Shown here in pieces: positions 1 through 64,000 of a stretch of DNA of 64,000 nt (position 1 is the first letter of the stretch; each line of letters starts with the position of its first letter). The stretch lies in NCBI RefSeq assembly GCF_009659535.1, contig NZ_VJZZ01000011.1:1-64000 (forward strand), in the 5' to 3' direction. Origin of the DNA: Aggregicoccus sp. 17bor-14. GTDB taxonomy: Bacteria; Myxococcota; Myxococcia; Myxococcales; Myxococcaceae. The notes under the pieces are model-generated. The model saw only the letters and a list, made by a program, of their open reading frames with translations. It was not told where the DNA came from and did no database searches. Made by a program: the position numbers and the translations under genes.

Positions 1-120
1 GGCGACGAATGGGTGTTTGGCGACTCCATCCGTAGCCTTCGGCGGTGTGGCTCGCTGCGCTCAACCCGCCGGCCCCTCGTCAGACCGACGGCCCCCCTTC
101 AAAACTGCGAAACTCGAACT

Positions 121-140
121 AAGTTAAGGCTGCTTTACTT
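121..140. promoter_or_regulatory. Imperfect inverted repeat upstream of fic
   Basis: The arms AAGTTAAG (121-128) and CTTTACTT (133-140) match at 7 of 8 positions around a 4-base spacer. The spacer length equals that of the perfect repeat 12 bases downstream, which suggests two related protein-binding sites in the fic promoter. The operator role is inference. Confidence 0.4.
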
Positions 141-152
141 CACGGATGCGCT

Positions 153-180
153 ATTTAAATCAAGTCGGCTTGATTTAAAT
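153..180. promoter_or_regulatory. Perfect 12-bp inverted repeat, probable fic operator
   Basis: The arms ATTTAAATCAAG (153-164) and CTTGATTTAAAT (169-180) are exact reverse complements around a TCGG spacer. They end 24 bases before the fic start. The AT-rich arms stand out in this GC-rich DNA. The Fic protein carries its own winged-helix domain, so autoregulation through this site is plausible but unproven. Confidence 0.7.
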
Positions 181-204
181 AAGCCTCGGCTGAATGCTGT
201 CTCG

Positions 205-1365
205 ATGGTGGCGAAAGTAGAAGTCGCTTCGAGGGTAGGCCGCGAGCGGGTGCGGTCCTTCGTGCCGCCGCCGCTCCCGCCGGTTTCCCCCATCGACCTC
301 CTGCGCCTGCTGGAACCTCTCAGCCGCGCCGAGCGAGCTCTGGGGCGCCTCGACGGCATCACGATGCTCCTGCCGCGCCAGGAGCTGTTCCTGTACATGT
401 ACGTGCGCAAGGAGGCGGTGCTCTCCTCGCAAATCGAGGGCACGCAGTCGACGCTCACCGACCTGCTTCGCTTCGAGACCGACGCTAAGGCCGGCCAGCC
501 GATCGACGACATCCGCGAGGTCTCGAACTACGTCGACGCCATGATGTACGGCCTCGAGCGGCTCCAGACTCTCCCGCTCTCGCTTCGGCTCATCCGCGAG
601 ATGCATGCCCGCCTGCTGCAGGGAGGGCGTGGCGGCACGAAGGACCCGGGCGAGTTCCGTCGCTCGCAGAACTGGATCGGAGGCACCCGGCCCGGAAACG
701 CGCTGTACGTCCCGCCTCCGGCGACGGAGCTGGAGGGCTGCCTCGGCGCCCTCGAGAGCTTCATGCACGAGGAACAGTCCCGGCTGCCGGCCCTGATCAA
801 GGCGGGGCTCCTGCACGTGCAGTTCGAGAGCATCCACCCCTTCCTCGATGGCAATGGCCGCATCGGCCGCCTGCTCGTGACGCTCTACCTGTGCGTCCAC
901 GGGGTGCTCCGCAAGCCGCTGCTCTACCTCAGCCTCTACCTGAAGGCACACCGCGCTGATTACTACCGCTTGCTGCAGGAGGTTCGTGAGCACGGCGCGT
1001 GGGAGGCGTGGCTCGAGTTCTTTCTCGAGGGCGTCGAGCAGACGGCGAACCAGGCGTTCGAAGCGACCACGCGGATCGTCGAGCTGTTCAAGCGCGATCG
1101 GGAGCGCATCACCACCTCGAGCGAGCGCGCGGGATCTGCACTTCGCGTGCACGAGCTGCTGCAGACGCAGCCCTTCCTCAACTCGAACCAGCTCGTGGAG
1201 CGGACCGGGCTCACTGCGCCCACGGTGAATGCGGCGCTCGCGGACCTGGAGCGCCTGGGCATCGTCGAGGAGGTGACCGGACGCAAGCGAGGTCGCGTCT
1301 TCGCATACCGCGGCTACCTGGCCGTGCTGAACGAAGGGACCGCCCCGCTGCAGGGAGCTTCCTGA
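205..1365 (+). CDS. Fic family protein with N-terminal inhibitory motif and C-terminal winged helix
   Basis: A probable AMP-transferase that would modify target proteins with ATP in the cytoplasm; the target is unknown. The catalytic motif HPFLDGNGRIGR (residues 211-222) fits the Fic consensus with its catalytic His. An N-terminal S-x3-E-G motif (Ser74 to Gly79) matches the inhibitory helix of class II Fic proteins, which blocks ATP binding. Residues about 310-370 look like a winged helix-turn-helix. I chose ATG 205 because upstream codons run through the inverted repeats; the frame itself is open back to position 13. The length of 386 aa is usual for the two-domain type. A toxin-antitoxin module follows on the same strand after about 160 bases. 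Confidence in the family is high; the substrate and any toxic role are not known. Confidence 0.9.
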   Translation: MVAKVEVASRVGRERVRSFVPPPLPPVSPIDLLRLLEPLSRAERALGRLDGITMLLPRQELFLYMYVRKEAVLSSQIEGTQSTLTDLLRFETDAKAGQPIDDIREVSNYVDAMMYGLERLQTLPLSLRLIREMHARLLQGGRGGTKDPGEFRRSQNWIGGTRPGNALYVPPPATELEGCLGALESFMHEEQSRLPALIKAGLLHVQFESIHPFLDGNGRIGRLLVTLYLCVHGVLRKPLLYLSLYLKAHRADYYRLLQEVREHGAWEAWLEFFLEGVEQTANQAFEATTRIVELFKRDRERITTSSERAGSALRVHELLQTQPFLNSNQLVERTGLTAPTVNAALADLERLGIVEEVTGRKRGRVFAYRGYLAVLNEGTAPLQGAS

Positions 1366-1489
1366 TGGGCGTGGGGCGAGTCAGGCCCGTCACGCCAGGG
1401 CGCTCGGGACGCGGGCTCGAATTGTCGGAGCGGAGCGGTAAATCGTCTGCTTGGTAAGCATCTCCACGCCCAGGCATCCTCGATGGGGG

Positions 1490-1509
1490 TGGACTTTGGA
1501 CTCAGTCCA
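1490..1509. promoter_or_regulatory. Palindrome plus direct repeat upstream of the mqsR-like gene
   Basis: TGGACT-C-AGTCCA (1497-1509) is a perfect 13-base palindrome, preceded by another TGGACT at 1490-1495. It ends 19 bases before the toxin start. MqsA-type antitoxins repress their own operon at short palindromes, so this is the best candidate operator; binding is inferred. Confidence 0.5.
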
Positions 1510-1528
1510 TATTACCTGAGGGGCGTGA

Positions 1529-1930
1529 TTGCCGCCGCGATTTCCATTGGCCGAGGTTCAGGCGCTCGCGCGCGAGGAACGGTTTCGTCTGAATCCGGGG
1601 CCCGCTTGCGTGAAGACCTTGGAGTCGTACCTCCACGGGGAGCTCGAGAACTACCGCCCGTTCGCACAGAGGGTCATCGCCACACTCTCGCTCGGGGACT
1701 TCTACCGCAGTGAGCAGTGGCCTCGCGGTCCAAAGGGAACCTGGGCAGATGAGTACGGCGTGCGCCTCCCGCCAGCACTTTGCGACGAGTTCGGAATCGG
1801 CCCCGCCGCCTGGTACGTGAAGGTCGTCGTGCAGCGGGGGCCGCGCGGTCAGGAGCTGTTCTTCATGTCACTGCACCCCCTCAACTTCGTCATGGTGCGC
1901 GATGCCGGCACCCTGCACCCCACTCCGTAG
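1529..1930 (+). CDS. MqsR-like toxin (mRNA interferase family)
   Basis: A probable mRNA-cleaving toxin of the MqsR family. The conserved core is visible as LSLGDFYRS (about residues 53-61), then W-A-D-E-Y and a beta strand WYVKVVVQ. It aligns with the E. coli MqsR core LSESDFYKS ... W-x-D-V-Y ... VYLKITV. At 133 aa it is longer than E. coli MqsR (98 aa), mostly at the N-terminus. The start is TTG at 1529 behind a GAGG site seven bases upstream; an alternative TTG lies at 1547. The gene is followed after 9 bases by the antitoxin, the toxin-first order usual for mqsRA. The family call rests on motif memory, not on a search. Confidence 0.75.
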   Translation: MPPRFPLAEVQALAREERFRLNPGPACVKTLESYLHGELENYRPFAQRVIATLSLGDFYRSEQWPRGPKGTWADEYGVRLPPALCDEFGIGPAAWYVKVVVQRGPRGQELFFMSLHPLNFVMVRDAGTLHPTP

Positions 1931-1939
1931 GAGGAGTCC

Positions 1940-2506
1940 ATGGACGAATTGACCTGTCTTGCTTGCGGTGAAGGCACCATTCGACCGATCAGCCGAGCGG
2001 GCCGTACGATGCGTTACCGGCAGCTGGAGCGACTCGAGTTGCCCGGCGATCTCGCACTCCCCACCTGTGATGCGTGTGGTGAGCTCTGGCTCGATGCCGA
2101 GGCCACGGAGGCCGCTCAACGTGCGCTCGCGGCGGAGTATGGGCGTCAGCTGTCGCTTCGGGCGGAGCAGGCCGTGGAGACGCTGCGAAGCACGCTTCCG
2201 CAGCGCGACCTCGAGCGCCTCATCGGCGTGTCGGCGGGGCTGCTCTCCAAGATCAAGAACGGCAAGGAGACGTCGCCTACCCTGACGGCGCTCCTGCTCC
2301 TGCTGGCGTCACGTCCGGAGCGAGTGCGAGAGCTGGAGCGGCTGTGGAAGCGCCCTGCGAGAAGTGCACTCCGCGCGCTCGAGGCAGAACCGCTGCGAGT
2401 CGAATCTGCCCCTGTGTTGTTCGGCGCTGCGCCACAGCCGGAGCTCGCACAGAGTGAGCCCATTTCGACGACCTCGACGCTGAATTGGGAGGCGCTCGCT
2501 GCATGA
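1940..2506 (+). CDS. MqsA/YgiT-like zinc-finger antitoxin with C-terminal extension
   Basis: A probable antitoxin and autorepressor for the preceding toxin. The N-terminus has two CxxC pairs (Cys6/Cys9 and Cys43/Cys46), the zinc-binding arrangement of MqsA/YgiT proteins. The middle (about residues 85-110) contains a helix-turn-helix with the core IGVSAGLLSKIKNGK. The protein has 188 aa, longer than E. coli MqsA (131 aa). About 45 C-terminal residues after the helix-turn-helix are low in predicted structure and end TSTLNWEALAA. In toxin-antitoxin-chaperone systems such a tail is the chaperone-addiction segment that makes the antitoxin depend on SecB. The stop codon overlaps the start of the SecB-like gene (ATGA), indicating translational coupling. 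Confidence 0.8.
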   Translation: MDELTCLACGEGTIRPISRAGRTMRYRQLERLELPGDLALPTCDACGELWLDAEATEAAQRALAAEYGRQLSLRAEQAVETLRSTLPQRDLERLIGVSAGLLSKIKNGKETSPTLTALLLLLASRPERVRELERLWKRPARSALRALEAEPLRVESAPVLFGAAPQPELAQSEPISTTSTLNWEALAA

Positions 2507-2982
2507 GCGCCCTGTCTCCAGAAGTGCAGAAGCAGGTCATCGCTCTCGCTCGCAACGTGAGCCTCCGCGACGTTCGGGTGGTGTCGTTTCGTGCGGAGCG
2601 GGTGGGAGTGCCTGCGCCTGGGCCCGAGGCGGCCGCACTTTCCGTGGACAGCCAGGTGGCGCACGCACCGCTGCCTCCGCATGGGTTCGTGATCGAGATG
2701 CGCTTCCGCGTCGAGGCGCGCGCTCGGGAGGCCGCCGGCGAGCCCTTTGCCCTTTTCGAATACCGGGTGGGAGCGATCTACGGCCTGAATGGAGAGCTGC
2801 CCACGGCCGCGGTGCTAGATGCGTTCGGGCGGACGAACGGGATGGTGCACCTGTGGCCCTATCTTCGCGCCTACATCCAGCAGGCCAGCGCTCAGCTCTC
2901 GCTCCCCGCGCTCGTGCTGCCTCCGTACCGCGTCGTCGAGTCGGGAGCCAGTGCTGCGCCGAGTGGCCGCGTAGCAGAGTAG
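2503..2982 (+). CDS. SecB-like chaperone of a toxin-antitoxin-chaperone module
   Basis: A probable SecB-fold chaperone that would protect and fold the unstable antitoxin. The 159-aa protein has the SecB order of elements: a long strand (VIEMRFRVEARAR), a second strand pair (FALFEYRVGAIYGL), a helix (LWPYLRAYIQQASAQL) and the closing strand LPALVLPPYRV, comparable with the Pro-Pro-rich end of SecB. The start ATG overlaps the antitoxin stop by 4 bases, so all three genes form one operon. Position and coupling argue for an antitoxin-dedicated chaperone rather than the housekeeping SecB. Identity is by pattern only; a profile search would settle it. Confidence 0.75.
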   Translation: MSALSPEVQKQVIALARNVSLRDVRVVSFRAERVGVPAPGPEAAALSVDSQVAHAPLPPHGFVIEMRFRVEARAREAAGEPFALFEYRVGAIYGLNGELPTAAVLDAFGRTNGMVHLWPYLRAYIQQASAQLSLPALVLPPYRVVESGASAAPSGRVAE

Positions 2983-3074
2983 GCGGGACCCCAGAGCTGT
3001 GTGGCAAGCCACGGTGGCGACAGGAGAGGAGCCTGAATTAGGCTCCCGCCCATTCGGTCATCTGGCGAGGCGCT

Positions 3075-3302
3075 ATGTTCAAGAAGCTGTCCGCCTTCGG
3101 TAACAGCCTCAAGCTCATCATCGGGCGTCGGCTCTTCCCGTTGCTCGACAACGCCAAGGATACGCCTTTCGAGGTCAGGACCCCCGGCGAGGTATTGATC
3201 GTCCGCCCCATGAGGACGGCAGCACAAGTCGACTCCGTGCTCGGCGCAGCGGACGCACTGATGACCGCGCACGAGGAGACCTTCCGGAAGCTCGCCAGGT
3301 GA
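3075..3302 (+). CDS. AbrB/MazE/SpoVT-type DNA-binding protein
   Basis: A 75-aa protein of the swapped-hairpin AbrB fold. It opens with KKLSAFGNSLKLII, the typical first strand and turn of this family, followed by TPFEVRTPGEVLIVRP, the second hairpin. Such proteins serve as antitoxins (MazE, VapB) or as transition-state regulators. No toxin of the PIN or MazF type follows, so it is either an orphan antitoxin or a regulator of its neighbours. It lies 92 bases after the SecB-like gene and ahead of the TOTE primase-helicase on the same strand. Confidence 0.8.
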   Translation: MFKKLSAFGNSLKLIIGRRLFPLLDNAKDTPFEVRTPGEVLIVRPMRTAAQVDSVLGAADALMTAHEETFRKLAR

Positions 3303-3447
3303 CCGGCTACGTGCCAGGCCGGCGGCAGCTCGAGCATTGTGGTGGCGGAGCGGGAATGCGCACCCGCGGGCTCCTTCACACCGTTTGTCCGGGGGTGTCG
3401 CGGTCGAGTTGGATGAGCCCATCGAAGGCTCGGTGGAGCTGTCGATC

Positions 3448-6018
3448 GTGAGTCAGCGCGATCCCTCGAAGGCGGTCGGCTCTGGCCGGTCGCCAGGCGA
3501 TCCGAACGAGCAAACCGAGCTCGCCGAGCTGATTGCGAGTGGCGAGGCAGAGCTCCGTCGACTGGAGTTTGCGCAGGCTGAAGCAAGGGCGCGCCTCACC
3601 TTGCTCCGGGCCAGGCTCGAGGAGGGGGGTGGGGGCACTCAGGCGACCGTCGCACCGGTGGCCACCGCGCCTGCTGCGCGCGTCCCTCGAACTGCGGCTG
3701 AGAAAGTGCGGCTCTTCCGTCAGCTCTTTCGCGGCCGGCTGGATGTCTATCCCACGCGCTTCGTCAGCAAGAGGACGGGGAAGCCCGGCTATGCGCCTGC
3801 CTGCGCGAACAAGTTCGTTCCCGGCGTCTGCCAGTTGCCGGCGGTCACGTGCAGCGCGTGCACGAAGCAAGCGTTTCGTCCGGTGGATGACGCAGCGGTG
3901 CTCGCGCACCTCACGGGCCAGCACGTCATGGGCGTCTACCCGATGCTCAGCGATGAGACCTGCTGGTTGCTCGCGGCAGACTTCGACAAAGGGAGCTGGC
4001 AGGAGGATGCGCGCGCCTTCGTGGAGACGGCGCGCCGCCACAGGCTCCCGGCGCTCGTCGAGCGCTCGCGTTCAGGGAAGGGGGCCCACGTCTGGTTCTT
4101 CTTCTCGTCTCCCGTCGCAGCATCCGCGGCACGGAAGCTGGGTTGCTACCTCATTACCGAGACCATGGCGCACCGCCACGAGCTCAGCATGGAGTCCTAC
4201 GACCGGCTCTTCCCCAGTCAGGACACGATGCCGCGCGGCGGGTTCGGCAACCTGATCGCACTTCCGTTGCAGCATGGGCCTCGACAGGAGGGCAACTCGG
4301 TCTTCTTGGATGAGGATTTCGTCGCCGTCCCGGACGACCAGCAGTGGGCCGTCCTTGCATCCGTGGAACGCATCGATCCGGCCACGGTGGAGCGCATCGC
4401 CTCCGAAGCCACCCAGGCCGGAAGTATCGTCGGCCTGCCCGCACTGGAGGGAGGGGACGAGGAATCCGCGGCGCCGTGGACCCGCGTGCCCTCAGGAAAA
4501 CCTCGCCCCGCGCACCCTCTGGGGCCGCTGCCCGAGCGCATCGAGGCCGTCCTCGCACAGAGGCTGTACGTGCCGAAGGCCGGCCTTCCTGCCTCGCTCC
4601 TGAATCAGGTGAAGCGGGTCGCGGCCTTCCAGAATCCCGAGTTCTACAAGAGGCAGGCGATGCGCCTCTCCACGGCGAGGGTCCCCCGGGTGATCAGCTG
4701 CGCGGAGGACCTGCCGCTGCATGTGGCGCTGCCTCGTGGCTGCCGGCCTGAGCTCGAAGCGCTGCTGGCGGGACACGGGATTGCCCTGCAGGTGGAGGAC
4801 CAACGCACGCCGGGCACTTCGCTCGCCCTGCGCTTCCACGGAGCGCTCAGCTCCGTCCAGGCGGAAGCGGCCCGGGCACTGCTGGCCCACGACGATGGCG
4901 TGTTCGTCGCTCCGCCCGGCGTGGGCAAGACCGTGCTCGGGGCCCACCTGGTGGCGGCGCGCGCTCGCAGCACCTTGGTCCTGGTCCACCGCAGACCCCT
5001 GTTGGACCAGTGGCGCGCGCAGTTGTCGCGCTTCCTCGGCGTCGAGCGCGAGGGGATCGGGCACCTTGGTGGTGGCCGGGATGCGCTCACCGGAAGGATC
5101 GACGTGGCGATGGTCCAGAGTCTCGTTCGCCAAGGTTCGGTCGATGATCGGGTCTCGAGCTATGGCCATGTGATCGTCGACGAGTGCCATCACTTGCCAG
5201 CGGTGTCGTTCGAGCGCGTTCTCGCTGAGGTCAGGGCACGCTACGTCCTGGGTCTCACGGCAACACCCCAGCGGCGCGATGGCCACCACCCCATCACTCA
5301 GATGCAACTCGGGCCAGTGCGCTCGATGGTCGACGCCAGGGCGCAGTCGGCAACGCGCGCCTTCGAGCACCGTCTCATCGTGCGGGAGACTTCGTTCCAG
5401 TTGGAAAGTCCCGCGCACCGGGCTGACATTCAAGCCCTCTACGCGGCTCTCGCCAAGCACGAGCAGCGCAACGCGATGATCCTGGAGGATGTACTGCGAG
5501 CGCTCGGACACCGCCGCTCTCCGATCCTTCTGACAGAGCGCAAGGAGCAGCTGGAGTACTTCGCCACCCGCCTACGTCGGCGCGCTCGCCACCTCGTGGT
5601 GCTCCAAGGCGGCATGGGCGCCAAGGAGCTTCGCGCGATCCATGCCCAGCTCGAAGCCATCCCTCCAGACGAGGAGCGACTGGTGCTGGCGACCGGGCGG
5701 TATGTGGGGGAGGGGTTCGACGATGCGCGGCTCGATACCCTGTTCCTCGCCATGCCGGTGTCCTGGAAGGGCACGTTGATTCAGTACGCGGGACGCCTCC
5801 ACCGGGTGCACCCGGGCAAGCGAGAGGTGCAGATCTTCGACTACGTCGACCGCGAGGTGCCGGTGCTGCGGCGCATGTTCGAGAAGCGCCTGCGCGGCTA
5901 CCGCGCGATGGGCTACTCCTCGAGCAGGGTGCCGCCGGAGCGAGGCGCAGCAACGGCTGACGACGACGAGGATGCCTACCCTCTGCTCGATGATGGCCTG
6001 GATCTCGAGGACCCGTGA
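3448..6018 (+). CDS. TOTE-type primase-helicase fusion
   Basis: A large protein joining an archaeo-eukaryotic-type primase domain to a superfamily 2 helicase, the architecture of TOTE conflict-system proteins thought to act on foreign nucleic acid. Residues 1-60 look like a coiled coil. The primase part (about 85-330) has Cys residues that could bind zinc, the metal-binding D178-F-D180, His214 in GAHVW and Asp259. The helicase has Walker A GVGKT (about 491-495), DECH (578-581), LTATP and QYAGRLHR (about 780). The frame is open upstream to TTG 3337; I chose GTG 3448 (856 aa) because GGTGGAG lies nine bases before it. TTG 3385 is an alternative. No separate nuclease gene is adjacent. Confidence 0.8.
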   Translation: MSQRDPSKAVGSGRSPGDPNEQTELAELIASGEAELRRLEFAQAEARARLTLLRARLEEGGGGTQATVAPVATAPAARVPRTAAEKVRLFRQLFRGRLDVYPTRFVSKRTGKPGYAPACANKFVPGVCQLPAVTCSACTKQAFRPVDDAAVLAHLTGQHVMGVYPMLSDETCWLLAADFDKGSWQEDARAFVETARRHRLPALVERSRSGKGAHVWFFFSSPVAASAARKLGCYLITETMAHRHELSMESYDRLFPSQDTMPRGGFGNLIALPLQHGPRQEGNSVFLDEDFVAVPDDQQWAVLASVERIDPATVERIASEATQAGSIVGLPALEGGDEESAAPWTRVPSGKPRPAHPLGPLPERIEAVLAQRLYVPKAGLPASLLNQVKRVAAFQNPEFYKRQAMRLSTARVPRVISCAEDLPLHVALPRGCRPELEALLAGHGIALQVEDQRTPGTSLALRFHGALSSVQAEAARALLAHDDGVFVAPPGVGKTVLGAHLVAARARSTLVLVHRRPLLDQWRAQLSRFLGVEREGIGHLGGGRDALTGRIDVAMVQSLVRQGSVDDRVSSYGHVIVDECHHLPAVSFERVLAEVRARYVLGLTATPQRRDGHHPITQMQLGPVRSMVDARAQSATRAFEHRLIVRETSFQLESPAHRADIQALYAALAKHEQRNAMILEDVLRALGHRRSPILLTERKEQLEYFATRLRRRARHLVVLQGGMGAKELRAIHAQLEAIPPDEERLVLATGRYVGEGFDDARLDTLFLAMPVSWKGTLIQYAGRLHRVHPGKREVQIFDYVDREVPVLRRMFEKRLRGYRAMGYSSSRVPPERGAATADDDEDAYPLLDDGLDLEDP

Positions 6019-6121
6019 GACAGGCCGGAAGCAGAGTCCGCTGAGCGCGGAGCCACGGCCGGTCGGAAGCGAGTGGAGCGAGGCCTACCGCGTATGGCAC
6101 GGCGGCGGTTGAGGACGCCCT

Positions 6122-6424
6122 TCAGCACCCCGGGGCCGGCGCCTTGCCTACACAGCACTTCTTGTACTTGCTGCCGCTGCCGCTGCCGCAGGGGCAGGGG
6201 GCATTTCGACCGGGCTCGAGGGCGCGGTGGGCGGGTTGCTCCGTGAACTGCCGCGCCGGGTCAAGCGCTTGCTCGAGCTGGGCCAGGTCCGGCGGCTGAC
6301 CTGGAGCGAGCTCCGTCATGTACTCGAGGCCGTGCTGCGCGCAGGTCCGAGCGACGTGCTCGATTGTCTCGTCATCTGGGACGCGCACCATGATGGGGCG
6401 CTTCTTGCTACCCCGCCTTGCCAC
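6122..6424 (-). CDS. Small SEC-C motif protein
   Basis: A 100-aa protein ending in a SEC-C zinc-binding motif: APCPCGSGSGSKYKKCC, with an extra Gly-Ser compared with the usual spacing. The first half (MVRVPDDETIEHVARTC and HGLEYM) resembles the N-terminal part of small SWIM/SEC-C proteins of the PBPRA1643 type, but I cannot confirm that. SEC-C motifs bind zinc and, in SecA, contact SecB and the ribosome. The start is GTG 6424 with GGAGG seven bases upstream. It is the last gene of a - strand block with three other SEC-C genes. Function unknown. Confidence 0.8.
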   Translation of the reverse strand: MARRGSKKRPIMVRVPDDETIEHVARTCAQHGLEYMTELAPGQPPDLAQLEQALDPARQFTEQPAHRALEPGRNAPCPCGSGSGSKYKKCCVGKAPAPGC

Positions 6425-6457
6425 TCCCTCGCCTCCTCCCGGAGCGGAGAGAACCGC

Positions 6458-7579
6458 TCAAAAATACTCCGCGACGCTCGGACGCATCGCACGCTTGAAG
6501 CGGTCGAAGAAGCCCTTGCGCCGCGCCAGCCTCTTCTTGAGCTGGGCGAAGCGCGCGTCGAACGCCTCCAGCTTGCCATCCCGCTCGGCGAGCGCGTGCA
6601 GGTCGCTCGCGAGGGCGACGGCCTTCTCGTACTCGCGCTCGTCCACCTTCTGCGCGAGCTCCGCCCACGCCTCCGCCCCGCGCTCGGCGAGCGCCTCCAG
6701 CCGCTTCTGCCGCCTGCGCTCGGCCGCCGCTTCAGAGCGGGTCTGCGCGGCTGCCTCGCGCGCCTCGCGCTTGCTGCGCAGTTGCTCCGCGCGCTTCCAG
6801 AGCTCGGCGGCCGTGCGCAGGGACGCGCTCCGCACCGGCGCCCGCGTCTGGCGGTACGCCGCGCGCAACTCCGCCCCCAGCGCCAGCTCCGGATGCTTGG
6901 CTGCGCGCAGCAGCCAGCGCAGCCGCTCGGCCTCCGGCAGGGCTTTCACCCAGGGCACGAGTCCGGCCTCGTCGTCGTCGAACTCAGGGCTCGCCTCGGC
7001 CGCTGCCGCCAGGAGGTCCACGTCGATGCGCAGGAAGTCCGCCAACGCTTCGAGCGGGCCGTCCAGCTTTCCAAGCCCTGCTGGAACGGGAGGCTCGGGT
7101 GCGTCGTCCTCGCGCTCGCCTTCCTGTAGTCCGCAGAGCCAGGCCAGGTACGCCGGGCGGAGGTCTCCCTGCAGCAGCAGCGCGCGCACGGGCGCGAGTG
7201 TGGCGAGGGAGGGCGGCTCCTCCCCGTCGTCACCGCCGTCGTTCTCGCTGCGCAGGTCGATCACGAGGTGCTCTCCGTGCACGGTGAGCTCGCGGGGCGC
7301 TCCGGCGAAGTAGGGCTTGAGGGAAGCGAGGTCCACTCGGTCCTTCGGCACCCGCAGCATCAGCCGGTGGGTGCCCCAGTTGGCGAAGTACAAGTGCAGG
7401 TCGAAGTACTTCGCGAGCAGCTTCGCCGGGTCCGCCTTGAGGTCGCCCCACTGGTACTCGTTCCAGAAGCGGGTCGCGGAGATCTCCGCCTGGGTCGAGA
7501 TGCCGCGCAGGGCGGTCTGCTCCTTCTCGCTCAAGGGCCGGTCGACTGCGACGAACTCGTACCACTGGTACTCGCTCAT
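6458..7579 (-). CDS. Conserved protein of unknown function with basic/acidic coiled-coil C-terminus
   Basis: A 373-aa protein that opens with YQWYEFVAVDRPLSEKE. I associate this opening with a widespread uncharacterised family. Residues about 1-120 form a compact domain rich in aromatic residues (NEYQWGDLK, YFANWGTHRLMLR). The middle is acidic. From about residue 255 to 350 there is a long Glu/Arg/Ala-rich helix, probably a coiled coil. No signal peptide, membrane segment or metal motif is visible. GGAAGGAG precedes ATG 7579 at good distance. It lies 25 bases after one SEC-C gene and 33 bases before another, so it is probably co-transcribed with them. Function unknown. Confidence 0.85.
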   Translation of the reverse strand: MSEYQWYEFVAVDRPLSEKEQTALRGISTQAEISATRFWNEYQWGDLKADPAKLLAKYFDLHLYFANWGTHRLMLRVPKDRVDLASLKPYFAGAPRELTVHGEHLVIDLRSENDGGDDGEEPPSLATLAPVRALLLQGDLRPAYLAWLCGLQEGEREDDAPEPPVPAGLGKLDGPLEALADFLRIDVDLLAAAAEASPEFDDDEAGLVPWVKALPEAERLRWLLRAAKHPELALGAELRAAYRQTRAPVRSASLRTAAELWKRAEQLRSKREAREAAAQTRSEAAAERRRQKRLEALAERGAEAWAELAQKVDEREYEKAVALASDLHALAERDGKLEAFDARFAQLKKRLARRKGFFDRFKRAMRPSVAEYF

Positions 7580-7604
7580 ACGGGCTCCTTCCCGGTGGGA
7601 CCCT

Positions 7605-8681
7605 CTAGGCTCCCTGAACAGGTCCGTGCGCGCGCAGATAGGCCTGAGCGCGGGCGAGCAGCGCGGCGGACGCGGCGTCGCCGGCCTTCTCCTGCTGCAG
7701 GCGGTAGGGCTCCAGCGTCGCCTCGGCCCACGTGGAGGCCGCTTTCAGGGCGGCGATCTGGGCCTGCTCCTCCGGGGAGTCCGCCATCCGGGGCGCGTCC
7801 CGCAGGTACGCCAGCGCGATGAGCTCCAGGGGCGCCAGCAGCGCCTCGAGGTGCAGGCGCCGGTACCAGTCCCGCGCCTCTGGGGTGAGCTTCGGATCCG
7901 CCGCGCGCCGCTCGAGGCGCTGCGCCAGGCGCTCGACGAAGGCGTCGTCCACCCGCTGCTTCAGCTCCTCGTGCAGGCGCACGGTGGCCTTCGCCTGCGT
8001 ACCCCACCACTTGCTCCGCAGGAGCTTCCTCGCGGCATCGGCGAGATGGGCATGGAGGTACGCCCACTCCGCTCCCGAGAGCACCGCGTGTCCGGCCTCG
8101 GTGCCCAGGGTGGTGAGGAGCTGCTCCTGCTCCCGGTGCTCGAGCAGCTCGCGCGACTGGACGAGGAACAGTGACTCCAGGAAGGGAACGCTCTCGGGAG
8201 CGAAGTCTCCGCCTCTTCGCGCGAGCTGCAGCGTGAGCATCGATAGCCAGAGCGCCCGCCGCTCGGGCTCGGGCGTGGAGGGCGCGCGGGCGAGCGTGAG
8301 CATCGCCGCCTCGAGCTCCCGCGCGAAGGCCGGCGTGACGAGCGAGCGGGCGATCTTCCCCCACAGGTCGCGCCGGGTGGGCTCGTGGCGCTCTGCCCGC
8401 ATCACCTTCAGGAGGGGCTCGAGCGGATAGCGCCAGGTGCCCAGCGGTGCCCCCTGCGCGAAGAGCCGCGCCATCTGCTCGGCGGAGTCCTTCAGGGGCT
8501 TCAGCTGCCGGGACTGGAGCACCGCCGCGGCCTCCTGCATCGCCCTCAGGTCGTCGGCGGGAAGCCCCGGGAGGGGAGGTGCGGCGGCCGGCGCGGAGTC
8601 CTTCTCCGTGCCCTTGCAGCACTTCTTGTACTTCTTGCCGCTGCCACAGGGGCAGGGGGCATTGCGTTCGAGCGCGCTCAT
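7605..8681 (-). CDS. SEC-C protein, paralogue A
   Basis: A 358-aa protein with an N-terminal SEC-C motif, NAPCPCGSGKKYKKCC, within the first 25 residues, followed by an all-helical body. The body matches the neighbouring gene at 8819-10183 along its length, for example LVTPAF, FAPE-x-VP-x-LESLF, EW-x-YLH and a shared end RAHG/AAHG. The pair is therefore a tandem duplication. I placed the start at ATG 8681, directly before the motif, because the other paralogue starts at the same place; the frame is open farther upstream. No ribosome-binding site is obvious. No known domain is visible in the body and the function is unknown. Confidence 0.8.
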   Translation of the reverse strand: MSALERNAPCPCGSGKKYKKCCKGTEKDSAPAAAPPLPGLPADDLRAMQEAAAVLQSRQLKPLKDSAEQMARLFAQGAPLGTWRYPLEPLLKVMRAERHEPTRRDLWGKIARSLVTPAFARELEAAMLTLARAPSTPEPERRALWLSMLTLQLARRGGDFAPESVPFLESLFLVQSRELLEHREQEQLLTTLGTEAGHAVLSGAEWAYLHAHLADAARKLLRSKWWGTQAKATVRLHEELKQRVDDAFVERLAQRLERRAADPKLTPEARDWYRRLHLEALLAPLELIALAYLRDAPRMADSPEEQAQIAALKAASTWAEATLEPYRLQQEKAGDAASAALLARAQAYLRAHGPVQGA

Positions 8682-8818
8682 CGTGGGGTGAGCCGTAGCA
8701 GTGGGGTAGGGGTCGGGCAAGGTGGAGGGCAGGGCGTGCGTCTGCAACCGGCGCCTCACGGTGTTACCCGCGGCCGCTTCAATGTCCGCTCTATGGACTT
8801 CGCGTTCAGTGGACCGCT

Positions 8819-10183
8819 TCAGGGCGGTGGGGCGGGAGAACTGTCTGCCGGGGTGTCGCTCGCGGTGCGCCACGAGTTCTGAATGGCGCCGTGGGCCGCG
8901 AGGCGGGCCTGGGCCCTGGCAACCCAGGTCGCACCCTGCGCGTCCCCTGTGCGCTCGATCTGCTCGCGGTAGGGCTCGAGCGCCGCGGCGTCCCAGCGAG
9001 CCTGGGCCTGCAGCGCCGCGAGCAGCCGGGTCTCCTCCGGAACGCCCTGAAGGGTGGGTGTGCCGTCGAGGTACGCCCGGACGATGAAGAACAGGGGCTG
9101 CGCCTCCGTCGCGCGGAAGATGCGCCGGTACCACGCGCGCTCCGATTCACCCGGGCGCGCCTCCGCGGAGAGGCGCTCAAGCCGTCCCAGCACGCCCTCG
9201 ACGAAGGTCTCGTTCATCGCCTGCGTGAAGGCGCCTCGCAGTCGGTCCCCCGCGGCCTGCTGGGCCCTCTTCTTCCGGGTGGCAGAGAACGCGCTGAGGG
9301 GCTCCCCGACGTGGGTGTGCAGGTAAACCCACTCGGGGCCGGTGAAGAAGGGCTGCACGCCCGGGCCCCGGAGCGAGGCGAGTGCCTCCTCGCGCTCGTG
9401 CTCCAGGCGGTGTTGGAGCTCGCGCTGCAGCTGCGGGTCCTCGTCCAGGACCTGATCGAGCGCGGCTGCCACCTCCGGCCGCTTGCTCAGCTCCCGGATG
9501 AGCAGTTCCTCCGCTCGAGCATCCGTGGGGAGCTCGTGCGTGCCCTCCAGGGCTGCGGCGTAGACCTCGCGGACCTTGTCGCGCCGGGAGACCCACTCGC
9601 TCATCTGGAGGTAGAAGAGGGACTCCAGGATGGGGACGTTCTCCGGGGCGAAGACGCCCATCTCCATCATCTGCAGCGTGAGGTGCGCGACCCACAGCGG
9701 CAGTCGCTCGTGCTCGGGCGTGGTGCGGGCTCGCGCCCGGTCCCGCAAGGCGCCCATGACTTCTTCCGTGAACGCGGGAGTCACGAGCACGGGGGCCGCT
9801 GCGCACCACAGTGCATCGCGCTGCGCCTCCGGCGTGTCGGACTCAGCCTCCGGAGGGTTCTTCCTCCAGGGCTCCATCGCGTCCACGAAGGCCTCGGTCA
9901 GGTAGCGCAGGTGCGCCAGGGGGCCGCCGGCCCCGAGCATCCGGGCGATCGCATCGAAGGCTTCCGTGAGCGGCTCCTTCTCGCCCGAGGACAGGAGGGC
10001 CGCGGCGCGGCTCATCCACTGGAAGTCCTCTCCGAGCGCATCCGCCGGTGCGCGCGCCGCCGCCCGCGCGACCGGGAGCGGGGCCTGCTCGCGCGCCGGG
10101 TCCTGTTCGGTGCCGAGGCAGCACTTCTTGTACTTCTTGCCACTGCCGCAGGGGCAGGGGGCATTGCGCTCCAGGTGGCTCAT
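8819..10183 (-). CDS. SEC-C protein, paralogue B
   Basis: A 454-aa protein beginning MSHLERNAPCPCGSG, the same SEC-C start as its neighbour. Compared with that paralogue it carries an extra segment of roughly 70 residues in the middle (around residues 225-290, including a Glu/Leu-rich stretch). The C-terminus ends in a short Ser/Pro/Asp-rich tail. The helical body has no signal peptide or membrane segment. It lies 137 bases upstream of paralogue A on the same strand. The DNA of the SEC-C motif is almost identical in both genes. Function unknown; a zinc-dependent protein-binding role is the family expectation. Confidence 0.85.
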   Translation of the reverse strand: MSHLERNAPCPCGSGKKYKKCCLGTEQDPAREQAPLPVARAAARAPADALGEDFQWMSRAAALLSSGEKEPLTEAFDAIARMLGAGGPLAHLRYLTEAFVDAMEPWRKNPPEAESDTPEAQRDALWCAAAPVLVTPAFTEEVMGALRDRARARTTPEHERLPLWVAHLTLQMMEMGVFAPENVPILESLFYLQMSEWVSRRDKVREVYAAALEGTHELPTDARAEELLIRELSKRPEVAAALDQVLDEDPQLQRELQHRLEHEREEALASLRGPGVQPFFTGPEWVYLHTHVGEPLSAFSATRKKRAQQAAGDRLRGAFTQAMNETFVEGVLGRLERLSAEARPGESERAWYRRIFRATEAQPLFFIVRAYLDGTPTLQGVPEETRLLAALQAQARWDAAALEPYREQIERTGDAQGATWVARAQARLAAHGAIQNSWRTASDTPADSSPAPPP

Positions 10184-10397
10184 CCCACGGGTCCGGTAAG
10201 GGTTGCGCGGAAACGATGACCACCGGCCGGATGGAGTGAAAGGGCGGCCAGCCCCTCAGCTCACGCTCGGCGATGCGGGAGAGGCTGCGCACCCAGGGGC
10301 GCCCGGACTGCGACCGACCGGGCGGCATGCGGTCTGTCCCGAGAGGGGAGAGCCCGCCCGGCTCGGGCGCGAAAGGGCGGCGGGAGCGCCGCGGCCC

Positions 10398-10943
10398 TCA
10401 CTCCAACGACTGAAGCAACGGGGCGAGCGCGATGTTCCAGTAGTTCGTGCTGCCGGTGTGCGAGTGGAAGGTGCGGGCGGACTGGGAGAGGCGGTTCACC
10501 AGGGCCTCGTACTCGGCGCGGCTGGTGTCGCGCAGGGAGAGGTAGAGCCGGGCCGCGCGCTGCAGGTACGCAAAGAGCGGGTTCGCATCCGTGCCATCCG
10601 GACGACGCCGCAGCTGGCGGAAGAGGCGCTCGAACTCCTCGTCCGGCTCGGGCCTGCCGCGCGCCGCGCACCCGAGCGCCGCCGTCAGCTCGAGCAGGAC
10701 GAAGAAGGGCACGTACTCCTCCGGCGGCTCGGGGCGCATCGGGGGCGCGGGCCGCGTCCCGGTGAGCAGCGCCGAGATGGGCTTCAGCGTGACGTCCACG
10801 TGGCGGTCTGCGAACCCGACCCGGACCTCGGCCTCGGTGGGACGCACGATTCCCGAGGGGCTGCCGACCACCGGGATCGACAGCTGCGCAGGGTCAGTCG
10901 CCAGCCCCGCCTCCTCGAGCTTCTTGATCACCTCTGCGTCCAT
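10398..10943 (-). CDS. Hypothetical protein in the SEC-C block
   Basis: A 181-aa soluble protein I do not recognise. It opens with KKLEEAGLATDPAQLSIPVV, has a central hydrophobic segment around LLELTAALGCAA, and ends with a mixed-charge helical part. There is no signal peptide. A strong ribosome-binding site (GAGGAGGAG) stands six bases before ATG 10943. It follows the 861-aa SEC-C gene after only 24 bases, so the two form an operon and may work together. The 214-base spacer below it (10184-10397) contains no gene that I can support. Confidence 0.8.
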   Translation of the reverse strand: MDAEVIKKLEEAGLATDPAQLSIPVVGSPSGIVRPTEAEVRVGFADRHVDVTLKPISALLTGTRPAPPMRPEPPEEYVPFFVLLELTAALGCAARGRPEPDEEFERLFRQLRRRPDGTDANPLFAYLQRAARLYLSLRDTSRAEYEALVNRLSQSARTFHSHTGSTNYWNIALAPLLQSLE

Positions 10944-10967
10944 CCGGCTCCTCCTCTTGCCCAGGCC

Positions 10968-13553
10968 TCAGACCTGAAATCCCTCCGGGAGCTGCGGCGT
11001 GAAGCCGGCGGCCCGGGCCCGCTCGCCGAGCTCCGGCGAGACGCTCCCCAGCGTCAGCACGCTGTAGTCCTTCCCTCGCTTCGCGTGCAGCTCCCAGCGC
11101 TGCACCCGTCGCAAGTCGTGCGGGTGGCGCTGGCGCTTGCGCTCGAGCAGCAGGTCGAAGTCCGCAGGGTCGAAGCCCTCGCGCACCAGGTGTCCCCGCA
11201 GCCGCACCGCCTCGTTCGCCGAGGGCGTCTCCGCGTCCGCCACCGCCGCGTTCCACACGATCGCCGCGAGCTTCAACACCCGGCGCGCCTCGGAGGCCTT
11301 GCTCGCCCCGCGGTCGAGCAGGGGACGCGCCAGGTCCAGCAGGCTCTCGGAGAGCTTCCGCCCCGCGCCCAGCGCTAGGTCCACGTCGTGGTTCGGAAGG
11401 GGCTGTCCCAGCGCATCGAGGCCCAGCTCGCGGCGCAGCAGGCGTACGTCCTCCACGCTTCCCGCCATCTCGTCGCGTGCGGCGGTGTTCTCCAGGGTGC
11501 GCAGCAGCCGGTGCACGGCGCGGCGGCCCTCGGCGTCCGCCAGGCGCTCGCGCGGGCGCGCGCCACCGAGCAGGGGGTGGGGTTGATCCGGCCAGGTCCG
11601 GTAGAAGTCGCGGCCCATCGCCTCCTCGACCGCCTCCACGCTGCCCTCCTGCAGCTGCGCGTCCAGGAGGATGTCCCCGCCGCCCGGGAGCTCGGGCGCC
11701 TCGAGCCGCTTGCGCCCGGTGAAGGTGAGGAGCGCTCCGGCCGCCGCCTCCACCCGCGCGCGCAGCGCGTCCGCGCGCTTCTCCGAGTTGGTGCTCAGCG
11801 TCAGGGTGGCCGGCGTCACCTTGGCGTTGCCCATGATGGTGTTCTCCCAGCTCGGGTGCACGGGGTTGCCGGGGCGGATGAAGGTCAGCGAGGTGCTCTT
11901 CGCCCGGTCCTCCTCCACCACCACGTGCTCGAGCCCCGCGAGCAGATCCACGAGCTTCTCGCGCTCGCCCTTGCGCACGCGGAAGCGGTCCTCCAGCAGC
12001 TGCAGCGGGTCTCCGTCCGTGTTCTTGAGGACGCTGGGCTCCTCCTGCTCGCGCTCGTAGTCCTCGACTGCTGCGCACCAGGCCTGGACGAGCTCGCCCG
12101 CGGAGGGCGTGCCTCCGAGCTGCTCGAGCACGGCGTCCGCCTCGGCCGGCGGGAGCAGCTCGGGATGCATGCCCGCCACCACCTGCTCGCCGGGCACGCT
12201 CGTCACGCGGCCCACCACCACGTCCCGCGGCACGAGCACCCTCGAGGCCGACACCTCGTGCACGGTGGCCCGGGTGCCGGTGAGGAGGTCCACGAGGTCC
12301 ATCCCCTCGCCGGGCCGCACCTCCAGCACCTCGTGGGCGCTGGAGCGCGCGGCGAGCTGCGCCTCGAGCCACACGCGCTCGTCCGCCGATAGGCTCGCGC
12401 CGCGCTCCTCCAGGTAGTGCTTCGCCACCGGCTTGCCCTCCACGGGGCACTCGAACAGCGACCACGGGAGGAACAGCTCGGGGTGCGCCGGGTGCTCGCC
12501 GTAGAGCTCGTGCATCGGGCCCTTCACCGTCTCGCGGGTGAAGCGCTTCGCGCCCCACGCCGACAGCTTCTCGGTGAGCGCTTCGTCCACCGCGTGCCAG
12601 CGGGAGCGCCCCGGCGCCGCGGAGGACGCGGCGGCGCGCGCGTTCGCGCCCCCGTGGCAGCGCTTGAACTTCTGGCCGCTGCCGCAGGGGCAGGGCTCGT
12701 TGCGGCCCACGGTGCCCCAGGCGGCCGCGGCCACCGCCTCGGCGGCGCGGGGGCCGGGCGAGGTCGCCGTGGCGCGCACCGCCGTGCGCGGCCCGGCGGT
12801 GGACTCGCCGCGGCCCTCGCTACGGTTCTTGCACAGCGCGACCACGGCGCGCAGGGACGCGGTGAGCAGCGCCAGCTCCCCGGAGGGGAGCGGCACCATC
12901 TCGCCCCCGCGCACCCGGATGACGATGGGCGCGAAGGGCGCCCCCGTCGCCTCCTCGACCGCGTCGACGATGTACTCCGGCTCCTCGTTCAGGAGCAGCG
13001 CGAGGCTGTCGACGGAGGCCGCGGCTGACTCTCCTCCCGCGTCGAAGAGCCGCTCGACCTTCGCCACCGAGCCCGGCGCGAAGTAGATGGCGAGCCCGAA
13101 CTCCTCTCCGCCGCTGCCCAGCACGCACGCCTCGAGCGTGCGCGGGTGCGCCCCCTCCACGTGCAGGGTGAGGGGGATTTCCGAGTCGAAGAGCTCCCAG
13201 GGCAGCTCCCCGTCGAACTGCGCCGCCGCCTGCAGGAGCTCGACGATCTGCGGCGTGTGCTCGGCTCCGCCGAGGTCCCCCTCGTGGTCCATCCCCACCG
13301 CCATGGCGGCCTTGAGCTGGACCAGCTCGCGCGGAAGGGGCGCGACCTCCAGCCCCAGCTTGCGCGTCTCCTTGCGCAGCCCTTCCTCGCAGACCGCCCC
13401 CGCGGTGAGCCCCCTCTGCACGAGCTCCTTCAGCGCCGCCGCCTTCGTCGGGCCCGTTGCCAGGTCGGGCTCGGTGTCTCCTGCGGCGAGGCAGCAGTAC
13501 GAGCGCTCCCCATCCTGGGTGATGAGCGGACCGAGGCAGAAGACGTGGCGCAT
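10968..13553 (-). CDS. Large protein with central SEC-C motif
   Basis: An 861-aa protein with a SEC-C motif in the middle, NEPCPCGSGQKFKRCHG (about residues 293-309), where the last metal ligand is His rather than the second Cys of the CC pair. The motif separates an N-terminal domain of about 240 residues (a Cys/Tyr-rich start, then an acidic part) from a C-terminal part of 530 residues with no domain I recognise. An Ala/Arg/Pro-rich linker precedes the motif. I chose ATG 13553 (MRHVFCLGPL); a TTG at 13589 would add 12 residues. It is the first gene of the - strand block and is followed closely by the 181-aa hypothetical gene. No transmembrane segment is visible. Function unknown. Confidence 0.85.
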   Translation of the reverse strand: MRHVFCLGPLITQDGERSYCCLAAGDTEPDLATGPTKAAALKELVQRGLTAGAVCEEGLRKETRKLGLEVAPLPRELVQLKAAMAVGMDHEGDLGGAEHTPQIVELLQAAAQFDGELPWELFDSEIPLTLHVEGAHPRTLEACVLGSGGEEFGLAIYFAPGSVAKVERLFDAGGESAAASVDSLALLLNEEPEYIVDAVEEATGAPFAPIVIRVRGGEMVPLPSGELALLTASLRAVVALCKNRSEGRGESTAGPRTAVRATATSPGPRAAEAVAAAAWGTVGRNEPCPCGSGQKFKRCHGGANARAAASSAAPGRSRWHAVDEALTEKLSAWGAKRFTRETVKGPMHELYGEHPAHPELFLPWSLFECPVEGKPVAKHYLEERGASLSADERVWLEAQLAARSSAHEVLEVRPGEGMDLVDLLTGTRATVHEVSASRVLVPRDVVVGRVTSVPGEQVVAGMHPELLPPAEADAVLEQLGGTPSAGELVQAWCAAVEDYEREQEEPSVLKNTDGDPLQLLEDRFRVRKGEREKLVDLLAGLEHVVVEEDRAKSTSLTFIRPGNPVHPSWENTIMGNAKVTPATLTLSTNSEKRADALRARVEAAAGALLTFTGRKRLEAPELPGGGDILLDAQLQEGSVEAVEEAMGRDFYRTWPDQPHPLLGGARPRERLADAEGRRAVHRLLRTLENTAARDEMAGSVEDVRLLRRELGLDALGQPLPNHDVDLALGAGRKLSESLLDLARPLLDRGASKASEARRVLKLAAIVWNAAVADAETPSANEAVRLRGHLVREGFDPADFDLLLERKRQRHPHDLRRVQRWELHAKRGKDYSVLTLGSVSPELGERARAAGFTPQLPEGFQV

Positions 13554-13675
13554 GCCAGGCCCGCTAGCAGGGGGAGGCCGGGTGAGCAACGTGACGGTGG
13601 GGCAGGTTCCGACGGGTGAACCCTTGCCGGCCCGGGGTGCGCTCGCTCAACCGTGGTGCGGCGGCGACTCGACCC

Positions 13676-14194
13676 TCAGCGCACCCAGCTGCCGACGACC
13701 TCGGACTCTTCTACGTCGAGCGCGCGCGCAATCCGGTAGAGCGTCGTACGGCGGGGCATGGATGCGGAGGAGAGCATCCGGCTCAACGACGGTTGCGGGA
13801 TGCCACTGCGGCGTGCCACTGCGCTGATTCCGCCGTGCGCATCGACGAGCGCTCGTAGGCGGCGCTTGTGCTCCATGACCTGCGTGGCGACCGCGTCGAG
13901 ATTGTCGAAGTTGACCTTGGCCTTCTCGACGATGCCTCGGGGCATCTCCACCGCCTCGTCGACGGCCTCCTGCAAGTCCGCGACGAGCTGCTCTCGCTCC
14001 CGCCTCGTCCGGGCTTCTGCCCAGAGCTCCATGAGCTCGAAGGCCCCCTGGTCGTCGAAGGCAAGGCGATGCACAGCGTCGACGAACTGGGTGGAAAGAC
14101 CTGCCTTGGTCATGCGCTCCGCGATCTTGGCTGCGGTCACGCGCTGCGCAGGGGTGGTCTGGAAGCTCGTCACGGCAGGTTCATACCATTCCAT
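13676..14194 (-). CDS. Helix-turn-helix transcriptional regulator
   Basis: A 172-aa protein with a helical N-terminal part and a C-terminal XRE-like helix-turn-helix: GGISAVARRSGIPQPSLSRML followed by TTLYRIARALDV. I placed the start at ATG 14194 (MEWYEPAV), where the DNA just upstream turns AT-rich; the frame is open for 75 more codons. It is transcribed away from the recC-recB-recD operon across a 248-base spacer that holds no other gene, so it may regulate that operon or itself. No toxin partner is adjacent. The regulatory target is inference. Confidence 0.8.
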   Translation of the reverse strand: MEWYEPAVTSFQTTPAQRVTAAKIAERMTKAGLSTQFVDAVHRLAFDDQGAFELMELWAEARTRREREQLVADLQEAVDEAVEMPRGIVEKAKVNFDNLDAVATQVMEHKRRLRALVDAHGGISAVARRSGIPQPSLSRMLSSASMPRRTTLYRIARALDVEESEVVGSWVR

Positions 14195-14442
14195 AACATT
14201 TTGCTCGAGCGCACCAGGTGTGCGCCCGGACCACCCACCGTAGGCGTGGGGACTGACGCCGGAGGCCAGGCCCGCCGACATACGTAGGTACTGGAAATGA
14301 TGGCAGGGGAGGCCGTCCGCCTTCCGGCGCGCGCGGCTTTCTGTGAGGCTCCCGGAAAGCTCAACGACTGCCGCCGTCCTCGTGTTTGGCCGCTCTGCAC
14401 TTCGCGGAGCGGGTGTCACCCCTTCGCGCTACGCCACGCCCC

Positions 14443-17400
14443 ATGCTCCGCCTCGTCTACTCGAGCCACACCGAGCAGCTCCTCCAAGCACTCGTGCAGG
14501 AGGTCTCTGCGTACAGGCGCACGCGCGGGGCCCTGGAGCCGGTGCAGCTGGTGCTGCCCAATCGAAATGTCGAGGCGTACGTGCGCTTCGGGCTCGCGCA
14601 GGAGTCCGGGATTGCGGCCAATCTCGAGGTGCACCTGCTGCGCCGCTTCGTCGCGGATCTCGTCTCCCGCGAGGAGGTGCGGCTCGTGGGGGCGGAGGAG
14701 CTGCGGACGCTCGTGCTCGGGTTGTTGCTCGACGAGGAGCGGATGGCGCGGCCGGAGTTCGGGCCCGTGCGCGCGTACCTGCATGCGGCCGGGGACAGTG
14801 GGGATGCGCTGGACCTGCGGCGCTTCCAGCTCGCGGACCAGCTCTCGCGGCTCTTCGAGGAGTACAGCTTCTCCCGCGACGCGATGCTGAGGGAGTGGCC
14901 GCGGCGAGTGGTGCTCGTGGACACGCCGCTCGCGGAGGCCGAGCGGTGGCAGCGGGCGCTGTGGCTCGAGCTCTTCGGGAAGGGTGGGGTGCTCGAGCGA
15001 CGCGGGGCGGGAGAGGGCGTGCGCTTCACGCATCCGGGGGCGCTCCTGGAGACCTTGCGCAGCGAGAAGCTCGAGCTTCCTCCGCGCCTCTTCGTCTTCG
15101 GCATCTCGTACGTGGCGCGGGTGTTCCAGCAGGTCCTCGGGATGCTCGCGCAGCGGACCGAGGTGAGTGTGTTCACCCTGAACCCCTGCCGCGAGTTCTG
15201 GGAGGACGTGCAGTCGGGGCGGGGGGCTCGGCGGTTGGGAGCGGAGGCTCTGGAGAGGGAGGATCCGTTCTCCCTGAGTGGGGAGGGGGATACGCCCGCC
15301 CTGCGGCTCTGGGGACGGCCGGGGCGCGAGAACATCCGGCTCCTCAACGAGCTCGCGGACTGTGACTTCGATGAGGCGTTTCCGGAGGTGCCTCCTGCGG
15401 GGAGCTCGCTGCTGCGGCAGCTGCAGGGGGACATCCTGGAGCGGGCTCCGGTGCCGGTGGCTCCCAAGGGCGTGGAGGTCGATGGGAGCGTGCAGGTGCT
15501 CGCGTGTCCGGGGAATCGGCGCGAGGCGGAGGCGGTGGCGGAGGAGATTTGGGCACTGGTGGGAACCCAGCTCCCTCACCCTGACCCTCTCCCAGAGGGA
15601 GAGGGGACACTCCGCAAGCTGCGGTTCAACGACATTGCGGTGCTCGTCGCGGGGAAGGACAAGGAGGCGTACTTCTCCCACCTCACCGCGGCGTTCCGGG
15701 CTTGCCACGACATCCCGCACAACACCGTGGATCTGTCCTTCGCATCCGTCAGTCGGATGGCCGAAGGGGTGGGGCTTCTGCTCGCGTTCCCCTTCGGCGA
15801 GTGCACGCGTCCGGAAGTGTTGCGGGTGCTCACGCATCCCGCGGCCGTCGCGCGCTTTCCCGGTGCACAGCCGGAGCAGTGGGTGGAGTGGTGCGAGCGC
15901 CTCGGCGTCGTGCACGGCGCGGACCGCACCGACCACGCGCAGACGTACATCGACCGCGACATCCTCAACTGGGACCAGGGGATGCGCCGGCTCGCGCTCG
16001 GTGCGTTCATGACCGGCGCCCGGAGTGAGAATCCGAGCCAGCTCACGCTCGGCCTGGACACCTACTTCCCCGAGGAGCACGACCGGGGGAGCCAGACCAA
16101 CGCCGCGCGCCTCGCCATGGCCGTGCGCTCGCTCATCGCCGACGCGCGCTTCGCCAGGTCCGCGAAGCTGCCGCTCTCCGCCTGGGCCCGCTTCCTCGTG
16201 GCCCTCTGTGAGGCCTACCTCGCCGGGCCCGGGGAGGCGGAGGCCCGCGAGCTCGAGCGCTGTCTCTCCGCGCTCCGGGGCCTCGCGGACACGGAGCTCG
16301 GCGAGCAGCCGGTCTCCTACCGCATCGCGTACGAGCTCGCGCAGAAGGCGCTCTCCGAGGTCTCCGGCTCGCGCGGCCAGCACCTCGCCGACGGCGTCGT
16401 CGTCGCCACCACGCGCCCCATGCGCGCCATCCCCTTCAAGGTGGTGTTCCTCGTGGGCCTCGGCGAGGGCGAGTTCCCCGCGGTGGACAAGCGCAACCCC
16501 CTGGACCTGCGTCTCGCCAAACCCCAGGCGGGCGACGTGAGCAACCGCGACCAGGACCGCTACACCTTCCTCGAGACGCTCCTGTGCACCCGCGAGCGCC
16601 TCTACCTCTCCTACGTCTCGCGCGACGCGCTCACCGGCGAGAAGCTCGAGCCCTCCCCCGTCGTCCTCGAGCTGCTGCAGATGCTCGAGCAGGGCTACGT
16701 GGGCCCCGGCGGGCGCAAGCGGCTCGTGCGCACGCTGCCCCTGCACCGGCACGTGGGCGCCGAGCGCTCGCGCATCACCTCTCCCGAGGTGCACCGCGAG
16801 AGCGCCGCCGTCGCGCTGCGACGGAGCCTCGAGGCCGCGCTGGGCAAGGGGCCGCTCCCGGAGCTCCCCGCCCTGCGCCGGCGCCTGCCGCCCGAGCTGC
16901 GCACGCGGCTGGACTCGCTGCTCGGCCTCTGTGACGGGCTGCCCGAGGGCGCGGCCGCGCTGCCGTCCCGCGAGGGCCCCCTGCGCCTGTCGCTGTCCGC
17001 GCTGCGCCGCTTCCTCGAGTGCCCGCTGCAGGGCTACGCGGGCTTCCTCCTCGGCCTCGAGGACGTGGAGGAGGGGGACGTGCGCGAGCGCGAGGACGAG
17101 GCCTTCGAGACGGCCTCCCTCGATGCCCTCGTGGGGCTGCGCTCCGTGTTCCTCGAGGTGGTCCGCGGGGCTCCCCAGCGCTCGGGGCTGAAGTTCGAGG
17201 CCGCGTACGGCGAGCTCGCCGAGGGGCTCGCCCGCGCCGCCCGCGCCCCCACCGGCGTGTTCGGCCAGGTGGAGCGGCTCGGGCACCTGCAGCTCCTGAA
17301 GACCTGGGGAGACCAGCTCGCGACCTCCGCCGCCCGCGCCGCGCGCATCGGGAGCCACCGCTTCGGCGGCGCGCAGGAGGGCGAGCGCGTGGAGCACCTG

Positions 17401-17988
17401 CATCCGCCCGTGGGCCTCGAGCTCACCCTGGGCTCCGAGCGCGTGAAGGTGGAGCTCACCGGCCGCATCGAGGCCGTGACGGACGCGCCCGCGGGCTCGC
17501 TCATCCTCCAGCGGCGCAACGTGTCCACGGGGTGGAGCGAGTCAGTGAAGCGGCAGAAGGCGGCCCTGCGCGGGTACCTGGATCACCTCGTGCTCGCGGC
17601 CGCCGGGGTGCAGGGGGGCGAGGACTTCCGCGCCCAGGTGCTGGTGGCCGGCAACAAGCCCACGGCCTTTGGCGTCGGCTTCAAGGGGCTCTCCCAGGAG
17701 GCCGCGCGGGCGCAGCTCACGGTGCTCGCCACCGAGCTGCTCTCCGGCGTGCACGACTACCTGCTGCCGTGTGAGGCCGTGTTCCTCGCGCAGGGGGAGC
17801 ACGCCAAGGGGCGCAGCCTCGAAGAGTGCATCGCGGAGGTGGTGGGGGACGAGCGCGGCTCGCACAGCTCGCGCTATGGCCCCATCCGCCGCTTCGACCT
17901 CTACCCGCCGCCGAAGGACGCAGAAGGCCTCGTCGCCCGCCGCTTCGGGCACTTCTTCGCGCAGCTCGTCCCCGAGAGCGAGGCCTAG
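14443..17988 (+). CDS. recC: RecC subunit of exonuclease V
   Basis: The Chi-recognising, non-catalytic scaffold of the RecBCD helicase-nuclease, which processes double-strand ends for recombination and degrades linear foreign DNA. The 1181-aa protein starts MLRLVYSSHTEQLLQALV, the usual RecC opening, and contains RPMRAIPFKVVFLVGLGEG and the late LSLSALRRFLECPLQGY segment typical of RecC and related inactive nuclease folds. Residues about 373-390 (LPHPDPLPEGEGTL) are not RecC-like; they are encoded by an in-frame copy of the 36-bp repeat (15571-15608). ATG 14443 was chosen because homologues begin there; the frame is open further upstream. recB starts 4 bases after the recC stop. Confidence 0.9.
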   Translation: MLRLVYSSHTEQLLQALVQEVSAYRRTRGALEPVQLVLPNRNVEAYVRFGLAQESGIAANLEVHLLRRFVADLVSREEVRLVGAEELRTLVLGLLLDEERMARPEFGPVRAYLHAAGDSGDALDLRRFQLADQLSRLFEEYSFSRDAMLREWPRRVVLVDTPLAEAERWQRALWLELFGKGGVLERRGAGEGVRFTHPGALLETLRSEKLELPPRLFVFGISYVARVFQQVLGMLAQRTEVSVFTLNPCREFWEDVQSGRGARRLGAEALEREDPFSLSGEGDTPALRLWGRPGRENIRLLNELADCDFDEAFPEVPPAGSSLLRQLQGDILERAPVPVAPKGVEVDGSVQVLACPGNRREAEAVAEEIWALVGTQLPHPDPLPEGEGTLRKLRFNDIAVLVAGKDKEAYFSHLTAAFRACHDIPHNTVDLSFASVSRMAEGVGLLLAFPFGECTRPEVLRVLTHPAAVARFPGAQPEQWVEWCERLGVVHGADRTDHAQTYIDRDILNWDQGMRRLALGAFMTGARSENPSQLTLGLDTYFPEEHDRGSQTNAARLAMAVRSLIADARFARSAKLPLSAWARFLVALCEAYLAGPGEAEARELERCLSALRGLADTELGEQPVSYRIAYELAQKALSEVSGSRGQHLADGVVVATTRPMRAIPFKVVFLVGLGEGEFPAVDKRNPLDLRLAKPQAGDVSNRDQDRYTFLETLLCTRERLYLSYVSRDALTGEKLEPSPVVLELLQMLEQGYVGPGGRKRLVRTLPLHRHVGAERSRITSPEVHRESAAVALRRSLEAALGKGPLPELPALRRRLPPELRTRLDSLLGLCDGLPEGAAALPSREGPLRLSLSALRRFLECPLQGYAGFLLGLEDVEEGDVREREDEAFETASLDALVGLRSVFLEVVRGAPQRSGLKFEAAYGELAEGLARAARAPTGVFGQVERLGHLQLLKTWGDQLATSAARAARIGSHRFGGAQEGERVEHLHPPVGLELTLGSERVKVELTGRIEAVTDAPAGSLILQRRNVSTGWSESVKRQKAALRGYLDHLVLAAAGVQGGEDFRAQVLVAGNKPTAFGVGFKGLSQEAARAQLTVLATELLSGVHDYLLPCEAVFLAQGEHAKGRSLEECIAEVVGDERGSHSSRYGPIRRFDLYPPPKDAEGLVARRFGHFFAQLVPESEA
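15571..15608 (+). repeat. 36-bp palindromic repeat, copy inside recC
   Basis: The copy has a CCCTCACCC block and then CCCTCTCCC-AGA-GGGAGAGGG, a 9-bp inverted pair with a 3-base loop, ending GGGGAC. It is read in frame within recC without a stop. Confidence 0.85.
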
Positions 17989-17991
17989 CCC

Positions 17992-20900
17992 ATGGGCACC
18001 CCGCGCTACGAGAAGCCGGCCATCCTGGCCCAGATTCCCCGCGACCGGCCCTGCGTCATCGAGGCCTCCGCCGGCACCGGGAAGACCTTCACCCTCGAGC
18101 ACCTCGTCGTCGACCTCATCCTCGAGACCGACACGCGCATCGAGGAGGTGCTCGTCGTCACCTTCACCGAGCGCGCCACCGCCGAGCTGCGCCGCCGCGT
18201 GCGCGAGAAGCTCGAGGAGCTCCTGAGTCACAGTGGTGAAGCCGAGGGCGTCCCGGACGCGCAGTGCTGGACCCTCGGGCCCGAGCAGCGCCGGCGCATC
18301 CAGGCGGCCCTCACCTCCGTGGACGCCGCCACCATCTCCACCATCCACGGCTTCTGCCAGCGCGTCCTCTCCGAGCAGGCCTTCCACAACGGCCGGCTCT
18401 TCGGGGAGAAGCAGGTGGATGCGCGTTCTGCGTTCAGCGCCGCGTTCCTCGACGTCCTGCGCACCCGCTTCGCCCGCGAGCCCGAGCTCAAGGAGATGGT
18501 GCGGCTGTGGCTGGAGTCCGGGGAGAGCATCGAGTCGCTGGAAGCGCTGCTGCACCGCTGCTCCGTGGAGCGCGGGGCGCTGCGGCCGCGCTTCGAGGCG
18601 GCTGCGTTCCTCGCCGCGCTGCATGCGTGTCCGCTCTCGCCCGACGTGCTGCCCCTGTTCGCCAAGGAGCTGAAGGACGGGAAAGTGCACGCGGCCACGA
18701 GCAAGAAGCTGCAGGCGGTGCTCGCGGAGCTCACCGGCTGGTACGAGGGCGTGCGCGGGCGCCAGGGCGCCGTGCCGCTGCTCTTCGCGCTGGAGGCGGC
18801 GCTCGGGGCCCACGAGAAGTACCTGAAGGAGAAGCTCGCGGGGCTGGACGGCGTCTATGCGCGCCGGGTGCTCGCGTGGGTAAAGGAGCTCTCGGCGCAG
18901 GCGTGCAGCCCTCGCGCGGCGCTGGTGCACGCGATGCTGCCGTCCGTGCAGGAGCGGCTCGTGCAGCGCAAGCGCGAGCTCGGCCTCTTCGACTTCGACG
19001 ACATGCTGACGCTCGTGCGCGACAGCCTGCGGGGCCCGCGGGGTGATGCGCTCGCGGCGGTTCTGCGCGGGCGCTACCGCTACGCGCTCGTGGACGAGTT
19101 CCAGGACACCGACGAGGTCCAGTGGGAGGTGTTCCGCCGCCTCTTCCACGAGAGCGCCGGCAAGAGCGTGCTGTACCTCATCGGCGACCCGAAGCAGGCC
19201 ATCTACAGCTTCCGCGGCGCGGACGTGCAGACGTACCTGGAGGCCTGTCAGACCATCGTGGACTCGGGCGGCAGCGTGGTGAGGCTCGATCGCAACTTCC
19301 GCTCCACCGAGGCCGTCATCTCGGCCGTCAACCGCATCCTCGACCAAGGCGCGCGCCCGCCCTTCTTCGAGGGCGTCATCCAGTACCCGCACCCCGTGAG
19401 CTGCGGGCGCACCGACTTCGTCTCCGTGGGGCCGGACGGCGGGCCTGCCGCGCCCGTGCACCTCTGGCACTTCGTGGACGAGGGGAAGCTCTCGGCGGAC
19501 GGTGTCCGCGGGGCCCTGGGCCAGAAGATGGCCGAGGAGATCCGCGCGCTCCTGGACCCCGTGACGCCTGCGCTGAAGCTGCGGGACTCGAAGGGTGAGC
19601 GCGCGGTGAAGGCGAGCGATATCTTCGTGCTCACCCGCACGGAGAAGGAGGGGAGGGACCTCGCTCAGTGGCTGCGGGCCGCGGGCATCCCCGTCGCCTT
19701 CTTCAAGCAGGATGGCCTGTTCCAGTCCGATGAGGCCCAGGACATCCGCGAGCTGCTGCAGGCCATCGCCGACCCGGATGACCGCTCCGCGCGGCTGCGG
19801 GCCTGGGGCGGGCCGTTCTTCGGCTTGAGTCTCGAGGAGCTCGCCCGCACGCGGGAACTGCCGCCTTCGCATCCGCTCTTGTTCCGGCTCGCCGCGTGGA
19901 AGGCGCTCGCCGATGCGCGCGACTACGAGCGGCTCTTCTCGCGCATCCTCGAGGACAGCGGCGTCGTGCGCCGGGAGCTGTTCCTCGGGGCCAGCGAGCG
20001 CAGGCTCACCAACTACCTGCACCTCTTCGAGCTGCTCCTCGAGGAGGTGGGGCGCTCGCGCTGCGCGCTGCCCGAGCTCGTGCGCACGCTGCAGGCGTAC
20101 ATCGAGGAGCGGCGCAGTCCTCCGAACGAGAGCGGCAACGTGCAGCGCCTCGAGGGCGAGCGCGACGCGGTGCAGTTCATGACGATGCACAAGAGCAAGG
20201 GGCTCGAGGCCCCCATCGTCTTCCTCGGGGGCGGCTTCACTGCGTCCCCCACGGGCGATGTCGTCGTGTTCCACCAGGACGGCAAGCGCGTCGCGTGGAT
20301 TGGGAAGCCGGATGGGGAGCTCTCGCCCCTCGTGGACGCGGAGCGCCGGGCGGATGACGAGCGGCTGCTCTACGTGGCCCTCACGCGTGCGGCCGCGCGG
20401 CTGTACCTGCCGTACTTCGCGGAGCTGAGTGAGGCGGAGCGCGAGTCGCTCGGGGAGAAGCCCGAGGCGCCGCTCTCCGGGGCCTTCGCTCACCTCAAGG
20501 GCGGCTACGGCGTCCTCAACGCCCGCCTGCAGGCGATGATGGGTGCGGGGGAGGCGGGTCTCGAGCAGGGCTTCGTGCGTACCTACGTGCCCTGTGGGGC
20601 CCTTGCGCCCGTGTCCACGCCCGAGGAGGCGCTCGCGCGGTGGCAGCCTCCGCCCGAGCTGCTCGAGGAGCCGCCCGTGGACACGCGCGTCGGTGAGCTG
20701 CGCCGGCGGCACGCGGGCTTCATCGTGACGTCGTACTCGCGGATGAGCGCGGCCTCGAAGGGCGGTGTCACGAGCGACGAGGAGCTGGACGAGCTCAAGG
20801 CGGACCGCGAGGCGGCCTGGCCCGTGCTCTCCCCGGACGAGCTGCCCGGCGGCGTGGCTACGGGTCTGTTCCTCCACGAGGTGCTGGAGAAGCTGCTCGT

Positions 20901-21552
20901 TCCGTCCATTCGCGATGCCGTGTCCGAAGACGCGTGGGCCGCGGGCGTGAAGGGGCTGCTCGAGCGCGCGGCGCAGTGCCATGGCATCGAGGAGCGCTTT
21001 CTTCCGCACGGACAGCGGCTCGTGTGGAACGCGATGCGCACGCCGCTCGAGCTGACGGGTGGCCAGCGGCTGGACGGGATTGCGGGGGCCGCCCGCATCC
21101 TGCGCGAGGTGGAGTTCCTCTATCCGATTCCGGAGGCCTCGCACCCGCGGCTCGGTGGGAGTGCGCTCCCGGGCGCCCGCTACGGCATCGAGCGCGGGTG
21201 CGTGCGCGGCTTCATCGACCTCGTCTTCGAGCACGAGGGGCGCGTGTACTTCGCCGACTGGAAGAGCGACCTGCTGCCGCGCTACGACGCCGCGAGTGTG
21301 AGTGAGCACGTGCGCGCGCACTACGCCATCCAGGAGCAGCTCTACACGCTCGCGGTGGTGCGCATGCTGGGTATCGCCAACGAGGCACAGTACGAGGCGC
21401 GCTTCGGCGGCAGCCTCTACTGCTTCCTGCGCGGGATGGGGACGGATGTCGGGGCGGGGGTGTACCTGGCACGCGCTTCGTGGCAACAGGTGTGCGCGTG
21501 GGAGGAAGCCCTCCTGCACAACCAGGACTGGGGCTTGCCGCTCGCAGGGTAG
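17992..21552 (+). CDS. recB: RecB subunit of exonuclease V
   Basis: The 3'-5' helicase and only nuclease subunit of RecBCD. The 1186-aa protein has UvrD-like motifs: Walker A SAGTGKT (about 26-31), DEFQDTD (368-374), GDPKQAIYSFRGAD, and LYVALTRA. The C-terminal RecB nuclease domain keeps its catalytic residues: Asp1076 in GFIDLVF and the D1089-W-K1091 pair. It also has the final Tyr/Gln helix. ATG 17992 is 4 bases after the recC stop, and recD begins about 20 bases after the recB stop; all three are one operon. The length is close to the usual RecB length. No missing key residue was seen. Confidence 0.95.
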   Translation: MGTPRYEKPAILAQIPRDRPCVIEASAGTGKTFTLEHLVVDLILETDTRIEEVLVVTFTERATAELRRRVREKLEELLSHSGEAEGVPDAQCWTLGPEQRRRIQAALTSVDAATISTIHGFCQRVLSEQAFHNGRLFGEKQVDARSAFSAAFLDVLRTRFAREPELKEMVRLWLESGESIESLEALLHRCSVERGALRPRFEAAAFLAALHACPLSPDVLPLFAKELKDGKVHAATSKKLQAVLAELTGWYEGVRGRQGAVPLLFALEAALGAHEKYLKEKLAGLDGVYARRVLAWVKELSAQACSPRAALVHAMLPSVQERLVQRKRELGLFDFDDMLTLVRDSLRGPRGDALAAVLRGRYRYALVDEFQDTDEVQWEVFRRLFHESAGKSVLYLIGDPKQAIYSFRGADVQTYLEACQTIVDSGGSVVRLDRNFRSTEAVISAVNRILDQGARPPFFEGVIQYPHPVSCGRTDFVSVGPDGGPAAPVHLWHFVDEGKLSADGVRGALGQKMAEEIRALLDPVTPALKLRDSKGERAVKASDIFVLTRTEKEGRDLAQWLRAAGIPVAFFKQDGLFQSDEAQDIRELLQAIADPDDRSARLRAWGGPFFGLSLEELARTRELPPSHPLLFRLAAWKALADARDYERLFSRILEDSGVVRRELFLGASERRLTNYLHLFELLLEEVGRSRCALPELVRTLQAYIEERRSPPNESGNVQRLEGERDAVQFMTMHKSKGLEAPIVFLGGGFTASPTGDVVVFHQDGKRVAWIGKPDGELSPLVDAERRADDERLLYVALTRAAARLYLPYFAELSEAERESLGEKPEAPLSGAFAHLKGGYGVLNARLQAMMGAGEAGLEQGFVRTYVPCGALAPVSTPEEALARWQPPPELLEEPPVDTRVGELRRRHAGFIVTSYSRMSAASKGGVTSDEELDELKADREAAWPVLSPDELPGGVATGLFLHEVLEKLLVPSIRDAVSEDAWAAGVKGLLERAAQCHGIEERFLPHGQRLVWNAMRTPLELTGGQRLDGIAGAARILREVEFLYPIPEASHPRLGGSALPGARYGIERGCVRGFIDLVFEHEGRVYFADWKSDLLPRYDAASVSEHVRAHYAIQEQLYTLAVVRMLGIANEAQYEARFGGSLYCFLRGMGTDVGAGVYLARASWQQVCAWEEALLHNQDWGLPLAG

Positions 21553-21573
21553 TTGCAGTCGAGGGAGGGGAAG

Positions 21574-23718
21574 ATGAGGCAGGACAAGTGGCTGGTGCCC
21601 ACGGGCACCGCTGCCCGCGAGGTGGTGCGCGTGAACCCGGCGCTGGGGCGCCGCAACACCGTGCTGCCCGCGTTCCCCTCGTTCCTCCTGGAGGGTGCCT
21701 CCCAGTGGGAGGACGGGCCGGAGATGCTCCACCTCGCGTGGGAACTCGCCCGGTGCGCGCCGGAGGCCACGGCGGAGGAGTCCAAGGCCCTCGTGATGCT
21801 CGCCTTTGCGGCGCTGGTGAGCGTGCGCGAGGGCAGCACCCGCATGCCCGTGCGCGGGGAGGCGGGGAGGGCGTTCCTCGGGGCCGTGCTGGAGCGGCTC
21901 GGGGCGCATCCGAAGAAGGACCTGGAGGCGGTGCTCGCGCTCGTGGAGACGCTGCCCGAGGGTGTGCGCACGGTGCTCGGAGGGCCCGAGCGGCCGCTGG
22001 TGCTGGATGGACAGTGGCTCAGCCTGCAGAAGCTGCGGCACTCGGAGGACCAGCTGGTGGGGGCGCTGCGGGCGCGGATGACGCTGCCGCCGGTGCTCGC
22101 GGAAGGGGAGGCGAAGGCCCGGCTCGCGGAGGTGCTCGAGCGGCCGCCGCTCGCCGGGGGCAAGCCCCTGAAGCTCTCCGAGGAGCAGCAGCGCGCCGTC
22201 GCTACCGCCATGTGCCGTCCCCTCACGCTCATCACCGGTGGGCCGGGAACGGGCAAGACGTCCATCGTGGTGTCGCTCTTGCGCACGCTGGTGCGCCTCG
22301 GCGTGGCGCCGGAGACGATTGCCCTCGCCGCGCCCACGGGGAAGGCGGCGATGCGCATGGACGAGTCCGTGCGCGCGGCGCTGGGGTCGGTGTCGGAGCC
22401 CTCGGCCGAGGACACGCGGCTGCTCGAGGCACGGCCTCCCGCGCGCACGCTGCATCGGCTCCTGGGGTACTCGCCCTCCACCGACCGCTTCCTCCATCAC
22501 GCGCTCAACCCCCTCGCCGAGGACGTGGTCATCGTGGACGAGAGCTCCATGGTGGACCTGTTCCTCATGGACCGGCTGGTGCGCTCGCTCAAGCCTGGGG
22601 CGCGGCTCGTGCTCCTGGGGGACGCAGACCAGCTCCCCTCCGTGGACGCGGGTGCTGTCTTCCGAGACCTCGTCCCGGATGAAGCCCCTCCGTCGAAGCC
22701 CGCCCCAGCCAAATCCCCCACGAAGGCGCGCAAGGAGCAGCTCCCTCTCCCCCTGGGAGAGGGTTGGGGTGAGGGTGCGGGGTTCCCCACCGTGCCCCCG
22801 TCCGACCCACGCGCCGCCTCCGCCGTGCGCCTCACGCAGAGCTACCGCATGGACCCGTCGGACCCCGCGGGCCGCAACATCCTCACCGTGGCGCGCGCGG
22901 TAAAGGCGGGTCAGCCCGTGCAGCTCGGCGGGGAAGGGGACGCGCGCGCCGCCCTGCGCACCCGTGCGCGTGACCTCGCCCTCTCCGGCATGGAGGTCCT
23001 CGAGTGCGAGCCCGGGGGCACCGAGTTCCAGTCCCTCCTCGACCGCTGGGACACGGATGTCCTGCGCGGAGGCGGAGACCTCGACTCCCTTGTCCGTCGC
23101 GAGTACCGCTTCGGCCTCGAGGGCTGCGTGTCCGAGGACGCAGCGGACCTCGAGCGCCTCTTCCGCCGCTTCGAGTCCGCGCGTCTGCTCTGCCTCACGC
23201 GCAGCCCGAACGACCCTTCGGGCACGGGCGCCATCAACGCCTACTTCCACCGGCGCGCGCTGCGCCTCGCCACGGGCCTGCAGCGCCAGGCGCCCGAGTT
23301 CCTCCCGGGCGAGCCGCTGCTCGTCGAAGCCAACGACTACGACCGCAAGCTCTTCAACGGCGACCAGGGGCTCGTGGTGCGCGGCGTGGACCTCGCGGGG
23401 GACCGGCAGCAGCACTTCATGGCGGCTTTCCGCTCGGGCGACGGCTTCGTGGCCTTCCACCTCGACGGCCTGCGCGGCCGCATCCAGCACGCGTACGCGA
23501 TGACCGTGCACAAGTCGCAGGGCTCGGAGTTCGACCGGGTGGCGCTGGTGCTCCCGTCGCGCGACCTCCCGCTGCTCACCCGCGAGCTGCTCTACACGGG
23601 CATGACGCGCGCGCGGCGCTCGGTGGTCGTGGTGGGCGCCAGCGCGCTCCTGCAGACCGGCGTGCAGCGGGGCCTGAGCCGCTGGTCAGGGGTGGCGGAG
23701 AGAATTCGCGGGGCATAG
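21574..23718 (+). CDS. recD: RecD subunit of exonuclease V with an inserted repeat
   Basis: The 5'-3' superfamily 1B helicase of RecBCD. The 714-aa protein has Walker A GGPGTGKT (222-229), VIVDESSMVD (Walker B), and the C-terminal motifs AMTVHKSQGSEFD and YTGMTRAR. Between helicase motifs, at about residues 369-410, there is a Pro/Lys/Ala-rich and Gly/Glu-rich insert that contains a reverse copy of the 36-bp repeat (22741-22775); it reads QLPLPLGEGWGEGAG. It lies in a loop position after the Walker B region, so activity may be unaffected. ATG 21574 was chosen because GGGAGGGG lies just upstream. It is the last gene of the recCBD operon. Confidence 0.93.
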   Translation: MRQDKWLVPTGTAAREVVRVNPALGRRNTVLPAFPSFLLEGASQWEDGPEMLHLAWELARCAPEATAEESKALVMLAFAALVSVREGSTRMPVRGEAGRAFLGAVLERLGAHPKKDLEAVLALVETLPEGVRTVLGGPERPLVLDGQWLSLQKLRHSEDQLVGALRARMTLPPVLAEGEAKARLAEVLERPPLAGGKPLKLSEEQQRAVATAMCRPLTLITGGPGTGKTSIVVSLLRTLVRLGVAPETIALAAPTGKAAMRMDESVRAALGSVSEPSAEDTRLLEARPPARTLHRLLGYSPSTDRFLHHALNPLAEDVVIVDESSMVDLFLMDRLVRSLKPGARLVLLGDADQLPSVDAGAVFRDLVPDEAPPSKPAPAKSPTKARKEQLPLPLGEGWGEGAGFPTVPPSDPRAASAVRLTQSYRMDPSDPAGRNILTVARAVKAGQPVQLGGEGDARAALRTRARDLALSGMEVLECEPGGTEFQSLLDRWDTDVLRGGGDLDSLVRREYRFGLEGCVSEDAADLERLFRRFESARLLCLTRSPNDPSGTGAINAYFHRRALRLATGLQRQAPEFLPGEPLLVEANDYDRKLFNGDQGLVVRGVDLAGDRQQHFMAAFRSGDGFVAFHLDGLRGRIQHAYAMTVHKSQGSEFDRVALVLPSRDLPLLTRELLYTGMTRARRSVVVVGASALLQTGVQRGLSRWSGVAERIRGA
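22741..22775 (-). repeat. 36-bp palindromic repeat, copy inside recD
   Basis: Reverse orientation: the complement reads CCCTCACCCC-AA-CCCTCTCCC-AGG-GGGAGAGGG. It is in frame in recD and encodes LPLPLGEGWGEG. Local DNA beside it is also low in complexity. Confidence 0.85.
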
Positions 23719-23730
23719 AGGAGAGCGGTC

Positions 23731-24303
23731 ATGCGAAAGCCACCGAAGCCAGCGACCTACGCGGATCTCGAGGCGCTTCCCGTACATCAGGTGGGCGAGA
23801 TCGTGGACGGCGAGCTTTATGTCTCGCCGCGCCCTGCGTCTCGCCATGCGATCGCGGCTTCCGCACTGGGGGGCGAGCTGTTCGGGCCCTTCCATCGTGG
23901 ACGCAACGGCCCGGGGGGATGGTGGCTGCTCGACGAGCCGGAGCTGCATCTGGGCCCGGATGTCCTCGTTCCAGATCTCGCAGGCTGGAGGCGCGAGCGC
24001 ATGCCACGCGTCCCCGAGGTAACGTTCTTCACGCTCGCTCCGGACTGGATCTGCGAGGTCCTGTCTCCTTCGACGGCGAAGGTCGACCTGGTCCGGAAGC
24101 TTCCGAAGTACGCGCAGGCTGGCGTGCGTCACGCCTGGATTGTCGATCCCGTGATCAGGGCACTCGAGGTCTTCCGCTTGGAGCAGGGCCATTGGCTCCT
24201 GCTGTCCGCCTACGCCGGGGACGAGCGTGTTCGCGCAGCGCCCTTCGAGGCGATCGAGCTCGAGCTGGAGGCCCTGTGGCTCCCCGGGCCGGAGCAGGGG
24301 TAG
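23731..24303 (+). CDS. Uma2-type endonuclease-fold protein
   Basis: A 190-aa protein of the Uma2/DUF820 family, which has a PD-(D/E)xK nuclease fold and is abundant in cyanobacteria and myxobacteria, with uncertain natural function. Visible features are MxKPPKPATYADLEALP, the first acidic strand GPDVLVPDLAGWR, and EVLSPSTAKVDLVRKLPKYAQAGVRHAWIVDP. Thirteen bases separate it from recD and it may be co-transcribed with it. It converges on the SWIM gene, whose stop is 16 bases away. No partner toxin or transposase is visible. Confidence 0.85.
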   Translation: MRKPPKPATYADLEALPVHQVGEIVDGELYVSPRPASRHAIAASALGGELFGPFHRGRNGPGGWWLLDEPELHLGPDVLVPDLAGWRRERMPRVPEVTFFTLAPDWICEVLSPSTAKVDLVRKLPKYAQAGVRHAWIVDPVIRALEVFRLEQGHWLLLSAYAGDERVRAAPFEAIELELEALWLPGPEQG

Positions 24304-24319
24304 GGCGCTCGACGCCCGC

Positions 24320-25147
24320 TCACCTGCTGCGCGATAAGCGCTGCGCTGACCTCGGTTGGGGCGCGGCACGCCGGACTGCCTTCTTCCGCGCGCCCGTGCG
24401 CTTCGGTGCGGCTTCAGGCCCCGGCGCCAACTCGATGCCGAACAGCCCCTCCAGCGCCTTGCCCTGAGCCGCGAGCTTCGCGCGGGGGGCCTTTCCCTTC
24501 TTCGCGAGCCCCTTCGCCGCGCGCGAGACGAGCGCGCTGGAGTCCACCTGGCGCAGGGTGAAGAGCAGCTCGGGAGAGCGGTCCAGTCGCGCGCCCACGC
24601 CGTAGAGCACCGCCGCCACGTGCTTGCACATCCCCGCCCAGTCCGGGCACGAGCAGTCGAAGTCGATCTCGTCAGGGCTGGGAAAGAGCCCCTTCTTGCG
24701 GTCGCACAGGCGCTCCAGGAGCGCCGCGGGGAGCCTCCCCGAGAGCAGCTCCACCACGGAGGCCACCTGTCCCGCGCACCCGGTGCACAGCGCCTTCCAG
24801 CGCGCCGGGGGAAGCGGCTTCACGGTGGCCTTGACCGTGTACACCTCGGACCCGCTGACCAGCGCGTCCACCTTGCCGGGCTTCACGCACAGGTGCACCA
24901 CCGAGCCGTTGCGCACGTAGGTGCGGCCGCGCTCGAGGCGGCTGTAGAAGTCTGCGTACGACTCGAGGTGCGCGCACCAGCTCTTGCCCCACACCTCGCG
25001 GGCGATGGTGCGCCCCTCGAGCGTCACCGGCTCCACCACGAGCCCCTTCCTGCGCAGCGCCGCGAGCTTCTTCGCCGCCTGCTCGCGCCGCTGCGCCACC
25101 GGGACGTAGGGGGGAAAGCCGCCGTAGTATCCGCCGTAGAAGCCCAT
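24320..25147 (-). CDS. SWIM zinc-finger protein
   Basis: A 275-aa protein with the SWIM zinc motif C-x-C-xn-C-x-H, seen as FDCSCPDWAGMCKHVA at about residues 163-178. It opens with MGFYGGYYGGFPPYVPVAQRRE, a Gly/Tyr-rich start known from SWIM proteins paired with SNF2 helicases. The C-terminus (about 230-275) is very basic (KKGKAPRAK, KRTGARKKAVRR) and could bind nucleic acid. The ATG at 25147 lies only 5 bases after the stop of the SNF2 gene, so the two form an operon and probably work together in DNA metabolism. The exact process is not known to me. Confidence 0.88.
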   Translation of the reverse strand: MGFYGGYYGGFPPYVPVAQRREQAAKKLAALRRKGLVVEPVTLEGRTIAREVWGKSWCAHLESYADFYSRLERGRTYVRNGSVVHLCVKPGKVDALVSGSEVYTVKATVKPLPPARWKALCTGCAGQVASVVELLSGRLPAALLERLCDRKKGLFPSPDEIDFDCSCPDWAGMCKHVAAVLYGVGARLDRSPELLFTLRQVDSSALVSRAAKGLAKKGKAPRAKLAAQGKALEGLFGIELAPGPEAAPKRTGARKKAVRRAAPQPRSAQRLSRSR

Positions 25148-25152
25148 GGCCC

Positions 25153-27855
25153 TCACCCTTCCTCTCGAGCGCGCTTCACGTCCAGGGACACGAGGCGCAG
25201 CAGCTCCGCATCCGGCAGCTCGGTGAGCAGCACCTCGCCGCCGCCCTCCACCACGTCCCGGGCGAGCGCCCGCTTGCCCTCCAGCAGCTGCTCGATGCGC
25301 TCCTCCACGGTGCCCCGACAGACGAACTTGTGCACCAGCACGTTGCGCCTCTGCCCGATGCGGTACGCCCGGTCGGTCGCCTGGTTCTCGACCGCAGGGT
25401 TCCACCAGCGGTCGAAGTGGATGACGTGGCTCGCGGCGGTGAGGTTGAGCCCCGTGCCACCCGCCTTGAGCGAGAGCACGAAGGCCGCCGCGCCCTCCTC
25501 CTGTTGGAAGTCGCGCACGAGCCCTGTACGCGCGCGCACCGGCGTGCCCCCGTGCAGCACCCGCGGTGCGCGGGGAAACAGCCCGGCCAGGAAGTCCGCC
25601 AGGGGCTCGCACAGCTCGCGGAACTGGGTGAAGACGAGCACCTTCTCCTGGCGTGCGGCCACCGTCTCGCACAGCTCCGCGAGCCGGTGGAACTTGCCGC
25701 TCGCCTCGGGCGTCCACCGTCCGTCTCCGAGGTAGTGCGAGGGGTGGTTGCACAGCTGCTTGAGGCGCAGCAGCGTCGCGAGCACCAGGCCACGGCGCTT
25801 CATGCCCTCGGCGCTCTCGAGCTGCGCCTTCAGGTCTTCCACCACGCGCGCGTAGAGCGCCGCCTGTTCCGGGGTGAGCAGGCACTCGGCGCGCGCCTCC
25901 GTCTTGTCCGGCAGGTCCTTCACCACGCTCGGGTCGCTCTTGAGCCGGCGCAGCAGGTAGGGACGCACCAGCGCGCGCAGGGGGGCATAGCCCTGCGTCC
26001 CCTGCGTCTTGAGGAAACCGGAGAACTCGCGCGCCGAGCCGAGCAGCCCGGGGTTGAGGAAGTCGTAGAGGCTCCAGAGATCTCCCAGGCGGTTCTCCAC
26101 GGGAGTGCCCGTGAGTGCCACGCGCGCCTCGGCCGTGAGCCCCTTCACCGCGCGCGTCTGGCGCGCCGACGGGTTCTTGATGGCCTGCGCCTCGTCCAGC
26201 ACGACGAGGCCCCAGCGCCGCTCGCGCACCCAGGGCAGGCGCGACACGGTGCCGTAAGTGGTGAGCACCACGTCGTGCGCCTCCACCTCGCGAGGCTCCA
26301 GTCGCGCGAGCTCGGAGGCGGCCCGCGCCGAGGGATGGGCGAGCAGCAGCTTCAAGCTCGGGGCAAAGCGCCGCGCCTCCTCCTGCCAGTTGCCCAGCAG
26401 CGACGCGGGGACCACGAGCAGGTGCGGCGCGCGCTCGCCTCCCGCCTGCGCCTTGCGCCAGAGCAGCAGCGCGAGCACCTGCAGCGTCTTGCCCAGGCCC
26501 ATGTCGTCCGCGAGCAGCGCCCCCAGCCCCAGCCGCGTGAGCACGTGCAGCCAGTGCACGCCTGCCTGCTGGTAGGGACGAAGGGTGGCAGTGAGGCCCG
26601 GGATGGCGCGCGTCTCGCGCAGCGCCTCGGGCCCGCGCAGCGTGTCGAGCAGCCCCGTCAGCCAAGGCCCTGATTGCACCTGCTCCCAGTGCCGCTCCGC
26701 GTCCTCGCCGAGCTCCTGTGCGGCGTCTCCGAGTGGCGCGCCAGCCAGCAGCCGCATGCCCTCGAGGAAGGTGACGCCGTCCTCCGACTCGCGCTCCACC
26801 TGCTGCCAGTGCGCGAGGACCTGCTGCAGCCGCTCGCGGTCCACCTCCACCCAGCGCCCGCGCAAGGACACCAGGCCGTCTCCCTGGCGCAGCAGCTTCG
26901 CGAGCTCGGCGCGGGAGAGCGGCTCGCCGTCCAGGGTGAGCTCCACCCGGAAGGAGAGCAGGGACTCGAGGCCCAGGCCCGTGGGTGCTTCGTCTCCCAC
27001 GCGCACGCTCACCCGGGGCCGACTGCGCGCGCGCCACCAGTCGGGCACCCGGACCACCACGCCGGCCTCCTCCAGCGCGGGGACCTCCTGCAGGAAGGCG
27101 TGCGCCTCCGAGGGCGTCCACGCGAGAGGGTGGAAGAGCTCGCGCGACTCGACCAGCGCCCGCACCCGGGCGCCGCGCTCCGCCGCGCGCTGCACCGGGC
27201 CGAGCAGCGCCTTCAGGCGACCGCGGTCGAGCGCCCCCGCGGACTCACGCAGCGCGTCCCCCAGCGGGCGGTGCAGGGGACGCCCGCGCGCGGAGAGCCC
27301 CTCCGTGTACGTGGCAAGGAAGGCGAACGGGTGCTCGCCATCGCGCTTGTTCTCTGCGAGGTGGAAGTGCACGCGGCCCACCGTGCCCCACGAGGCGTGC
27401 AGGGATGCGAGCAGCGCCCGGGCGGGCGCGTCCTGCTGCGCGAGCCGGGCGCGCCAGGCGCCATGCAGGTCCTGCCACAGGCGCGCGAGCAGCGCGGCGT
27501 CCAGGTACTCGCCGCCGATCATCGGTGGGGCGCTCGCGGCGAGTGCGGTGAGCTCCTCCGTGGACGGGGGAGGGACCTCGAGCGACGCGGCCTCCGCGTC
27601 GAGCGCGTCGTGCGCGCACAGACCTGCCACGAAGCGCCGGGCGAAGTCGCGCCAGTAGGCGAGCGTGGGCGGCAGCGCGGTGTGCGGCTCGGCGGCGCCC
27701 AGGTGGAGGAGGCCCTGCGCCGGGTCCCGCGCGAAGGCCGCCTCGAGGCGCAGCGCCGCGGCGCGCGGGAGCTCCGTCGCCTCTGCTTCTCCGGCCACGA
27801 GGCGCAGGTGTCCCTGGGGAGTCAGGAGCGGGAGGAGGGCGGGCGGGGTGGCCAT
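25153..27855 (-). CDS. SNF2-family DNA translocase
   Basis: A 900-aa superfamily 2 ATPase of the SNF2 class. The ATPase motifs are all in the C-terminal half: DDMGLGKT (about residues 449-456), LDEAQAIKNPS, LTGTPVENRLGDLW, and the C-lobe SLKAGGTGLNL and AYRIGQRR. The N-terminal 400 residues form the bacterial SNF2-associated region. It is expected to translocate on double-stranded DNA; the partner is probably the SWIM protein. The start ATG 27855 is the first good codon and lies 20-60 bases downstream of a degenerate palindromic repeat copy. The operon order snf2-swim is common in bacteria. Confidence 0.92.
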   Translation of the reverse strand: MATPPALLPLLTPQGHLRLVAGEAEATELPRAAALRLEAAFARDPAQGLLHLGAAEPHTALPPTLAYWRDFARRFVAGLCAHDALDAEAASLEVPPPSTEELTALAASAPPMIGGEYLDAALLARLWQDLHGAWRARLAQQDAPARALLASLHASWGTVGRVHFHLAENKRDGEHPFAFLATYTEGLSARGRPLHRPLGDALRESAGALDRGRLKALLGPVQRAAERGARVRALVESRELFHPLAWTPSEAHAFLQEVPALEEAGVVVRVPDWWRARSRPRVSVRVGDEAPTGLGLESLLSFRVELTLDGEPLSRAELAKLLRQGDGLVSLRGRWVEVDRERLQQVLAHWQQVERESEDGVTFLEGMRLLAGAPLGDAAQELGEDAERHWEQVQSGPWLTGLLDTLRGPEALRETRAIPGLTATLRPYQQAGVHWLHVLTRLGLGALLADDMGLGKTLQVLALLLWRKAQAGGERAPHLLVVPASLLGNWQEEARRFAPSLKLLLAHPSARAASELARLEPREVEAHDVVLTTYGTVSRLPWVRERRWGLVVLDEAQAIKNPSARQTRAVKGLTAEARVALTGTPVENRLGDLWSLYDFLNPGLLGSAREFSGFLKTQGTQGYAPLRALVRPYLLRRLKSDPSVVKDLPDKTEARAECLLTPEQAALYARVVEDLKAQLESAEGMKRRGLVLATLLRLKQLCNHPSHYLGDGRWTPEASGKFHRLAELCETVAARQEKVLVFTQFRELCEPLADFLAGLFPRAPRVLHGGTPVRARTGLVRDFQQEEGAAAFVLSLKAGGTGLNLTAASHVIHFDRWWNPAVENQATDRAYRIGQRRNVLVHKFVCRGTVEERIEQLLEGKRALARDVVEGGGEVLLTELPDAELLRLVSLDVKRAREEG

Positions 27856-27880
27856 GGGGGCAGGGCACAGGTCTACAACA

Positions 27881-27916
27881 CCCCCAGCCCCGGCCCTCCC
27901 CAGGGTTTGAGGGGAC
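27881..27916 (+). repeat. Possible decayed copy of the 36-bp repeat
   Basis: By eye, about 26 of 36 positions match the repeat consensus, including the end GAGGGGAC; the palindrome itself is broken. It lies upstream of the SNF2 gene. Confidence 0.35.
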
Positions 27917-27952
27917 GCTCCCCTTGCGCGTCTAAGGGAGCGGCGTTACCAT

Positions 27953-27976
27953 CTTCCCTAGATTGACATAGGGAAG
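27953..27976. promoter_or_regulatory. Inverted repeat, probable PadR operator
   Basis: CTTCCCTA (27953-27960) and TAGGGAAG (27969-27976) are perfect 8-bp arms around GATTGACA. The site ends 13 bases before the padR start. PadR repressors bind palindromes in their own promoters. The spacer contains TTGACA, but no -10 element at the correct distance fits. Confidence 0.55.
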
Positions 27977-27989
27977 GAGCGGTCCACGC

Positions 27990-28346
27990 GTGTTCGCCAA
28001 TAATTCCGGGCTCTTGCAGGGGACGTTGGAGCTGTTGGTCCTCAAGACGCTGTCGTGGGGGCCGATGCACGGGTACGGCATCGCCCAGTGGATCGAGGGC
28101 GTCACGGAGGACGTCCTCAGCGTGGAGGAGGGTTCGCTGTATCCCGCGCTGTACCGGATGACGCGCAAGGGGTGGATCACCGCGGAGTGGGGCGTGAGCG
28201 AGAACAACCGCCGCGCCAAGTACTACCAGCTCACCCCCGCGGGCCGCGCCCAGTTCGAGGAGCAGGCCTCCGGGTGGCAGCGCTTCGCCTCCGCCGTCAC
28301 CCACGCCGTCGGCACCACCCAGGCCCCCGCCTGGGCGACGAGGTAA
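27990..28346 (+). CDS. PadR-family transcriptional regulator
   Basis: A 118-aa winged-helix repressor. The opening LLQGTLELLVLKTLSWGPMHGYGIAQWI and EEGSLYPALYRMTRKGWI are hallmark PadR sequences, followed by the wing and the dimer helix. It starts at GTG 27990, nine bases after GAAGGAG. It is followed after 6 bases by an ADOP-type permease, the common regulator-permease pair in acidobacteria and myxobacteria. The ligand is unknown. The inverted repeat directly upstream suggests autorepression of the two-gene operon. Confidence 0.92.
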   Translation: MFANNSGLLQGTLELLVLKTLSWGPMHGYGIAQWIEGVTEDVLSVEEGSLYPALYRMTRKGWITAEWGVSENNRRAKYYQLTPAGRAQFEEQASGWQRFASAVTHAVGTTQAPAWATR

Positions 28347-28352
28347 CCCGCC

Positions 28353-31013
28353 ATGCGCAACCCCTTCTCCCCCGAGCGCCGCCTCTTCGAGCGCCGCCCC
28401 GATGCCGAGGTCGACGACGAGCTGCAGTTCCACCTCGAGCAGCGCATCCAGGACTACGTCTCGCGCGGCATGAGCCCCGAGCAGGCCCGCCAGAAGGCGC
28501 TCGAGCGCTTCGGCGACTTCAAGGGCGTGAAGAGCGAGTGCACCGAGCTGCTCGCCGCCGAGCGCCGCGCCGAGCACCGCCGCGGCTGGCTCGAGGACCT
28601 GTTTCAAGACCTGCGCTTCGGTGTGCGCGCGTCCCTGCGCGCGCCCCTGTTCACGCTGCTCGCCGTGCTCACCCTCGCGCTGGGCATCGGCGCGAACGCG
28701 GCCGTGTTTGGCGTGGTGAAGAGCGTGCTGCTCAACCCGCTGCCCTACCGCAATGCGGACCAGCTCGTGCGCGTGTACGCGCAGGCCACGGACGGCTCGA
28801 TGCAGCGCTCGGGCCTGAGCACTGCGGCGGCGGCGGACGTGACCCAGCGCGCGCGCTCCTTCTCGCAGGTGGCCCCCTTCAGCCAGGGCCGCTTCGAGGT
28901 GAGCTACGCCGCGCAGAGCGGCCCCGAGGTGCTCTCGGGCGCGGCGGTGGACGGCCGCATGTTCGACACGCTGGGGGTCTCCGCGCTGCTCGGCCGCACG
29001 CTCACGGCGGCGGACTCCGCACCCGGTGCGCCCTTCGTCGTCGTGCTCAGCCACGCGGTGTGGCAGCGCGACTTCGGCGGGGACCCCGGAGTCATCGGCA
29101 AGACGCTGAACCTGGATGGCGACCCCACCGAGGTGGTGGGCGTGCTGCGCCCCGGCTTCGTGAGCCCGCTGGGTGAGGCGCAGCTGTGGTTCCCTCTGGA
29201 TACGAGCGAGATCCTGAAGGACCCCGTGCGCGCGCGGCAGTCCCACTGGATGGGCTTCCTCGCGCGGCTCGCGCCCGGTGCCACCGTGGAGGCCGCGCGG
29301 CGCGAGGTGGCGAGCATCTCCGCGGACCTCGCCCGCGAGCACCCCGAGGCGGACGCAGGCCGCAGCTACACCGCCATCTCCCTGCGCGACGACATGGTGG
29401 GCGACACCCGCACGCCCCTGCTCGTCCTGATGGCGAGCGCCGGTCTCGTGCTCCTCATCACCTGCGCAAACCTCGCCGGGGCGCTGCTCAGCCGCACCAT
29501 CTCGCGCCGCAAGGAGTTCTCCGTGCGCCTCGCGCTCGGGGCGGGGAGGGGACGGCTCGTGCGCCAGCTGCTCACCGAGAGCCTGCTGCTCGCGCTCGTG
29601 GGCGGCGCAGTCGGGCTGTTCCTCGCGCAGATTGGGCTCTCGGTGCTGCGCGAGCTCGCGCTGACGGCGCTGCCCGCGCATGCCGAGCTCTCGCTCGATC
29701 CGGGCGCGCTGCTCTTCACCTTCGCGCTCGCGCTGGTGACGGGGCTCGGCTTCGGGCTCGCCCCGGCGCTGTCCGTCACCAGCTCCAACCTGCAGGCCGA
29801 GCTGCGCGACGATGCGCGCACCTCGAGCGAGAGCAAGCGCTCGCGCAGCCTGCGCGGCACGCTCGTCGCTGGGCAGATTGCCCTCTGCTTGAGCCTCCTC
29901 GTCGGCGCGGGGCTGCTGGTGCGCAGCCTGTGGGCGATGACCGCGGCGCCCCTCGGCTTCAACCCCGAGGGCGTGCTCACCCTCAAGGTGCAGCTGCCCT
30001 CCAACAGCTACCCGGACCTCAACGCGCGCCTGCGCTTCTTCGGGCAGCTCGAGGAGCGGCTCGCGACCCTTCCCGGCGTGAGCAGCGTGGGCACCACGAG
30101 CGAGCTGCCGCTCGCGTCCGTGAACCGCAACGGGCTCGAGATGGAGGGCGTGGTGTGGCCTGCCTCCACCGGCGCGCCCTTCATCAACTACCTCAGCGTC
30201 TCGGACGGCTACTTCCGCACCCTCGGCATCCCGCTGCTGAGCGGGCGGACCTTCACTCCCTTCGACCGCCCGGGCGCGCCGCCCGCCGTGGTCATCAGCG
30301 AGGCGATGGCGCGCAAGTACTGGCCCCGCGGCGATGCGCTCGGCGCCCATGTGCACCTCGGGCCCCACGATGGGAAGTCCTGGGCCGAGGTGGTGGGCAT
30401 CGTCGCCGACGTCCGCAACGATCCCTCGCACCCGCAGCCGGATCCCATGGCGTATGGCTCGGCCCGCCAGGAGACCTACAGCACCCGGGTGTTCCTGCTG
30501 CGGACGAAGGGTGAGCCGCTCGCGTTGCTGGGCCCCGTTCGGCGCGAGCTCGCCGCGCTGGACCCCTCGCTGCCCATCCGCGATCCCGCGACCTTCGAGT
30601 CCGTGCTCGGCGAGCAGCTCGCGGGACGCAAGCTGCCGGTGGTGCTGATGAGCGCGTTCGGGGTGCTCGCGCTGGTGCTCGCGGCGGTCGGCGTCTACGC
30701 GATGTTCGCGAGCATGGCGGCGGCCCGCGAGCGCGAGTTCGGCATCCGCGTGGCGCTCGGCTCGAGTCCCCGTGGCATCGCGCGCCTGGTGCTGCGTCAG
30801 GGGGCGGGGTGGATGGCCGTGGGGCTCGTGGGCGGCGCCGTGGGGGTGGCCATCGTCGCGCGGCTGCTCGGCGGGCTGCTCTACGGGGTGAAGCCCTTCG
30901 ACGGTGTGGCGCTCAGCGTGGCGGTGGTGCTGATGGTGCTCTGTGCCTGCGTCGCGCTGATGGTCCCCGTGCGCCGGGCCGCGCGGGTGGATCCGCTCAA
31001 CGTCCTGCGGTGA
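28353..31013 (+). CDS. ADOP-type FtsX/MacB-like permease with N-terminal cytoplasmic domain
   Basis: An 886-aa permease of the acidobacterial duplicated orphan permease family. The N-terminal 80 residues (DDELQFHLEQRIQDYVSRGMS then ARQKALERFGD) match the ADOP prefix domain. Two FtsX-like permease halves follow: the first starts about residue 95 and has LTLALGIGANAAVFGVV; the second ends AAVGVYAMFASMAAARERE. Each half contains a large periplasmic MacB-like domain. No ATPase gene is next to it, as is typical of these 'orphan' permeases. It may move lipoproteins, peptides or lipids; no substrate can be read from the sequence. It is coupled to the PadR gene. Confidence 0.9.
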   Translation: MRNPFSPERRLFERRPDAEVDDELQFHLEQRIQDYVSRGMSPEQARQKALERFGDFKGVKSECTELLAAERRAEHRRGWLEDLFQDLRFGVRASLRAPLFTLLAVLTLALGIGANAAVFGVVKSVLLNPLPYRNADQLVRVYAQATDGSMQRSGLSTAAAADVTQRARSFSQVAPFSQGRFEVSYAAQSGPEVLSGAAVDGRMFDTLGVSALLGRTLTAADSAPGAPFVVVLSHAVWQRDFGGDPGVIGKTLNLDGDPTEVVGVLRPGFVSPLGEAQLWFPLDTSEILKDPVRARQSHWMGFLARLAPGATVEAARREVASISADLAREHPEADAGRSYTAISLRDDMVGDTRTPLLVLMASAGLVLLITCANLAGALLSRTISRRKEFSVRLALGAGRGRLVRQLLTESLLLALVGGAVGLFLAQIGLSVLRELALTALPAHAELSLDPGALLFTFALALVTGLGFGLAPALSVTSSNLQAELRDDARTSSESKRSRSLRGTLVAGQIALCLSLLVGAGLLVRSLWAMTAAPLGFNPEGVLTLKVQLPSNSYPDLNARLRFFGQLEERLATLPGVSSVGTTSELPLASVNRNGLEMEGVVWPASTGAPFINYLSVSDGYFRTLGIPLLSGRTFTPFDRPGAPPAVVISEAMARKYWPRGDALGAHVHLGPHDGKSWAEVVGIVADVRNDPSHPQPDPMAYGSARQETYSTRVFLLRTKGEPLALLGPVRRELAALDPSLPIRDPATFESVLGEQLAGRKLPVVLMSAFGVLALVLAAVGVYAMFASMAAAREREFGIRVALGSSPRGIARLVLRQGAGWMAVGLVGGAVGVAIVARLLGGLLYGVKPFDGVALSVAVVLMVLCACVALMVPVRRAARVDPLNVLR

Positions 31014-31194
31014 CGGGGGTGGGGAGATCACGGCTGCCTGCCGGCCCTCTGTGTTCGCCGCCGGAAGTTTCAACTGGATCTCCGGCCCGCTGCGTTCAGT
31101 TCTGAATGGGTCCGATGCACGACGGCGGATCCGGACCTACCGTCTTCCGGTGGGCAGGCCTGCGGCATGCAGAGGCTTGCCAGAGGGGACTGCG

Positions 31195-32904
31195 ATGGCG
31201 CGGCGGCGGTGGTGGTGGGGCAGCGTCTTTCTCGTGCTCGGGCTCGTGGGGTGCCACGACACCGGCAAGGCCCTGTTTCAGTCCGATCCGCCGCCGGCCC
31301 CCGCGCCGCAGCCTCCGCCTCCGCCGCCTCCTCCGCCGGTGATCATCCCCGAGGCGCCTCCGCCGCCGCCTCCGCCGGACCCCACGCCCACGCCCAGCAA
31401 CCCCGGCGTCCCGGCGCCTCTGCCCGGCGTGTACACGGACAAGGGCGAGGCCCCGCGCGACGAGCACTTCCGCGGCCTCATCGCGCTGCCCATCCGCGAC
31501 ATGGACGGGCTCGAGAGCACGCTGCGCTCGCTCTATGACCCAGCGAGCCCGCGCTTCCGCAAGTACCTCTCCACGGACGAGATCAAGGAGCGCCACGCGC
31601 CCACCGAGGCGGACGTGAAGGTGGTCACCGACTGGCTCGTCTCCCAGAAGCTCAAGGTGGACGCGGTCGCCGCGAACCGGCTCCTCATCTACTTCGAGGG
31701 CACGGTGGGCCAGTTCAACGACGCCTTCCACGTGAAGCTGCGCTACCTCTCGCGCAAGCCGCCGCAGGAGGGCAACCAGCCGCACCTCGTCTTCGGCCTC
31801 CTCGAAGCGATCACCGTTCCCAAGTTCGTCGAGGAGCGCATCCAGGCCCTCGTGTCGCTCGACATCGACGAGCCCGTGGAGCCCATCCAGCCTGCGGACA
31901 ACCGCGACGTGGGGCCGCCCAAGGAGATCGAGAAGGGCTACACGCCGAAGCAGATCTCCGACGCGTACGGCGTGTCCAAGCTCCACGCGATGGGGTTCAA
32001 GGGCAAGGGCGTGAAGCTCGGCGTGCTCATCGGCGGGACGTACCACCACCACGACGTGATGGACTTCTGGCAGGTGTTCGGCGTGGCGCGAAAGGACGCG
32101 CGCGTCGTCGAGCCGCTCGGCCCGCCGCTGCTGCGCATCCGCGAGTCCAACCTCGACGTGCAGTGGGCCGGCGCCATCGCGCCCGAGGCGGACCTCGTCG
32201 TCTACGCCGCGCCGGATGCTCGCAACACCTCGATGATCTACAGCTTCAACGAGATGATCGGCCGCGGCGAGGTGACCGTGATGACCGACTCCTTTGCCCA
32301 CCGCGAGGACTCGGAGCCTCGCGCCGTGCGCTACTTCTACATGTACTCCTCCATGTTCGCCGCGGCCCAGGGCATCACCGTGCTCGCGGCGAGCGGCGAC
32401 TCGGCGGGAGTCGACGTGCCGGCCTCCAGTCCCTACGTCACCGCGGTGGGCGGCACGCTGGTGGGCGTGAAGGACGGGCGCGCGGTGTGGGAGATTGCCT
32501 GGGAGGAGTCGGGCTCGGGAACGAGCCTGAACCTCGCGGCCCCTGAGTGGCAAAAGGGCCTGCCGGGCATCGACAGCAAGCGCGGGACGCCGGACGTCGC
32601 GCTCAATGCCGGCATGGGCTACTGGTACCTGTGGCTCGGCGGCTGGTACTCGAACATCGGGACCTCGTTCGCCTCGCCCGTGATGGCCGGCCTCGTCGCC
32701 GTGGTGAACAACGCGCGCGAGAGCCAGGGCAAGCCGCCCATGGGCTGGCTCAACCCGCTGCTCTACACGCGCAAGGACGTGCAGGCGACCTTCCGCGACA
32801 TCACCGAGGGCGGCACGCCCAAGTACAAGGCGCAGAAGGGCTGGGACATGCCCACGGGGTGGGGCGCCCCGGATGCGGAGGGGCTGTACCGCACGATGCC
32901 GTGA
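31195..32904 (+). CDS. S53 (sedolisin/kumamolisin) peptidase lipoprotein
   Basis: A secreted, acid-active serine-carboxyl peptidase of 569 aa. A lipoprotein signal peptide ends at the lipobox LVGC (Cys18), so the enzyme is probably anchored to a membrane. Next comes a poly-Pro stretch (about residues 30-70), then a propeptide domain (about 90-200), and the catalytic domain. The S53 catalytic residues are visible: Glu317 and Asp321 (ExxxD in ESNLDVQ), Asp402 in SGDSAG and Ser491 in GTSFASP. The calcium-site region GTPDVALNA is also present. The start ATG 31195 has AGAGGGG upstream. It is followed after 15 bases by another lipoprotein gene. Confidence 0.9.
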   Translation: MARRRWWWGSVFLVLGLVGCHDTGKALFQSDPPPAPAPQPPPPPPPPPVIIPEAPPPPPPPDPTPTPSNPGVPAPLPGVYTDKGEAPRDEHFRGLIALPIRDMDGLESTLRSLYDPASPRFRKYLSTDEIKERHAPTEADVKVVTDWLVSQKLKVDAVAANRLLIYFEGTVGQFNDAFHVKLRYLSRKPPQEGNQPHLVFGLLEAITVPKFVEERIQALVSLDIDEPVEPIQPADNRDVGPPKEIEKGYTPKQISDAYGVSKLHAMGFKGKGVKLGVLIGGTYHHHDVMDFWQVFGVARKDARVVEPLGPPLLRIRESNLDVQWAGAIAPEADLVVYAAPDARNTSMIYSFNEMIGRGEVTVMTDSFAHREDSEPRAVRYFYMYSSMFAAAQGITVLAASGDSAGVDVPASSPYVTAVGGTLVGVKDGRAVWEIAWEESGSGTSLNLAAPEWQKGLPGIDSKRGTPDVALNAGMGYWYLWLGGWYSNIGTSFASPVMAGLVAVVNNARESQGKPPMGWLNPLLYTRKDVQATFRDITEGGTPKYKAQKGWDMPTGWGAPDAEGLYRTMP

Positions 32905-32919
32905 CGGAAGGGAGGGGGC

Positions 32920-34485
32920 GTGACGCAGGCACGGCGGTTGTGCGGTGCGCTCGCCGTAACCCTCGCGCTGCTCGGGGGCGCCTGCGGCGGAGGATCCTCG
33001 GCGCCACCTCCCGTCGAAGCGCCTTCGACACCCCCTGACGGAGGCGACGCGAGTCTCCCCGATGCGGGGCCGGCGGACGGGGGCGTGCCCGACGCGGGCC
33101 GTGGCGACGGCGGCCTGCCAGATGCGGGCGCGGCGGCGAGCACCTCCTTCGAGCGTGTGATTGGCGCGGTGGGACAGGACGAGGGCCGGTCCGTGGCGGT
33201 GGCACCCGATGGCGATGTCCTCGTGGCCTCCACGCACTTCGTCGCGCTGCCGGACTTCGGGGGAGGGCGCCAGCCCGAGCGCGGCACCGCTGCGCTCAGC
33301 CGCTTCAGCGCCCGTGGGATGCACCGGTGGACCTACGCCGAGTGGGACGAGCGCACCTGCGGCGGAGGCGAGCCCTGCATCACCAGCGGCCTCAATGCGC
33401 GGGCCACCGCCGTGGACCGGGACGGCCGAGCGGCCCTTGCGACCGTACGGCACGAGGAGGGCAGCGCCTTCGGCGAGTACCTTCTGCGCGAGACACCTCG
33501 GCTCACTGTGCTGGACGCGGACGGGCACGTGCTCTGGACCCGCGTCATCCAGGGACCCGCCGGCGGTGCGGACGTGAGCGACCTCGGCTTCGACCGCGAG
33601 GGCAACTTGCTCGCCTGGGGCCATGTGGGCGGGCCCGGCTGGGACTTCGGCGACGGCCAGCCTCATGGCGTCGCGCTCCAGGAGGTGAGCTTCCTCGCCT
33701 CCTACTCGCGCCAGGGCGAGCTGCGGTGGGCGAAGGTCTTCGGCGACGCGCGCGGGGTGAGCCGTTCGAACGCGATGGCGATGACCCCGGACGGAGACGT
33801 CGTGCTCGCTGGCGAGATGGCCGGACGGCTCTCGTTCGGAGGCCCGGAGCTGGTGGACAACGAGGGAGGGCAATTCCCTGAGGTCGGGTCGCCCGTCCCA
33901 TCGCGCCCCTTCGTCGTGCGGCTGGGTTCGGACGGCGCGCACCGCTGGTCGCGGGTGCTCGACACCTTCGACGCCGAGGTGAAGGACCTGGCGGTATCGG
34001 CCCATGGCGTGGCGCTCGGCGGCCGCTTCCACCGGCGCATCGTGTTCGCGGGGAAGACAATCGACGCGAACTTCACCGAGGGCGGCGTGGCGGACGGTTT
34101 CGTTGCGGTGATGGGTCTCGACGGCGAGGAGCGATGGGCCACCTCCCTCCGCTCCAGCCTCGACGCCCCTTTCTTCGGCGTGGGCTGGTCTCCTGACGGC
34201 GATGTGTGGACAGCGAGCGCGATGTTCGACCGCGCGTGGGTGGGAGAGGTGGAAATCCCCGGCGCAGAAGGGGATGAGCCGCGGCTCGTGCTCGCCCTGC
34301 TGCGCGGGGAGGATGGCGTCGTGAGCCGCTTCACGGCCCCGCGGCGAGGTGGAGTCGAGGAAGGGGATCTTGCGGTGGACTCTCGCGGGGTCGTGGTGCT
34401 CGCAGGGGCGGTGACCGGAGGGAAGAGCTGCGGGCGCGGGTGCGGCGGCGCGCTCGAGCTGCTCCTGCTTCAGCGCGTTCCCTGA
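32920..34485 (+). CDS. Lipoprotein with Asp-Ala-Gly linker and beta-propeller-like repeats
   Basis: A 521-aa lipoprotein: the signal peptide ends at GGACGG (lipobox Cys). A low-complexity linker with repeated PDAG and DGG units follows (about residues 38-70). The rest has repeated short strands with GDV/DG turns (VAVAPDGDVLVAS, MTPDGDVVLAG, SPDGDVWTAS) typical of beta-propeller blades. I recognise no enzyme. The start is GTG 32920 with GGAGGGGG upstream. It is 15 bases after the S53 peptidase, so the two are probably co-transcribed and located at the surface together. A function in surface binding is plausible but not shown. Confidence 0.75.
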   Translation: MTQARRLCGALAVTLALLGGACGGGSSAPPPVEAPSTPPDGGDASLPDAGPADGGVPDAGRGDGGLPDAGAAASTSFERVIGAVGQDEGRSVAVAPDGDVLVASTHFVALPDFGGGRQPERGTAALSRFSARGMHRWTYAEWDERTCGGGEPCITSGLNARATAVDRDGRAALATVRHEEGSAFGEYLLRETPRLTVLDADGHVLWTRVIQGPAGGADVSDLGFDREGNLLAWGHVGGPGWDFGDGQPHGVALQEVSFLASYSRQGELRWAKVFGDARGVSRSNAMAMTPDGDVVLAGEMAGRLSFGGPELVDNEGGQFPEVGSPVPSRPFVVRLGSDGAHRWSRVLDTFDAEVKDLAVSAHGVALGGRFHRRIVFAGKTIDANFTEGGVADGFVAVMGLDGEERWATSLRSSLDAPFFGVGWSPDGDVWTASAMFDRAWVGEVEIPGAEGDEPRLVLALLRGEDGVVSRFTAPRRGGVEEGDLAVDSRGVVVLAGAVTGGKSCGRGCGGALELLLLQRVP

Positions 34486-35348
34486 GCGGGGGCGGAGGGA
34501 CGTAATCCCTCACCCCGTCCCTCTCCCAGGGGGAGAGGGGACAGGAGCTGCGCAGTGACTTCGCGGACGGCCTGGCGGGTCGCTTCGTCCTGCGTGTTCG
34601 GCGGCCAGGGCTGCTCTTGTTCCTCCACCATCCAGCGCGCCTCTCCGGGAGAGGACCAATGCTCGCGCGCGAGGATGCGCGTGAGGCGCTGGGCGCAGGT
34701 CTCCGGCGACTCCCACCCGCGCTTCACGAGCTTCAGGAGCCAGCCCACCGGGCCCGAGCGGGCCCCGAGCTCGGTGCGCACCACGCCGGGGTGCAGCACC
34801 ACCACGTCCAGCTCGGGGTGCGCCGCGGCGACGTCCCGCATCGCGAGCGCGAACGCCAGCTTCGTCGTGCAGTAGGTGCGCACGCTCGAGAAGTCCTCGC
34901 CCGTGGGCGTGCGCGCGGCGTCGAAGCGGCCCTTGATGAGCAGCCCTGCGCTCACCACCATCACCCGCCGCAACAGGCCCGCGTCCAGCAGAACCTGCTG
35001 CAGCGCCAGCGGCGCAAGGTGATTCACCCCGAACGCCTGCTCCAGCCCATCCGCCGTGAGGGTGCGCTTCGAGGGCCACACGCCCGCGTTGTGCACCAGC
35101 GTCGCGCCCGGCTCGACCGCCGCTGCGAGCCGCGCTCCCAGCTCCCTCGCTGCTGCGCGAAAGGAGAGGTCTCCCGGCATCACCAGGGCGCGGCCTCCCA
35201 GGGCCTCGATCTCCCTCGCGAGGGACTCGAGCTGCCCGCGGTCTCTCGCTACCAGCACCAGGCGCTGCCGGGGCCGCTCGCGCGCGAGCGACAACGCGAG
35301 TGCACGGCCGATACCACGCGACGCACCGGTGAGGATGAGGTCGGGCAT
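34470..35348 (-). CDS. Short-chain dehydrogenase/reductase
   Basis: A 292-aa SDR-family NAD(P)-dependent oxidoreductase. The cofactor motif TGASRGIGRAL is at residues 8-18; the NAG motif occurs as HNAGVWPS; the catalytic YCTTK (Tyr-x3-Lys) is at about residues 164-168. The substrate cannot be read. The C-terminal 20-25 residues (SPLPLGEGRGEGL...) are encoded by a copy of the 36-bp repeat and are not part of the fold. It is divergent from a TetR gene across a perfect palindrome, which suggests TetR control. It overlaps the end of the lipoprotein gene on the other strand by 16 bases. Confidence 0.9.
   Translation of the reverse strand: MPDLILTGASRGIGRALALSLARERPRQRLVLVARDRGQLESLAREIEALGGRALVMPGDLSFRAAARELGARLAAAVEPGATLVHNAGVWPSKRTLTADGLEQAFGVNHLAPLALQQVLLDAGLLRRVMVVSAGLLIKGRFDAARTPTGEDFSSVRTYCTTKLAFALAMRDVAAAHPELDVVVLHPGVVRTELGARSGPVGWLLKLVKRGWESPETCAQRLTRILAREHWSSPGEARWMVEEQEQPWPPNTQDEATRQAVREVTAQLLSPLPLGEGRGEGLRPSAPAQGTR
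34507..34542 (+). repeat. 36-bp palindromic repeat, copy at the SDR 3' end
   Basis: The copy reads CCCTCACCCC-GT-CCCTCTCCC-AGG-GGGAGAGGGGAC. It encodes the last residues of the - strand SDR protein and lies beside the end of the + strand lipoprotein gene. Confidence 0.85.
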
Positions 35349-35374
35349 GCGCTCACCCTAGCGAGCGCTCCGCA

Positions 35375-35397
35375 GAATTGGAAGAATCTTCCAATTC
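35375..35397. promoter_or_regulatory. Perfect 23-bp palindrome, probable TetR operator
   Basis: GAATTGGAAGA (35375-35385) and TCTTCCAATTC (35387-35397) are exact reverse complements around one central A. The site sits between the divergent SDR and TetR genes. TetR dimers bind such palindromes; repression of both genes is the expected outcome but is inferred. Confidence 0.8.
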
Positions 35398-35433
35398 GCG
35401 CCCCGGCGGCAGACGGCTAGGGTGCGCTGCGAG

Positions 35434-36051
35434 ATGAGCCCGGGACGACGCGACGGTGAGCAGAGGCGCGAGGCGCTGCTGGATGCAGCGCTGCACCTGT
35501 TCGTCGAGAAGGGCGTCCTGCACACCGGCATCGAGGACATCCGGAAGGCCGCGGGTGCGAGCCCCTCCAGCGTCTACCACCTGTTCGACGGGCTCTCCGG
35601 CCTCACGCTGGCGCTGCTCGTGCGCACCTTCGAGCGGCTCTTCGGCCACATCTCGGAGCGGGTGCTGCGCGCGAAGACCGCCGAGGCCACCGTGGTCGCG
35701 CTCGTTGACTCGCACCTCGAGTGGGTCCTCGCCCACCGCGACGAGGCGCGCTTCATGTACCAGGCGATGGCGCTCGAGCTCGGTGCGGATACGGCGACGG
35801 CGCTGGCGGCACGCAAGACGGAGCTGCTCGCTCCCGTCGTCGCGCACCTGCACCCTTTCATCGTCTCGGGCGCGCTGCCCCGCTGGTCTCCCGTGCTCTT
35901 CGACGTCGTGCTGCTGGGCCCCAGTCACGAGGCGTGCCGGCGCTTCCTCGCGGGCGCGGAGCTGGACCCGGTGTGGATGCGCAGCAACTTCCCGCGGCTC
36001 GCGTGGCGGTGCGTGGCGCCGGAGAAGAAGCGGAAGACGGGGGCGCGGTAG
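35434..36051 (+). CDS. TetR/AcrR-family transcriptional regulator
   Basis: A 205-aa repressor. The N-terminal DNA-binding part REALLDAALHLFVEKGVLHTG and DIRKAAGASPSSVYHLF is the TetR helix-turn-helix. The C-terminal ligand-binding part has no known specificity. I chose ATG 35434; GTG 35422 would add four residues. It is transcribed away from the SDR gene and the palindrome lies in the shared promoter. It probably senses a small molecule linked to the SDR substrate. Confidence 0.9.
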   Translation: MSPGRRDGEQRREALLDAALHLFVEKGVLHTGIEDIRKAAGASPSSVYHLFDGLSGLTLALLVRTFERLFGHISERVLRAKTAEATVVALVDSHLEWVLAHRDEARFMYQAMALELGADTATALAARKTELLAPVVAHLHPFIVSGALPRWSPVLFDVVLLGPSHEACRRFLAGAELDPVWMRSNFPRLAWRCVAPEKKRKTGAR

Positions 36052-36060
36052 GGCTCGCTT

Positions 36061-36096
36061 CCCTCACCCTTTCCCTCTCCCAGGGGGCGAGGGGAC
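36061..36096 (+). repeat. 36-bp palindromic repeat, copy after tetR
   Basis: The copy reads CCCTCACCC-TTT-CCCTCTCCC-AGG-GGGCGAGGGGAC, with one arm mismatch (GGGC for GGGA). It lies ten bases after the tetR stop in a convergent spacer. Confidence 0.8.
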
Positions 36097-36125
36097 GGCT
36101 TCGCCCGTGTTCATCCCTGTAGGCG

Positions 36126-36163
36126 CAAAAAGAGAGGGGCCCCGCGTGAGCGAAGCCCCTCTC
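36126..36163 (-). terminator. Rho-independent terminator for the metalloprotease gene
   Basis: On the - strand, GAGAGGGGC pairs perfectly with GCCCCTCTC (arms 36155-36163 and 36132-36140) around a 14-base loop, followed by CTTTTTGC. It stands 23 bases after the stop of the - strand protease gene. Confidence 0.8.
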
Positions 36164-36185
36164 GTGTCAGGGCCTCACGTCTGGG

Positions 36186-38174
36186 CTAGGGAGTGGGCGC
36201 GACGGTGGCATCGGCCCGGGCGGCGCTCGGGTCGAAGAAGTTCGGGAAGCGCGAGAGCGCCAGCGCGAACCGGAAGTTGAAGCGGGTGCTCTGCGTGAAG
36301 GTGGCGCCGTCCGGGGACGTGTACGAGAGCCCGAGGATGGGCACGTCGTTCGTCGCCCCGCCGCCGTCCAACCCGATGAAGAGCGGCTGGCCGCGCGGGA
36401 AGGTGGTGGGCAGGCGCAGCACGAGGAAGAGGTTCTGGATGTCCCCCTTCGCGATGCCGTAGCGCACGCGCAGGCCCAGCCCCAGCGGGTCGTTGAAGTT
36501 CCACACGCTGAAGTCGTCGTCCTGGCCCACGAAGTTGCGCACGCGGTCGAGCGGGCGCGCGAGGTCGATGGTCGCGCTCCCGTCCGCGTTCACCACGCCC
36601 TTGGCCAGGGTCGCCTCCGCGAACACCGGCACCACCGAGGCGAGGGGCACCGCGGTGTCGAACAGCGCCTGGTGGAAGAGGATGGCATCACCGGCCGCGA
36701 GGAGCTGCTCCTTCGGGATGCGCACCGCGTAGTAGGTCCCCGGTGCGCTGCCGGTGAAGCCCACGAAGTCGCGCGAGCCGAAGTTCGCGAGCACCGTCTG
36801 CTCGTTGGTCACGAAGTCGATGTGACGCGTGCTGCGCCCACTCAGCACCGCGACCGGCAGCGCGAGCCCCGGGCTGTACTCGAGGCTGCTGTCGAAGGGG
36901 TTCCAGAACTCCTCGTTGAAGTCCTGCTGCCCGAAGATGTCGCCGATCTGCGCGGTGAAGCTGATGGAGCCCGAGCTCACCGGGAAGCCGTCCGTGGCCT
37001 CGATGCCCACCGTGTACAGGCCGCGCCGGATGGGGATCGTGTAGCGCCCGTCGATGATGTTGAACTCGGGGCTGATGAGGTTCAGCTCGCCCGTCGCCGG
37101 GTCCAGCGAGAGCTGCGTGGTGCCGCTGTAAGCGCTCACCGTCGTCTCCTGGCCGAACGCGGTGACGCCGTACACGTGGGCGCCGGCCACCGGCTCGTCG
37201 TACACGCCGTGGCGCACGTTGCCCTCGATGAGGCCGTACTCGTCCGTGAAGCGGCGGTCTCCGCGCTGCAGCGCAGGGGGCCCCGAGCGCGCGCTGCCCT
37301 CGGGGTACAGGTAGGAGGCCCACGCGAGGTCGTCCTCCTCGAGCGAGCGGCCCTCGCGCTCGGCGACGACGTCCCCGGTGTCGATGAAGGGGAACATCGT
37401 GGCGCCGGTGCCGTCGCGCGCGCTCAGCTGGTTGATGGAGGTGTGGCTCAGGCCGATGGAGTGGCCGAACTCGTGCGTGGCCACGGTGCGCAGGTCCACC
37501 GAGAAGATCTCGTCGTCGATGTCCTGGTCGCGCACCGTGAAGCGGAAGCCCAGCGCGGGGTCCACGTTGAACTGCACGTCGTTGTCCAGGATGGTGCCCG
37601 CCTCGTAGAAGCCCGCCGGGAACTCGATGTCCCCGTCACCGTCCACGTCGCGGCAGGTGGAGATGCCGGCGGCCACGTCGCTGTCGCCGTCCCCGTCGAT
37701 GTCGTCACCAGGCTCGAAGACCGCGTCCGCGTTCAGGCTGGTGGAGGGCGAGGAGGCGATGGCTCCAAAGCCCGGCGGCGTGCGGAAGGTGAGCTCGTTG
37801 GTGAAGTCGAAGCCGCGCGTGCCCGGGTTCGACGTCGTCGTGGTGATGCGCGACTCGATGAACGAGGTGGGGATGTTGTTCCACTGGTCGAAGGACTGCT
37901 GGAACGCGGTGCGCGCCTGCGCCGCGGTGATGACGGGGGGGCCCAGGGGGTTGGGGATGGGGTCGAGCGTCGTGTTCATCGCGTACTGGATGGGCACGCA
38001 GCGCGTGTCCCACTTGATGCCGATGACCTTGGCGACGATCTGCCCCGGGATGGGGGAGGGAGCTCCCTCGGTGAAGTCGATGGTCTCCAGGCGGCCGCCG
38101 GCGAGGGCGGAGCTCGAGAGCGCGAGGGTGAGCAGGGCAAGGCGCAGCGGTGACGGGATTCGCGTGTGGTTCAC
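36186..38174 (-). CDS. Secreted matrixin-like zinc metalloprotease
   Basis: A 662-aa secreted protein. The signal peptide (RLALLTLALSSSALA) precedes the mature part. The zinc-binding motif HEFGHSIGLSH (His234, Glu235, His238, His244) matches the metzincin consensus HExxHxxGxxH. Before it, at about residues 145-185, are Asp/Gly-rich segments DDIDGDGDSD and DVDGDGDIE that resemble calcium-binding repeats. A long C-terminal region (about 300-662) has beta-rich parts, possibly Ig-like or carbohydrate-binding. The start is GTG 38174, with GAGGAG ten bases upstream. It follows the small secreted gene by 17 bases and is probably co-transcribed. Its role in predation or matrix turnover is inferred. 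Confidence 0.87.
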   Translation of the reverse strand: MNHTRIPSPLRLALLTLALSSSALAGGRLETIDFTEGAPSPIPGQIVAKVIGIKWDTRCVPIQYAMNTTLDPIPNPLGPPVITAAQARTAFQQSFDQWNNIPTSFIESRITTTTSNPGTRGFDFTNELTFRTPPGFGAIASSPSTSLNADAVFEPGDDIDGDGDSDVAAGISTCRDVDGDGDIEFPAGFYEAGTILDNDVQFNVDPALGFRFTVRDQDIDDEIFSVDLRTVATHEFGHSIGLSHTSINQLSARDGTGATMFPFIDTGDVVAEREGRSLEEDDLAWASYLYPEGSARSGPPALQRGDRRFTDEYGLIEGNVRHGVYDEPVAGAHVYGVTAFGQETTVSAYSGTTQLSLDPATGELNLISPEFNIIDGRYTIPIRRGLYTVGIEATDGFPVSSGSISFTAQIGDIFGQQDFNEEFWNPFDSSLEYSPGLALPVAVLSGRSTRHIDFVTNEQTVLANFGSRDFVGFTGSAPGTYYAVRIPKEQLLAAGDAILFHQALFDTAVPLASVVPVFAEATLAKGVVNADGSATIDLARPLDRVRNFVGQDDDFSVWNFNDPLGLGLRVRYGIAKGDIQNLFLVLRLPTTFPRGQPLFIGLDGGGATNDVPILGLSYTSPDGATFTQSTRFNFRFALALSRFPNFFDPSAARADATVAPTP

Positions 38175-38191
38175 GGGAAGTGCTCCTCGGC

Positions 38192-38785
38192 CTAGCGGCC
38201 CTTGCCTGCGGAGATGAGGGACTGGATGCGGGCCTTGAAGAGCGCGAGCGGCACCGCGCCCCCGTCCGCCATGCTGCTGTCCGTGACCGGCCCGAGCGCG
38301 CGCGCCGAGGGCGACGCCGGACGCAGGTTCACCCCGCGCAGGTCGCGGCTGACGAGCTTCTCGCCGCCCGCGCTCTGCACCACCGAGTACTTGCCCTGGC
38401 TGAAGCCCACCACCGTGTGCGCCTGCGCGATCGTCGGCTGCGGTCCGGTGAGGAAGAGGAAGACCTCCTCCTGCGTCCCGATGCGCGGCGCGCCCGGGTA
38501 GCTCATCGAGATGGGGAACTTGCGGTTCGCGTCCACGCCGCCCGGCAGCGCCACCGTGAGGCGGCGTGCGGGCGCGCCCTTGAGCGTCTCGCTCACCTCC
38601 ACCGTGACGAGCGTCACCAGCGCGCGGTCCACCCACGCGGACTTGGACTCGACTGCCCGGCCAATCACGATCTGCCGCGATTGCTCGACGAGCTGCTCGT
38701 CACTGAGCCTCACCGCCGTGGTGGCGGAAGCAGCAGTGGCGAGCACCAACAACGACACGGTGCACAACGGCAAAGCACGTCCCAT
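38192..38785 (-). CDS. Secreted conserved protein paired with the metalloprotease
   Basis: A 197-aa protein with a signal peptide (MGRALPLCTVSLLVLATAASA). The mature part contains QIVIGRAVESKSAWVDR and VTVEVSETLKGAP, a pattern seen in secreted beta-barrel-like proteins that sit beside metalloproteases. I do not recognise an enzyme. The start ATG 38785 has GGAGG upstream. The stop is 17 bases before the protease start. It may bind, chaperone or inhibit the protease; this is inference from position. Confidence 0.7.
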   Translation of the reverse strand: MGRALPLCTVSLLVLATAASATTAVRLSDEQLVEQSRQIVIGRAVESKSAWVDRALVTLVTVEVSETLKGAPARRLTVALPGGVDANRKFPISMSYPGAPRIGTQEEVFLFLTGPQPTIAQAHTVVGFSQGKYSVVQSAGGEKLVSRDLRGVNLRPASPSARALGPVTDSSMADGGAVPLALFKARIQSLISAGKGR

Positions 38786-38908
38786 GGGGACCTCCAGAGG
38801 TTGAAGTCGCTCGGTATACGGACGGGCGAGCAGCACCGGCAGAGGGTGCAGACCGGAGGTCGAGACGTCTGTTGGTGCTCCTACAGGTCCGGCGTTCTGC
38901 GGGGAGAG

Positions 38909-40465
38909 TCAGGCCTCGGCGGGCAGCGCGTGGTGCGTGCGCCACAGCGCGAGGTACGCCTCGGCCTCGCGCTCCCAGCGGCTGTCGTCCCAGCTGAGCT
39001 CCTGCTGACAGAGCGCGCGGATCGCGGGCAGCTCCGCTTCACCCCCGTGTGGCAGCAGCAGGCCGAGCCGAACCCGCCGCAGCAGGAGGTCCTCCAGGTG
39101 CACGACGCGCTCGTGGCGGGCGGCCCAGCGCAGCTCGGCCCAGAGGGTAGGCGTGCCGGGGATGGGCTGCAGTTCTTCCGCGCGCGTCTCGGAGACGAGT
39201 CTCGAGGCTGCTGCGCCGTAGCGGCCCTGCAGCCGCGCGCGCGCCGGGGCGGGGAGGTCCGCTGCGAGCGCAGGGGCGGCGTCGAGAAACGGGCCCTTCT
39301 TCTGCAGGCTCGCGAGCGCCGGTAGCCGCGAGCGCAGCGCCTGCAGTGCGTCCTGGGCGATGGCGCGGCAGGTGGTGAGCTTGCCGCCCGTCACCGTGAG
39401 CAGGCCGTCCTCCGCAAGCACGAGGTGATCTCTCGACTCCTTCGACGGGTCCCGCTCGCCGCTCGAGATGACCGGCCGCACGCCCGCGTAGCAGGAGCGC
39501 ACGTCCGCGCGCGTGAGCCCCAGCGAGGGGAACTCGGCCTGCGCTGCGGCCAAGAGGTACTCCACCTCCGCGGCGCTGATGCTCGGCTCGGTGTCGAGTG
39601 GAGTGGGGTGGTCCAGGTCCGTGGTGCCCAGCACCGTCGCCCCCTCCCACGGCAGCGCGCACACGAAGCGGCCGTCCCGCGCGAAGCGGAAGCTGACGCC
39701 GTGGGTGAGCGGGAAGCGCTCCGCGGAGAAGACGAGGTGGCTGCCGCGCAGCGGGCGCAGGCGCGGCGGGTGGGCGCGCAGCGCGTCTGCCCACGCGCCC
39801 GTGGCGTTGACGACGGCGCGCGCCCGGACCGTGGCCTCGTGGGCTCCGGCCGTGTCCTTCAGCGTGGCACCGACGACCTGACCGTCCTCGCGCAGCAGGC
39901 CCGTCACGCGCGCGTAGTTGAGCGCGGTGGCTCCTGCCACCGTGGACTCCTGGATGAGGCGCAGCACGAGCCGTGCGTCGTCCACCGTGGCCTCGGCGTA
40001 GGGGACGCCAACGAGGTCCGGCTCGTCCACGAGCGCAGGGACCAGGGCTCGCAGCGTGTTCGCGCGGTGGTTGCCGTCGGGGAGGGTGCCCTCGAGGAGG
40101 GCGTACGCGGCCACTCCGATGCGGCCCTGCCAGCGCTTGAGGCCCTCGCGGCGGTGGCTCGCGAGGAGGAAGGGGAGGGGCGTGACGAGGCCGTCGCCCT
40201 CGGCGAGGAGGCGCTCGCGCTCGCGGATGGACTCGCGCACGAGGCGCACGTCCCCCGTGGCGAGGTAGCGCAGCCCCCCGTGCACCAGCTTCGTCGAGCG
40301 GCTCGAGGTGCCCCAGGCGAAGTCGCGCTGCTCCACGAGGAGGACACGGAGGCCCGCGCGCGTGGCCTCGCGCTGGATGGATGCTCCCGTGATGCCGCCT
40401 CCGATGACGAGGAGGTCCCAGGTCTTCGTGGCCAGGTGGGACCAGTGGAGCTCGCGGTTCGACAT
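38909..40465 (-). CDS. glpD: FAD-dependent glycerol-3-phosphate dehydrogenase
   Basis: Oxidises sn-glycerol 3-phosphate to dihydroxyacetone phosphate and passes electrons to the quinone pool at the membrane. The 518-aa protein has the FAD-binding motif LLVIGGGITGASI (about residues 18-30), TSSRSTKLVHGGLRYL (DAO fold), the active-site neighbourhood GVRPVI, and a C-terminal GlpD domain. The start MSNREL at ATG 40465 was preferred over ATG 40474. It follows the alkyl-DHAP synthase gene, separated by 50 bases that contain one palindromic repeat. Supply of DHAP to that enzyme is plausible. Confidence 0.9.
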   Translation of the reverse strand: MSNRELHWSHLATKTWDLLVIGGGITGASIQREATRAGLRVLLVEQRDFAWGTSSRSTKLVHGGLRYLATGDVRLVRESIRERERLLAEGDGLVTPLPFLLASHRREGLKRWQGRIGVAAYALLEGTLPDGNHRANTLRALVPALVDEPDLVGVPYAEATVDDARLVLRLIQESTVAGATALNYARVTGLLREDGQVVGATLKDTAGAHEATVRARAVVNATGAWADALRAHPPRLRPLRGSHLVFSAERFPLTHGVSFRFARDGRFVCALPWEGATVLGTTDLDHPTPLDTEPSISAAEVEYLLAAAQAEFPSLGLTRADVRSCYAGVRPVISSGERDPSKESRDHLVLAEDGLLTVTGGKLTTCRAIAQDALQALRSRLPALASLQKKGPFLDAAPALAADLPAPARARLQGRYGAAASRLVSETRAEELQPIPGTPTLWAELRWAARHERVVHLEDLLLRRVRLGLLLPHGGEAELPAIRALCQQELSWDDSRWEREAEAYLALWRTHHALPAEA

Positions 40466-40475
40466 GGCTTGCAAT

Positions 40476-40511
40476 CCCTCACCCCGACCCTCTCCCAGAG
40501 GGAGAGGGGAC
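40476..40511 (+). repeat. 36-bp palindromic repeat, copy between two metabolic genes
   Basis: The copy reads CCCTCACCCC-GA-CCCTCTCCC-AGA-GGGAGAGGGGAC. It lies between the alkyl-DHAP synthase and glpD genes and could form a hairpin in the operon mRNA. Confidence 0.85.
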
Positions 40512-40515
40512 GGTG

Positions 40516-42120
40516 TCAGACGAGCTTCCCCGGGTTCAGGAGGCCATCGGGGTCGAAGGTGCGCAGCACGTTGCGGATGCTCTGCACGCCGAGCGCCCCC
40601 TTCTCCGCCTCGAGGTACGGCTTGTGGTCCGTGCCGACGCCGTGCTGGTGGCTGATGGTCGCTCCATGCGCGACCATCGCCTGGCTCGCGGCGGCCTTCA
40701 GCGCGGCCCAGCGCGCGTGGGTGTGCTCGGGGCTCGCGCCCAGCCGGAACACGAAGGTGGTGTAGAGGTTCGAGCCGCTCGCGTAGACGTGCGAGAGGTG
40801 CGTGAAGGCGAGCACCCGCTCACCCTCATGCGCGAGGGCCGTCTGCAGCGCGCCCTCCACCGCGGCGAGCACCGTGGGCACCTGGCTCCACGTCGTGGCC
40901 GTCTCCACCGTGTCCACGCCCCAGCCCGCCTCCCACGCCGCGTTGCGCAGGTAGGGCGCGCGAAAGCGTCCCTTGCGCCACTTGTCTCCGAGCACCGGCA
41001 CCCGCACCGCGCCATGGCGCGCGGCCAATGAGAGCGCATCCTTCAGCGCGAGCCCCGCGAGCCGGCGCGTCCCCGAGACGCCGAGCACCAGCATGCAGCG
41101 GCCTTCCCCCGCGCCGCGCAGCGAGAGGACGCGCCTGAGGAAGCCCACCGCTCGCGGGTGTCCCGCGAGCGCGAGGTTGATCGCCGTCTCCTGCGGCGTG
41201 CTCAGGCGCAGCATGCTCAGGGGCAGCGCGCTCTGGGCGAGCTCGCGCACGGCCGTGCGCGCCCGCTCCCAGTCCGGGAAGAAGAGCGCGTGGAAGGACT
41301 CGCGCTCGGGCAGCGGGGTGATGCGCACCGTGGCCTCGGTGAGCAGGCCCACGCGTCCCTCCGAGCCCAGCACCAGCTCGCGCACGTCCGGACCGGTGGA
41401 GGAGGAGGGGAGGGGCGGAAGGACGAGGCTGCCCACTGGGGACTCGAGCCGCCCGCCCGCGAAGGCGCTCTCGATGCGGCCGTAGCCCAGCGCCTGCTGG
41501 CCGCGCGAGCGCGTCGCAATCCATCCCCCCAGCGTGGAGTGCTCGAAGGACTGCGGGAAGTGCCCCAGCGTGTAGCCGCGCGCGCGCAGCTGCGCCTCGA
41601 GCCTCGGGCCGGTGACGCCGGCCTCGAAGGTGGCGAGGCGGTCCTCGTCCGAGAGGACGCACAGGCGCTGCAGCCGCTCGAGCGACACCGTGAGCACGGG
41701 CGCGGCGTCCGGCTCCACGTTCACGTGGCCCACCACGCTGGTGCCGCCGCCGTAGGGGATGAGCCGCGCGCCCACCCGGCGCGCGTACGCGAGCAGCGCG
41801 CGCACCTCCTCGGTGCACTCGGGGAAGGCGACCCCGTCCGGGAAGGCGGGCAGCCGGCCCGAACGCAGGGCGATGAGATCCGGAAAGCTCTGCCCCCGCG
41901 CGTGGCGCAGCCGCGCCTCGGGCTCGATGTTCACCAGCGCGTTGGCCGGCAGGCGCGAGCGGGGAACGGTGGCGAGCACCTGCGCGAGGCCCGCGTCCTC
42001 GGGCGGAGTGCCCGCGCCGACCGCGGCCTGCAGCGCCTCGACTGCCGTGGGCGGCAGCGCGTGGCTCACCGCCTCGGCTCCCCAGCCATTCCAACGCCGC
42101 ACGTCGTTCCCCCCGCTCAT
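40516..42120 (-). CDS. Alkyldihydroxyacetonephosphate synthase-like FAD enzyme
   Basis: The family forms the ether bond of ether lipids by exchanging the acyl chain of acyl-DHAP for a fatty alcohol. The 534-aa protein has an FAD_binding_4 domain (RLIPYGGGTSVVGHV at about residues 119-133) and the synthase signature HSTLGGWIATRSRGQQALGYGRIE, plus the active-site HQHGVGTDHKPYL near the C-terminus. Related lactate dehydrogenases lack this signature. Myxobacteria are known to make ether lipids. It is upstream of glpD on the same strand. Confidence 0.85.
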   Translation of the reverse strand: MSGGNDVRRWNGWGAEAVSHALPPTAVEALQAAVGAGTPPEDAGLAQVLATVPRSRLPANALVNIEPEARLRHARGQSFPDLIALRSGRLPAFPDGVAFPECTEEVRALLAYARRVGARLIPYGGGTSVVGHVNVEPDAAPVLTVSLERLQRLCVLSDEDRLATFEAGVTGPRLEAQLRARGYTLGHFPQSFEHSTLGGWIATRSRGQQALGYGRIESAFAGGRLESPVGSLVLPPLPSSSTGPDVRELVLGSEGRVGLLTEATVRITPLPERESFHALFFPDWERARTAVRELAQSALPLSMLRLSTPQETAINLALAGHPRAVGFLRRVLSLRGAGEGRCMLVLGVSGTRRLAGLALKDALSLAARHGAVRVPVLGDKWRKGRFRAPYLRNAAWEAGWGVDTVETATTWSQVPTVLAAVEGALQTALAHEGERVLAFTHLSHVYASGSNLYTTFVFRLGASPEHTHARWAALKAAASQAMVAHGATISHQHGVGTDHKPYLEAEKGALGVQSIRNVLRTFDPDGLLNPGKLV

Positions 42121-42198
42121 GGTGGGGCAGACTAGCGCAGCAGCGTGATTGGAGCGTGACGGGCGCGGCCGGCCGGACTGCCGAGCCCCGGGGCCGCC

Positions 42199-42900
42199 CT
42201 AGCTCTTGAGGCCCACGAAGATGTGCTGCACGTCGTCGTCCTCGTCCATGTCCGCGAGGAAGGCCTCGACCTCGGCCCGCGCCGCCCCGTCCAGCTCCAC
42301 CGGGTTCTTCGCGATCCACGCGAGCGCGCTGGACTGCACCTTCCACCCCGCGGCGCTCAGGGCCTTGCCCACCGCGTCCAGGTCCGTGGGGGCCGTGTAG
42401 AAGCGCGTCTGGCCCTCCTCACCCGCCTCGAGGTCCTGCGCCCCGGCCTCGATCGCCGCGGTCTCCGCGTCCGCGCCGTCCGCGGGCGGCGCGGCCTCGA
42501 TGACCCCGAGCCGGTTGAAGTCCCAGGACACCGCGCCGCTCGTCGCGATCTGCCCCTTCTTGAAGAGGATGCGGATGTTCGTGGCGGTGCGGTTCTTGTT
42601 CTCGGTGAGGCACTCCACGATGACCGGCACCTGGTGGGGCGCGAAGCCCTCGTAGGTGACGGTCTCGTAGTTCACCACCTCGTCGAGGAGCCCCGCGCCC
42701 TTCTTGATGGCGCGCTCGAGCGTGTCCTTCGGCATCGAGGCCTTCTTCGCCTGGTCCACCGCGATGCGCAGGCGCGAGTTGGAGTCGGGATCCGGCCCCG
42801 CCTTCGCGGCGACCATGATCTCCTTCACCAGCTTCGTGAACTTCTGCCCCTTGGCCGCCGCGTTCTCCGTGCGGCCCTTCTGCTTCCACTGTGCACCCAT
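42199..42900 (-). CDS. yebC: YebC/PmpR-family protein
   Basis: A 233-aa cytoplasmic protein of the YebC/TACO1 family, linked to relief of ribosome stalling and to transcription control. The family start [10 protein letters not shown] (usually GHSKWANIK) and the conserved [39 protein letters not shown] segments are recognised in pieces; [20 protein letters not shown] is the normal end. It follows a membrane-anchored gene by 15 bases. The usual neighbours ruvC/ruvA are not here. Confidence 0.93.
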
Positions 42901-42915
42901 GGGGAGAGTTCTAGC

Positions 42916-43587
42916 TCAGCGCCCGTTCTGGCGCAGCCACTCCCTGCGCCGCTGCTCCTGGCGCTCGCGGCGGGCCAGGGCGTCCGCCTCCTGCGCGGGC
43001 AGCTCCTCGAGCCGCGCGCGGTGCAGCTGGATGTTGAGCTGGTGCAGGCCCACGTCGCGCTCGGAGAGCCGGCCCACGCCGTCCGCGAGGATGCGCTCGG
43101 ACAGCGCGATGTAGTCCTCCGAGAGCTGCCGCCGGTACGCGTAGTAGGCGTGCACCTCCTCCTCGGTGGCCTCGTTCGCCTGCACCTTGCCGAAGAGCGT
43201 GTTCACTCGCGCCGCCTCCTGCTCGCGGGCCTGCAGCACGGCGGGGTCTTCCGTGGGCACCGCGTCCCTCCAGTAGCGATTGTCCGGAAGCTCCCTGCGC
43301 AGCCGTTCGAGATCCACCGTGTACCCGAGCCCGGGCAGGGCCTCGTCATCGCCCGGAGGTGCAGCCGCGGGCGCGCTCGCGGGACGCTGCGCGAGCTGCG
43401 CCGGGGCGGCCGGTGCTGCGGGCGCGGCGGGCGCGGCGGGCGCCGGCACAGCGGTCACAGCGGGAGGACGTGCCGAGGCCACGGGCGGAGGTGCGGCCGG
43501 CGCGCGCGCCGTGACGACGCCCAGCCCTGCCACCGTGCACAGCGCCACCACCGCCAGCCAGAGGAACCGCTTCGAGCGAGGGTTCAT
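42916..43587 (-). CDS. Membrane-anchored protein with Ala/Pro linker and helical domain
   Basis: A 223-aa protein. A single N-terminal membrane segment ([20 protein letters not shown]) is followed by an Ala/Pro-rich linker of about 60 residues, then a helical periplasmic or cytoplasmic domain with many Glu/Arg/Gln residues. The family is not recognised. ATG 43587 ([10 protein letters not shown]) is the natural start; the frame is open farther upstream. yebC follows 15 bases downstream on the same strand. Confidence 0.75.
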
Positions 43588-43736
43588 GCGCAGAGCAAAT
43601 CCGCGCGGGGCTGCGCAGGACAACGGCGCGCGGGACGAAGGTCCCCCCGCAGACAACTCGTTTGGACCCCGAGCCCCCTGCCCAGCCGCTTGCGGGGAGT
43701 GCTGCGCTCCGGGCCTTCACCCCTCTGGAGGTTCCG

Positions 43737-45050
43737 ATGAGACGCGTCTTGATGCCGAGCCTGCTGGCCCTGCTGCTGCTGTCCTCCACCCCGGTGCGCG
43801 CGGAGGTGCTCGTCTCCGCCATCGTCAGCGTGCTGGTGGACGGCGGCAACAACTACAACTGGGAGAAGGTGGCGCTGCCCGGCACGCAGTGTGGCAACGG
43901 CTCCCAGTACAAGTTCTTCATCCGCCGCACCGGCTCGCCCAACGTCCTCTTCTTCCTCGAGGGCGGCGGCGCCTGCTGGGACTACGACACCTGCAGCGGG
44001 CGCGCGGGCATCCTCGGCGCGGCGAACCCCAACGGCATCGCCGACGACTACATGAAGCAGTTCACGGCGAAGTACGTGAGCCCCATCGTGAACGGCGCGG
44101 ACCCGGGGCTGCCCTTGCGCAGCCGCACCGACCTGGTGACCAAGGACTGGAACATCGTGTACCTGCCGTACTGCACGGGCGACGTGCACATCGGCAACAG
44201 CAGCGTCACGTACACGGACCCCACGGGCGCGCAGCCGCCGCTCGCGTGGAAGCACAACGGCTACAACAACACGATCGCCGCCGCGAACTACGCGCGCTCC
44301 CAGTTCCCCAACGTGCAGAAGCTGCTCGTCACCGGCTACAGCGCGGGCGGCACCGCGACCTCGAGCGCGTACTACTTCATCCGCCGCGCGCTGAACCCCG
44401 CGCGCGGCTACCTGCTCAACGACTCGGGGCCCATCTACCTCGCGCCGAACATCAGCTCCCGCTCGCGCCCGCTGCACGAGAAGATCCGCCAGTCATGGGC
44501 GCTGGACTCGGTGTTCGGCCTGCTGCCCGCGAGCTTCGACCGCAACGACTACGGCACCATCAACCGCATGGTGGCGCAGGAGTTCCCCGGCGATCAGCTC
44601 GCGTACACGGGCTACACGCGCGACTACAACTACTCGCGCTTCTCCTACGAGCGCTTCCTCACCCCGAACGACAAGGAGAGCGTGCTGCGCTACTGGAAGG
44701 AGGACGAGGAGCGGCTCATCAACGAGCTCAACCTCTACCCGAACTGGAGCTACTTCATCCCCTACGAGCGGCAGATCAACGCGAGCCACTGCTCCACCAT
44801 CATCACCTTCATCGGCTCGCACGCCTGCCAGCGCATGGAGAAGAAGCATTACTGGTACGAGTACCTCGAGTTCCCGCAGACCCAGACGTACAAGTGCTAC
44901 AGCGAGTTCGTCCCGATGGAGACCTTCCTCAAGCGCTTCATCGTGGACGGCACCCGCACGCGCATCTACGAGCCGCCCAACGGCTACAACGCGCAGGACC
45001 CGGGGATGCAGATCGTGGCGCCGCTGATCAACGGGGCGGTCGGAGGGTAG
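43737..45050 (+). CDS. Secreted pectinacetylesterase/Notum-like hydrolase
   Basis: A 437-aa secreted hydrolase. A signal peptide ends near VRA/E. The family signatures are [10 protein letters not shown] (oxyanion region), Ser202 in GYSAGG, and a late Asp/His pair (INASHCS). In plants these enzymes remove acetyl groups from pectin; Notum removes a lipid from Wnt. The bacterial substrate is not clear. The start ATG 43737 follows CTGGAGG. It converges on the glutamine synthetase gene with a hairpin between. Confidence 0.85.
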
Positions 45051-45056
45051 AAACGG

Positions 45057-45092
45057 CGAGGCCGCCGATCCCGGGCGGGAGCGGCGGCCTCG
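45057..45092. terminator. Hairpin between convergent genes
   Basis: CGAGGCCGCC (45057-45066) and GGCGGCCTCG (45083-45092) are perfect 10-bp arms. The stem ends converging transcripts. The - strand side is followed by CCGTTTC; no clear T-run follows on the + strand, so termination there may depend on other factors. Confidence 0.6.
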
Positions 45093-45114
45093 ACTGCTCG
45101 AAGCTGCGTGCCTC

Positions 45115-46551
45115 TCAGAACAGGTTCCAGAGGTACTGGTTCGTGACCTCGTGGTGGAACTGGATCTCGGCGGGCTTGATCATCGTGCCGAGCTGGCGCG
45201 GGCAGCGCTCGGCGGAGGCGAGCTTGAGCTCCGCGTACTTGCCCTGCACGTTCTCACCGAGCGCCTGCGCCATGAACTGGCTGCCCTTGAAGAGGCGGAT
45301 GGCGTCCACGATGTTGTCCGGCAGGAAGCGGGTGCGGGTGCGCTTCGTCTCCGCCTCCTCCTGGCTCTGCGGCCCCTCGAGGCCGACCTTCAGGATGCTG
45401 TAGAGCGCGAGGTAGGGGTTCGCGTCCGGGGCCACCGAGCGCACCTCGACGCGCGCGCTCTTCTCGTTGCCGAAGGGGATGCGGACCATGGCGCCGCGGT
45501 TGTTGGCGCTGGCCTTGATCTGGTTCGGCGCCTCGTAGTGCGGGTCCAGGCGGCGGTACGCGTTCACGCTCGGGTTGAGCACGAGGCACAGGTCGTTCGC
45601 GTTGGTGAGGATGCGGTCCACGAAGTCCCAGCCGGTGGTGCTCAGCCCGTCCTGGCCGTTCTTGTCGTGGAAGATGTTCTTCCCACCGCGCGAGATGGAC
45701 AGGTTCATGTGCATGCCGCTGCCGTTCACGCCGGTGACGGGCTTGGGCAGGAAGCTCGCGGTGGAGTCCAGCTGCGCGGCCACCTGGCGGCAGAGCAGCT
45801 TGTAGAGCAGCACCTGGTCGGCGATGACGAGCGCCTCGCCGTAGTTGAAGTTCATCTCGAACTGGCTGGGCGCCACCTCGGGATGGTCCTTCTCGTTCTG
45901 GAAGCCCATCGCGCGCTGGGCCTCGGCCGCGCGGTCGATGAAGGTGCGCAGCACGTCACCCGGCAGCGAGTGGAAGTAGCCGCCGATGGAGATGAACTCG
46001 AACTTCCCGTTCTCGTGGTAGTGGCGCTCGGCGTCGCGGCCCTTGAAGAGGAAGCCCTCGATCTCGGGGGCGAAGTGCACCACCGTGCCGTCCTTCTTGT
46101 GCAGCTGCTCGGTCATCTCGCGCAGGCGGCCGCGCATGTCCGAGGGGTAGAGCGAGCCGTCGCGGTTGTGCGCCTCGGCGAACACCAGCACCTTGCCCGG
46201 GCCGAACACGTCCGAGGGCAGCCAGTAGAAGGCCGACCAGTCCAGCGCCAGGCGCAGGTCCGACTCCTGCTGCGCGCTGAAGCCGCGCACGCTGGAGCCG
46301 TCGAAGGTGAGGTTGTCCGCGTTCTTGAGCAGGAACTTCTTGTCGTAGTCCAGCATGTGCAGGCGACCCTCGAGGTCGCTGAAGCACACGGTGACCGCCT
46401 TGATCCGCTTCTCGTCCACCAGGTACTTCGTGCGCGCCTCGCGCAGCTTGTCCGGAGACACCCGCTGGTGGCGCTCGTCCTTGACCTTGAGGTTGAGCTC
46501 CTCGAGCTCGTCGTACGGAATCTCCAGGAAGGTGCGCAGCTTGGTGTCCAT
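45115..46551 (-). CDS. Type I glutamine synthetase
   Basis: Forms glutamine from glutamate, ammonia and ATP; twelve-subunit cytoplasmic enzyme. The 478-aa protein has LTFDGSSVRGF, the ATP/glutamate region EMNFNYGEALVIADQ, VNGSGMHMNLS and NPYLAL. I do not see the adenylylation tyrosine motif NLYDLP, so control by GlnE is unlikely. The start is ATG 46551 with GGAG upstream; a longer open frame exists but is not needed. The gene is divergent from ygiQ across an AT-rich promoter region. It may be one of several glutamine synthetases in the genome. Confidence 0.9.
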   Translation of the reverse strand: MDTKLRTFLEIPYDELEELNLKVKDERHQRVSPDKLREARTKYLVDEKRIKAVTVCFSDLEGRLHMLDYDKKFLLKNADNLTFDGSSVRGFSAQQESDLRLALDWSAFYWLPSDVFGPGKVLVFAEAHNRDGSLYPSDMRGRLREMTEQLHKKDGTVVHFAPEIEGFLFKGRDAERHYHENGKFEFISIGGYFHSLPGDVLRTFIDRAAEAQRAMGFQNEKDHPEVAPSQFEMNFNYGEALVIADQVLLYKLLCRQVAAQLDSTASFLPKPVTGVNGSGMHMNLSISRGGKNIFHDKNGQDGLSTTGWDFVDRILTNANDLCLVLNPSVNAYRRLDPHYEAPNQIKASANNRGAMVRIPFGNEKSARVEVRSVAPDANPYLALYSILKVGLEGPQSQEEAETKRTRTRFLPDNIVDAIRLFKGSQFMAQALGENVQGKYAELKLASAERCPRQLGTMIKPAEIQFHHEVTNQYLWNLF

Positions 46552-46619
46552 GGTGTCTCCAGGTACCCCACTGCCGACCGGGACGGCCCCGGTGCGGCGC
46601 GGTTGGCTTGGTGGCGGGA

Positions 46620-46646
46620 TATTTATGATTGCCGTTCGGATTTCAA
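46620..46646 (-). promoter_or_regulatory. Possible promoter of the glutamine synthetase gene
   Basis: On the - strand, TTGAAA (46646-46641) and TAAATA (46625-46620) are separated by 15 bases in an unusually AT-rich spacer. This resembles a sigma-70 promoter, but the spacing is short. Confidence 0.3.
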
Positions 46647-46793
46647 GCCTTAATCCCTCTAAATTTAATCCCGAGAAAAGATCCCCAGCAGATCCGCAGG
46701 GTTGGCGTGCGCAGTTGTCGGCAGCCCGGCGAGCAGGCGGGGCGCCGGGCGCGTTGCCGGCATGAACCGGGAGGGCTAAGGGGTTCACCACCG

Positions 46794-48755
46794 ATGGCAT
46801 CCCTGGTCCCGCTCAAGACTCCCCGGCCCTTCCTCCCCGTCACCCGCGCCGACATGGCCGCGCGCGGCTGGGAGCAACTGGACATCATCATCGTGTCCGG
46901 CGACGCCTACGTGGACCACCCGGCCTTCGGTCCGCCGCTCATCGCGCGCTTTCTCGAGGGGCGCGGCTTCAAGGTGGGCATCATCCCGCAGCCGGACTGG
47001 CACTCGGCCGAGCCCTTCAAGGTGCTGGGCAAGCCGCGGCTCTTCTTCGGGGTCGCGGCCGGGAACATGGACTCCATGCTCAACCGGCTCACGGCGCAGA
47101 AGAAGAACCGCTCCGCGGACCAGTATAGCCCGGGCGGGCGCACCGACTCGCGCCCCGACCGCGCGAGCATCGTGTACGCGCAGCGCTGCCGCGAGGCCTT
47201 CCCGGACGTGCCCATCGTGCTGGGCGGCATCGAGGCCAGCCTGCGGCGCATCGCGCACTTCGACTACTGGAGCGAGAAGGTGCGCCGCTCCATCGTGATG
47301 GACGCGAAGGTGGACCTGCTCGTCTTCGGCATGGGCGAGCGGCCCATCTGGGAGATCGCCGACCGGATGAACCGCGGCGAGAAGATGAGCGACCTCAAGG
47401 ACGTGCGCGGCACGGCCTACATCATCTCCAACGCCGAGATGCAGAAGCACGAGGCGGACCCCGCCCGGCGCGCCGCGGACAAGAAGACGGTGGTGCTGCC
47501 CTCGTACGAGGAGGTGATCGCGGACAAGGTCGCCTTCGCGCGGATGACGCACGACTTCCAGCTGGAGACCAACCCGGGCAACGCGCGCCCCATGGCGCAG
47601 CGGCACGGCGACCGCGCGGTGTACTTCAACCCGCCGGCGCACCCGCTCGACGACGGGCGCGCCGAGGGCACGGCCACGGTGGCGATGGACGAGCTGTACG
47701 ACCTCCCGTTCAACCGCGTGCCGCACCCCATGTACAAGGAGCCCATCCCCGCCTACGAGACGGTGAAGCACTCGGTGGTGCTGATGCGCGGCTGCTTCGG
47801 CGGCTGCAGCTTCTGCTCCATCACCGAGCACGAGGGGCGCGTCATCCAGAGCCGCTCGGGCGAGAGCGTGCTGCGGGAGATCCGCGAGCTGCGCCGCATG
47901 GGGGACTTCCGCGGCACGGTGACGGACCTCGGCGGGCCCACCGCCAACATGTACAAGATGAAGTGCAAGAGCGAGGCGATCGAGAGCAAGTGCCGCAAGC
48001 TCTCCTGCGTGCACCCCGGGGTGTGCGAGAACCTCGTCACGGACCACGGCCCCCTCATCGAGCTGATGCGCGACGTGCGCCAGGAGGAGGGCGTGAAGCA
48101 CGTCTTCATCGCCTCCGGCGTCCGCTACGATCTCGCCGAGCGCAGCCCCGAGTACGTGAAGGAGCTCGCGGCGCACCACGTGGGCGGGCAGCTCTCGGTG
48201 GCCCCCGAGCACGTGTCCCCGCGCGTGCTGGAGAAGATGAAGAAGCCCGGCATCGAGAGCTTCGAGCGCTTCCAGACCATGTTCGCCTGCGCGAGCAAGG
48301 ACGCGGGCAAGGAGCAGTACGACATCCCGTACTTCATCTCCGGCCACCCCGGCTCCACGCTCGAGGACATGGTGGAGCTCGCGCAGTGGCTGAAGAAGAA
48401 CGGCAAGCGCCCGCGCCAGGTGCAGGACTTCATCCCCACGCCCATGTCCATGGCCGCCTGCATGTACTACTCGGGCATGGACCCCATGAAGATGGAGCCC
48501 GTGTACACGGCCACCGGCCTGCGCGAGAAGCGGCTGCAGAAGGCGCTGCTGCTCTACTGGAACCCGGAGCAGTGGCCGCTCGCGCGCGAGGCGCTGCGCC
48601 AGGCGGGCCGGGAGGATCTCATCGGCCGCGGGCCCCACTGCCTCGTGCCGCCGGAGACTCCGGCCGAGCGCGCCCGGCTCGAGCGCCAGGCCGCGAGCGA
48701 GCGCCCCCTGCCGCCGCGCCCGCGAGGGCGCCCCCAGCGCCCCGCGCGCAGCTGA
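46794..48755 (+). CDS. ygiQ: YgiQ-family radical SAM protein
   Basis: A 653-aa radical SAM enzyme of the YgiQ (UPF0313) family. The iron-sulphur motif CFGGCSFC gives Cys334, Cys338 and Cys341, after the HSVVLMRG strand. The N-terminal region ([29 protein letters not shown], seen in pieces) is typical. The C-terminal tail is basic and Pro/Arg-rich. Function is unproven for the family. ATG 46794 is preferred because homologues start near it. A copy of the 36-bp repeat lies just after the stop. Confidence 0.92.
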
Positions 48756-48760
48756 CGAAG

Positions 48761-48799
48761 CGGTCCCCTCTCTCTTTGGGAGAGGGTCCGAGTGAGGGA
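48761..48799 (-). repeat. 36-bp palindromic repeat, copy after ygiQ
   Basis: Reverse orientation: the complement reads CCCTCACT-CGGA-CCCTCTCCC-AAA-GAGAGAGGGGAC. It lies between ygiQ and the next gene on the same strand. Confidence 0.8.
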
Positions 48800-48837
48800 T
48801 TGCACCGCCGTGCGGCGACGTGGAGCGGGCCGGCCCT

Positions 48838-49716
48838 GTGAGCGAGCGCTTCGACACCTTCCTCATCGTGGACTGGAGCGCGAACGGCGTGCCCAAGACG
48901 GGGCGCGACAGCATCTGGTGGGCGCGCCTCTGCTCCGGCTCCGCTGTGCTGCAGTTGAGCAACCCGTCCACGCGCCACGAGGCGATGGCGCAGCTGCGCG
49001 CGGTGCTCGCGGAGGAGCTCTCGCGCGGTGCGCGCGTGCTGCTCGGCGTGGACTTCGCGCTGGGGTACCCGCGCGGGCTCGCGCAGGCGTTGGGGCTCGC
49101 GGGCCCTGCGTGGCGCGCGCTCTGGGAGGAGTGGCGGCGGCGCGTGCGCGACGCGCAGGACAACGCCAACAACCGCTTCGAGGTCGCAGCCGCGCTCAAC
49201 GCGCAGCTCACCGGCGGAGAGGGGCCCTTCTGGGGACGTCCCGCTTCGCGCGCGCTGCCGGCGCTCCCCACGCGCCGGAGCTTCGCGTACCCCGTGCGCG
49301 GGCTCACCGAGCGCCGGCTCTGCGAGCTGCGCGTGCGCGGGGCGCAGCCGGTGTGGAAGGTGGCCTACGCGGGCAGCGTGGGCGGGCAGAGCCTGTGCGG
49401 CCTGCCGCACCTGCTCGCGCTGCGCGAGGACCCGGTGCTCGGTCCGCACGTCCGCGTGTGGCCCTTCGAGACGGGTTTCGCCGTGCCGGACGGCGCGCCC
49501 TGCGTCGTGCTCGCGGAGGTGTACCCCTCGCTCGTTCCGCTGCCGCGCGAGGGCGCGGGCGTGAAGGACGCGCGGCAGGTGGAGGCGCTCGCGCGGCACT
49601 TCGCGCGCGAGGATGCGGCGGGGCGGCTCGCGGCGTCCTTCGCGAGGCCTGCGGGGCTCAGCGATGCCGAAGCGCAGGCGGTGCGGGAGGAGGAGGGGTG
49701 GGTGCTGGGCGTGTAG
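48838..49716 (+). CDS. DUF429-like conserved protein of unknown function
   Basis: A 292-aa cytoplasmic protein opening with RFDTFLIVDWSANGVPKTGRDSI, an RNase H-like fold start seen in DUF429-type proteins, some of which are labelled CbiG-like in databases without proof. An Asp in VDWSA and a later Asp (LGVDFALGY) could form a metal site. The start is GTG 48838 or GTG 48820 (six residues longer); I prefer 48838 because GGAG lies 12 bases upstream. It lies after ygiQ and the repeat. Function unknown. Confidence 0.7.
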   Translation: MSERFDTFLIVDWSANGVPKTGRDSIWWARLCSGSAVLQLSNPSTRHEAMAQLRAVLAEELSRGARVLLGVDFALGYPRGLAQALGLAGPAWRALWEEWRRRVRDAQDNANNRFEVAAALNAQLTGGEGPFWGRPASRALPALPTRRSFAYPVRGLTERRLCELRVRGAQPVWKVAYAGSVGGQSLCGLPHLLALREDPVLGPHVRVWPFETGFAVPDGAPCVVLAEVYPSLVPLPREGAGVKDARQVEALARHFAREDAAGRLAASFARPAGLSDAEAQAVREEEGWVLGV

Positions 49717-49722
49717 CGAGGC

Positions 49723-50574
49723 TCAGCCGAACCACGGGCCCGAGGGGGGCGCGAAGACGTAGACGCGGCCCTGCAGACCCGGTGGGAGGCGGCGCTGCAC
49801 CTCGGCGTGCACCTGAGCCGGAGCGAGCGACTGGCTGAAGTGCATCAGCACCAGGGCCTCGTTCTCGAAGGCATCTGCCCGCGCGATGAGCTCGTCCAGG
49901 TGCAGGTGCGCGCGGGCCTGCGCGTCCTCGACGCTGCGGGCCGCGTCCACGAAGGTGCACTCGAGCACCAGCACGCGGCTGCGCAGCAGCTCGGGGCTGG
50001 TCTCCAGCACGCGCGAGAGCGTGTCCGTCACGTACGCGAGCTCGAGGTGCTCGGTCTCCTCGAAGACGCCCGGTGCGCCCTCGCGCCGCAGCCGGGCGAT
50101 CTCCTCGCCGGGCAGCGCGCGCAGCTCGGGGCGCAGCTTCTGCACGCGCCGCAGGAACTGGTAGCCGAGCGAGGGCACCGGGTGGTGGGTGCGCAGCGCG
50201 CGCACCCAGAGGCCCGCGCCCAGCTCGCGCGTGTCCCCGGGGCGCAGGGGCTCGGGGCGGATGGAGAGGTCGCAGTGGTGCAGGCGCGTCTGGGCGGCCA
50301 GCGCCTCCTGCATCGCCGGGAGGATCTCCTCGGGCAGGAACACCTGCGGGGCTCCCTTGCCGATGAGCCGCCGGATGCCCAGCAGCGCGCCGAGCGCCCC
50401 GGCGTGGTCCGGGTGCCCGTGGCTGAGGAAGATGCGGTCGGTCCCGGCGAAGGAGCGGATGGGAACGCCTGCGTCCAGCACCGCGCCCAGCTGCGGCACC
50501 TGCAGGCTGGTGTACACCCCACCCACCGAGATGCCGCGAATCGTGTAGGGACCTGCCTGCAGCTCGGTGAGCAT
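49723..50574 (-). CDS. MBL-fold metallo-hydrolase
   Basis: A 283-aa metallo-beta-lactamase-fold hydrolase with the metal motif LSHGHPDHAG (HxHxDH type), a later His in THHPVPSLGYQFL and Asp in YVTDT. It resembles RNase Z-like and related hydrolases; the substrate is unknown. The start could be GTG 50604 or ATG 50574; neither has a strong ribosome site. The gene is divergent from the HD gene (ATG 50610). Confidence 0.85.
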   Translation of the reverse strand: MLTELQAGPYTIRGISVGGVYTSLQVPQLGAVLDAGVPIRSFAGTDRIFLSHGHPDHAGALGALLGIRRLIGKGAPQVFLPEEILPAMQEALAAQTRLHHCDLSIRPEPLRPGDTRELGAGLWVRALRTHHPVPSLGYQFLRRVQKLRPELRALPGEEIARLRREGAPGVFEETEHLELAYVTDTLSRVLETSPELLRSRVLVLECTFVDAARSVEDAQARAHLHLDELIARADAFENEALVLMHFSQSLAPAQVHAEVQRRLPPGLQGRVYVFAPPSGPWFG

Positions 50575-50609
50575 CGCGACGAAGCTAGTTCTCCCGAGGT
50601 CCACGCGCC

Positions 50610-51212
50610 ATGAAGACCAAGGCTCCCGCTCCCATCTCCCTGCTGCAGGGGCGCCGCCCGCTGCCGCTGCTGGAGGCCTACTTCGAGGCGAACCAGCTCA
50701 AGCAGCTCTACCGCCAGGGATGGCTGCGCACGGGGCTTCCTCCCGAGCGCTGCGAGAGCGTGGCGGAGCACTCCTTCGGCGTGGCGCTGCTGTGCCTCCT
50801 GGTCATCGAGGCCCACTTCCCCGAGGCCGATGCCTCGCGCGCCGTGCGCATCGCGCTGCTGCACGACCTGGGCGAGGCCTACGTGGGAGACCTCACTCCG
50901 GCCTCCGGCGTGGACAAGGCCGAGAAGCACCGGCTCGAGCGCGAGGCGGTGCACCGCATCCTGGGGAAGCTGCCGCGCGGCGAAGTGCACCTCGCGCTCT
51001 GGGAGGAGTACGAGGCGGGCAGCTCCTTCGAGGCGCGGCTGGTGCGGCAGCTGGACCGGCTGGAGATGGGGCTGCAGGCCTGCATCTACGAAGGGCAGGG
51101 CGTGGGCGACCTCTCGGAGTTCTTCGCCTCGGTGCACCGCGCGCTGGAGACGCCCGCGCTGCAGGCGCTGCTCGCCGAGCTCGAGACGCTGCGGCCGGGG
51201 AAGGGCGCCTGA
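50610..51212 (+). CDS. HD-domain phosphohydrolase (YfbR/HDDC2-like)
   Basis: A 200-aa HD-fold enzyme. Metal ligands are visible: His of VAEHSFGVALL, the HD pair in LLHDLGEAYVGDL, and a later Asp in LVRQLDRLEMGLQA. The closest recognised relatives are the HDDC2/YfbR 5'-deoxynucleotidases. The stop overlaps the next gene start (TGATG), so they form an operon. Confidence 0.88.
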   Translation: MKTKAPAPISLLQGRRPLPLLEAYFEANQLKQLYRQGWLRTGLPPERCESVAEHSFGVALLCLLVIEAHFPEADASRAVRIALLHDLGEAYVGDLTPASGVDKAEKHRLEREAVHRILGKLPRGEVHLALWEEYEAGSSFEARLVRQLDRLEMGLQACIYEGQGVGDLSEFFASVHRALETPALQALLAELETLRPGKGA

Positions 51213-52006
51213 TGGACCTGAACGTGGACGGCCTGGCGGTGAAGGTGGAGGGGCGCGGGGCGCCGCTGCTGCTCGTGCACGGCAGCGCGGCGGACCTGAG
51301 CACCTGGGCGGTGCAGCGCTCGGGGCTCGAGGCCCACGCGCGGCTGCTGCTCTACGATCGCCGCGGCGCGGGCGAGTCGCCGCTGCGCGAGGGCGAGCGC
51401 GCGCCCAGCGTGCAGGACCACGCGCGCGACGCAGCCCGGGTGGTGGAGGAGATCGCCACCGAGCCGGTCGTCGCATGCGGCTCGAGCTTCGGCGCGGTGG
51501 TGGTGCTGGAGCTCGCGCGCACGCGGCCGGAGCTCCTGCGCGGCATGGTGCTCATCGAGCCGCCCCTCGCCGCGAGTGACACCGGCGCGTTGCTGCCCCC
51601 GGGCCTGTGGGAGTCGCTCGAGCGCACCGCGGCGGAGAGTGGCGGCCCGGCCGCCTCCGAGGCCTTCCTGCGCTACGTGCTGGGGGAGGAGGACGTGCAG
51701 CGCCTGCCGCGGCTCGCGCGCGCCCGCGTGCTCTCGCGCTGGGACTCCATCCGCCGCGACTGCCTCGCGCTCGGAGACTACCGCCCCGACTATGCGTCGC
51801 TCTCGCGCGTGCAGACGCCCGCGCTGCTGCTGGGCGGTGTGCGCAGCCCGCCGCAGTACGCGCCCACGCTCGCGGCGCTGGGGCGCACCCTGCCGAACGC
51901 GCACGTGGAGCAGGTGCCGGGCATGGGCCACATGCTGCACGCGGACGTGCGCGGCCACTTCAACCGCCGGGTGCTCGCCTTCATGGAGTCGCTTCCCGCG
52001 CCCTGA
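51212..52006 (+). CDS. Alpha/beta hydrolase
   Basis: A 264-aa hydrolase. The nucleophile is Ser92 in GSSFGA; the LLLVHGSAADLSTW strand forms the oxyanion region, DRRGAGES is conserved, and the catalytic His is in GMGHMLHAD. The substrate is unknown. The start ATG 51212 overlaps the preceding stop, giving translational coupling to the HD gene. Confidence 0.9.
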   Translation: MDLNVDGLAVKVEGRGAPLLLVHGSAADLSTWAVQRSGLEAHARLLLYDRRGAGESPLREGERAPSVQDHARDAARVVEEIATEPVVACGSSFGAVVVLELARTRPELLRGMVLIEPPLAASDTGALLPPGLWESLERTAAESGGPAASEAFLRYVLGEEDVQRLPRLARARVLSRWDSIRRDCLALGDYRPDYASLSRVQTPALLLGGVRSPPQYAPTLAALGRTLPNAHVEQVPGMGHMLHADVRGHFNRRVLAFMESLPAP

Positions 52007-52016
52007 GCGCGCGCGC

Positions 52017-52262
52017 TCAGCGCGGCGAAAGCAGGACGATCGCGGTCTGCACTGCCCAGCCCAAGTACACCAGCACGAAGGCGGCCGTGAGCGCGGGCTC
52101 CAGCACCGCGTCCCAGGCGCGGGCGAGGGGACCCTGGCGCGCGCGCAGCATGAGGCGGGCGCGCGCGCGGCGGGCGATGCGAAAGGCGACGTGCGGGGGG
52201 ACGTCGCGCACGGGGAGCTGGGCGAGGCCCTGCAGCAGCGGGTCTCTCGGTGGGGTGGTCAT
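52017..52262 (-). CDS. Small membrane protein, possible anti-sigma partner
   Basis: An 81-aa protein with a soluble N-terminal half (LLQGLAQLPVRDVPPHVAFRIARRARAR) and one membrane segment (ALTAAFVLVYLGWAVQTAIVLL). The start overlaps the stop of the ECF sigma gene by 4 bases (ATGA). This order and coupling are typical of anti-sigma factors, but the protein lacks the zinc motif of the ZAS type. The role is inferred. Confidence 0.7.
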   Translation of the reverse strand: MTTPPRDPLLQGLAQLPVRDVPPHVAFRIARRARARLMLRARQGPLARAWDAVLEPALTAAFVLVYLGWAVQTAIVLLSPR

Positions 52263-52828
52263 GGAAGGGCTCCGAGAGGAGGGGAGACGTCCTGCAGCTT
52301 CGCCTCGAGCATGCCACGGGCGCGCGAGAGCCGCTGGCGGAGCGCCTCGGGCTTGAGCCCGAGCACCTGGGCGGCCTGGGCGTGGGTGAGCTGCTGCACG
52401 GCCGTGAGCAGCAGGGGCTCGCGGTAGCGCAGGGGGAGTGAGGCGAGCGCCCGCTCCAGCTGGCGCTCGAGCTGGCTCGCGGCGGCGAAGTCGAAGGGGG
52501 AGCGCGGCTCGTGCAGGCGCGCGGCGAGGCGCGCGAGGGCCTCGTGCAGCGCGGTGTCCACCACGTTCCAGCGCCGGTGGCTGCGGTGCAGGTTGCGCGC
52601 GACGGTGAAGAGCCAGGCGCCCAGCTCGGTGTCGGGCGCGAGGCGCGGGGCGTGCTGGGCGAGGCGCAGCCAGGTCTCTTGCAGCAGATCCTCGGCGACC
52701 TCCCGCCGGCCACTCAGGCGCGCGAGGAAGCCGTAGAGGGGCGCGCGCCAGCGGGCGTAGGCCGCGTCGAACGCGGCCGGGTCCCCCTTGCGCAAGTCGG
52801 CGACCAGCGCCTGCTCCTCCGTGCCCAT
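52259..52828 (-). CDS. ECF-type RNA polymerase sigma factor
   Basis: A 189-aa sigma-70-family factor. Region 2 is seen in AFDAAYARWRAPLYGFLARL and DLLQETWLRLAQ; region 4 in LPLRYREPLLLTAVQQLTHAQAAQVLGLKPEALRQRLSRAR (in pieces). The long signal-sensing tail of some ECFs is absent. It starts at ATG 52828 and is coupled to the small membrane protein. It is divergent from a gene at 52973. Confidence 0.93.
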   Translation of the reverse strand: MGTEEQALVADLRKGDPAAFDAAYARWRAPLYGFLARLSGRREVAEDLLQETWLRLAQHAPRLAPDTELGAWLFTVARNLHRSHRRWNVVDTALHEALARLAARLHEPRSPFDFAAASQLERQLERALASLPLRYREPLLLTAVQQLTHAQAAQVLGLKPEALRQRLSRARGMLEAKLQDVSPPLGALP

Positions 52829-52857
52829 GGGCGCATCAACGCGCGAGGGCCCCGCAC

Positions 52858-52892
52858 GTGACAAGCGCCCCCTTTTTATTTGCCGCTGTCAC
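52858..52892. promoter_or_regulatory. Inverted repeat in the sigma factor promoter region
   Basis: GTGACA (52858-52863) and TGTCAC (52887-52892) are exact 6-bp arms flanking an AT-rich CTTTTTATTT core, upstream of the ECF gene. It could be a regulator or sigma-factor site; not proven. Confidence 0.35.
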
Positions 52893-52972
52893 GCCCGCGC
52901 CCCTCCCGCGTTGGGAGGGTGGGAGGCCGAGGCGCCAATGGAGGCGCCGGCTCACCGCGCAGGGGTGCACAC

Positions 52973-53374
52973 ATGCTGGGTCCAGGGGAGCTGATGCAGG
53001 CGGGTGGGGTGGGGATGTGGGGCGTGCTGACGCTGGGGCTGGTGACGCTGGGCAACGCGGCGCTCTTCGCCTGGCGGCCCGAGCGGCGGCGCGTCGGCGT
53101 CATCGCGTGCATGGCGCTGGCGACGGTGGGCTCGCTCCTGCTCGCGAGCATTACCGGCTTCGCCCACGTGGGCATCTACGCGAGCGACATGGCACGCGAG
53201 GGACAGTCCGTGGTGGCGGTGGTCATCGGCGGCCTCGCGGAGTCGCTCGCGCCCGCGGTGCTGGGGTTCGCCCTGCTCACCGTGACGGCAGTGGTGACGG
53301 CGGTGGGGATGCGCCGCCTCGGGGCGCTGGAGGCAGAGCCGCACCCTGCGCCCGTCACCGCGCCTGCCCGCTAG
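52973..53374 (+). CDS. Small membrane protein
   Basis: A 133-aa protein with three predicted membrane segments: GVGMWGVLTLGLVTLGNAAL, CMALATVGSLLLASITGF, and AVLGFALLTVTAVVTAV. The pattern of an N-terminal GELMQAGGVGMW resembles the start of MotA/TolQ-type proteins in myxobacteria, but it is too short for a full ExbB/TolQ. The start is ATG 52973. It is divergent from the ECF sigma gene and could belong to that regulon. Confidence 0.7.
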   Translation: MLGPGELMQAGGVGMWGVLTLGLVTLGNAALFAWRPERRRVGVIACMALATVGSLLLASITGFAHVGIYASDMAREGQSVVAVVIGGLAESLAPAVLGFALLTVTAVVTAVGMRRLGALEAEPHPAPVTAPAR

Positions 53375-53477
53375 GTAGCCCAGGCGCCCTCCCGCGGCGT
53401 GCACTGGGCGAGCATGCCGCCCCATCGGCCGCAGAGCCGCTTGCATCCGCCCCCCCGGGGGCGGCAAGACTTGGGGC

Positions 53478-53987
53478 ATGAGCAACGCCGATCGCCTCGT
53501 GGTGACCCGCTCCGCCTCCTCGGTGGTCCTGCCGGGACCCCTCCCGGACGAGCTCGCGCCGGACGGCCCGCTCTTCGTGGCCTTCCAGAAGAAGGAGGAG
53601 CGCCGCCGGCGCTGGCCCTACGCGCTGCCTGCGCTGGCGATCCTCGGGGCGATGGTCTGGGCGCTCACCCAGCACACCCAGGGGGCGACGGACATCATCA
53701 CCCGCCACGGCTTCAAGACGGTGAAGCCGGGCATGACCCAGCAGCAGGTGCACTCGCTGCTGGGCCGCCCGCTCGCGGCAGACGAGGAGCGGGGCAAGGA
53801 CTGCTACCGCTACGGCATGCCCACCATGGAGACTCCGAGCTTCGTGCTCTACTCGGTGTGCTTCGAGGATGGGAAGCTGCGCGACGTGCAGCAGCGGCGC
53901 TACAGCGCGTGGGACATGACGAAGCCGGGCGAGGTGAAGCCCCCGCCCGAGCCCATCGATCGCACGCGCAAGCCCTGGTCGCTCTAG
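53478..53987 (+). CDS. Membrane protein with BamE/SmpA-like domain
   Basis: A 169-aa protein. The N-terminal 45 residues are cytoplasmic and contain KKEERRRRW, then a membrane segment (YALPALAILGAMVWAL), then a BamE-like domain: TVKPGMTQQQVHSLLGRPLA and SVCFEDGKLRDVQ. BamE helps assemble outer-membrane proteins; here the domain is attached to a membrane anchor rather than a lipid, so the role may differ. ATG 53478 has GGGGC upstream. Confidence 0.75.
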   Translation: MSNADRLVVTRSASSVVLPGPLPDELAPDGPLFVAFQKKEERRRRWPYALPALAILGAMVWALTQHTQGATDIITRHGFKTVKPGMTQQQVHSLLGRPLAADEERGKDCYRYGMPTMETPSFVLYSVCFEDGKLRDVQQRRYSAWDMTKPGEVKPPPEPIDRTRKPWSL

Positions 53988-53991
53988 TTGC

Positions 53992-54204
53992 CTAGAGATC
54001 GTCGCGCGTGGGCGCACGGCGCTGCGGAGCATCGTTGTTGTTGCGCTCGGCCGGGTCGCTGGTGCCGGCCCCACGGCGGGGCTCGCTGACGTCTCCGTCG
54101 CCGCGCGTGTCGCGCCGGTCGGCGTCGGAGCCGCCGATGAGTCCGGGTTGGCTGGGGCTCTGCACGGTGCCAGTGCGGCCCGAGTCCTCCTTCTCGCCTG
54201 CCAT
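53992..54204 (-). CDS. Small hydrophilic hypothetical protein
   Basis: A 70-aa protein rich in Asp, Arg, Gly and Asn, with no predicted fold. Its start ATG 54204 has a clear ACAGGAG ribosome site. It converges on the BamE-like gene, whose stop is 5 bases away. It is probably disordered. Function unknown; whether it is expressed cannot be judged here. Confidence 0.5.
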   Translation of the reverse strand: MAGEKEDSGRTGTVQSPSQPGLIGGSDADRRDTRGDGDVSEPRRGAGTSDPAERNNNDAPQRRAPTRDDL

Positions 54205-54338
54205 GGGTGCGTCTCCTGTCGCTCGCTCGGGGCGCCGGGAGTGGCGCCCTCACCTCCGCTCAAAGCTCTCCACGCGGGGGCTGGAGGCAAGCTGCGCTCG
54301 GCCATGAGCCCGCTGGCCTGCCGCCCGGGGAGGAGGTC

Positions 54339-55250
54339 TCAGAGGCCGCCGCGCAGGTAGGTCCCGCTCTGCAGCATCCCTTCGGCCGTCGTGACGAGCA
54401 GGTTGAGCAGGCGCTCGCGGTGGAAGCCGCGTACGGGGTTCAAGGAGCCTTCGGGCGCGGGGTAGCCCTCCGGGAGCGACCAGTCGGGCGGGCGCACGCT
54501 GCCGACGGGGATGGGCTCGCCGCGTCGCAGGAGGCCCACCTCCGCATCGCTCAAGGGACGCCACGGGCACCAGGGGAGCACGCCGCGGCCGCCCACGTGC
54601 ACGCGCGCGCCCTCGCCCGGGTCCTCCCAGGGCCCGATGCGGGTGCGCGCGAGGCCCCCGAGGTGCGCACCGCAGCCCAGCGCCCGGCCCAGCTCCCGCG
54701 CGAGTGCGCGCACGTAGAAGCCGCCGCGGCAGGTGAGCTCGAGCACGCTGCGCTCGGGCAGCGCGTGGGAGCGCCAGCGTGCGGCGTGCAGGTACACGCG
54801 CGAGGGCGGCAGGGTCACCGTCTCCCCGCGGTGCACGCGGCGATAGGCGGACTCGCCGTCCACCTTCTTCGCGCTGGTGGAGGGGGGCACCTGGTCGTGC
54901 CAGCCGAGGAAGGGCCGGAGCGCCGCGTCCAGCGCCGCGGGAGTGAGGCCTGCGGTGGGCCCGCGCGACACCACCTGGCCGAGCAGGTCTCCGTTGTCCG
55001 TCTCCACGCCCCACACGACTTCAGCCACGTAGGTCTTCGGCGCCGCGTGCAGCAGGTCCATCAGCTGGGTGGCGGGGCCCGCGAGCAGCAGCATCAGCCC
55101 GTGGGCGAACGGGTCCAGCGTGCCGCCGTGCGCCACCGGCAGGCGCTTGCGGCTGAGGCCCGCGGCCTCCACCTCCTGCATGAGGGCGCGCACGAGGCTG
55201 AAGCTGGTGACGCCCACGGGCTTGTGGGCGAGGTAGATGCCCGGCTTCAT
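54339..55250 (-). CDS. truB: tRNA pseudouridine-55 synthase
   Basis: Makes pseudouridine at position 55 of tRNA. The 303-aa protein has the catalytic Asp46 in [10 protein letters not shown], plus GVTSF near the start (GVTSFSLV), [17 protein letters not shown] and the [14 protein letters not shown] region. It ends without a long PUA tail. The start ATG 55250 overlaps the stop of the methyltransferase-like gene (4 bases). It is not next to rbfA/rpsO, where truB often sits. Confidence 0.92.
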
Positions 55251-55918
55251 GGCAGCTGCACGCGCAGGTTTCGCGCGCGCCGGGCGCGCTTGGGCGAGAG
55301 CTCCACGCCGACCGCGTCCAGCCCCAGCGCGTTGGCCACCGCGAGCGCGGTGCCCAGGCCGCAGAAGGGGTCCACCACCGTGCGGGTGGAGGTGTGCTGG
55401 AGGATGAAGCGGCAGGCGGCCACGCAGGCCGAGACGCCCATGGCCTTGGTCCAGGTCATCTCGCCCAGCTCGGGCAGCACGTCCGCGGTGGCGTGCGCGA
55501 GGTTCGCGCGCACGCCGCGCGAGAAGCACAGCAGGTGCGAGTAGGAGGGGCGGCCCCAGGTGACGGTGCCCGCGGGCTTGCGGCACACCACCTTGTGGAA
55601 CAGCGTCTCGAAGCCGGCCTCCTCGGCGGCGCGACTGCACAGGTAGCCCTTGTCCACCCAGACGCCATCCGGCTTGATGTCCGTCTGGTAGAAGAGCGCG
55701 ACGCCGTCCTCGGGGACGCGCGCGAGCACGAGCCGGGCCGCGCCCACGAACCAGCGCTTCCAGTCGGGCAGCGCCATCCCGGACAGCTCCGACACGTCCG
55801 GCAGCGAGGTGACCACCGAGCAGCCGGCGAGCGTCCCTTGCGCCTCGAGCCACGCGAGCGCGTCCGTGCAGTGCACGGTGCGCTGGGGCTGGGGGGCTTC
55901 GGGGGTGGGAGGGAGCAC
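55247..55918 (-). CDS. DNA-methylase-fold protein with altered motif IV
   Basis: A 223-aa SAM-dependent methyltransferase-like protein. The SAM-binding motif is [19 protein letters not shown] (near residue 180). In the place of the catalytic (S/D/N)PP(Y/F) motif it has TSLPD. The order (motif IV before motif I) is like beta-class amino-methyltransferases. The start is most likely GTG 55918; TTG codons upstream are alternatives. It is coupled to truB and divergent from an ADOP permease. A nucleic-acid target, perhaps RNA, is possible. Confidence 0.75.
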
Positions 55919-56035
55919 GGGGCGAGGAGCCTCGCCCAGGCGGGCCCCTGGCCCAAGGGGCAAGTGCGGGGCCGCGATGCAATGGCCCGGCCGCCCGTGC
56001 GTAGGCGCGGACAGGCACCCCCCGGAGAGTCCTCC

Positions 56036-58492
56036 ATGTCCCTGCTCCTCGAAGACCTGCGCTACGCCGGTCGCATGCTGGTGAAGAAGCCCGGCTTCAC
56101 GCTCGTCGCCCTGCTCACGCTCGCGCTCGCCATCGGCGCGAACACCGCCATCTTCAGCGTGGTGAACGGCGTGCTCCTGCGCCCGCTCGCCTTCCGCGAG
56201 CCCGAGCGGCTGCAGCAGCTGGTGCGCGCCTTTCCCGGGGGCGACACCACCTCGATGTCGGTGCCCAAGTACCACTTCCTGCGCGACCAGACGGACAGCT
56301 ACTCGGGGGTGGCGGCCTTCGACAACCTGGGCTCAGGCTTCAACCTCGCGAGCGACGGCACGCCGGAGCGCGTGGTGGGCTCTCGCGTCACGCACAACTT
56401 CTTCACCGTGTTCGGCACGGCGCCCGCCCTCGGGCGCGACTTCCTGCCCGAGGAGGACCGTCCGGGCGCGGCGCGCGTGGTGGTGCTCAGCCACGGGCTG
56501 TGGCAGCGGCGCTTCGGCGCGGACCCCGGCATCGTGGGGCGCAGCGTGGTGCTCAACGACGAGAGCTACACGGTCATCGGCGTGGCGCCGCAGAGCTTCC
56601 GCTACCCGCAGACGGCGCAGCTGTGGACGCCCCTGCAGCTCAACCCCGCGAGCACGGACAAGGCCAACTACCTGGAGGTGGTGGGGCGGCTCAAGCCCGG
56701 GACGGCGGCGGAGGCGGCGCGCGCACAGCTCGCGCTCGTCACCGAGCGCTTCCGCAAGACCTTCCCCGAGACGCTGGACGAGAAGGAGTCCTTCGCCTCG
56801 CGCAACCTGCAGGAGTACCTCACGGGGGACCTGAAGCCGGCGCTGCTGGTCTTGCTCGGGGCGGTGGGGCTGGTGCTGCTCATCGCGTGCGTGAACCTCG
56901 CGAACCTGCAGCTCGCGCGCGCGGCGACGCGGGCGCGGGAGATCGCCGTGCGCAGCGCGCTGGGGGCGAGCTCGGGCCGCATCGTGCGCCAGCTGCTCAC
57001 CGAGAGCCTGGTGCTCGCGGTGATGGGAGGCCTGCTCGGCGTGCTGGTGGCGGCGGCGCTGGTGCCCAGCCTGCTCGCGCTCGCGCCCGAGGAGCTGCAG
57101 CGCTTCGACGGCGTGGGGCTGGACGGGAAGGTGCTCGCGTTCAGCGCGGGCATCTCGCTCCTCACCGGCGTGCTCTTCGGCATCCTCCCGGCGACCCATG
57201 CGGTGCGCACGGACCTGCAGGTGGCGCTCAAGGAGGGCGCGCAGCGCACGAGCAGCGGGCCCTCGGGGGTGCGCACGCGGCGCCTGCTGGTACTGGGCGA
57301 GGTGGCGCTCGCGGTGGTGCTGCTCATCGGGGCCTCCCTGCTGGTGAAGAGCTTCGCGCAGCTGCGGGGCACGGCGCCGGGCTTCGATCCCCAGGGCGTG
57401 CTCACGATGAAGCTCTCGCTGCCCGAGGCGCGCTACGGCTCTCCGGAGGCGCTCGCGCGCTTCCACGACCAGGTGCTCGCGCGCGTGGCGGCGCTGCCCG
57501 GGGTGAGCGCGGCGGGGGCGGCGGCGAGCCTGCCGCTCGAGGGCGGGCCTGACATGACCTTCACCATCGAGGGCCGCTACAAGGGCGGCGTGGACGAGGG
57601 CGTGGGCGGGGCGCAGTACCGCGCGGTGACGCCGGGCTACTTCCCCGCGCTGCGCATCCCGCTGGTGCGCGGGCGCAGCATCGCGCAGACGGACGGCGTG
57701 GGGGCGCCGGGCGTGGTGCTGATCAACGAGACCGCGGCGAAGAAGTACTTCAAGGACCAGGACCCGGTGGGCCAGCGCATCTGGGTGGGCAAGCCGGTGG
57801 TGCCGGAGCTCGCGGACGCGGCGCCCCGCGAGATCGTGGGCGTGGTGAAGGACGTGCGCGAGGGGGGCCTGGAGAAGGAGGTGCCCGCGGTGCTCTACAT
57901 CCCGATGGCGCAGGTGGCCCCCGCGCTCAACACGCTGCTGGTGCGCCTGCTGCCGCAGAGCCTGGTGGTGCGCAGCTCGGCGGGGGACCCCGCGCGGCTC
58001 GGGCCCCAGGTGAGCCGGGAGATCTGGGCGGTGGACTCGCGCCAGCCGGTGACGAACATGCTCACCATGGAGGAGATCGTGGCGCGCTCCCTGGGGGCGC
58101 AGCGCTTCAACATGCTGCTCATCGGCACGCTCGCCGCGCTCGCGCTGGTGCTCGCGGCGGTGGGCATCTACGGCGTGCTCAGCTACCTCGTGAGCCTGCG
58201 CACCCAGGAGATCGGGGTGCGGGTGGCGCTCGGGGCCACGCGCCAGAGCGTCATCCGGCTGGTGCTCGCGCAGGGCATGGGGGCGGTGCTCGCGGGGGCG
58301 GCGCTGGGGGTCGCGGGCGCCTTCGCGCTCAGCCGCCTGCTCGCGAGCCTGCTGTACGGGGTGAGCGCCGTGGACCCGCTCGCCTTCGTGGCCTCGCCCC
58401 TGCTCCTGCTGCTGGTGGCGCTGGGGGCGACCTACCTCCCTGCGCTGCGGGCCGCGCGCGTGCAGCCGATGGTGGCGCTGAAGGCGGACTAG
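56036..58492 (+). CDS. ADOP-type FtsX/MacB-like permease without prefix domain
   Basis: An 818-aa duplicated permease. It starts directly with the first permease half ([35 protein letters not shown], in pieces) and lacks the cytoplasmic prefix seen in the relative at 28353. Two FtsX-like regions are present, at about residues 280-400 and 690-815, with two MacB-like periplasmic domains. No ATPase is adjacent. It starts at ATG 56036 with GGAGAG upstream. No PadR regulator is next to this copy. The substrate is unknown. Confidence 0.9.
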
Positions 58493-58655
58493 CAGCGGGA
58501 CTGCGCACTCCCGGACGCCGTGTGCGGGGGCGGCGCACCGGGGGGCAGTGCGTTCGTCTGCTGCCGCACCGGCTCCTGTCCCCATCGACGATGGTGGCAA
58601 GCCCCCCGGCCGCCCTACCTTGCCGAAGGCCTGCTGCACCCGGGGGGCAACACCG

Positions 58656-61121
58656 ATGACGTTCAGCTCAGAGCTCCGGGAGATCCCCGGAGCGCGCTGG
58701 GTCTCCGCCGCAGCGGCCGTGGTGGCCGTGACGGTGACGGGCCTCGCGCTCGTGGGCTGGGCGTTGGAGGTGCCGGGGCTCTACCGCTGGGGCCCGGCGC
58801 TGCCGGACATGGTGCCCGCCACCTGCATGCGCGTGCTGCTGCTCGCGCTCGCGCTGGTGCTGCAGCTGGTGCCGGGCGGCTTCCGGCTGCAGTCGCGCGT
58901 GGCGCAGGCGACGGCGGCCGTGGCGGTGGTGCTGGGGGCGATGACCCTGTGGGAGGCGCTGACGGGTGAGCAGCTCCCGCTGCTCCTTCGGGCGGGCAAC
59001 CTGCAGCCGGAGGGAGGGCTCGCGGCGCGCCCCGCGCTGAGCACGGCCCTGAGCGTGGTGCTGCTGGGCCTCGCGCTGCTGCTGCTCGAGGTGCCCTCGT
59101 GGCTCGGGGTGCGCCCCAGTGAGGTGCTCACGCTCGCCAACGCGCTGCTGCTCACCGTGGTGCTCAACGGCTACATCCACCGGGTGGGCAGCCTGGACCC
59201 GCGGCCCAGCGGCGGGGTGCCGCTCGCCATGGCGCTGCCCACGGCGGTGGCGCTGTTCAGCCTCGGACTTGCCACCCTGTGCGCGAGGGTGGGGCGCAGG
59301 GGGGTGATGGCGCAGCTCACCAGCGCGAAGCTGGGCGGCTTCTTTGCCCGCAGGCTCGCCCCCTACGTGGTGTTCGGGCCGCTGGTGCTGGGAGTGCTGC
59401 TCGCGGGGCTCGCGGCGGGCACCGGGCTGCCGCTCACGCTGGCCACGGTGATGCTCGCCTCGCTCGTCTCGGCGCTGGGCCTGCTCTTGCTCCTGCTCGC
59501 GGCGCGCGTGCTGGACCGCATCGACCGCACGCGCCAGGAGGTGGCCGAGGCGCTGCAGCGCTCGGAGGTGCGCTTTCGCGGCCTGCTGGAGACCGCCCCG
59601 GACGCCATCGTGACGGTGGATGCGAGCGGGCGCATCCTCTACGCCAACGCGCAGACGGAGCGGCTCTTCGGCTTCCCGCGCGCGGAGCTGCTCGGCCAGG
59701 ACGTCTCCGTGCTGCTGAGCGAGGTGCGCCGCAGCGCGCACCGGCGCGAGCGCAACGCGTACTTCTCCTCGCCCCTGCTGCGCGCGCAGCGCGGGGTGAT
59801 GCGGCTGGTGGGCACGCGCAAGGACGGGCGCGAGGTGCCGCTCGAGGTGAGCCTCAGCCCGGTGGAGGAGGGGAGCTTCACCGAGGTGACGGCGGTGCTG
59901 CGCGACATCTCCCGGCGCCTGCAGGCGGACGCGGAGCGCGAGCGGCTGCTCAGCCTGGAGCAGCAGGCGCGCGCGGAGGCGGAGGCAGGCCAGGCGCTGC
60001 TGCAGACGGTGCTCGACGAGGCCCCGGTGGGGGTGCTCTTCGTGGAGCCGGGCGAGGCGCCTCCCCTGGTGAACCGTGCGCTGCGCGAGCTGCTGGGCAA
60101 GCCGGGGCGCGTGGGGCGCGAGCAGCTGGTGAGCCGGCTGCGCATGCCGGACGGGGCCACCCTGCCGGTCGCGGACATGCCCTTCGCGCGGGCGCTGCGC
60201 GGCCACTCGGTGCGCGCGGAGGTGTACCTGCTGCAGCCCGAGGGGCGCCCCGCGGTGCCGGTGCTGGTGAACGCGGCCCCGGCGCGCGAGCCGCGCGGGC
60301 GCATCCTCGGCGCGGTGGTGACCCTGCAGGACATCTCGGCGCGCTGGGAGCTGGAGCGGCTGCAGGAGGAGTACGTGGGGCTCATCTCCCACGACCTGAG
60401 GAACCCCCTCAACAACATCTCCGTGCGCCTGCAGAACCTGCGGCGGGTGCTGGAGGTGCGCGGGCGCGAGGAGGAGCAGGACTACGCGCGCGAGCGGCTG
60501 CTGCTGGATGGCGTGCTGCGCAGCGTGGACCGGATGAACGGGATGGTGGAGGAGCTGCTGGACACCACGCGCCTGGAGAGCGGCGTGGAGCTGCACAAGG
60601 AGCCCACCGAGCTCGCGCGCTTCCTCGCCGACGTCATGGAGCGCACGGTGCTGCCCGAGGAGCGCTCGCGGCTGCGCCTCGAGGTGCCGAGGCCCGTGGG
60701 GCCCGTGTCGGTGGACCCGGCGCGGCTCGAGCGCGTGGTGGTCAACCTCCTCTCCAACGCGCTCAAGTACTGCCCGCCGGGCACCCCCGTGGTGGTGCGC
60801 CTGGAGCGCGAGGGCGGGGTCGCGGTGGTCAGCGTGCGCGACGAGGGGCCCGGCATCCCCGAGGACAAGGCGGCGCGCCTCTTCGAGAAGTACTTCCGCG
60901 TGCGCTCGGTGAAGGGCGTGGAGGGCCTGGGGCTGGGGCTCTACATCAGCCGCCTCATCGTGGAGGCGCACGGCGGGCACATCTGGGTGGACAGCCACCC
61001 GGGCGCGGGCTCCACCTTCGGCTTCAGCGTGCCGGTGGGCACGGGCGCTGCGGGCGAGGCGGCGCCGCGCACCCACGAGGAGGACAGCTCGGAGCTGGCC
61101 AGCGCGGGGCCCCCGGGATAG
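58656..61121 (+). CDS. Membrane sensor histidine kinase with PAS domains
   Basis: An 821-aa sensor kinase. The N-terminal part has about eight membrane segments (to residue ~285), then two PAS domains (about 300-420 and 440-560; the first has DAIVTVDASGRILYAN), then HisKA with phospho-acceptor His579 in SHDLRNPLNN, and HATPase with VVNLLSNALKY, DEGPGIPED and GLGLGLY. No response regulator is adjacent. The start is ATG 58656; the frame is open further upstream. Confidence 0.9.
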   Translation: MTFSSELREIPGARWVSAAAAVVAVTVTGLALVGWALEVPGLYRWGPALPDMVPATCMRVLLLALALVLQLVPGGFRLQSRVAQATAAVAVVLGAMTLWEALTGEQLPLLLRAGNLQPEGGLAARPALSTALSVVLLGLALLLLEVPSWLGVRPSEVLTLANALLLTVVLNGYIHRVGSLDPRPSGGVPLAMALPTAVALFSLGLATLCARVGRRGVMAQLTSAKLGGFFARRLAPYVVFGPLVLGVLLAGLAAGTGLPLTLATVMLASLVSALGLLLLLLAARVLDRIDRTRQEVAEALQRSEVRFRGLLETAPDAIVTVDASGRILYANAQTERLFGFPRAELLGQDVSVLLSEVRRSAHRRERNAYFSSPLLRAQRGVMRLVGTRKDGREVPLEVSLSPVEEGSFTEVTAVLRDISRRLQADAERERLLSLEQQARAEAEAGQALLQTVLDEAPVGVLFVEPGEAPPLVNRALRELLGKPGRVGREQLVSRLRMPDGATLPVADMPFARALRGHSVRAEVYLLQPEGRPAVPVLVNAAPAREPRGRILGAVVTLQDISARWELERLQEEYVGLISHDLRNPLNNISVRLQNLRRVLEVRGREEEQDYARERLLLDGVLRSVDRMNGMVEELLDTTRLESGVELHKEPTELARFLADVMERTVLPEERSRLRLEVPRPVGPVSVDPARLERVVVNLLSNALKYCPPGTPVVVRLEREGGVAVVSVRDEGPGIPEDKAARLFEKYFRVRSVKGVEGLGLGLYISRLIVEAHGGHIWVDSHPGAGSTFGFSVPVGTGAAGEAAPRTHEEDSSELASAGPPG

Positions 61122-61165
61122 GGGGGTGGGCAAAAGGACGCGCGGGGTGTAGACCCAGGGGACTC

Positions 61166-61540
61166 ATGTCATTCCAGATCATCGTCCATGAGCAGGACCG
61201 CATCCTCGAAGTCGTCTACCCCGAGCGCCCCAGCGCCGCGGACGTGGCGGACTATCTGGCGAAGGTGCGCCCCGTCATCGAGCAGTTCGCGGGGCCCTGG
61301 AGCGCGCTGGTGGACCAGTCGCAGCTGCGCATGCTCGCGCGCGAGTTCGTGCCCCAGATGGCGAGCCTCAACGCCTTCGCCCAGCTCAAGGGCATGCAGC
61401 GCTCGGCGCGCATCGTCTCGGACGCGGCGAGCGGCCTGCAGGCCTGGCGCATGACGAAGCAGGCGCTGCTCACCATTCCCACCTCGACCTTCGACAACCG
61501 CGCAGACGCGCTCGCCTGGCTGAAGGACCCCGAGGCCTGA
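61166..61540 (+). CDS. STAS/SpoIIAA-like protein
   Basis: A 124-aa protein whose pattern (FQIIVHEQDRILEVVYPERPSAADVADYLAKV, seen in pieces) is of the SpoIIAA-like/STAS type. It may bind lipids or act as a partner of a kinase or transporter. It lies 44 bases after the histidine kinase gene and may be in the same operon. Function not known. Confidence 0.7.
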   Translation: MSFQIIVHEQDRILEVVYPERPSAADVADYLAKVRPVIEQFAGPWSALVDQSQLRMLAREFVPQMASLNAFAQLKGMQRSARIVSDAASGLQAWRMTKQALLTIPTSTFDNRADALAWLKDPEA

Positions 61541-61633
61541 AGGCAGGGCGGGCAGGCGCGGGAGGCCGCAGGTTGTCCCGCCGCCGGGGGCAGCACACCC
61601 TGAGGGGTCCCACCCGCTTCCGGAGGTGACCCC

Positions 61634-62029
61634 ATGGGCCTGCAGCAGACGTACGGCGACGTGCTGGACACGGCGAAGCAGCTCGGCGTGCAGCTGACCG
61701 AGGTGAAGGAGGACGGCGGCAAGCTCGTCCTCAAGGGCAGCGCCCCCTACGCCTTCGAGCGCGACCTCGTCTGGGACAAGATCAAGACCCACGCGAACTG
61801 GCAGGCCGAGACGATGGTGGACCTGAAGGTCAGCCACGACGACGCCTATGGCTACTGGACGGTGAAGAGCGGCGACACGCTCTCCAAGATCGCCCAGCAG
61901 CTCTACCGCGACCCCAAGCTGTACCCGAAGATCTTCGAGCTCAACCGCGATCAGCTGAAGGACCCGGACAAGATCCAGGTCGGCCAGCGGCTGAAGCTCC
62001 CGTCCAAGGACTCCGTGAAGCACGCCTGA
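61634..62029 (+). CDS. BON/LysM protein (Kbp/YgaU-like)
   Basis: A 131-aa protein with an N-terminal BON-like domain and a C-terminal LysM domain (YWTVKSGDTLSKIAQQLY, NRDQLKDPDKIQVGQRLKLP). E. coli Kbp (YgaU) has the same layout and binds potassium ions in the cytoplasm. No signal peptide is visible here either. GGAGG precedes ATG 61634. It converges on the exonuclease III gene after 14 bases. Confidence 0.87.
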   Translation: MGLQQTYGDVLDTAKQLGVQLTEVKEDGGKLVLKGSAPYAFERDLVWDKIKTHANWQAETMVDLKVSHDDAYGYWTVKSGDTLSKIAQQLYRDPKLYPKIFELNRDQLKDPDKIQVGQRLKLPSKDSVKHA

Positions 62030-62043
62030 AGCGCGTGCGGCAC

Positions 62044-63009
62044 TCAGGGCGTGGTGCGCGGGCGCGCGGTGGTCGCGCGCTTGCGCGCCGCCGGCACCTT
62101 CTTCGCGGCCGGTGCCTTCGCTGCAGGCACCTTCACGGTGTTGCGCGCCTTGACTGCGACGGGCGCCTTCTCGGCCTTCCTGGCCGGCGGCGCCTTGGCA
62201 GCGGGCGCCGTGCGCACGACGTTGGCGCCCAGGACCTTGGGGTCCATCGTCACGCTCACCGGGCAGTGATCCGAGCCGTGCACGTCCGGGTGGATGGCCG
62301 CCGCGCGCACGAAGGGCATCGCGCCGGGGGAGGCGAGCACGTAGTCGATCCTCCAGCCCACGTTGCGCTCGCGCGCTCCGCCGCGCTGGCTCCACCAGCT
62401 GTAGTGGCCGCCGGCCGGCTGGAAGTGGCGGAAGGTGTCCACCCAGCCCGCGGCGAGCCAGCGCGAGAGCTCCTCGCGCTCCTCGGGGCGAAAGCCGCTC
62501 GTCTCGCGGTTCTCGCGGGGGCGCGCGAGGTCCAGCTCCGCGTGCGCGGTGTTGAAGTCACCCATCACGAGCAGCCGCTCGCCCTTCAGGTGCGCGCGCT
62601 TCAGCCGGTCGAAGAGCACGGCGTAGAAGCGCAGCTTGTAGGGGATGCGGCTGTTGTCGCGCTCCTTGCCGTTGCCGTTGGGGAAGTACGCGTTGACGAC
62701 CGTGAGCTGGCCGAAGGTGGCCACCTGCAGGCGCCCCTCGCAGTCCAGGTCGTCGTGGCCGAGCAGCGTCTCCACGCAGTCGGGCCGGAGCCGGCTGAAC
62801 AGCCCCACGCCGCTGTAGCCCGCGCGCGTCGCGTGCACGAAGTGGGTGTGCCAGCCCTCGGGCGAGCGCGCCTCGTCCGGCAGCTGCTCCGCTTGGGCGC
62901 GCACCTCCTGCACCCCCACCACGTCTGCGCCGCTCGCGTGCAGCCAGCTGCAGAAGCCCTTCTTGTGCGCCGCGCGCAGCCCGTTCACGTTCCAGGAGAC
63001 GATCTTCAC
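62044..63009 (-). CDS. xth: Exonuclease III-type nuclease with basic tail
   Basis: A DNA-repair AP endonuclease/exonuclease of the EEP family. The 321-aa protein has KIVSWNVNGLR (N-terminal metal site), VQEVRA (catalytic Glu), GDFNTAH, GWRIDYVLAS and HGSDHCPVSV (catalytic Asp-His). After residue about 257 there is a 65-residue tail made of Ala, Lys, Pro and Arg repeats (KAPAAKKVPAARKRA), like histone H1 tails, which could hold the enzyme on DNA. The stop of the upstream gene overlaps its start (ATGA). Confidence 0.92.
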   Translation of the reverse strand: MKIVSWNVNGLRAAHKKGFCSWLHASGADVVGVQEVRAQAEQLPDEARSPEGWHTHFVHATRAGYSGVGLFSRLRPDCVETLLGHDDLDCEGRLQVATFGQLTVVNAYFPNGNGKERDNSRIPYKLRFYAVLFDRLKRAHLKGERLLVMGDFNTAHAELDLARPRENRETSGFRPEEREELSRWLAAGWVDTFRHFQPAGGHYSWWSQRGGARERNVGWRIDYVLASPGAMPFVRAAAIHPDVHGSDHCPVSVTMDPKVLGANVVRTAPAAKAPPARKAEKAPVAVKARNTVKVPAAKAPAAKKVPAARKRATTARPRTTP

Positions 63010-63761
63010 GGCGCCACCTTAGCGGGCACCTGCTTGTCGAGGAAGGTGCCCAGGAGCACCCAGCGCCGCGCGTCGGCCTCCTTGCGTGGGCGCGCCATCA
63101 GCGGCGTGGTGTAGTGCCAGAAGGGGAGGCGATAGACGGTGATGCCGCCCACGGTGCTCACCCGGGTCATCTCGCTGAAGTGGCCGTCCTGGGCGTACAC
63201 CAGCCACTGGTGGTCGACCGCGGGGGTGGCGAGGCTCAGGTGCATGTCCACGTAGCCGTGGGCCGCCTCGGGCTCCTCGGGGTGGTGATCGTTGTGTGGG
63301 CCGCTGTAGTCGCCCGGTCCGTAGCACAGGAGCTGGATGCCCCAGCGCCGGCGCAGGGGGCGCCCGGCGACCGCCGCCGCGAAGGCCGCGAAGCTCTCCG
63401 ACCGCAGCATGGCGATGAGCCCCACCTCGTCCGCGGCCTTCCACGAGCGCGAGCGGCGGCTCTCCAGCAGCGCCGTGCGCACGCGCACCGTCTTGGGCAG
63501 CAGCTCCGCGTAGTTCTCGGTCATCCCGGCGAGCGACTCCTCGGGAATGGGGTCCTCCATGCGCATCAGCGTGCCGGGCATGGCGCGCTCGAGGAGGTCT
63601 CGGCAGGCGGCCGCGCGGCGCGCGTCCACCACGTCGGTGAGCGCGAGGAAGGGGCGGGTGGGGTCGAGCAGCGCGCCGCAGGCGCGGCGGTCGCGGCCCT
63701 CGAGGATGCGCCGGCCCCGCGGGGTGAGCAGCTCGGCGAACTCGGTGGGAAAGGAGCGCAT
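63006..63761 (-). CDS. 2-oxoglutarate/Fe(II) oxygenase-like protein
   Basis: A 251-aa protein with a possible iron site: His-x-Asp in GPHNDHH and a distal His in PFWHYTTPL, followed by an Arg about 9 residues later (RPRKEADARRW). This fits a double-stranded beta-helix oxygenase, but I do not recognise a specific enzyme. The start is ATG 63761. Its 3' end overlaps exonuclease III by 4 bases, so the two are coupled and a link to nucleic-acid repair is possible. Confidence 0.6.
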   Translation of the reverse strand: MRSFPTEFAELLTPRGRRILEGRDRRACGALLDPTRPFLALTDVVDARRAAACRDLLERAMPGTLMRMEDPIPEESLAGMTENYAELLPKTVRVRTALLESRRSRSWKAADEVGLIAMLRSESFAAFAAAVAGRPLRRRWGIQLLCYGPGDYSGPHNDHHPEEPEAAHGYVDMHLSLATPAVDHQWLVYAQDGHFSEMTRVSTVGGITVYRLPFWHYTTPLMARPRKEADARRWVLLGTFLDKQVPAKVAP

Positions 63762-63779
63762 GGCGGGCGCGAAGATGCC

Positions 63780-64000
63780 CTACTTCGCCGCCTTCTCGAA
63801 GCGCATCGCGGCGCTGTTCATGCAGTAGCGCAGGCCCGTGGGCGCGGGGCCGTCGTCGAACACGTGGCCCAGGTGCCCGCCGCAGCGCGCGCACAGCACC
63901 TCCGTGCGGGTGCCGAAGAGGCTGTGGTCCTCGCGCGTGACGACGGAGTCCGCCCGCGCCGGGCGGAAGAAGCTGGGCCAGCCCGTGCCCGAGTCGAACT
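63780..64000 (-). CDS. msrB: Peptide-methionine (R)-S-oxide reductase, 3' part
   Basis: The last 73 codons are in the window; the 5' part lies beyond position 64000. The visible residues include [10 protein letters not shown], the zinc-binding [12 protein letters not shown] and the catalytic [11 protein letters not shown] segment, all MsrB signatures. It repairs oxidised methionine in proteins. The stop TAG is at 63782-63780, 18 bases before the 2OG-oxygenase-like gene start on the same strand, so they may be co-transcribed. Confidence 0.93.

Follow-up and report, generated by a model that had tools for sequence, protein, structure and literature searches.

The gene at positions 3448-6018 of the forward strand, within the 64,000-nucleotide stretch of Aggregicoccus sp. 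17bor-14 DNA that was analysed here (the window), is a real and intact AEP primase-polymerase (Prim-Pol) fused to an XPB-like SF2 helicase. It belongs to a mobile family whose partner genes are exchangeable, and we are highly confident of its identity and mobile setting taken together. The function has to be worded more tentatively: at a probability of roughly 0.48, we favour a CRISPR-independent Prim-Pol of the helicase-type CAPP_A kind, which would be carried as cargo on mobile DNA and would unwind, prime and gap-fill DNA.

The translation is 856 aa long with no internal stop. The frame is open from 3337 and the gene callers place the start at 3385 and 3706, so the start is uncertain within 3337 to 3706. 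An earlier note on this DNA had recognised a primase and a helicase with intact motifs, and both points are borne out. In Pfam searches, residues 85-316 match the AEP-TOTE domain PF22548 (303 bits, E = 1.6e-90, cut-off 27) and residues 467-609 match ResIII (82 bits), with DEAD-type helicase matches as well. The D-F-D and GAHVW motifs are present, and in an alignment of 50 sequences D178, D180, H214 and D259 of the AEP part are invariant, as are G493-K494-T495, D578-E579-C580-H581, Q779 and R783 of the helicase part; the Walker A and DExH motifs are thus unchanged across the aligned homologs. The putative zinc cysteines C119, C128, C135 and C138 are present in at least 90% of the sequences. The histidine and the third aspartate presumably have an active-site role. 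By analogy with D177/D179 of MpCAPP, the DxD motif would be the metal site (PMC8211822, available sections).

A profile built from six homologs matched, among PDB structures, the Marinitoga CRISPR-associated Prim-Pol (7nqd and 7nqf, E ~1e-18) and archaeal XPB (E ~3e-23). The fold comparison agrees: in the AlphaFold model (mean pLDDT 85, built on a 47-sequence alignment) residues 81-324 superpose on the CAPP Prim-Pol with Z 26 and rmsd 1.9-2.4 (one superposition having Z 26.1 and rmsd 2.3 over 204 residues), and the part from residue 362 onward matches XPB with Z 24-26, some of these XPB superpositions having an rmsd above 20 and the tightest archaeal one being 6p4f (4.6 over 389 residues). An N-terminal helix (residues 19-59) lies ahead of the two parts in the model. 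The family is under purifying selection, with dN/dS of 0.07 to 0.14 for close pairs; the window gene against the near homologs L045 and L047 gives 0.20 and 0.21, at a dS of 1.1-1.3 that is near saturation.

Among described enzymes, the closest are the non-CRISPR helicase-type CAPP_A primase-polymerases, defined by a CAPP-fold Prim-Pol followed by a helicase, which is the arrangement of the window protein. According to the available sections of Zabrady et al. 2021 (PMC8211822), Prim-Pol plus helicase is the most prevalent architecture of non-CRISPR CAPP homologues, and these homologues typically reside on MGEs and transposable elements; that such enzymes are common on mobile elements is therefore already reported. 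The window protein shares with them the mobile or transposable setting and the Prim-Pol fold (Z 26 to MpCAPP), but it has an N-terminal helix where CAPP_A has TPR, and it has toxin-antitoxin neighbours, which are absent from the features described in those sections. A CRISPR-associated Prim-Pol in the strict sense, or a role in CRISPR adaptation, was rejected for this genome: Cas1 (PF01867) has no match in it, the control matching in 9 of 14 genomes, and the protein scores 84.7 bits against NCBIfam PrimPol_Msp, under the cut-off of 200.

The reading of the earlier note that the locus is a TOTE conflict system was not supported. TOTE stands for TPR, OB, TBP and Effector (PMC12458937, in the text available), and the systems go back to Aravind et al. 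2022 as cited there. The window protein has the same AEP effector domain family, PF22548, and since this is the sole TOTE component found, the locus, as far as the evidence goes, is no TOTE system; "TOTE" is here just the name of a Pfam domain. The ORFs scanned over 13-14173, on a contig that starts at base 1, gave no Pfam match to TPR or OB/CSD domains. The TBP family PF00352 likewise had no match in the own genome (0/1) or in any of 32 genomes that carry close homologs (0/32), in a search that had no bacterial positive control. It was also matched in 0 of 301 genomes from the phylum to which the Chloroflexi MAG G159 belongs, and since TOTE-like operons with TBP are reported for Chloroflexota (PMC12458937, same text), bacterial TBPs may escape this test. 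A genuine TOTE effector, with TPR-OB and TBP partners encoded elsewhere or too divergent, would agree with the name of PF22548 and with the label of TOTE conflict system protein that NCBI gives to Escherichia coli relatives; set against the searches for these partners, we consider it very improbable.

The distribution of the primase-helicase is patchy. Among 116 genomes of relatives, matches at E<=1e-30 occur in 24 and the primase part is matched in only 12, the own genome included; the remaining matches cover the helicase alone, with one C-terminal piece at the edge of a contig included among them. Broken copies were seen in one related family: two pieces plus a stop in L039 (G086), a stop and a missing stretch in L040 (G097), a split at residue 504 in L041 (G089), and residues 21-397 only in L042 (G108). 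The breaks in G086 and G089 are not due to contig ends, as both are single-contig genomes. Scanning genome contigs yielded 548 or more relatives, of which the best 80 span many phyla; being the best of at least 548, these 80 loci are biased to close homologs. With a query coverage of at least 80%, 90 of 72,556 plasmid records match, versus 0 of 50,697 phage records at 80% coverage. Another 1,140 phage records match over shorter stretches, and among the matches listed all 40 rows concern the helicase part only. IMG/VR has 13 loci, of which 9 are close to full length. In E. coli, 1,829 of 5,426 genomes contain DNA resembling the copy of E. albertii, with at least 80% covered in 681, and the best identity is 60-80% in 1,732 of 1,832 records; most of the 25 E. 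coli rows among the matches listed carry the RefSeq label of TOTE conflict system protein.

The genes around the relatives were compared by position. Among upstream neighbours (147 of 150 scanned, three fragments of the focal gene being left out and two rows matching AEP-TOTE kept) there are 15 AbiEii and 10 AbiEi_4. Downstream (144 of 160, after 16 short ORFs or focal fragments had been removed by hand) there are 11 phage-type integrases, 6 CcbP and 3 AbiEii, while AbiEii and AbiEi_4 lie outside the 25 commonest families of the distal genes (a random 150 of 350). L034, a duplicate of L047, was left out of the analysis. In 91 loci, called genes less than 2 kb from the primase-helicase (n = 417) were also set against those more than 5 kb away (n = 350). 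The near and far counts were 13 and 1 for AbiEi (p = 0.0023), 13 and 2 for AbiEii (p = 0.0088), 16 and 0 for tyrosine recombinases, 7 and 0 for serine recombinases, 8 and 0 for CcbP, 5 and 0 for YhcG, 7 and 1 for AlbA_2 (p = 0.058), and 7 and 2 for Fic (p = 0.14, non-significant); these p-values are optimistic, since genes were treated as independent though the loci are related. The HMMs for AbiE, Fic and the other families were seeded from the same loci.

On a 98-row tree, made by a quick method and with 30 of its 94 inner branches open, the minimum number of state changes is 10 for AbiE, 10 for tyrosine recombinases and 7 for CcbP, which implies repeated gain or loss of the partners. AbiE modules and tyrosine recombinases are also commoner close to the gene than at distal positions, so the partners are best described as exchangeable co-cargo. 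No constant partner gene was found at these loci, and recombinases and transposases are as typical there as toxin genes. The tree row nearest to the window is a Sandaracinus MAG contig (70% identity), where a piece of a Fic gene adjoins on the opposite strand. CcbP as a partner at 27 loci was dropped, as most matches overlapped the focal ORF; a recount over 105 loci gave 11 downstream and 1 upstream, and no CcbP gene was seen in the window.

Sixteen plasmid regions were opened, 15 of them annotated. A trio of tyrosine recombinases adjoins the primase-helicase in five alphaproteobacterial ones (L183, L184, L193, L194 and L195), and in three of the five it lies ~40-60 bp past the stop of the gene on the opposite strand. 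We take the trio to be RIT-like. TniQ is found in two plasmid regions, one of which also has VapBC, and in another the gene is flanked by a resolvase and a Tn3 transposase. Single regions have HigBA, an Xre/MbcA/ParS antitoxin with HipA, HipA, and AbiEii with HipA. In both E. coli chromosomal regions opened (L197 and L198) the relative comes after YfjI and inovirus-type Gp2 genes; one region is beside tRNA-Thr and the other near an integrase, a pattern which suggests one type of integrative element in E. coli.

With a resolvase and a Tn3 transposase on its two sides, and TniQ, recombinase trios or inovirus-type Gp2 beside it elsewhere, the enzyme might be thought to serve the replication or transposition of the element that carries it, for instance by priming lagging-strand or replicative-transposition synthesis. 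This is unlikely, however, as the recombination enzymes nearby belong to unrelated types, no tested recombinase lies within 2 kb at most of the 91 loci, and the gene is near-absent from phages. In Thermus, Ppol was dispensable for ICE replication (PMC7693054, in the part available).

In its own genome the gene lies in a compositionally atypical block at 1-6020, with GC 0.668 vs 0.720 in the rest of the window. The block comprises six genes, all on the forward strand with short gaps, and their GC3 of 0.75-0.89 compares with 0.92-0.93 for recCBD. The contig begins at window base 1, which makes the left side of the block a contig end. No terminator-like site was found on the forward strand of 1-6600, and a sigma-70 promoter scan gave no match. 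A dip in GC at 43.7-48 kb was considered as a second island and rejected, GC3 there being 0.98-0.99.

The first gene of the block (13-1365, +) encodes the Fic protein that the earlier note had seen, with an HPFLDGNGR motif and a C-terminal winged helix (PF02661, E = 5.7e-20). It resembles the defence protein SoFic: the PADLOC model is matched over nearly its whole length (418.9 bits, profile 5-359 of 361), but the NCBIfam SoFic score of 180.7 bits is under the equivalog cut-off of 550. The proposed toxin-antitoxin-chaperone set is likewise confirmed, and can be named an MqsR-MqsA-SecB-like (TAC) module at 1529-2982, in which the antitoxin may depend on the chaperone. The MqsR-type toxin (1529-1930, +) has a RelE-like fold and no Pfam match; the best PDB match of its AlphaFold model (pLDDT 79.7) is MqsR 3hi2 (Foldseek E = 2.8e-4, prob 1.00), and a profile comparison with 3hi2 gave E = 0.19. 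The MqsA-type antitoxin (1940-2506, +), which has a CxxC zinc part and an HTH, matches TIGR03830 (E = 3e-10, 40 bits, cut-off 61.8) and MqsA (23.8 bits, cut-off 30), both below cut-off. The SecB-like chaperone (2485-2982, +, start maybe at 2524) was matched by phmmer to Rv1957 (5mtw, E = 5.5e-5) and resembles PADLOC PD-T4-9_C (E = 1.4e-4). The order MqsR-MqsA-SecB recurs in three relatives (L180, L181 and L182), and only MqsR-MqsA was matched in L178 and L179, the L178 contig stopping right after MqsA; across the family, MqsR matches were found in 7 of 96 genomes, the own one included. Toxin, antitoxin and SecB-like chaperone form one run in the TAC of Mycobacterium tuberculosis (SecB-like Rv1957) and in CmdTAC (PMC11618068, in the text available) as in the window, but the window toxin is MqsR-like by fold and not an ADP-ribosyltransferase. 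The AbrB-like gene that the earlier note had listed is possible at 3075-3302 (+, 75 aa), with TIGR02609 at E = 0.052 and no Pfam match. A literature search found no report of toxin-antitoxin modules paired with such a primase-helicase; it covered few subscription journals and is weak evidence of absence.

The block is supported as a horizontally acquired, accessory setting with some known defence families, and a defence island at the window start, as the earlier note had it, is plausible. The comparison of neighbourhoods that it called for found toxin-antitoxin and Abi genes around the relatives and a variable recC flank, so the outcome that it had named as a refutation did not appear; defence by the enzyme itself, with no constant partner at its side, is the part left unsupported. 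The primase-helicase could nevertheless be an anti-phage or anti-plasmid effector that attacks invading DNA or primes it aberrantly, with the adjacent toxin-antitoxin genes as a second, abortive-infection layer of one island. AbiE genes are its most frequent upstream partners and are enriched near it, and the window has the 419-bit match to SoFic, which brings this reading close behind the favoured one. PADLOC on the neighbours agrees with the Pfam picture and has YhcG/PDC-S02 nucleases adjoining the gene, and CmdTAC, a SecB-like TAC, is a known phage sensor (PMC11618068, same text). Against it, toxin-antitoxin modules sit on all kinds of mobile DNA, Fic is not significantly commoner among the near genes than among the far ones, and distal genes match PADLOC defence models too (e.g., Type I methyltransferases), so these contigs appear defence-rich in general. 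We therefore hold the defence reading as possible but tentative.

Beyond the block lies the reverse-strand row at 6122-13553, with four proteins that bear SEC-C motifs (three larger, one small) and one of 373 aa that belongs to no known family; the 861-aa SEC-C protein was matched in no more than 18 of the 60 genomes searched. The conserved protein at 6458-7579 (-) has no Pfam, NCBIfam or PADLOC match, and its homolog is found less than 2 kb from the primase-helicase in 7 of 91 loci, the window included (8 of 417 near genes, 1 of 350 far genes). Just upstream of recC is an HTH gene (13676-14173, -) with a weak addiction-antidote match and an atypical GC3 of 0.84, and a Uma2-family putative endonuclease gene (23791-24303, +) comes directly after recD. 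The primase-helicase is 8.4 kb from recCBD. The recC flank varies across six relatives compared, and none of them has the window genes of 13-14281 beside recC; the proximity may therefore be chance, and a conserved link to recCBD, an idea taken from the balance of Ppol and AddAB in Thermus, is not claimed.

The favoured reading of a self-sufficient DNA-processing cargo gene is the simplest one because the enzyme, standing alone, keeps its motifs while its partners change. At forks, gaps or incoming ends the XPB-like half would open DNA or translocate on it, and the Prim-Pol half would then prime or extend on the exposed strand. Single-stranded DNA of the element or the host might thereby be filled or reprimed, limiting attack of the RecBCD/AddAB type. 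The MqsR-MqsA-SecB-like module, SoFic and the possible AbrB-like antidote would be units of their own, serving either to stabilise the block or in abortive infection, and in other lineages their place would be taken by modules such as AbiE, HigBA and HipBA. The Ppol/Hel of ICETh2 in Thermus thermophilus (PMC7693054 and PMC9751324, in the parts available) can be likened by description, being also a Prim-Pol with a helicase on a mobile element, but there the two are separate genes and in the window they are one fused gene. In Thermus, Ppol balances AddAB, and plasmids are less stable when Ppol is lost (PMC9751324, same part). A search for biochemical or genetic tests of helicase-fused members of the clade found none in the literature. 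The AbiE enrichment and the close upstream spacing fit defence as well as maintenance, and a defence gene carried as cargo would show the same mobility.

It is also conceivable, with a low probability, that the primase-helicase and its changing toxin-antitoxin partners are one system, in which an interchangeable upstream toxin (AbiE, MqsR-MqsA-SecB, Fic or HigBA) reads the activity or the loss of the enzyme. Damage to the enzyme, or to the DNA on which it acts, would then trigger growth arrest.

Relatives of this primase-helicase are carried by hundreds of E. coli genomes and by many other bacteria. Public databases label them with the name of a conflict system that, at least in the present case, cannot be seen in the surroundings of the gene. 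The kinship with non-CRISPR CAPP-type enzymes, together with the repeated pairing with different toxin modules and recombinases, turns the vague name of TOTE into testable questions: whether these enzymes serve defence, the maintenance of mobile DNA or both, and whether the toxin genes guard the enzyme.
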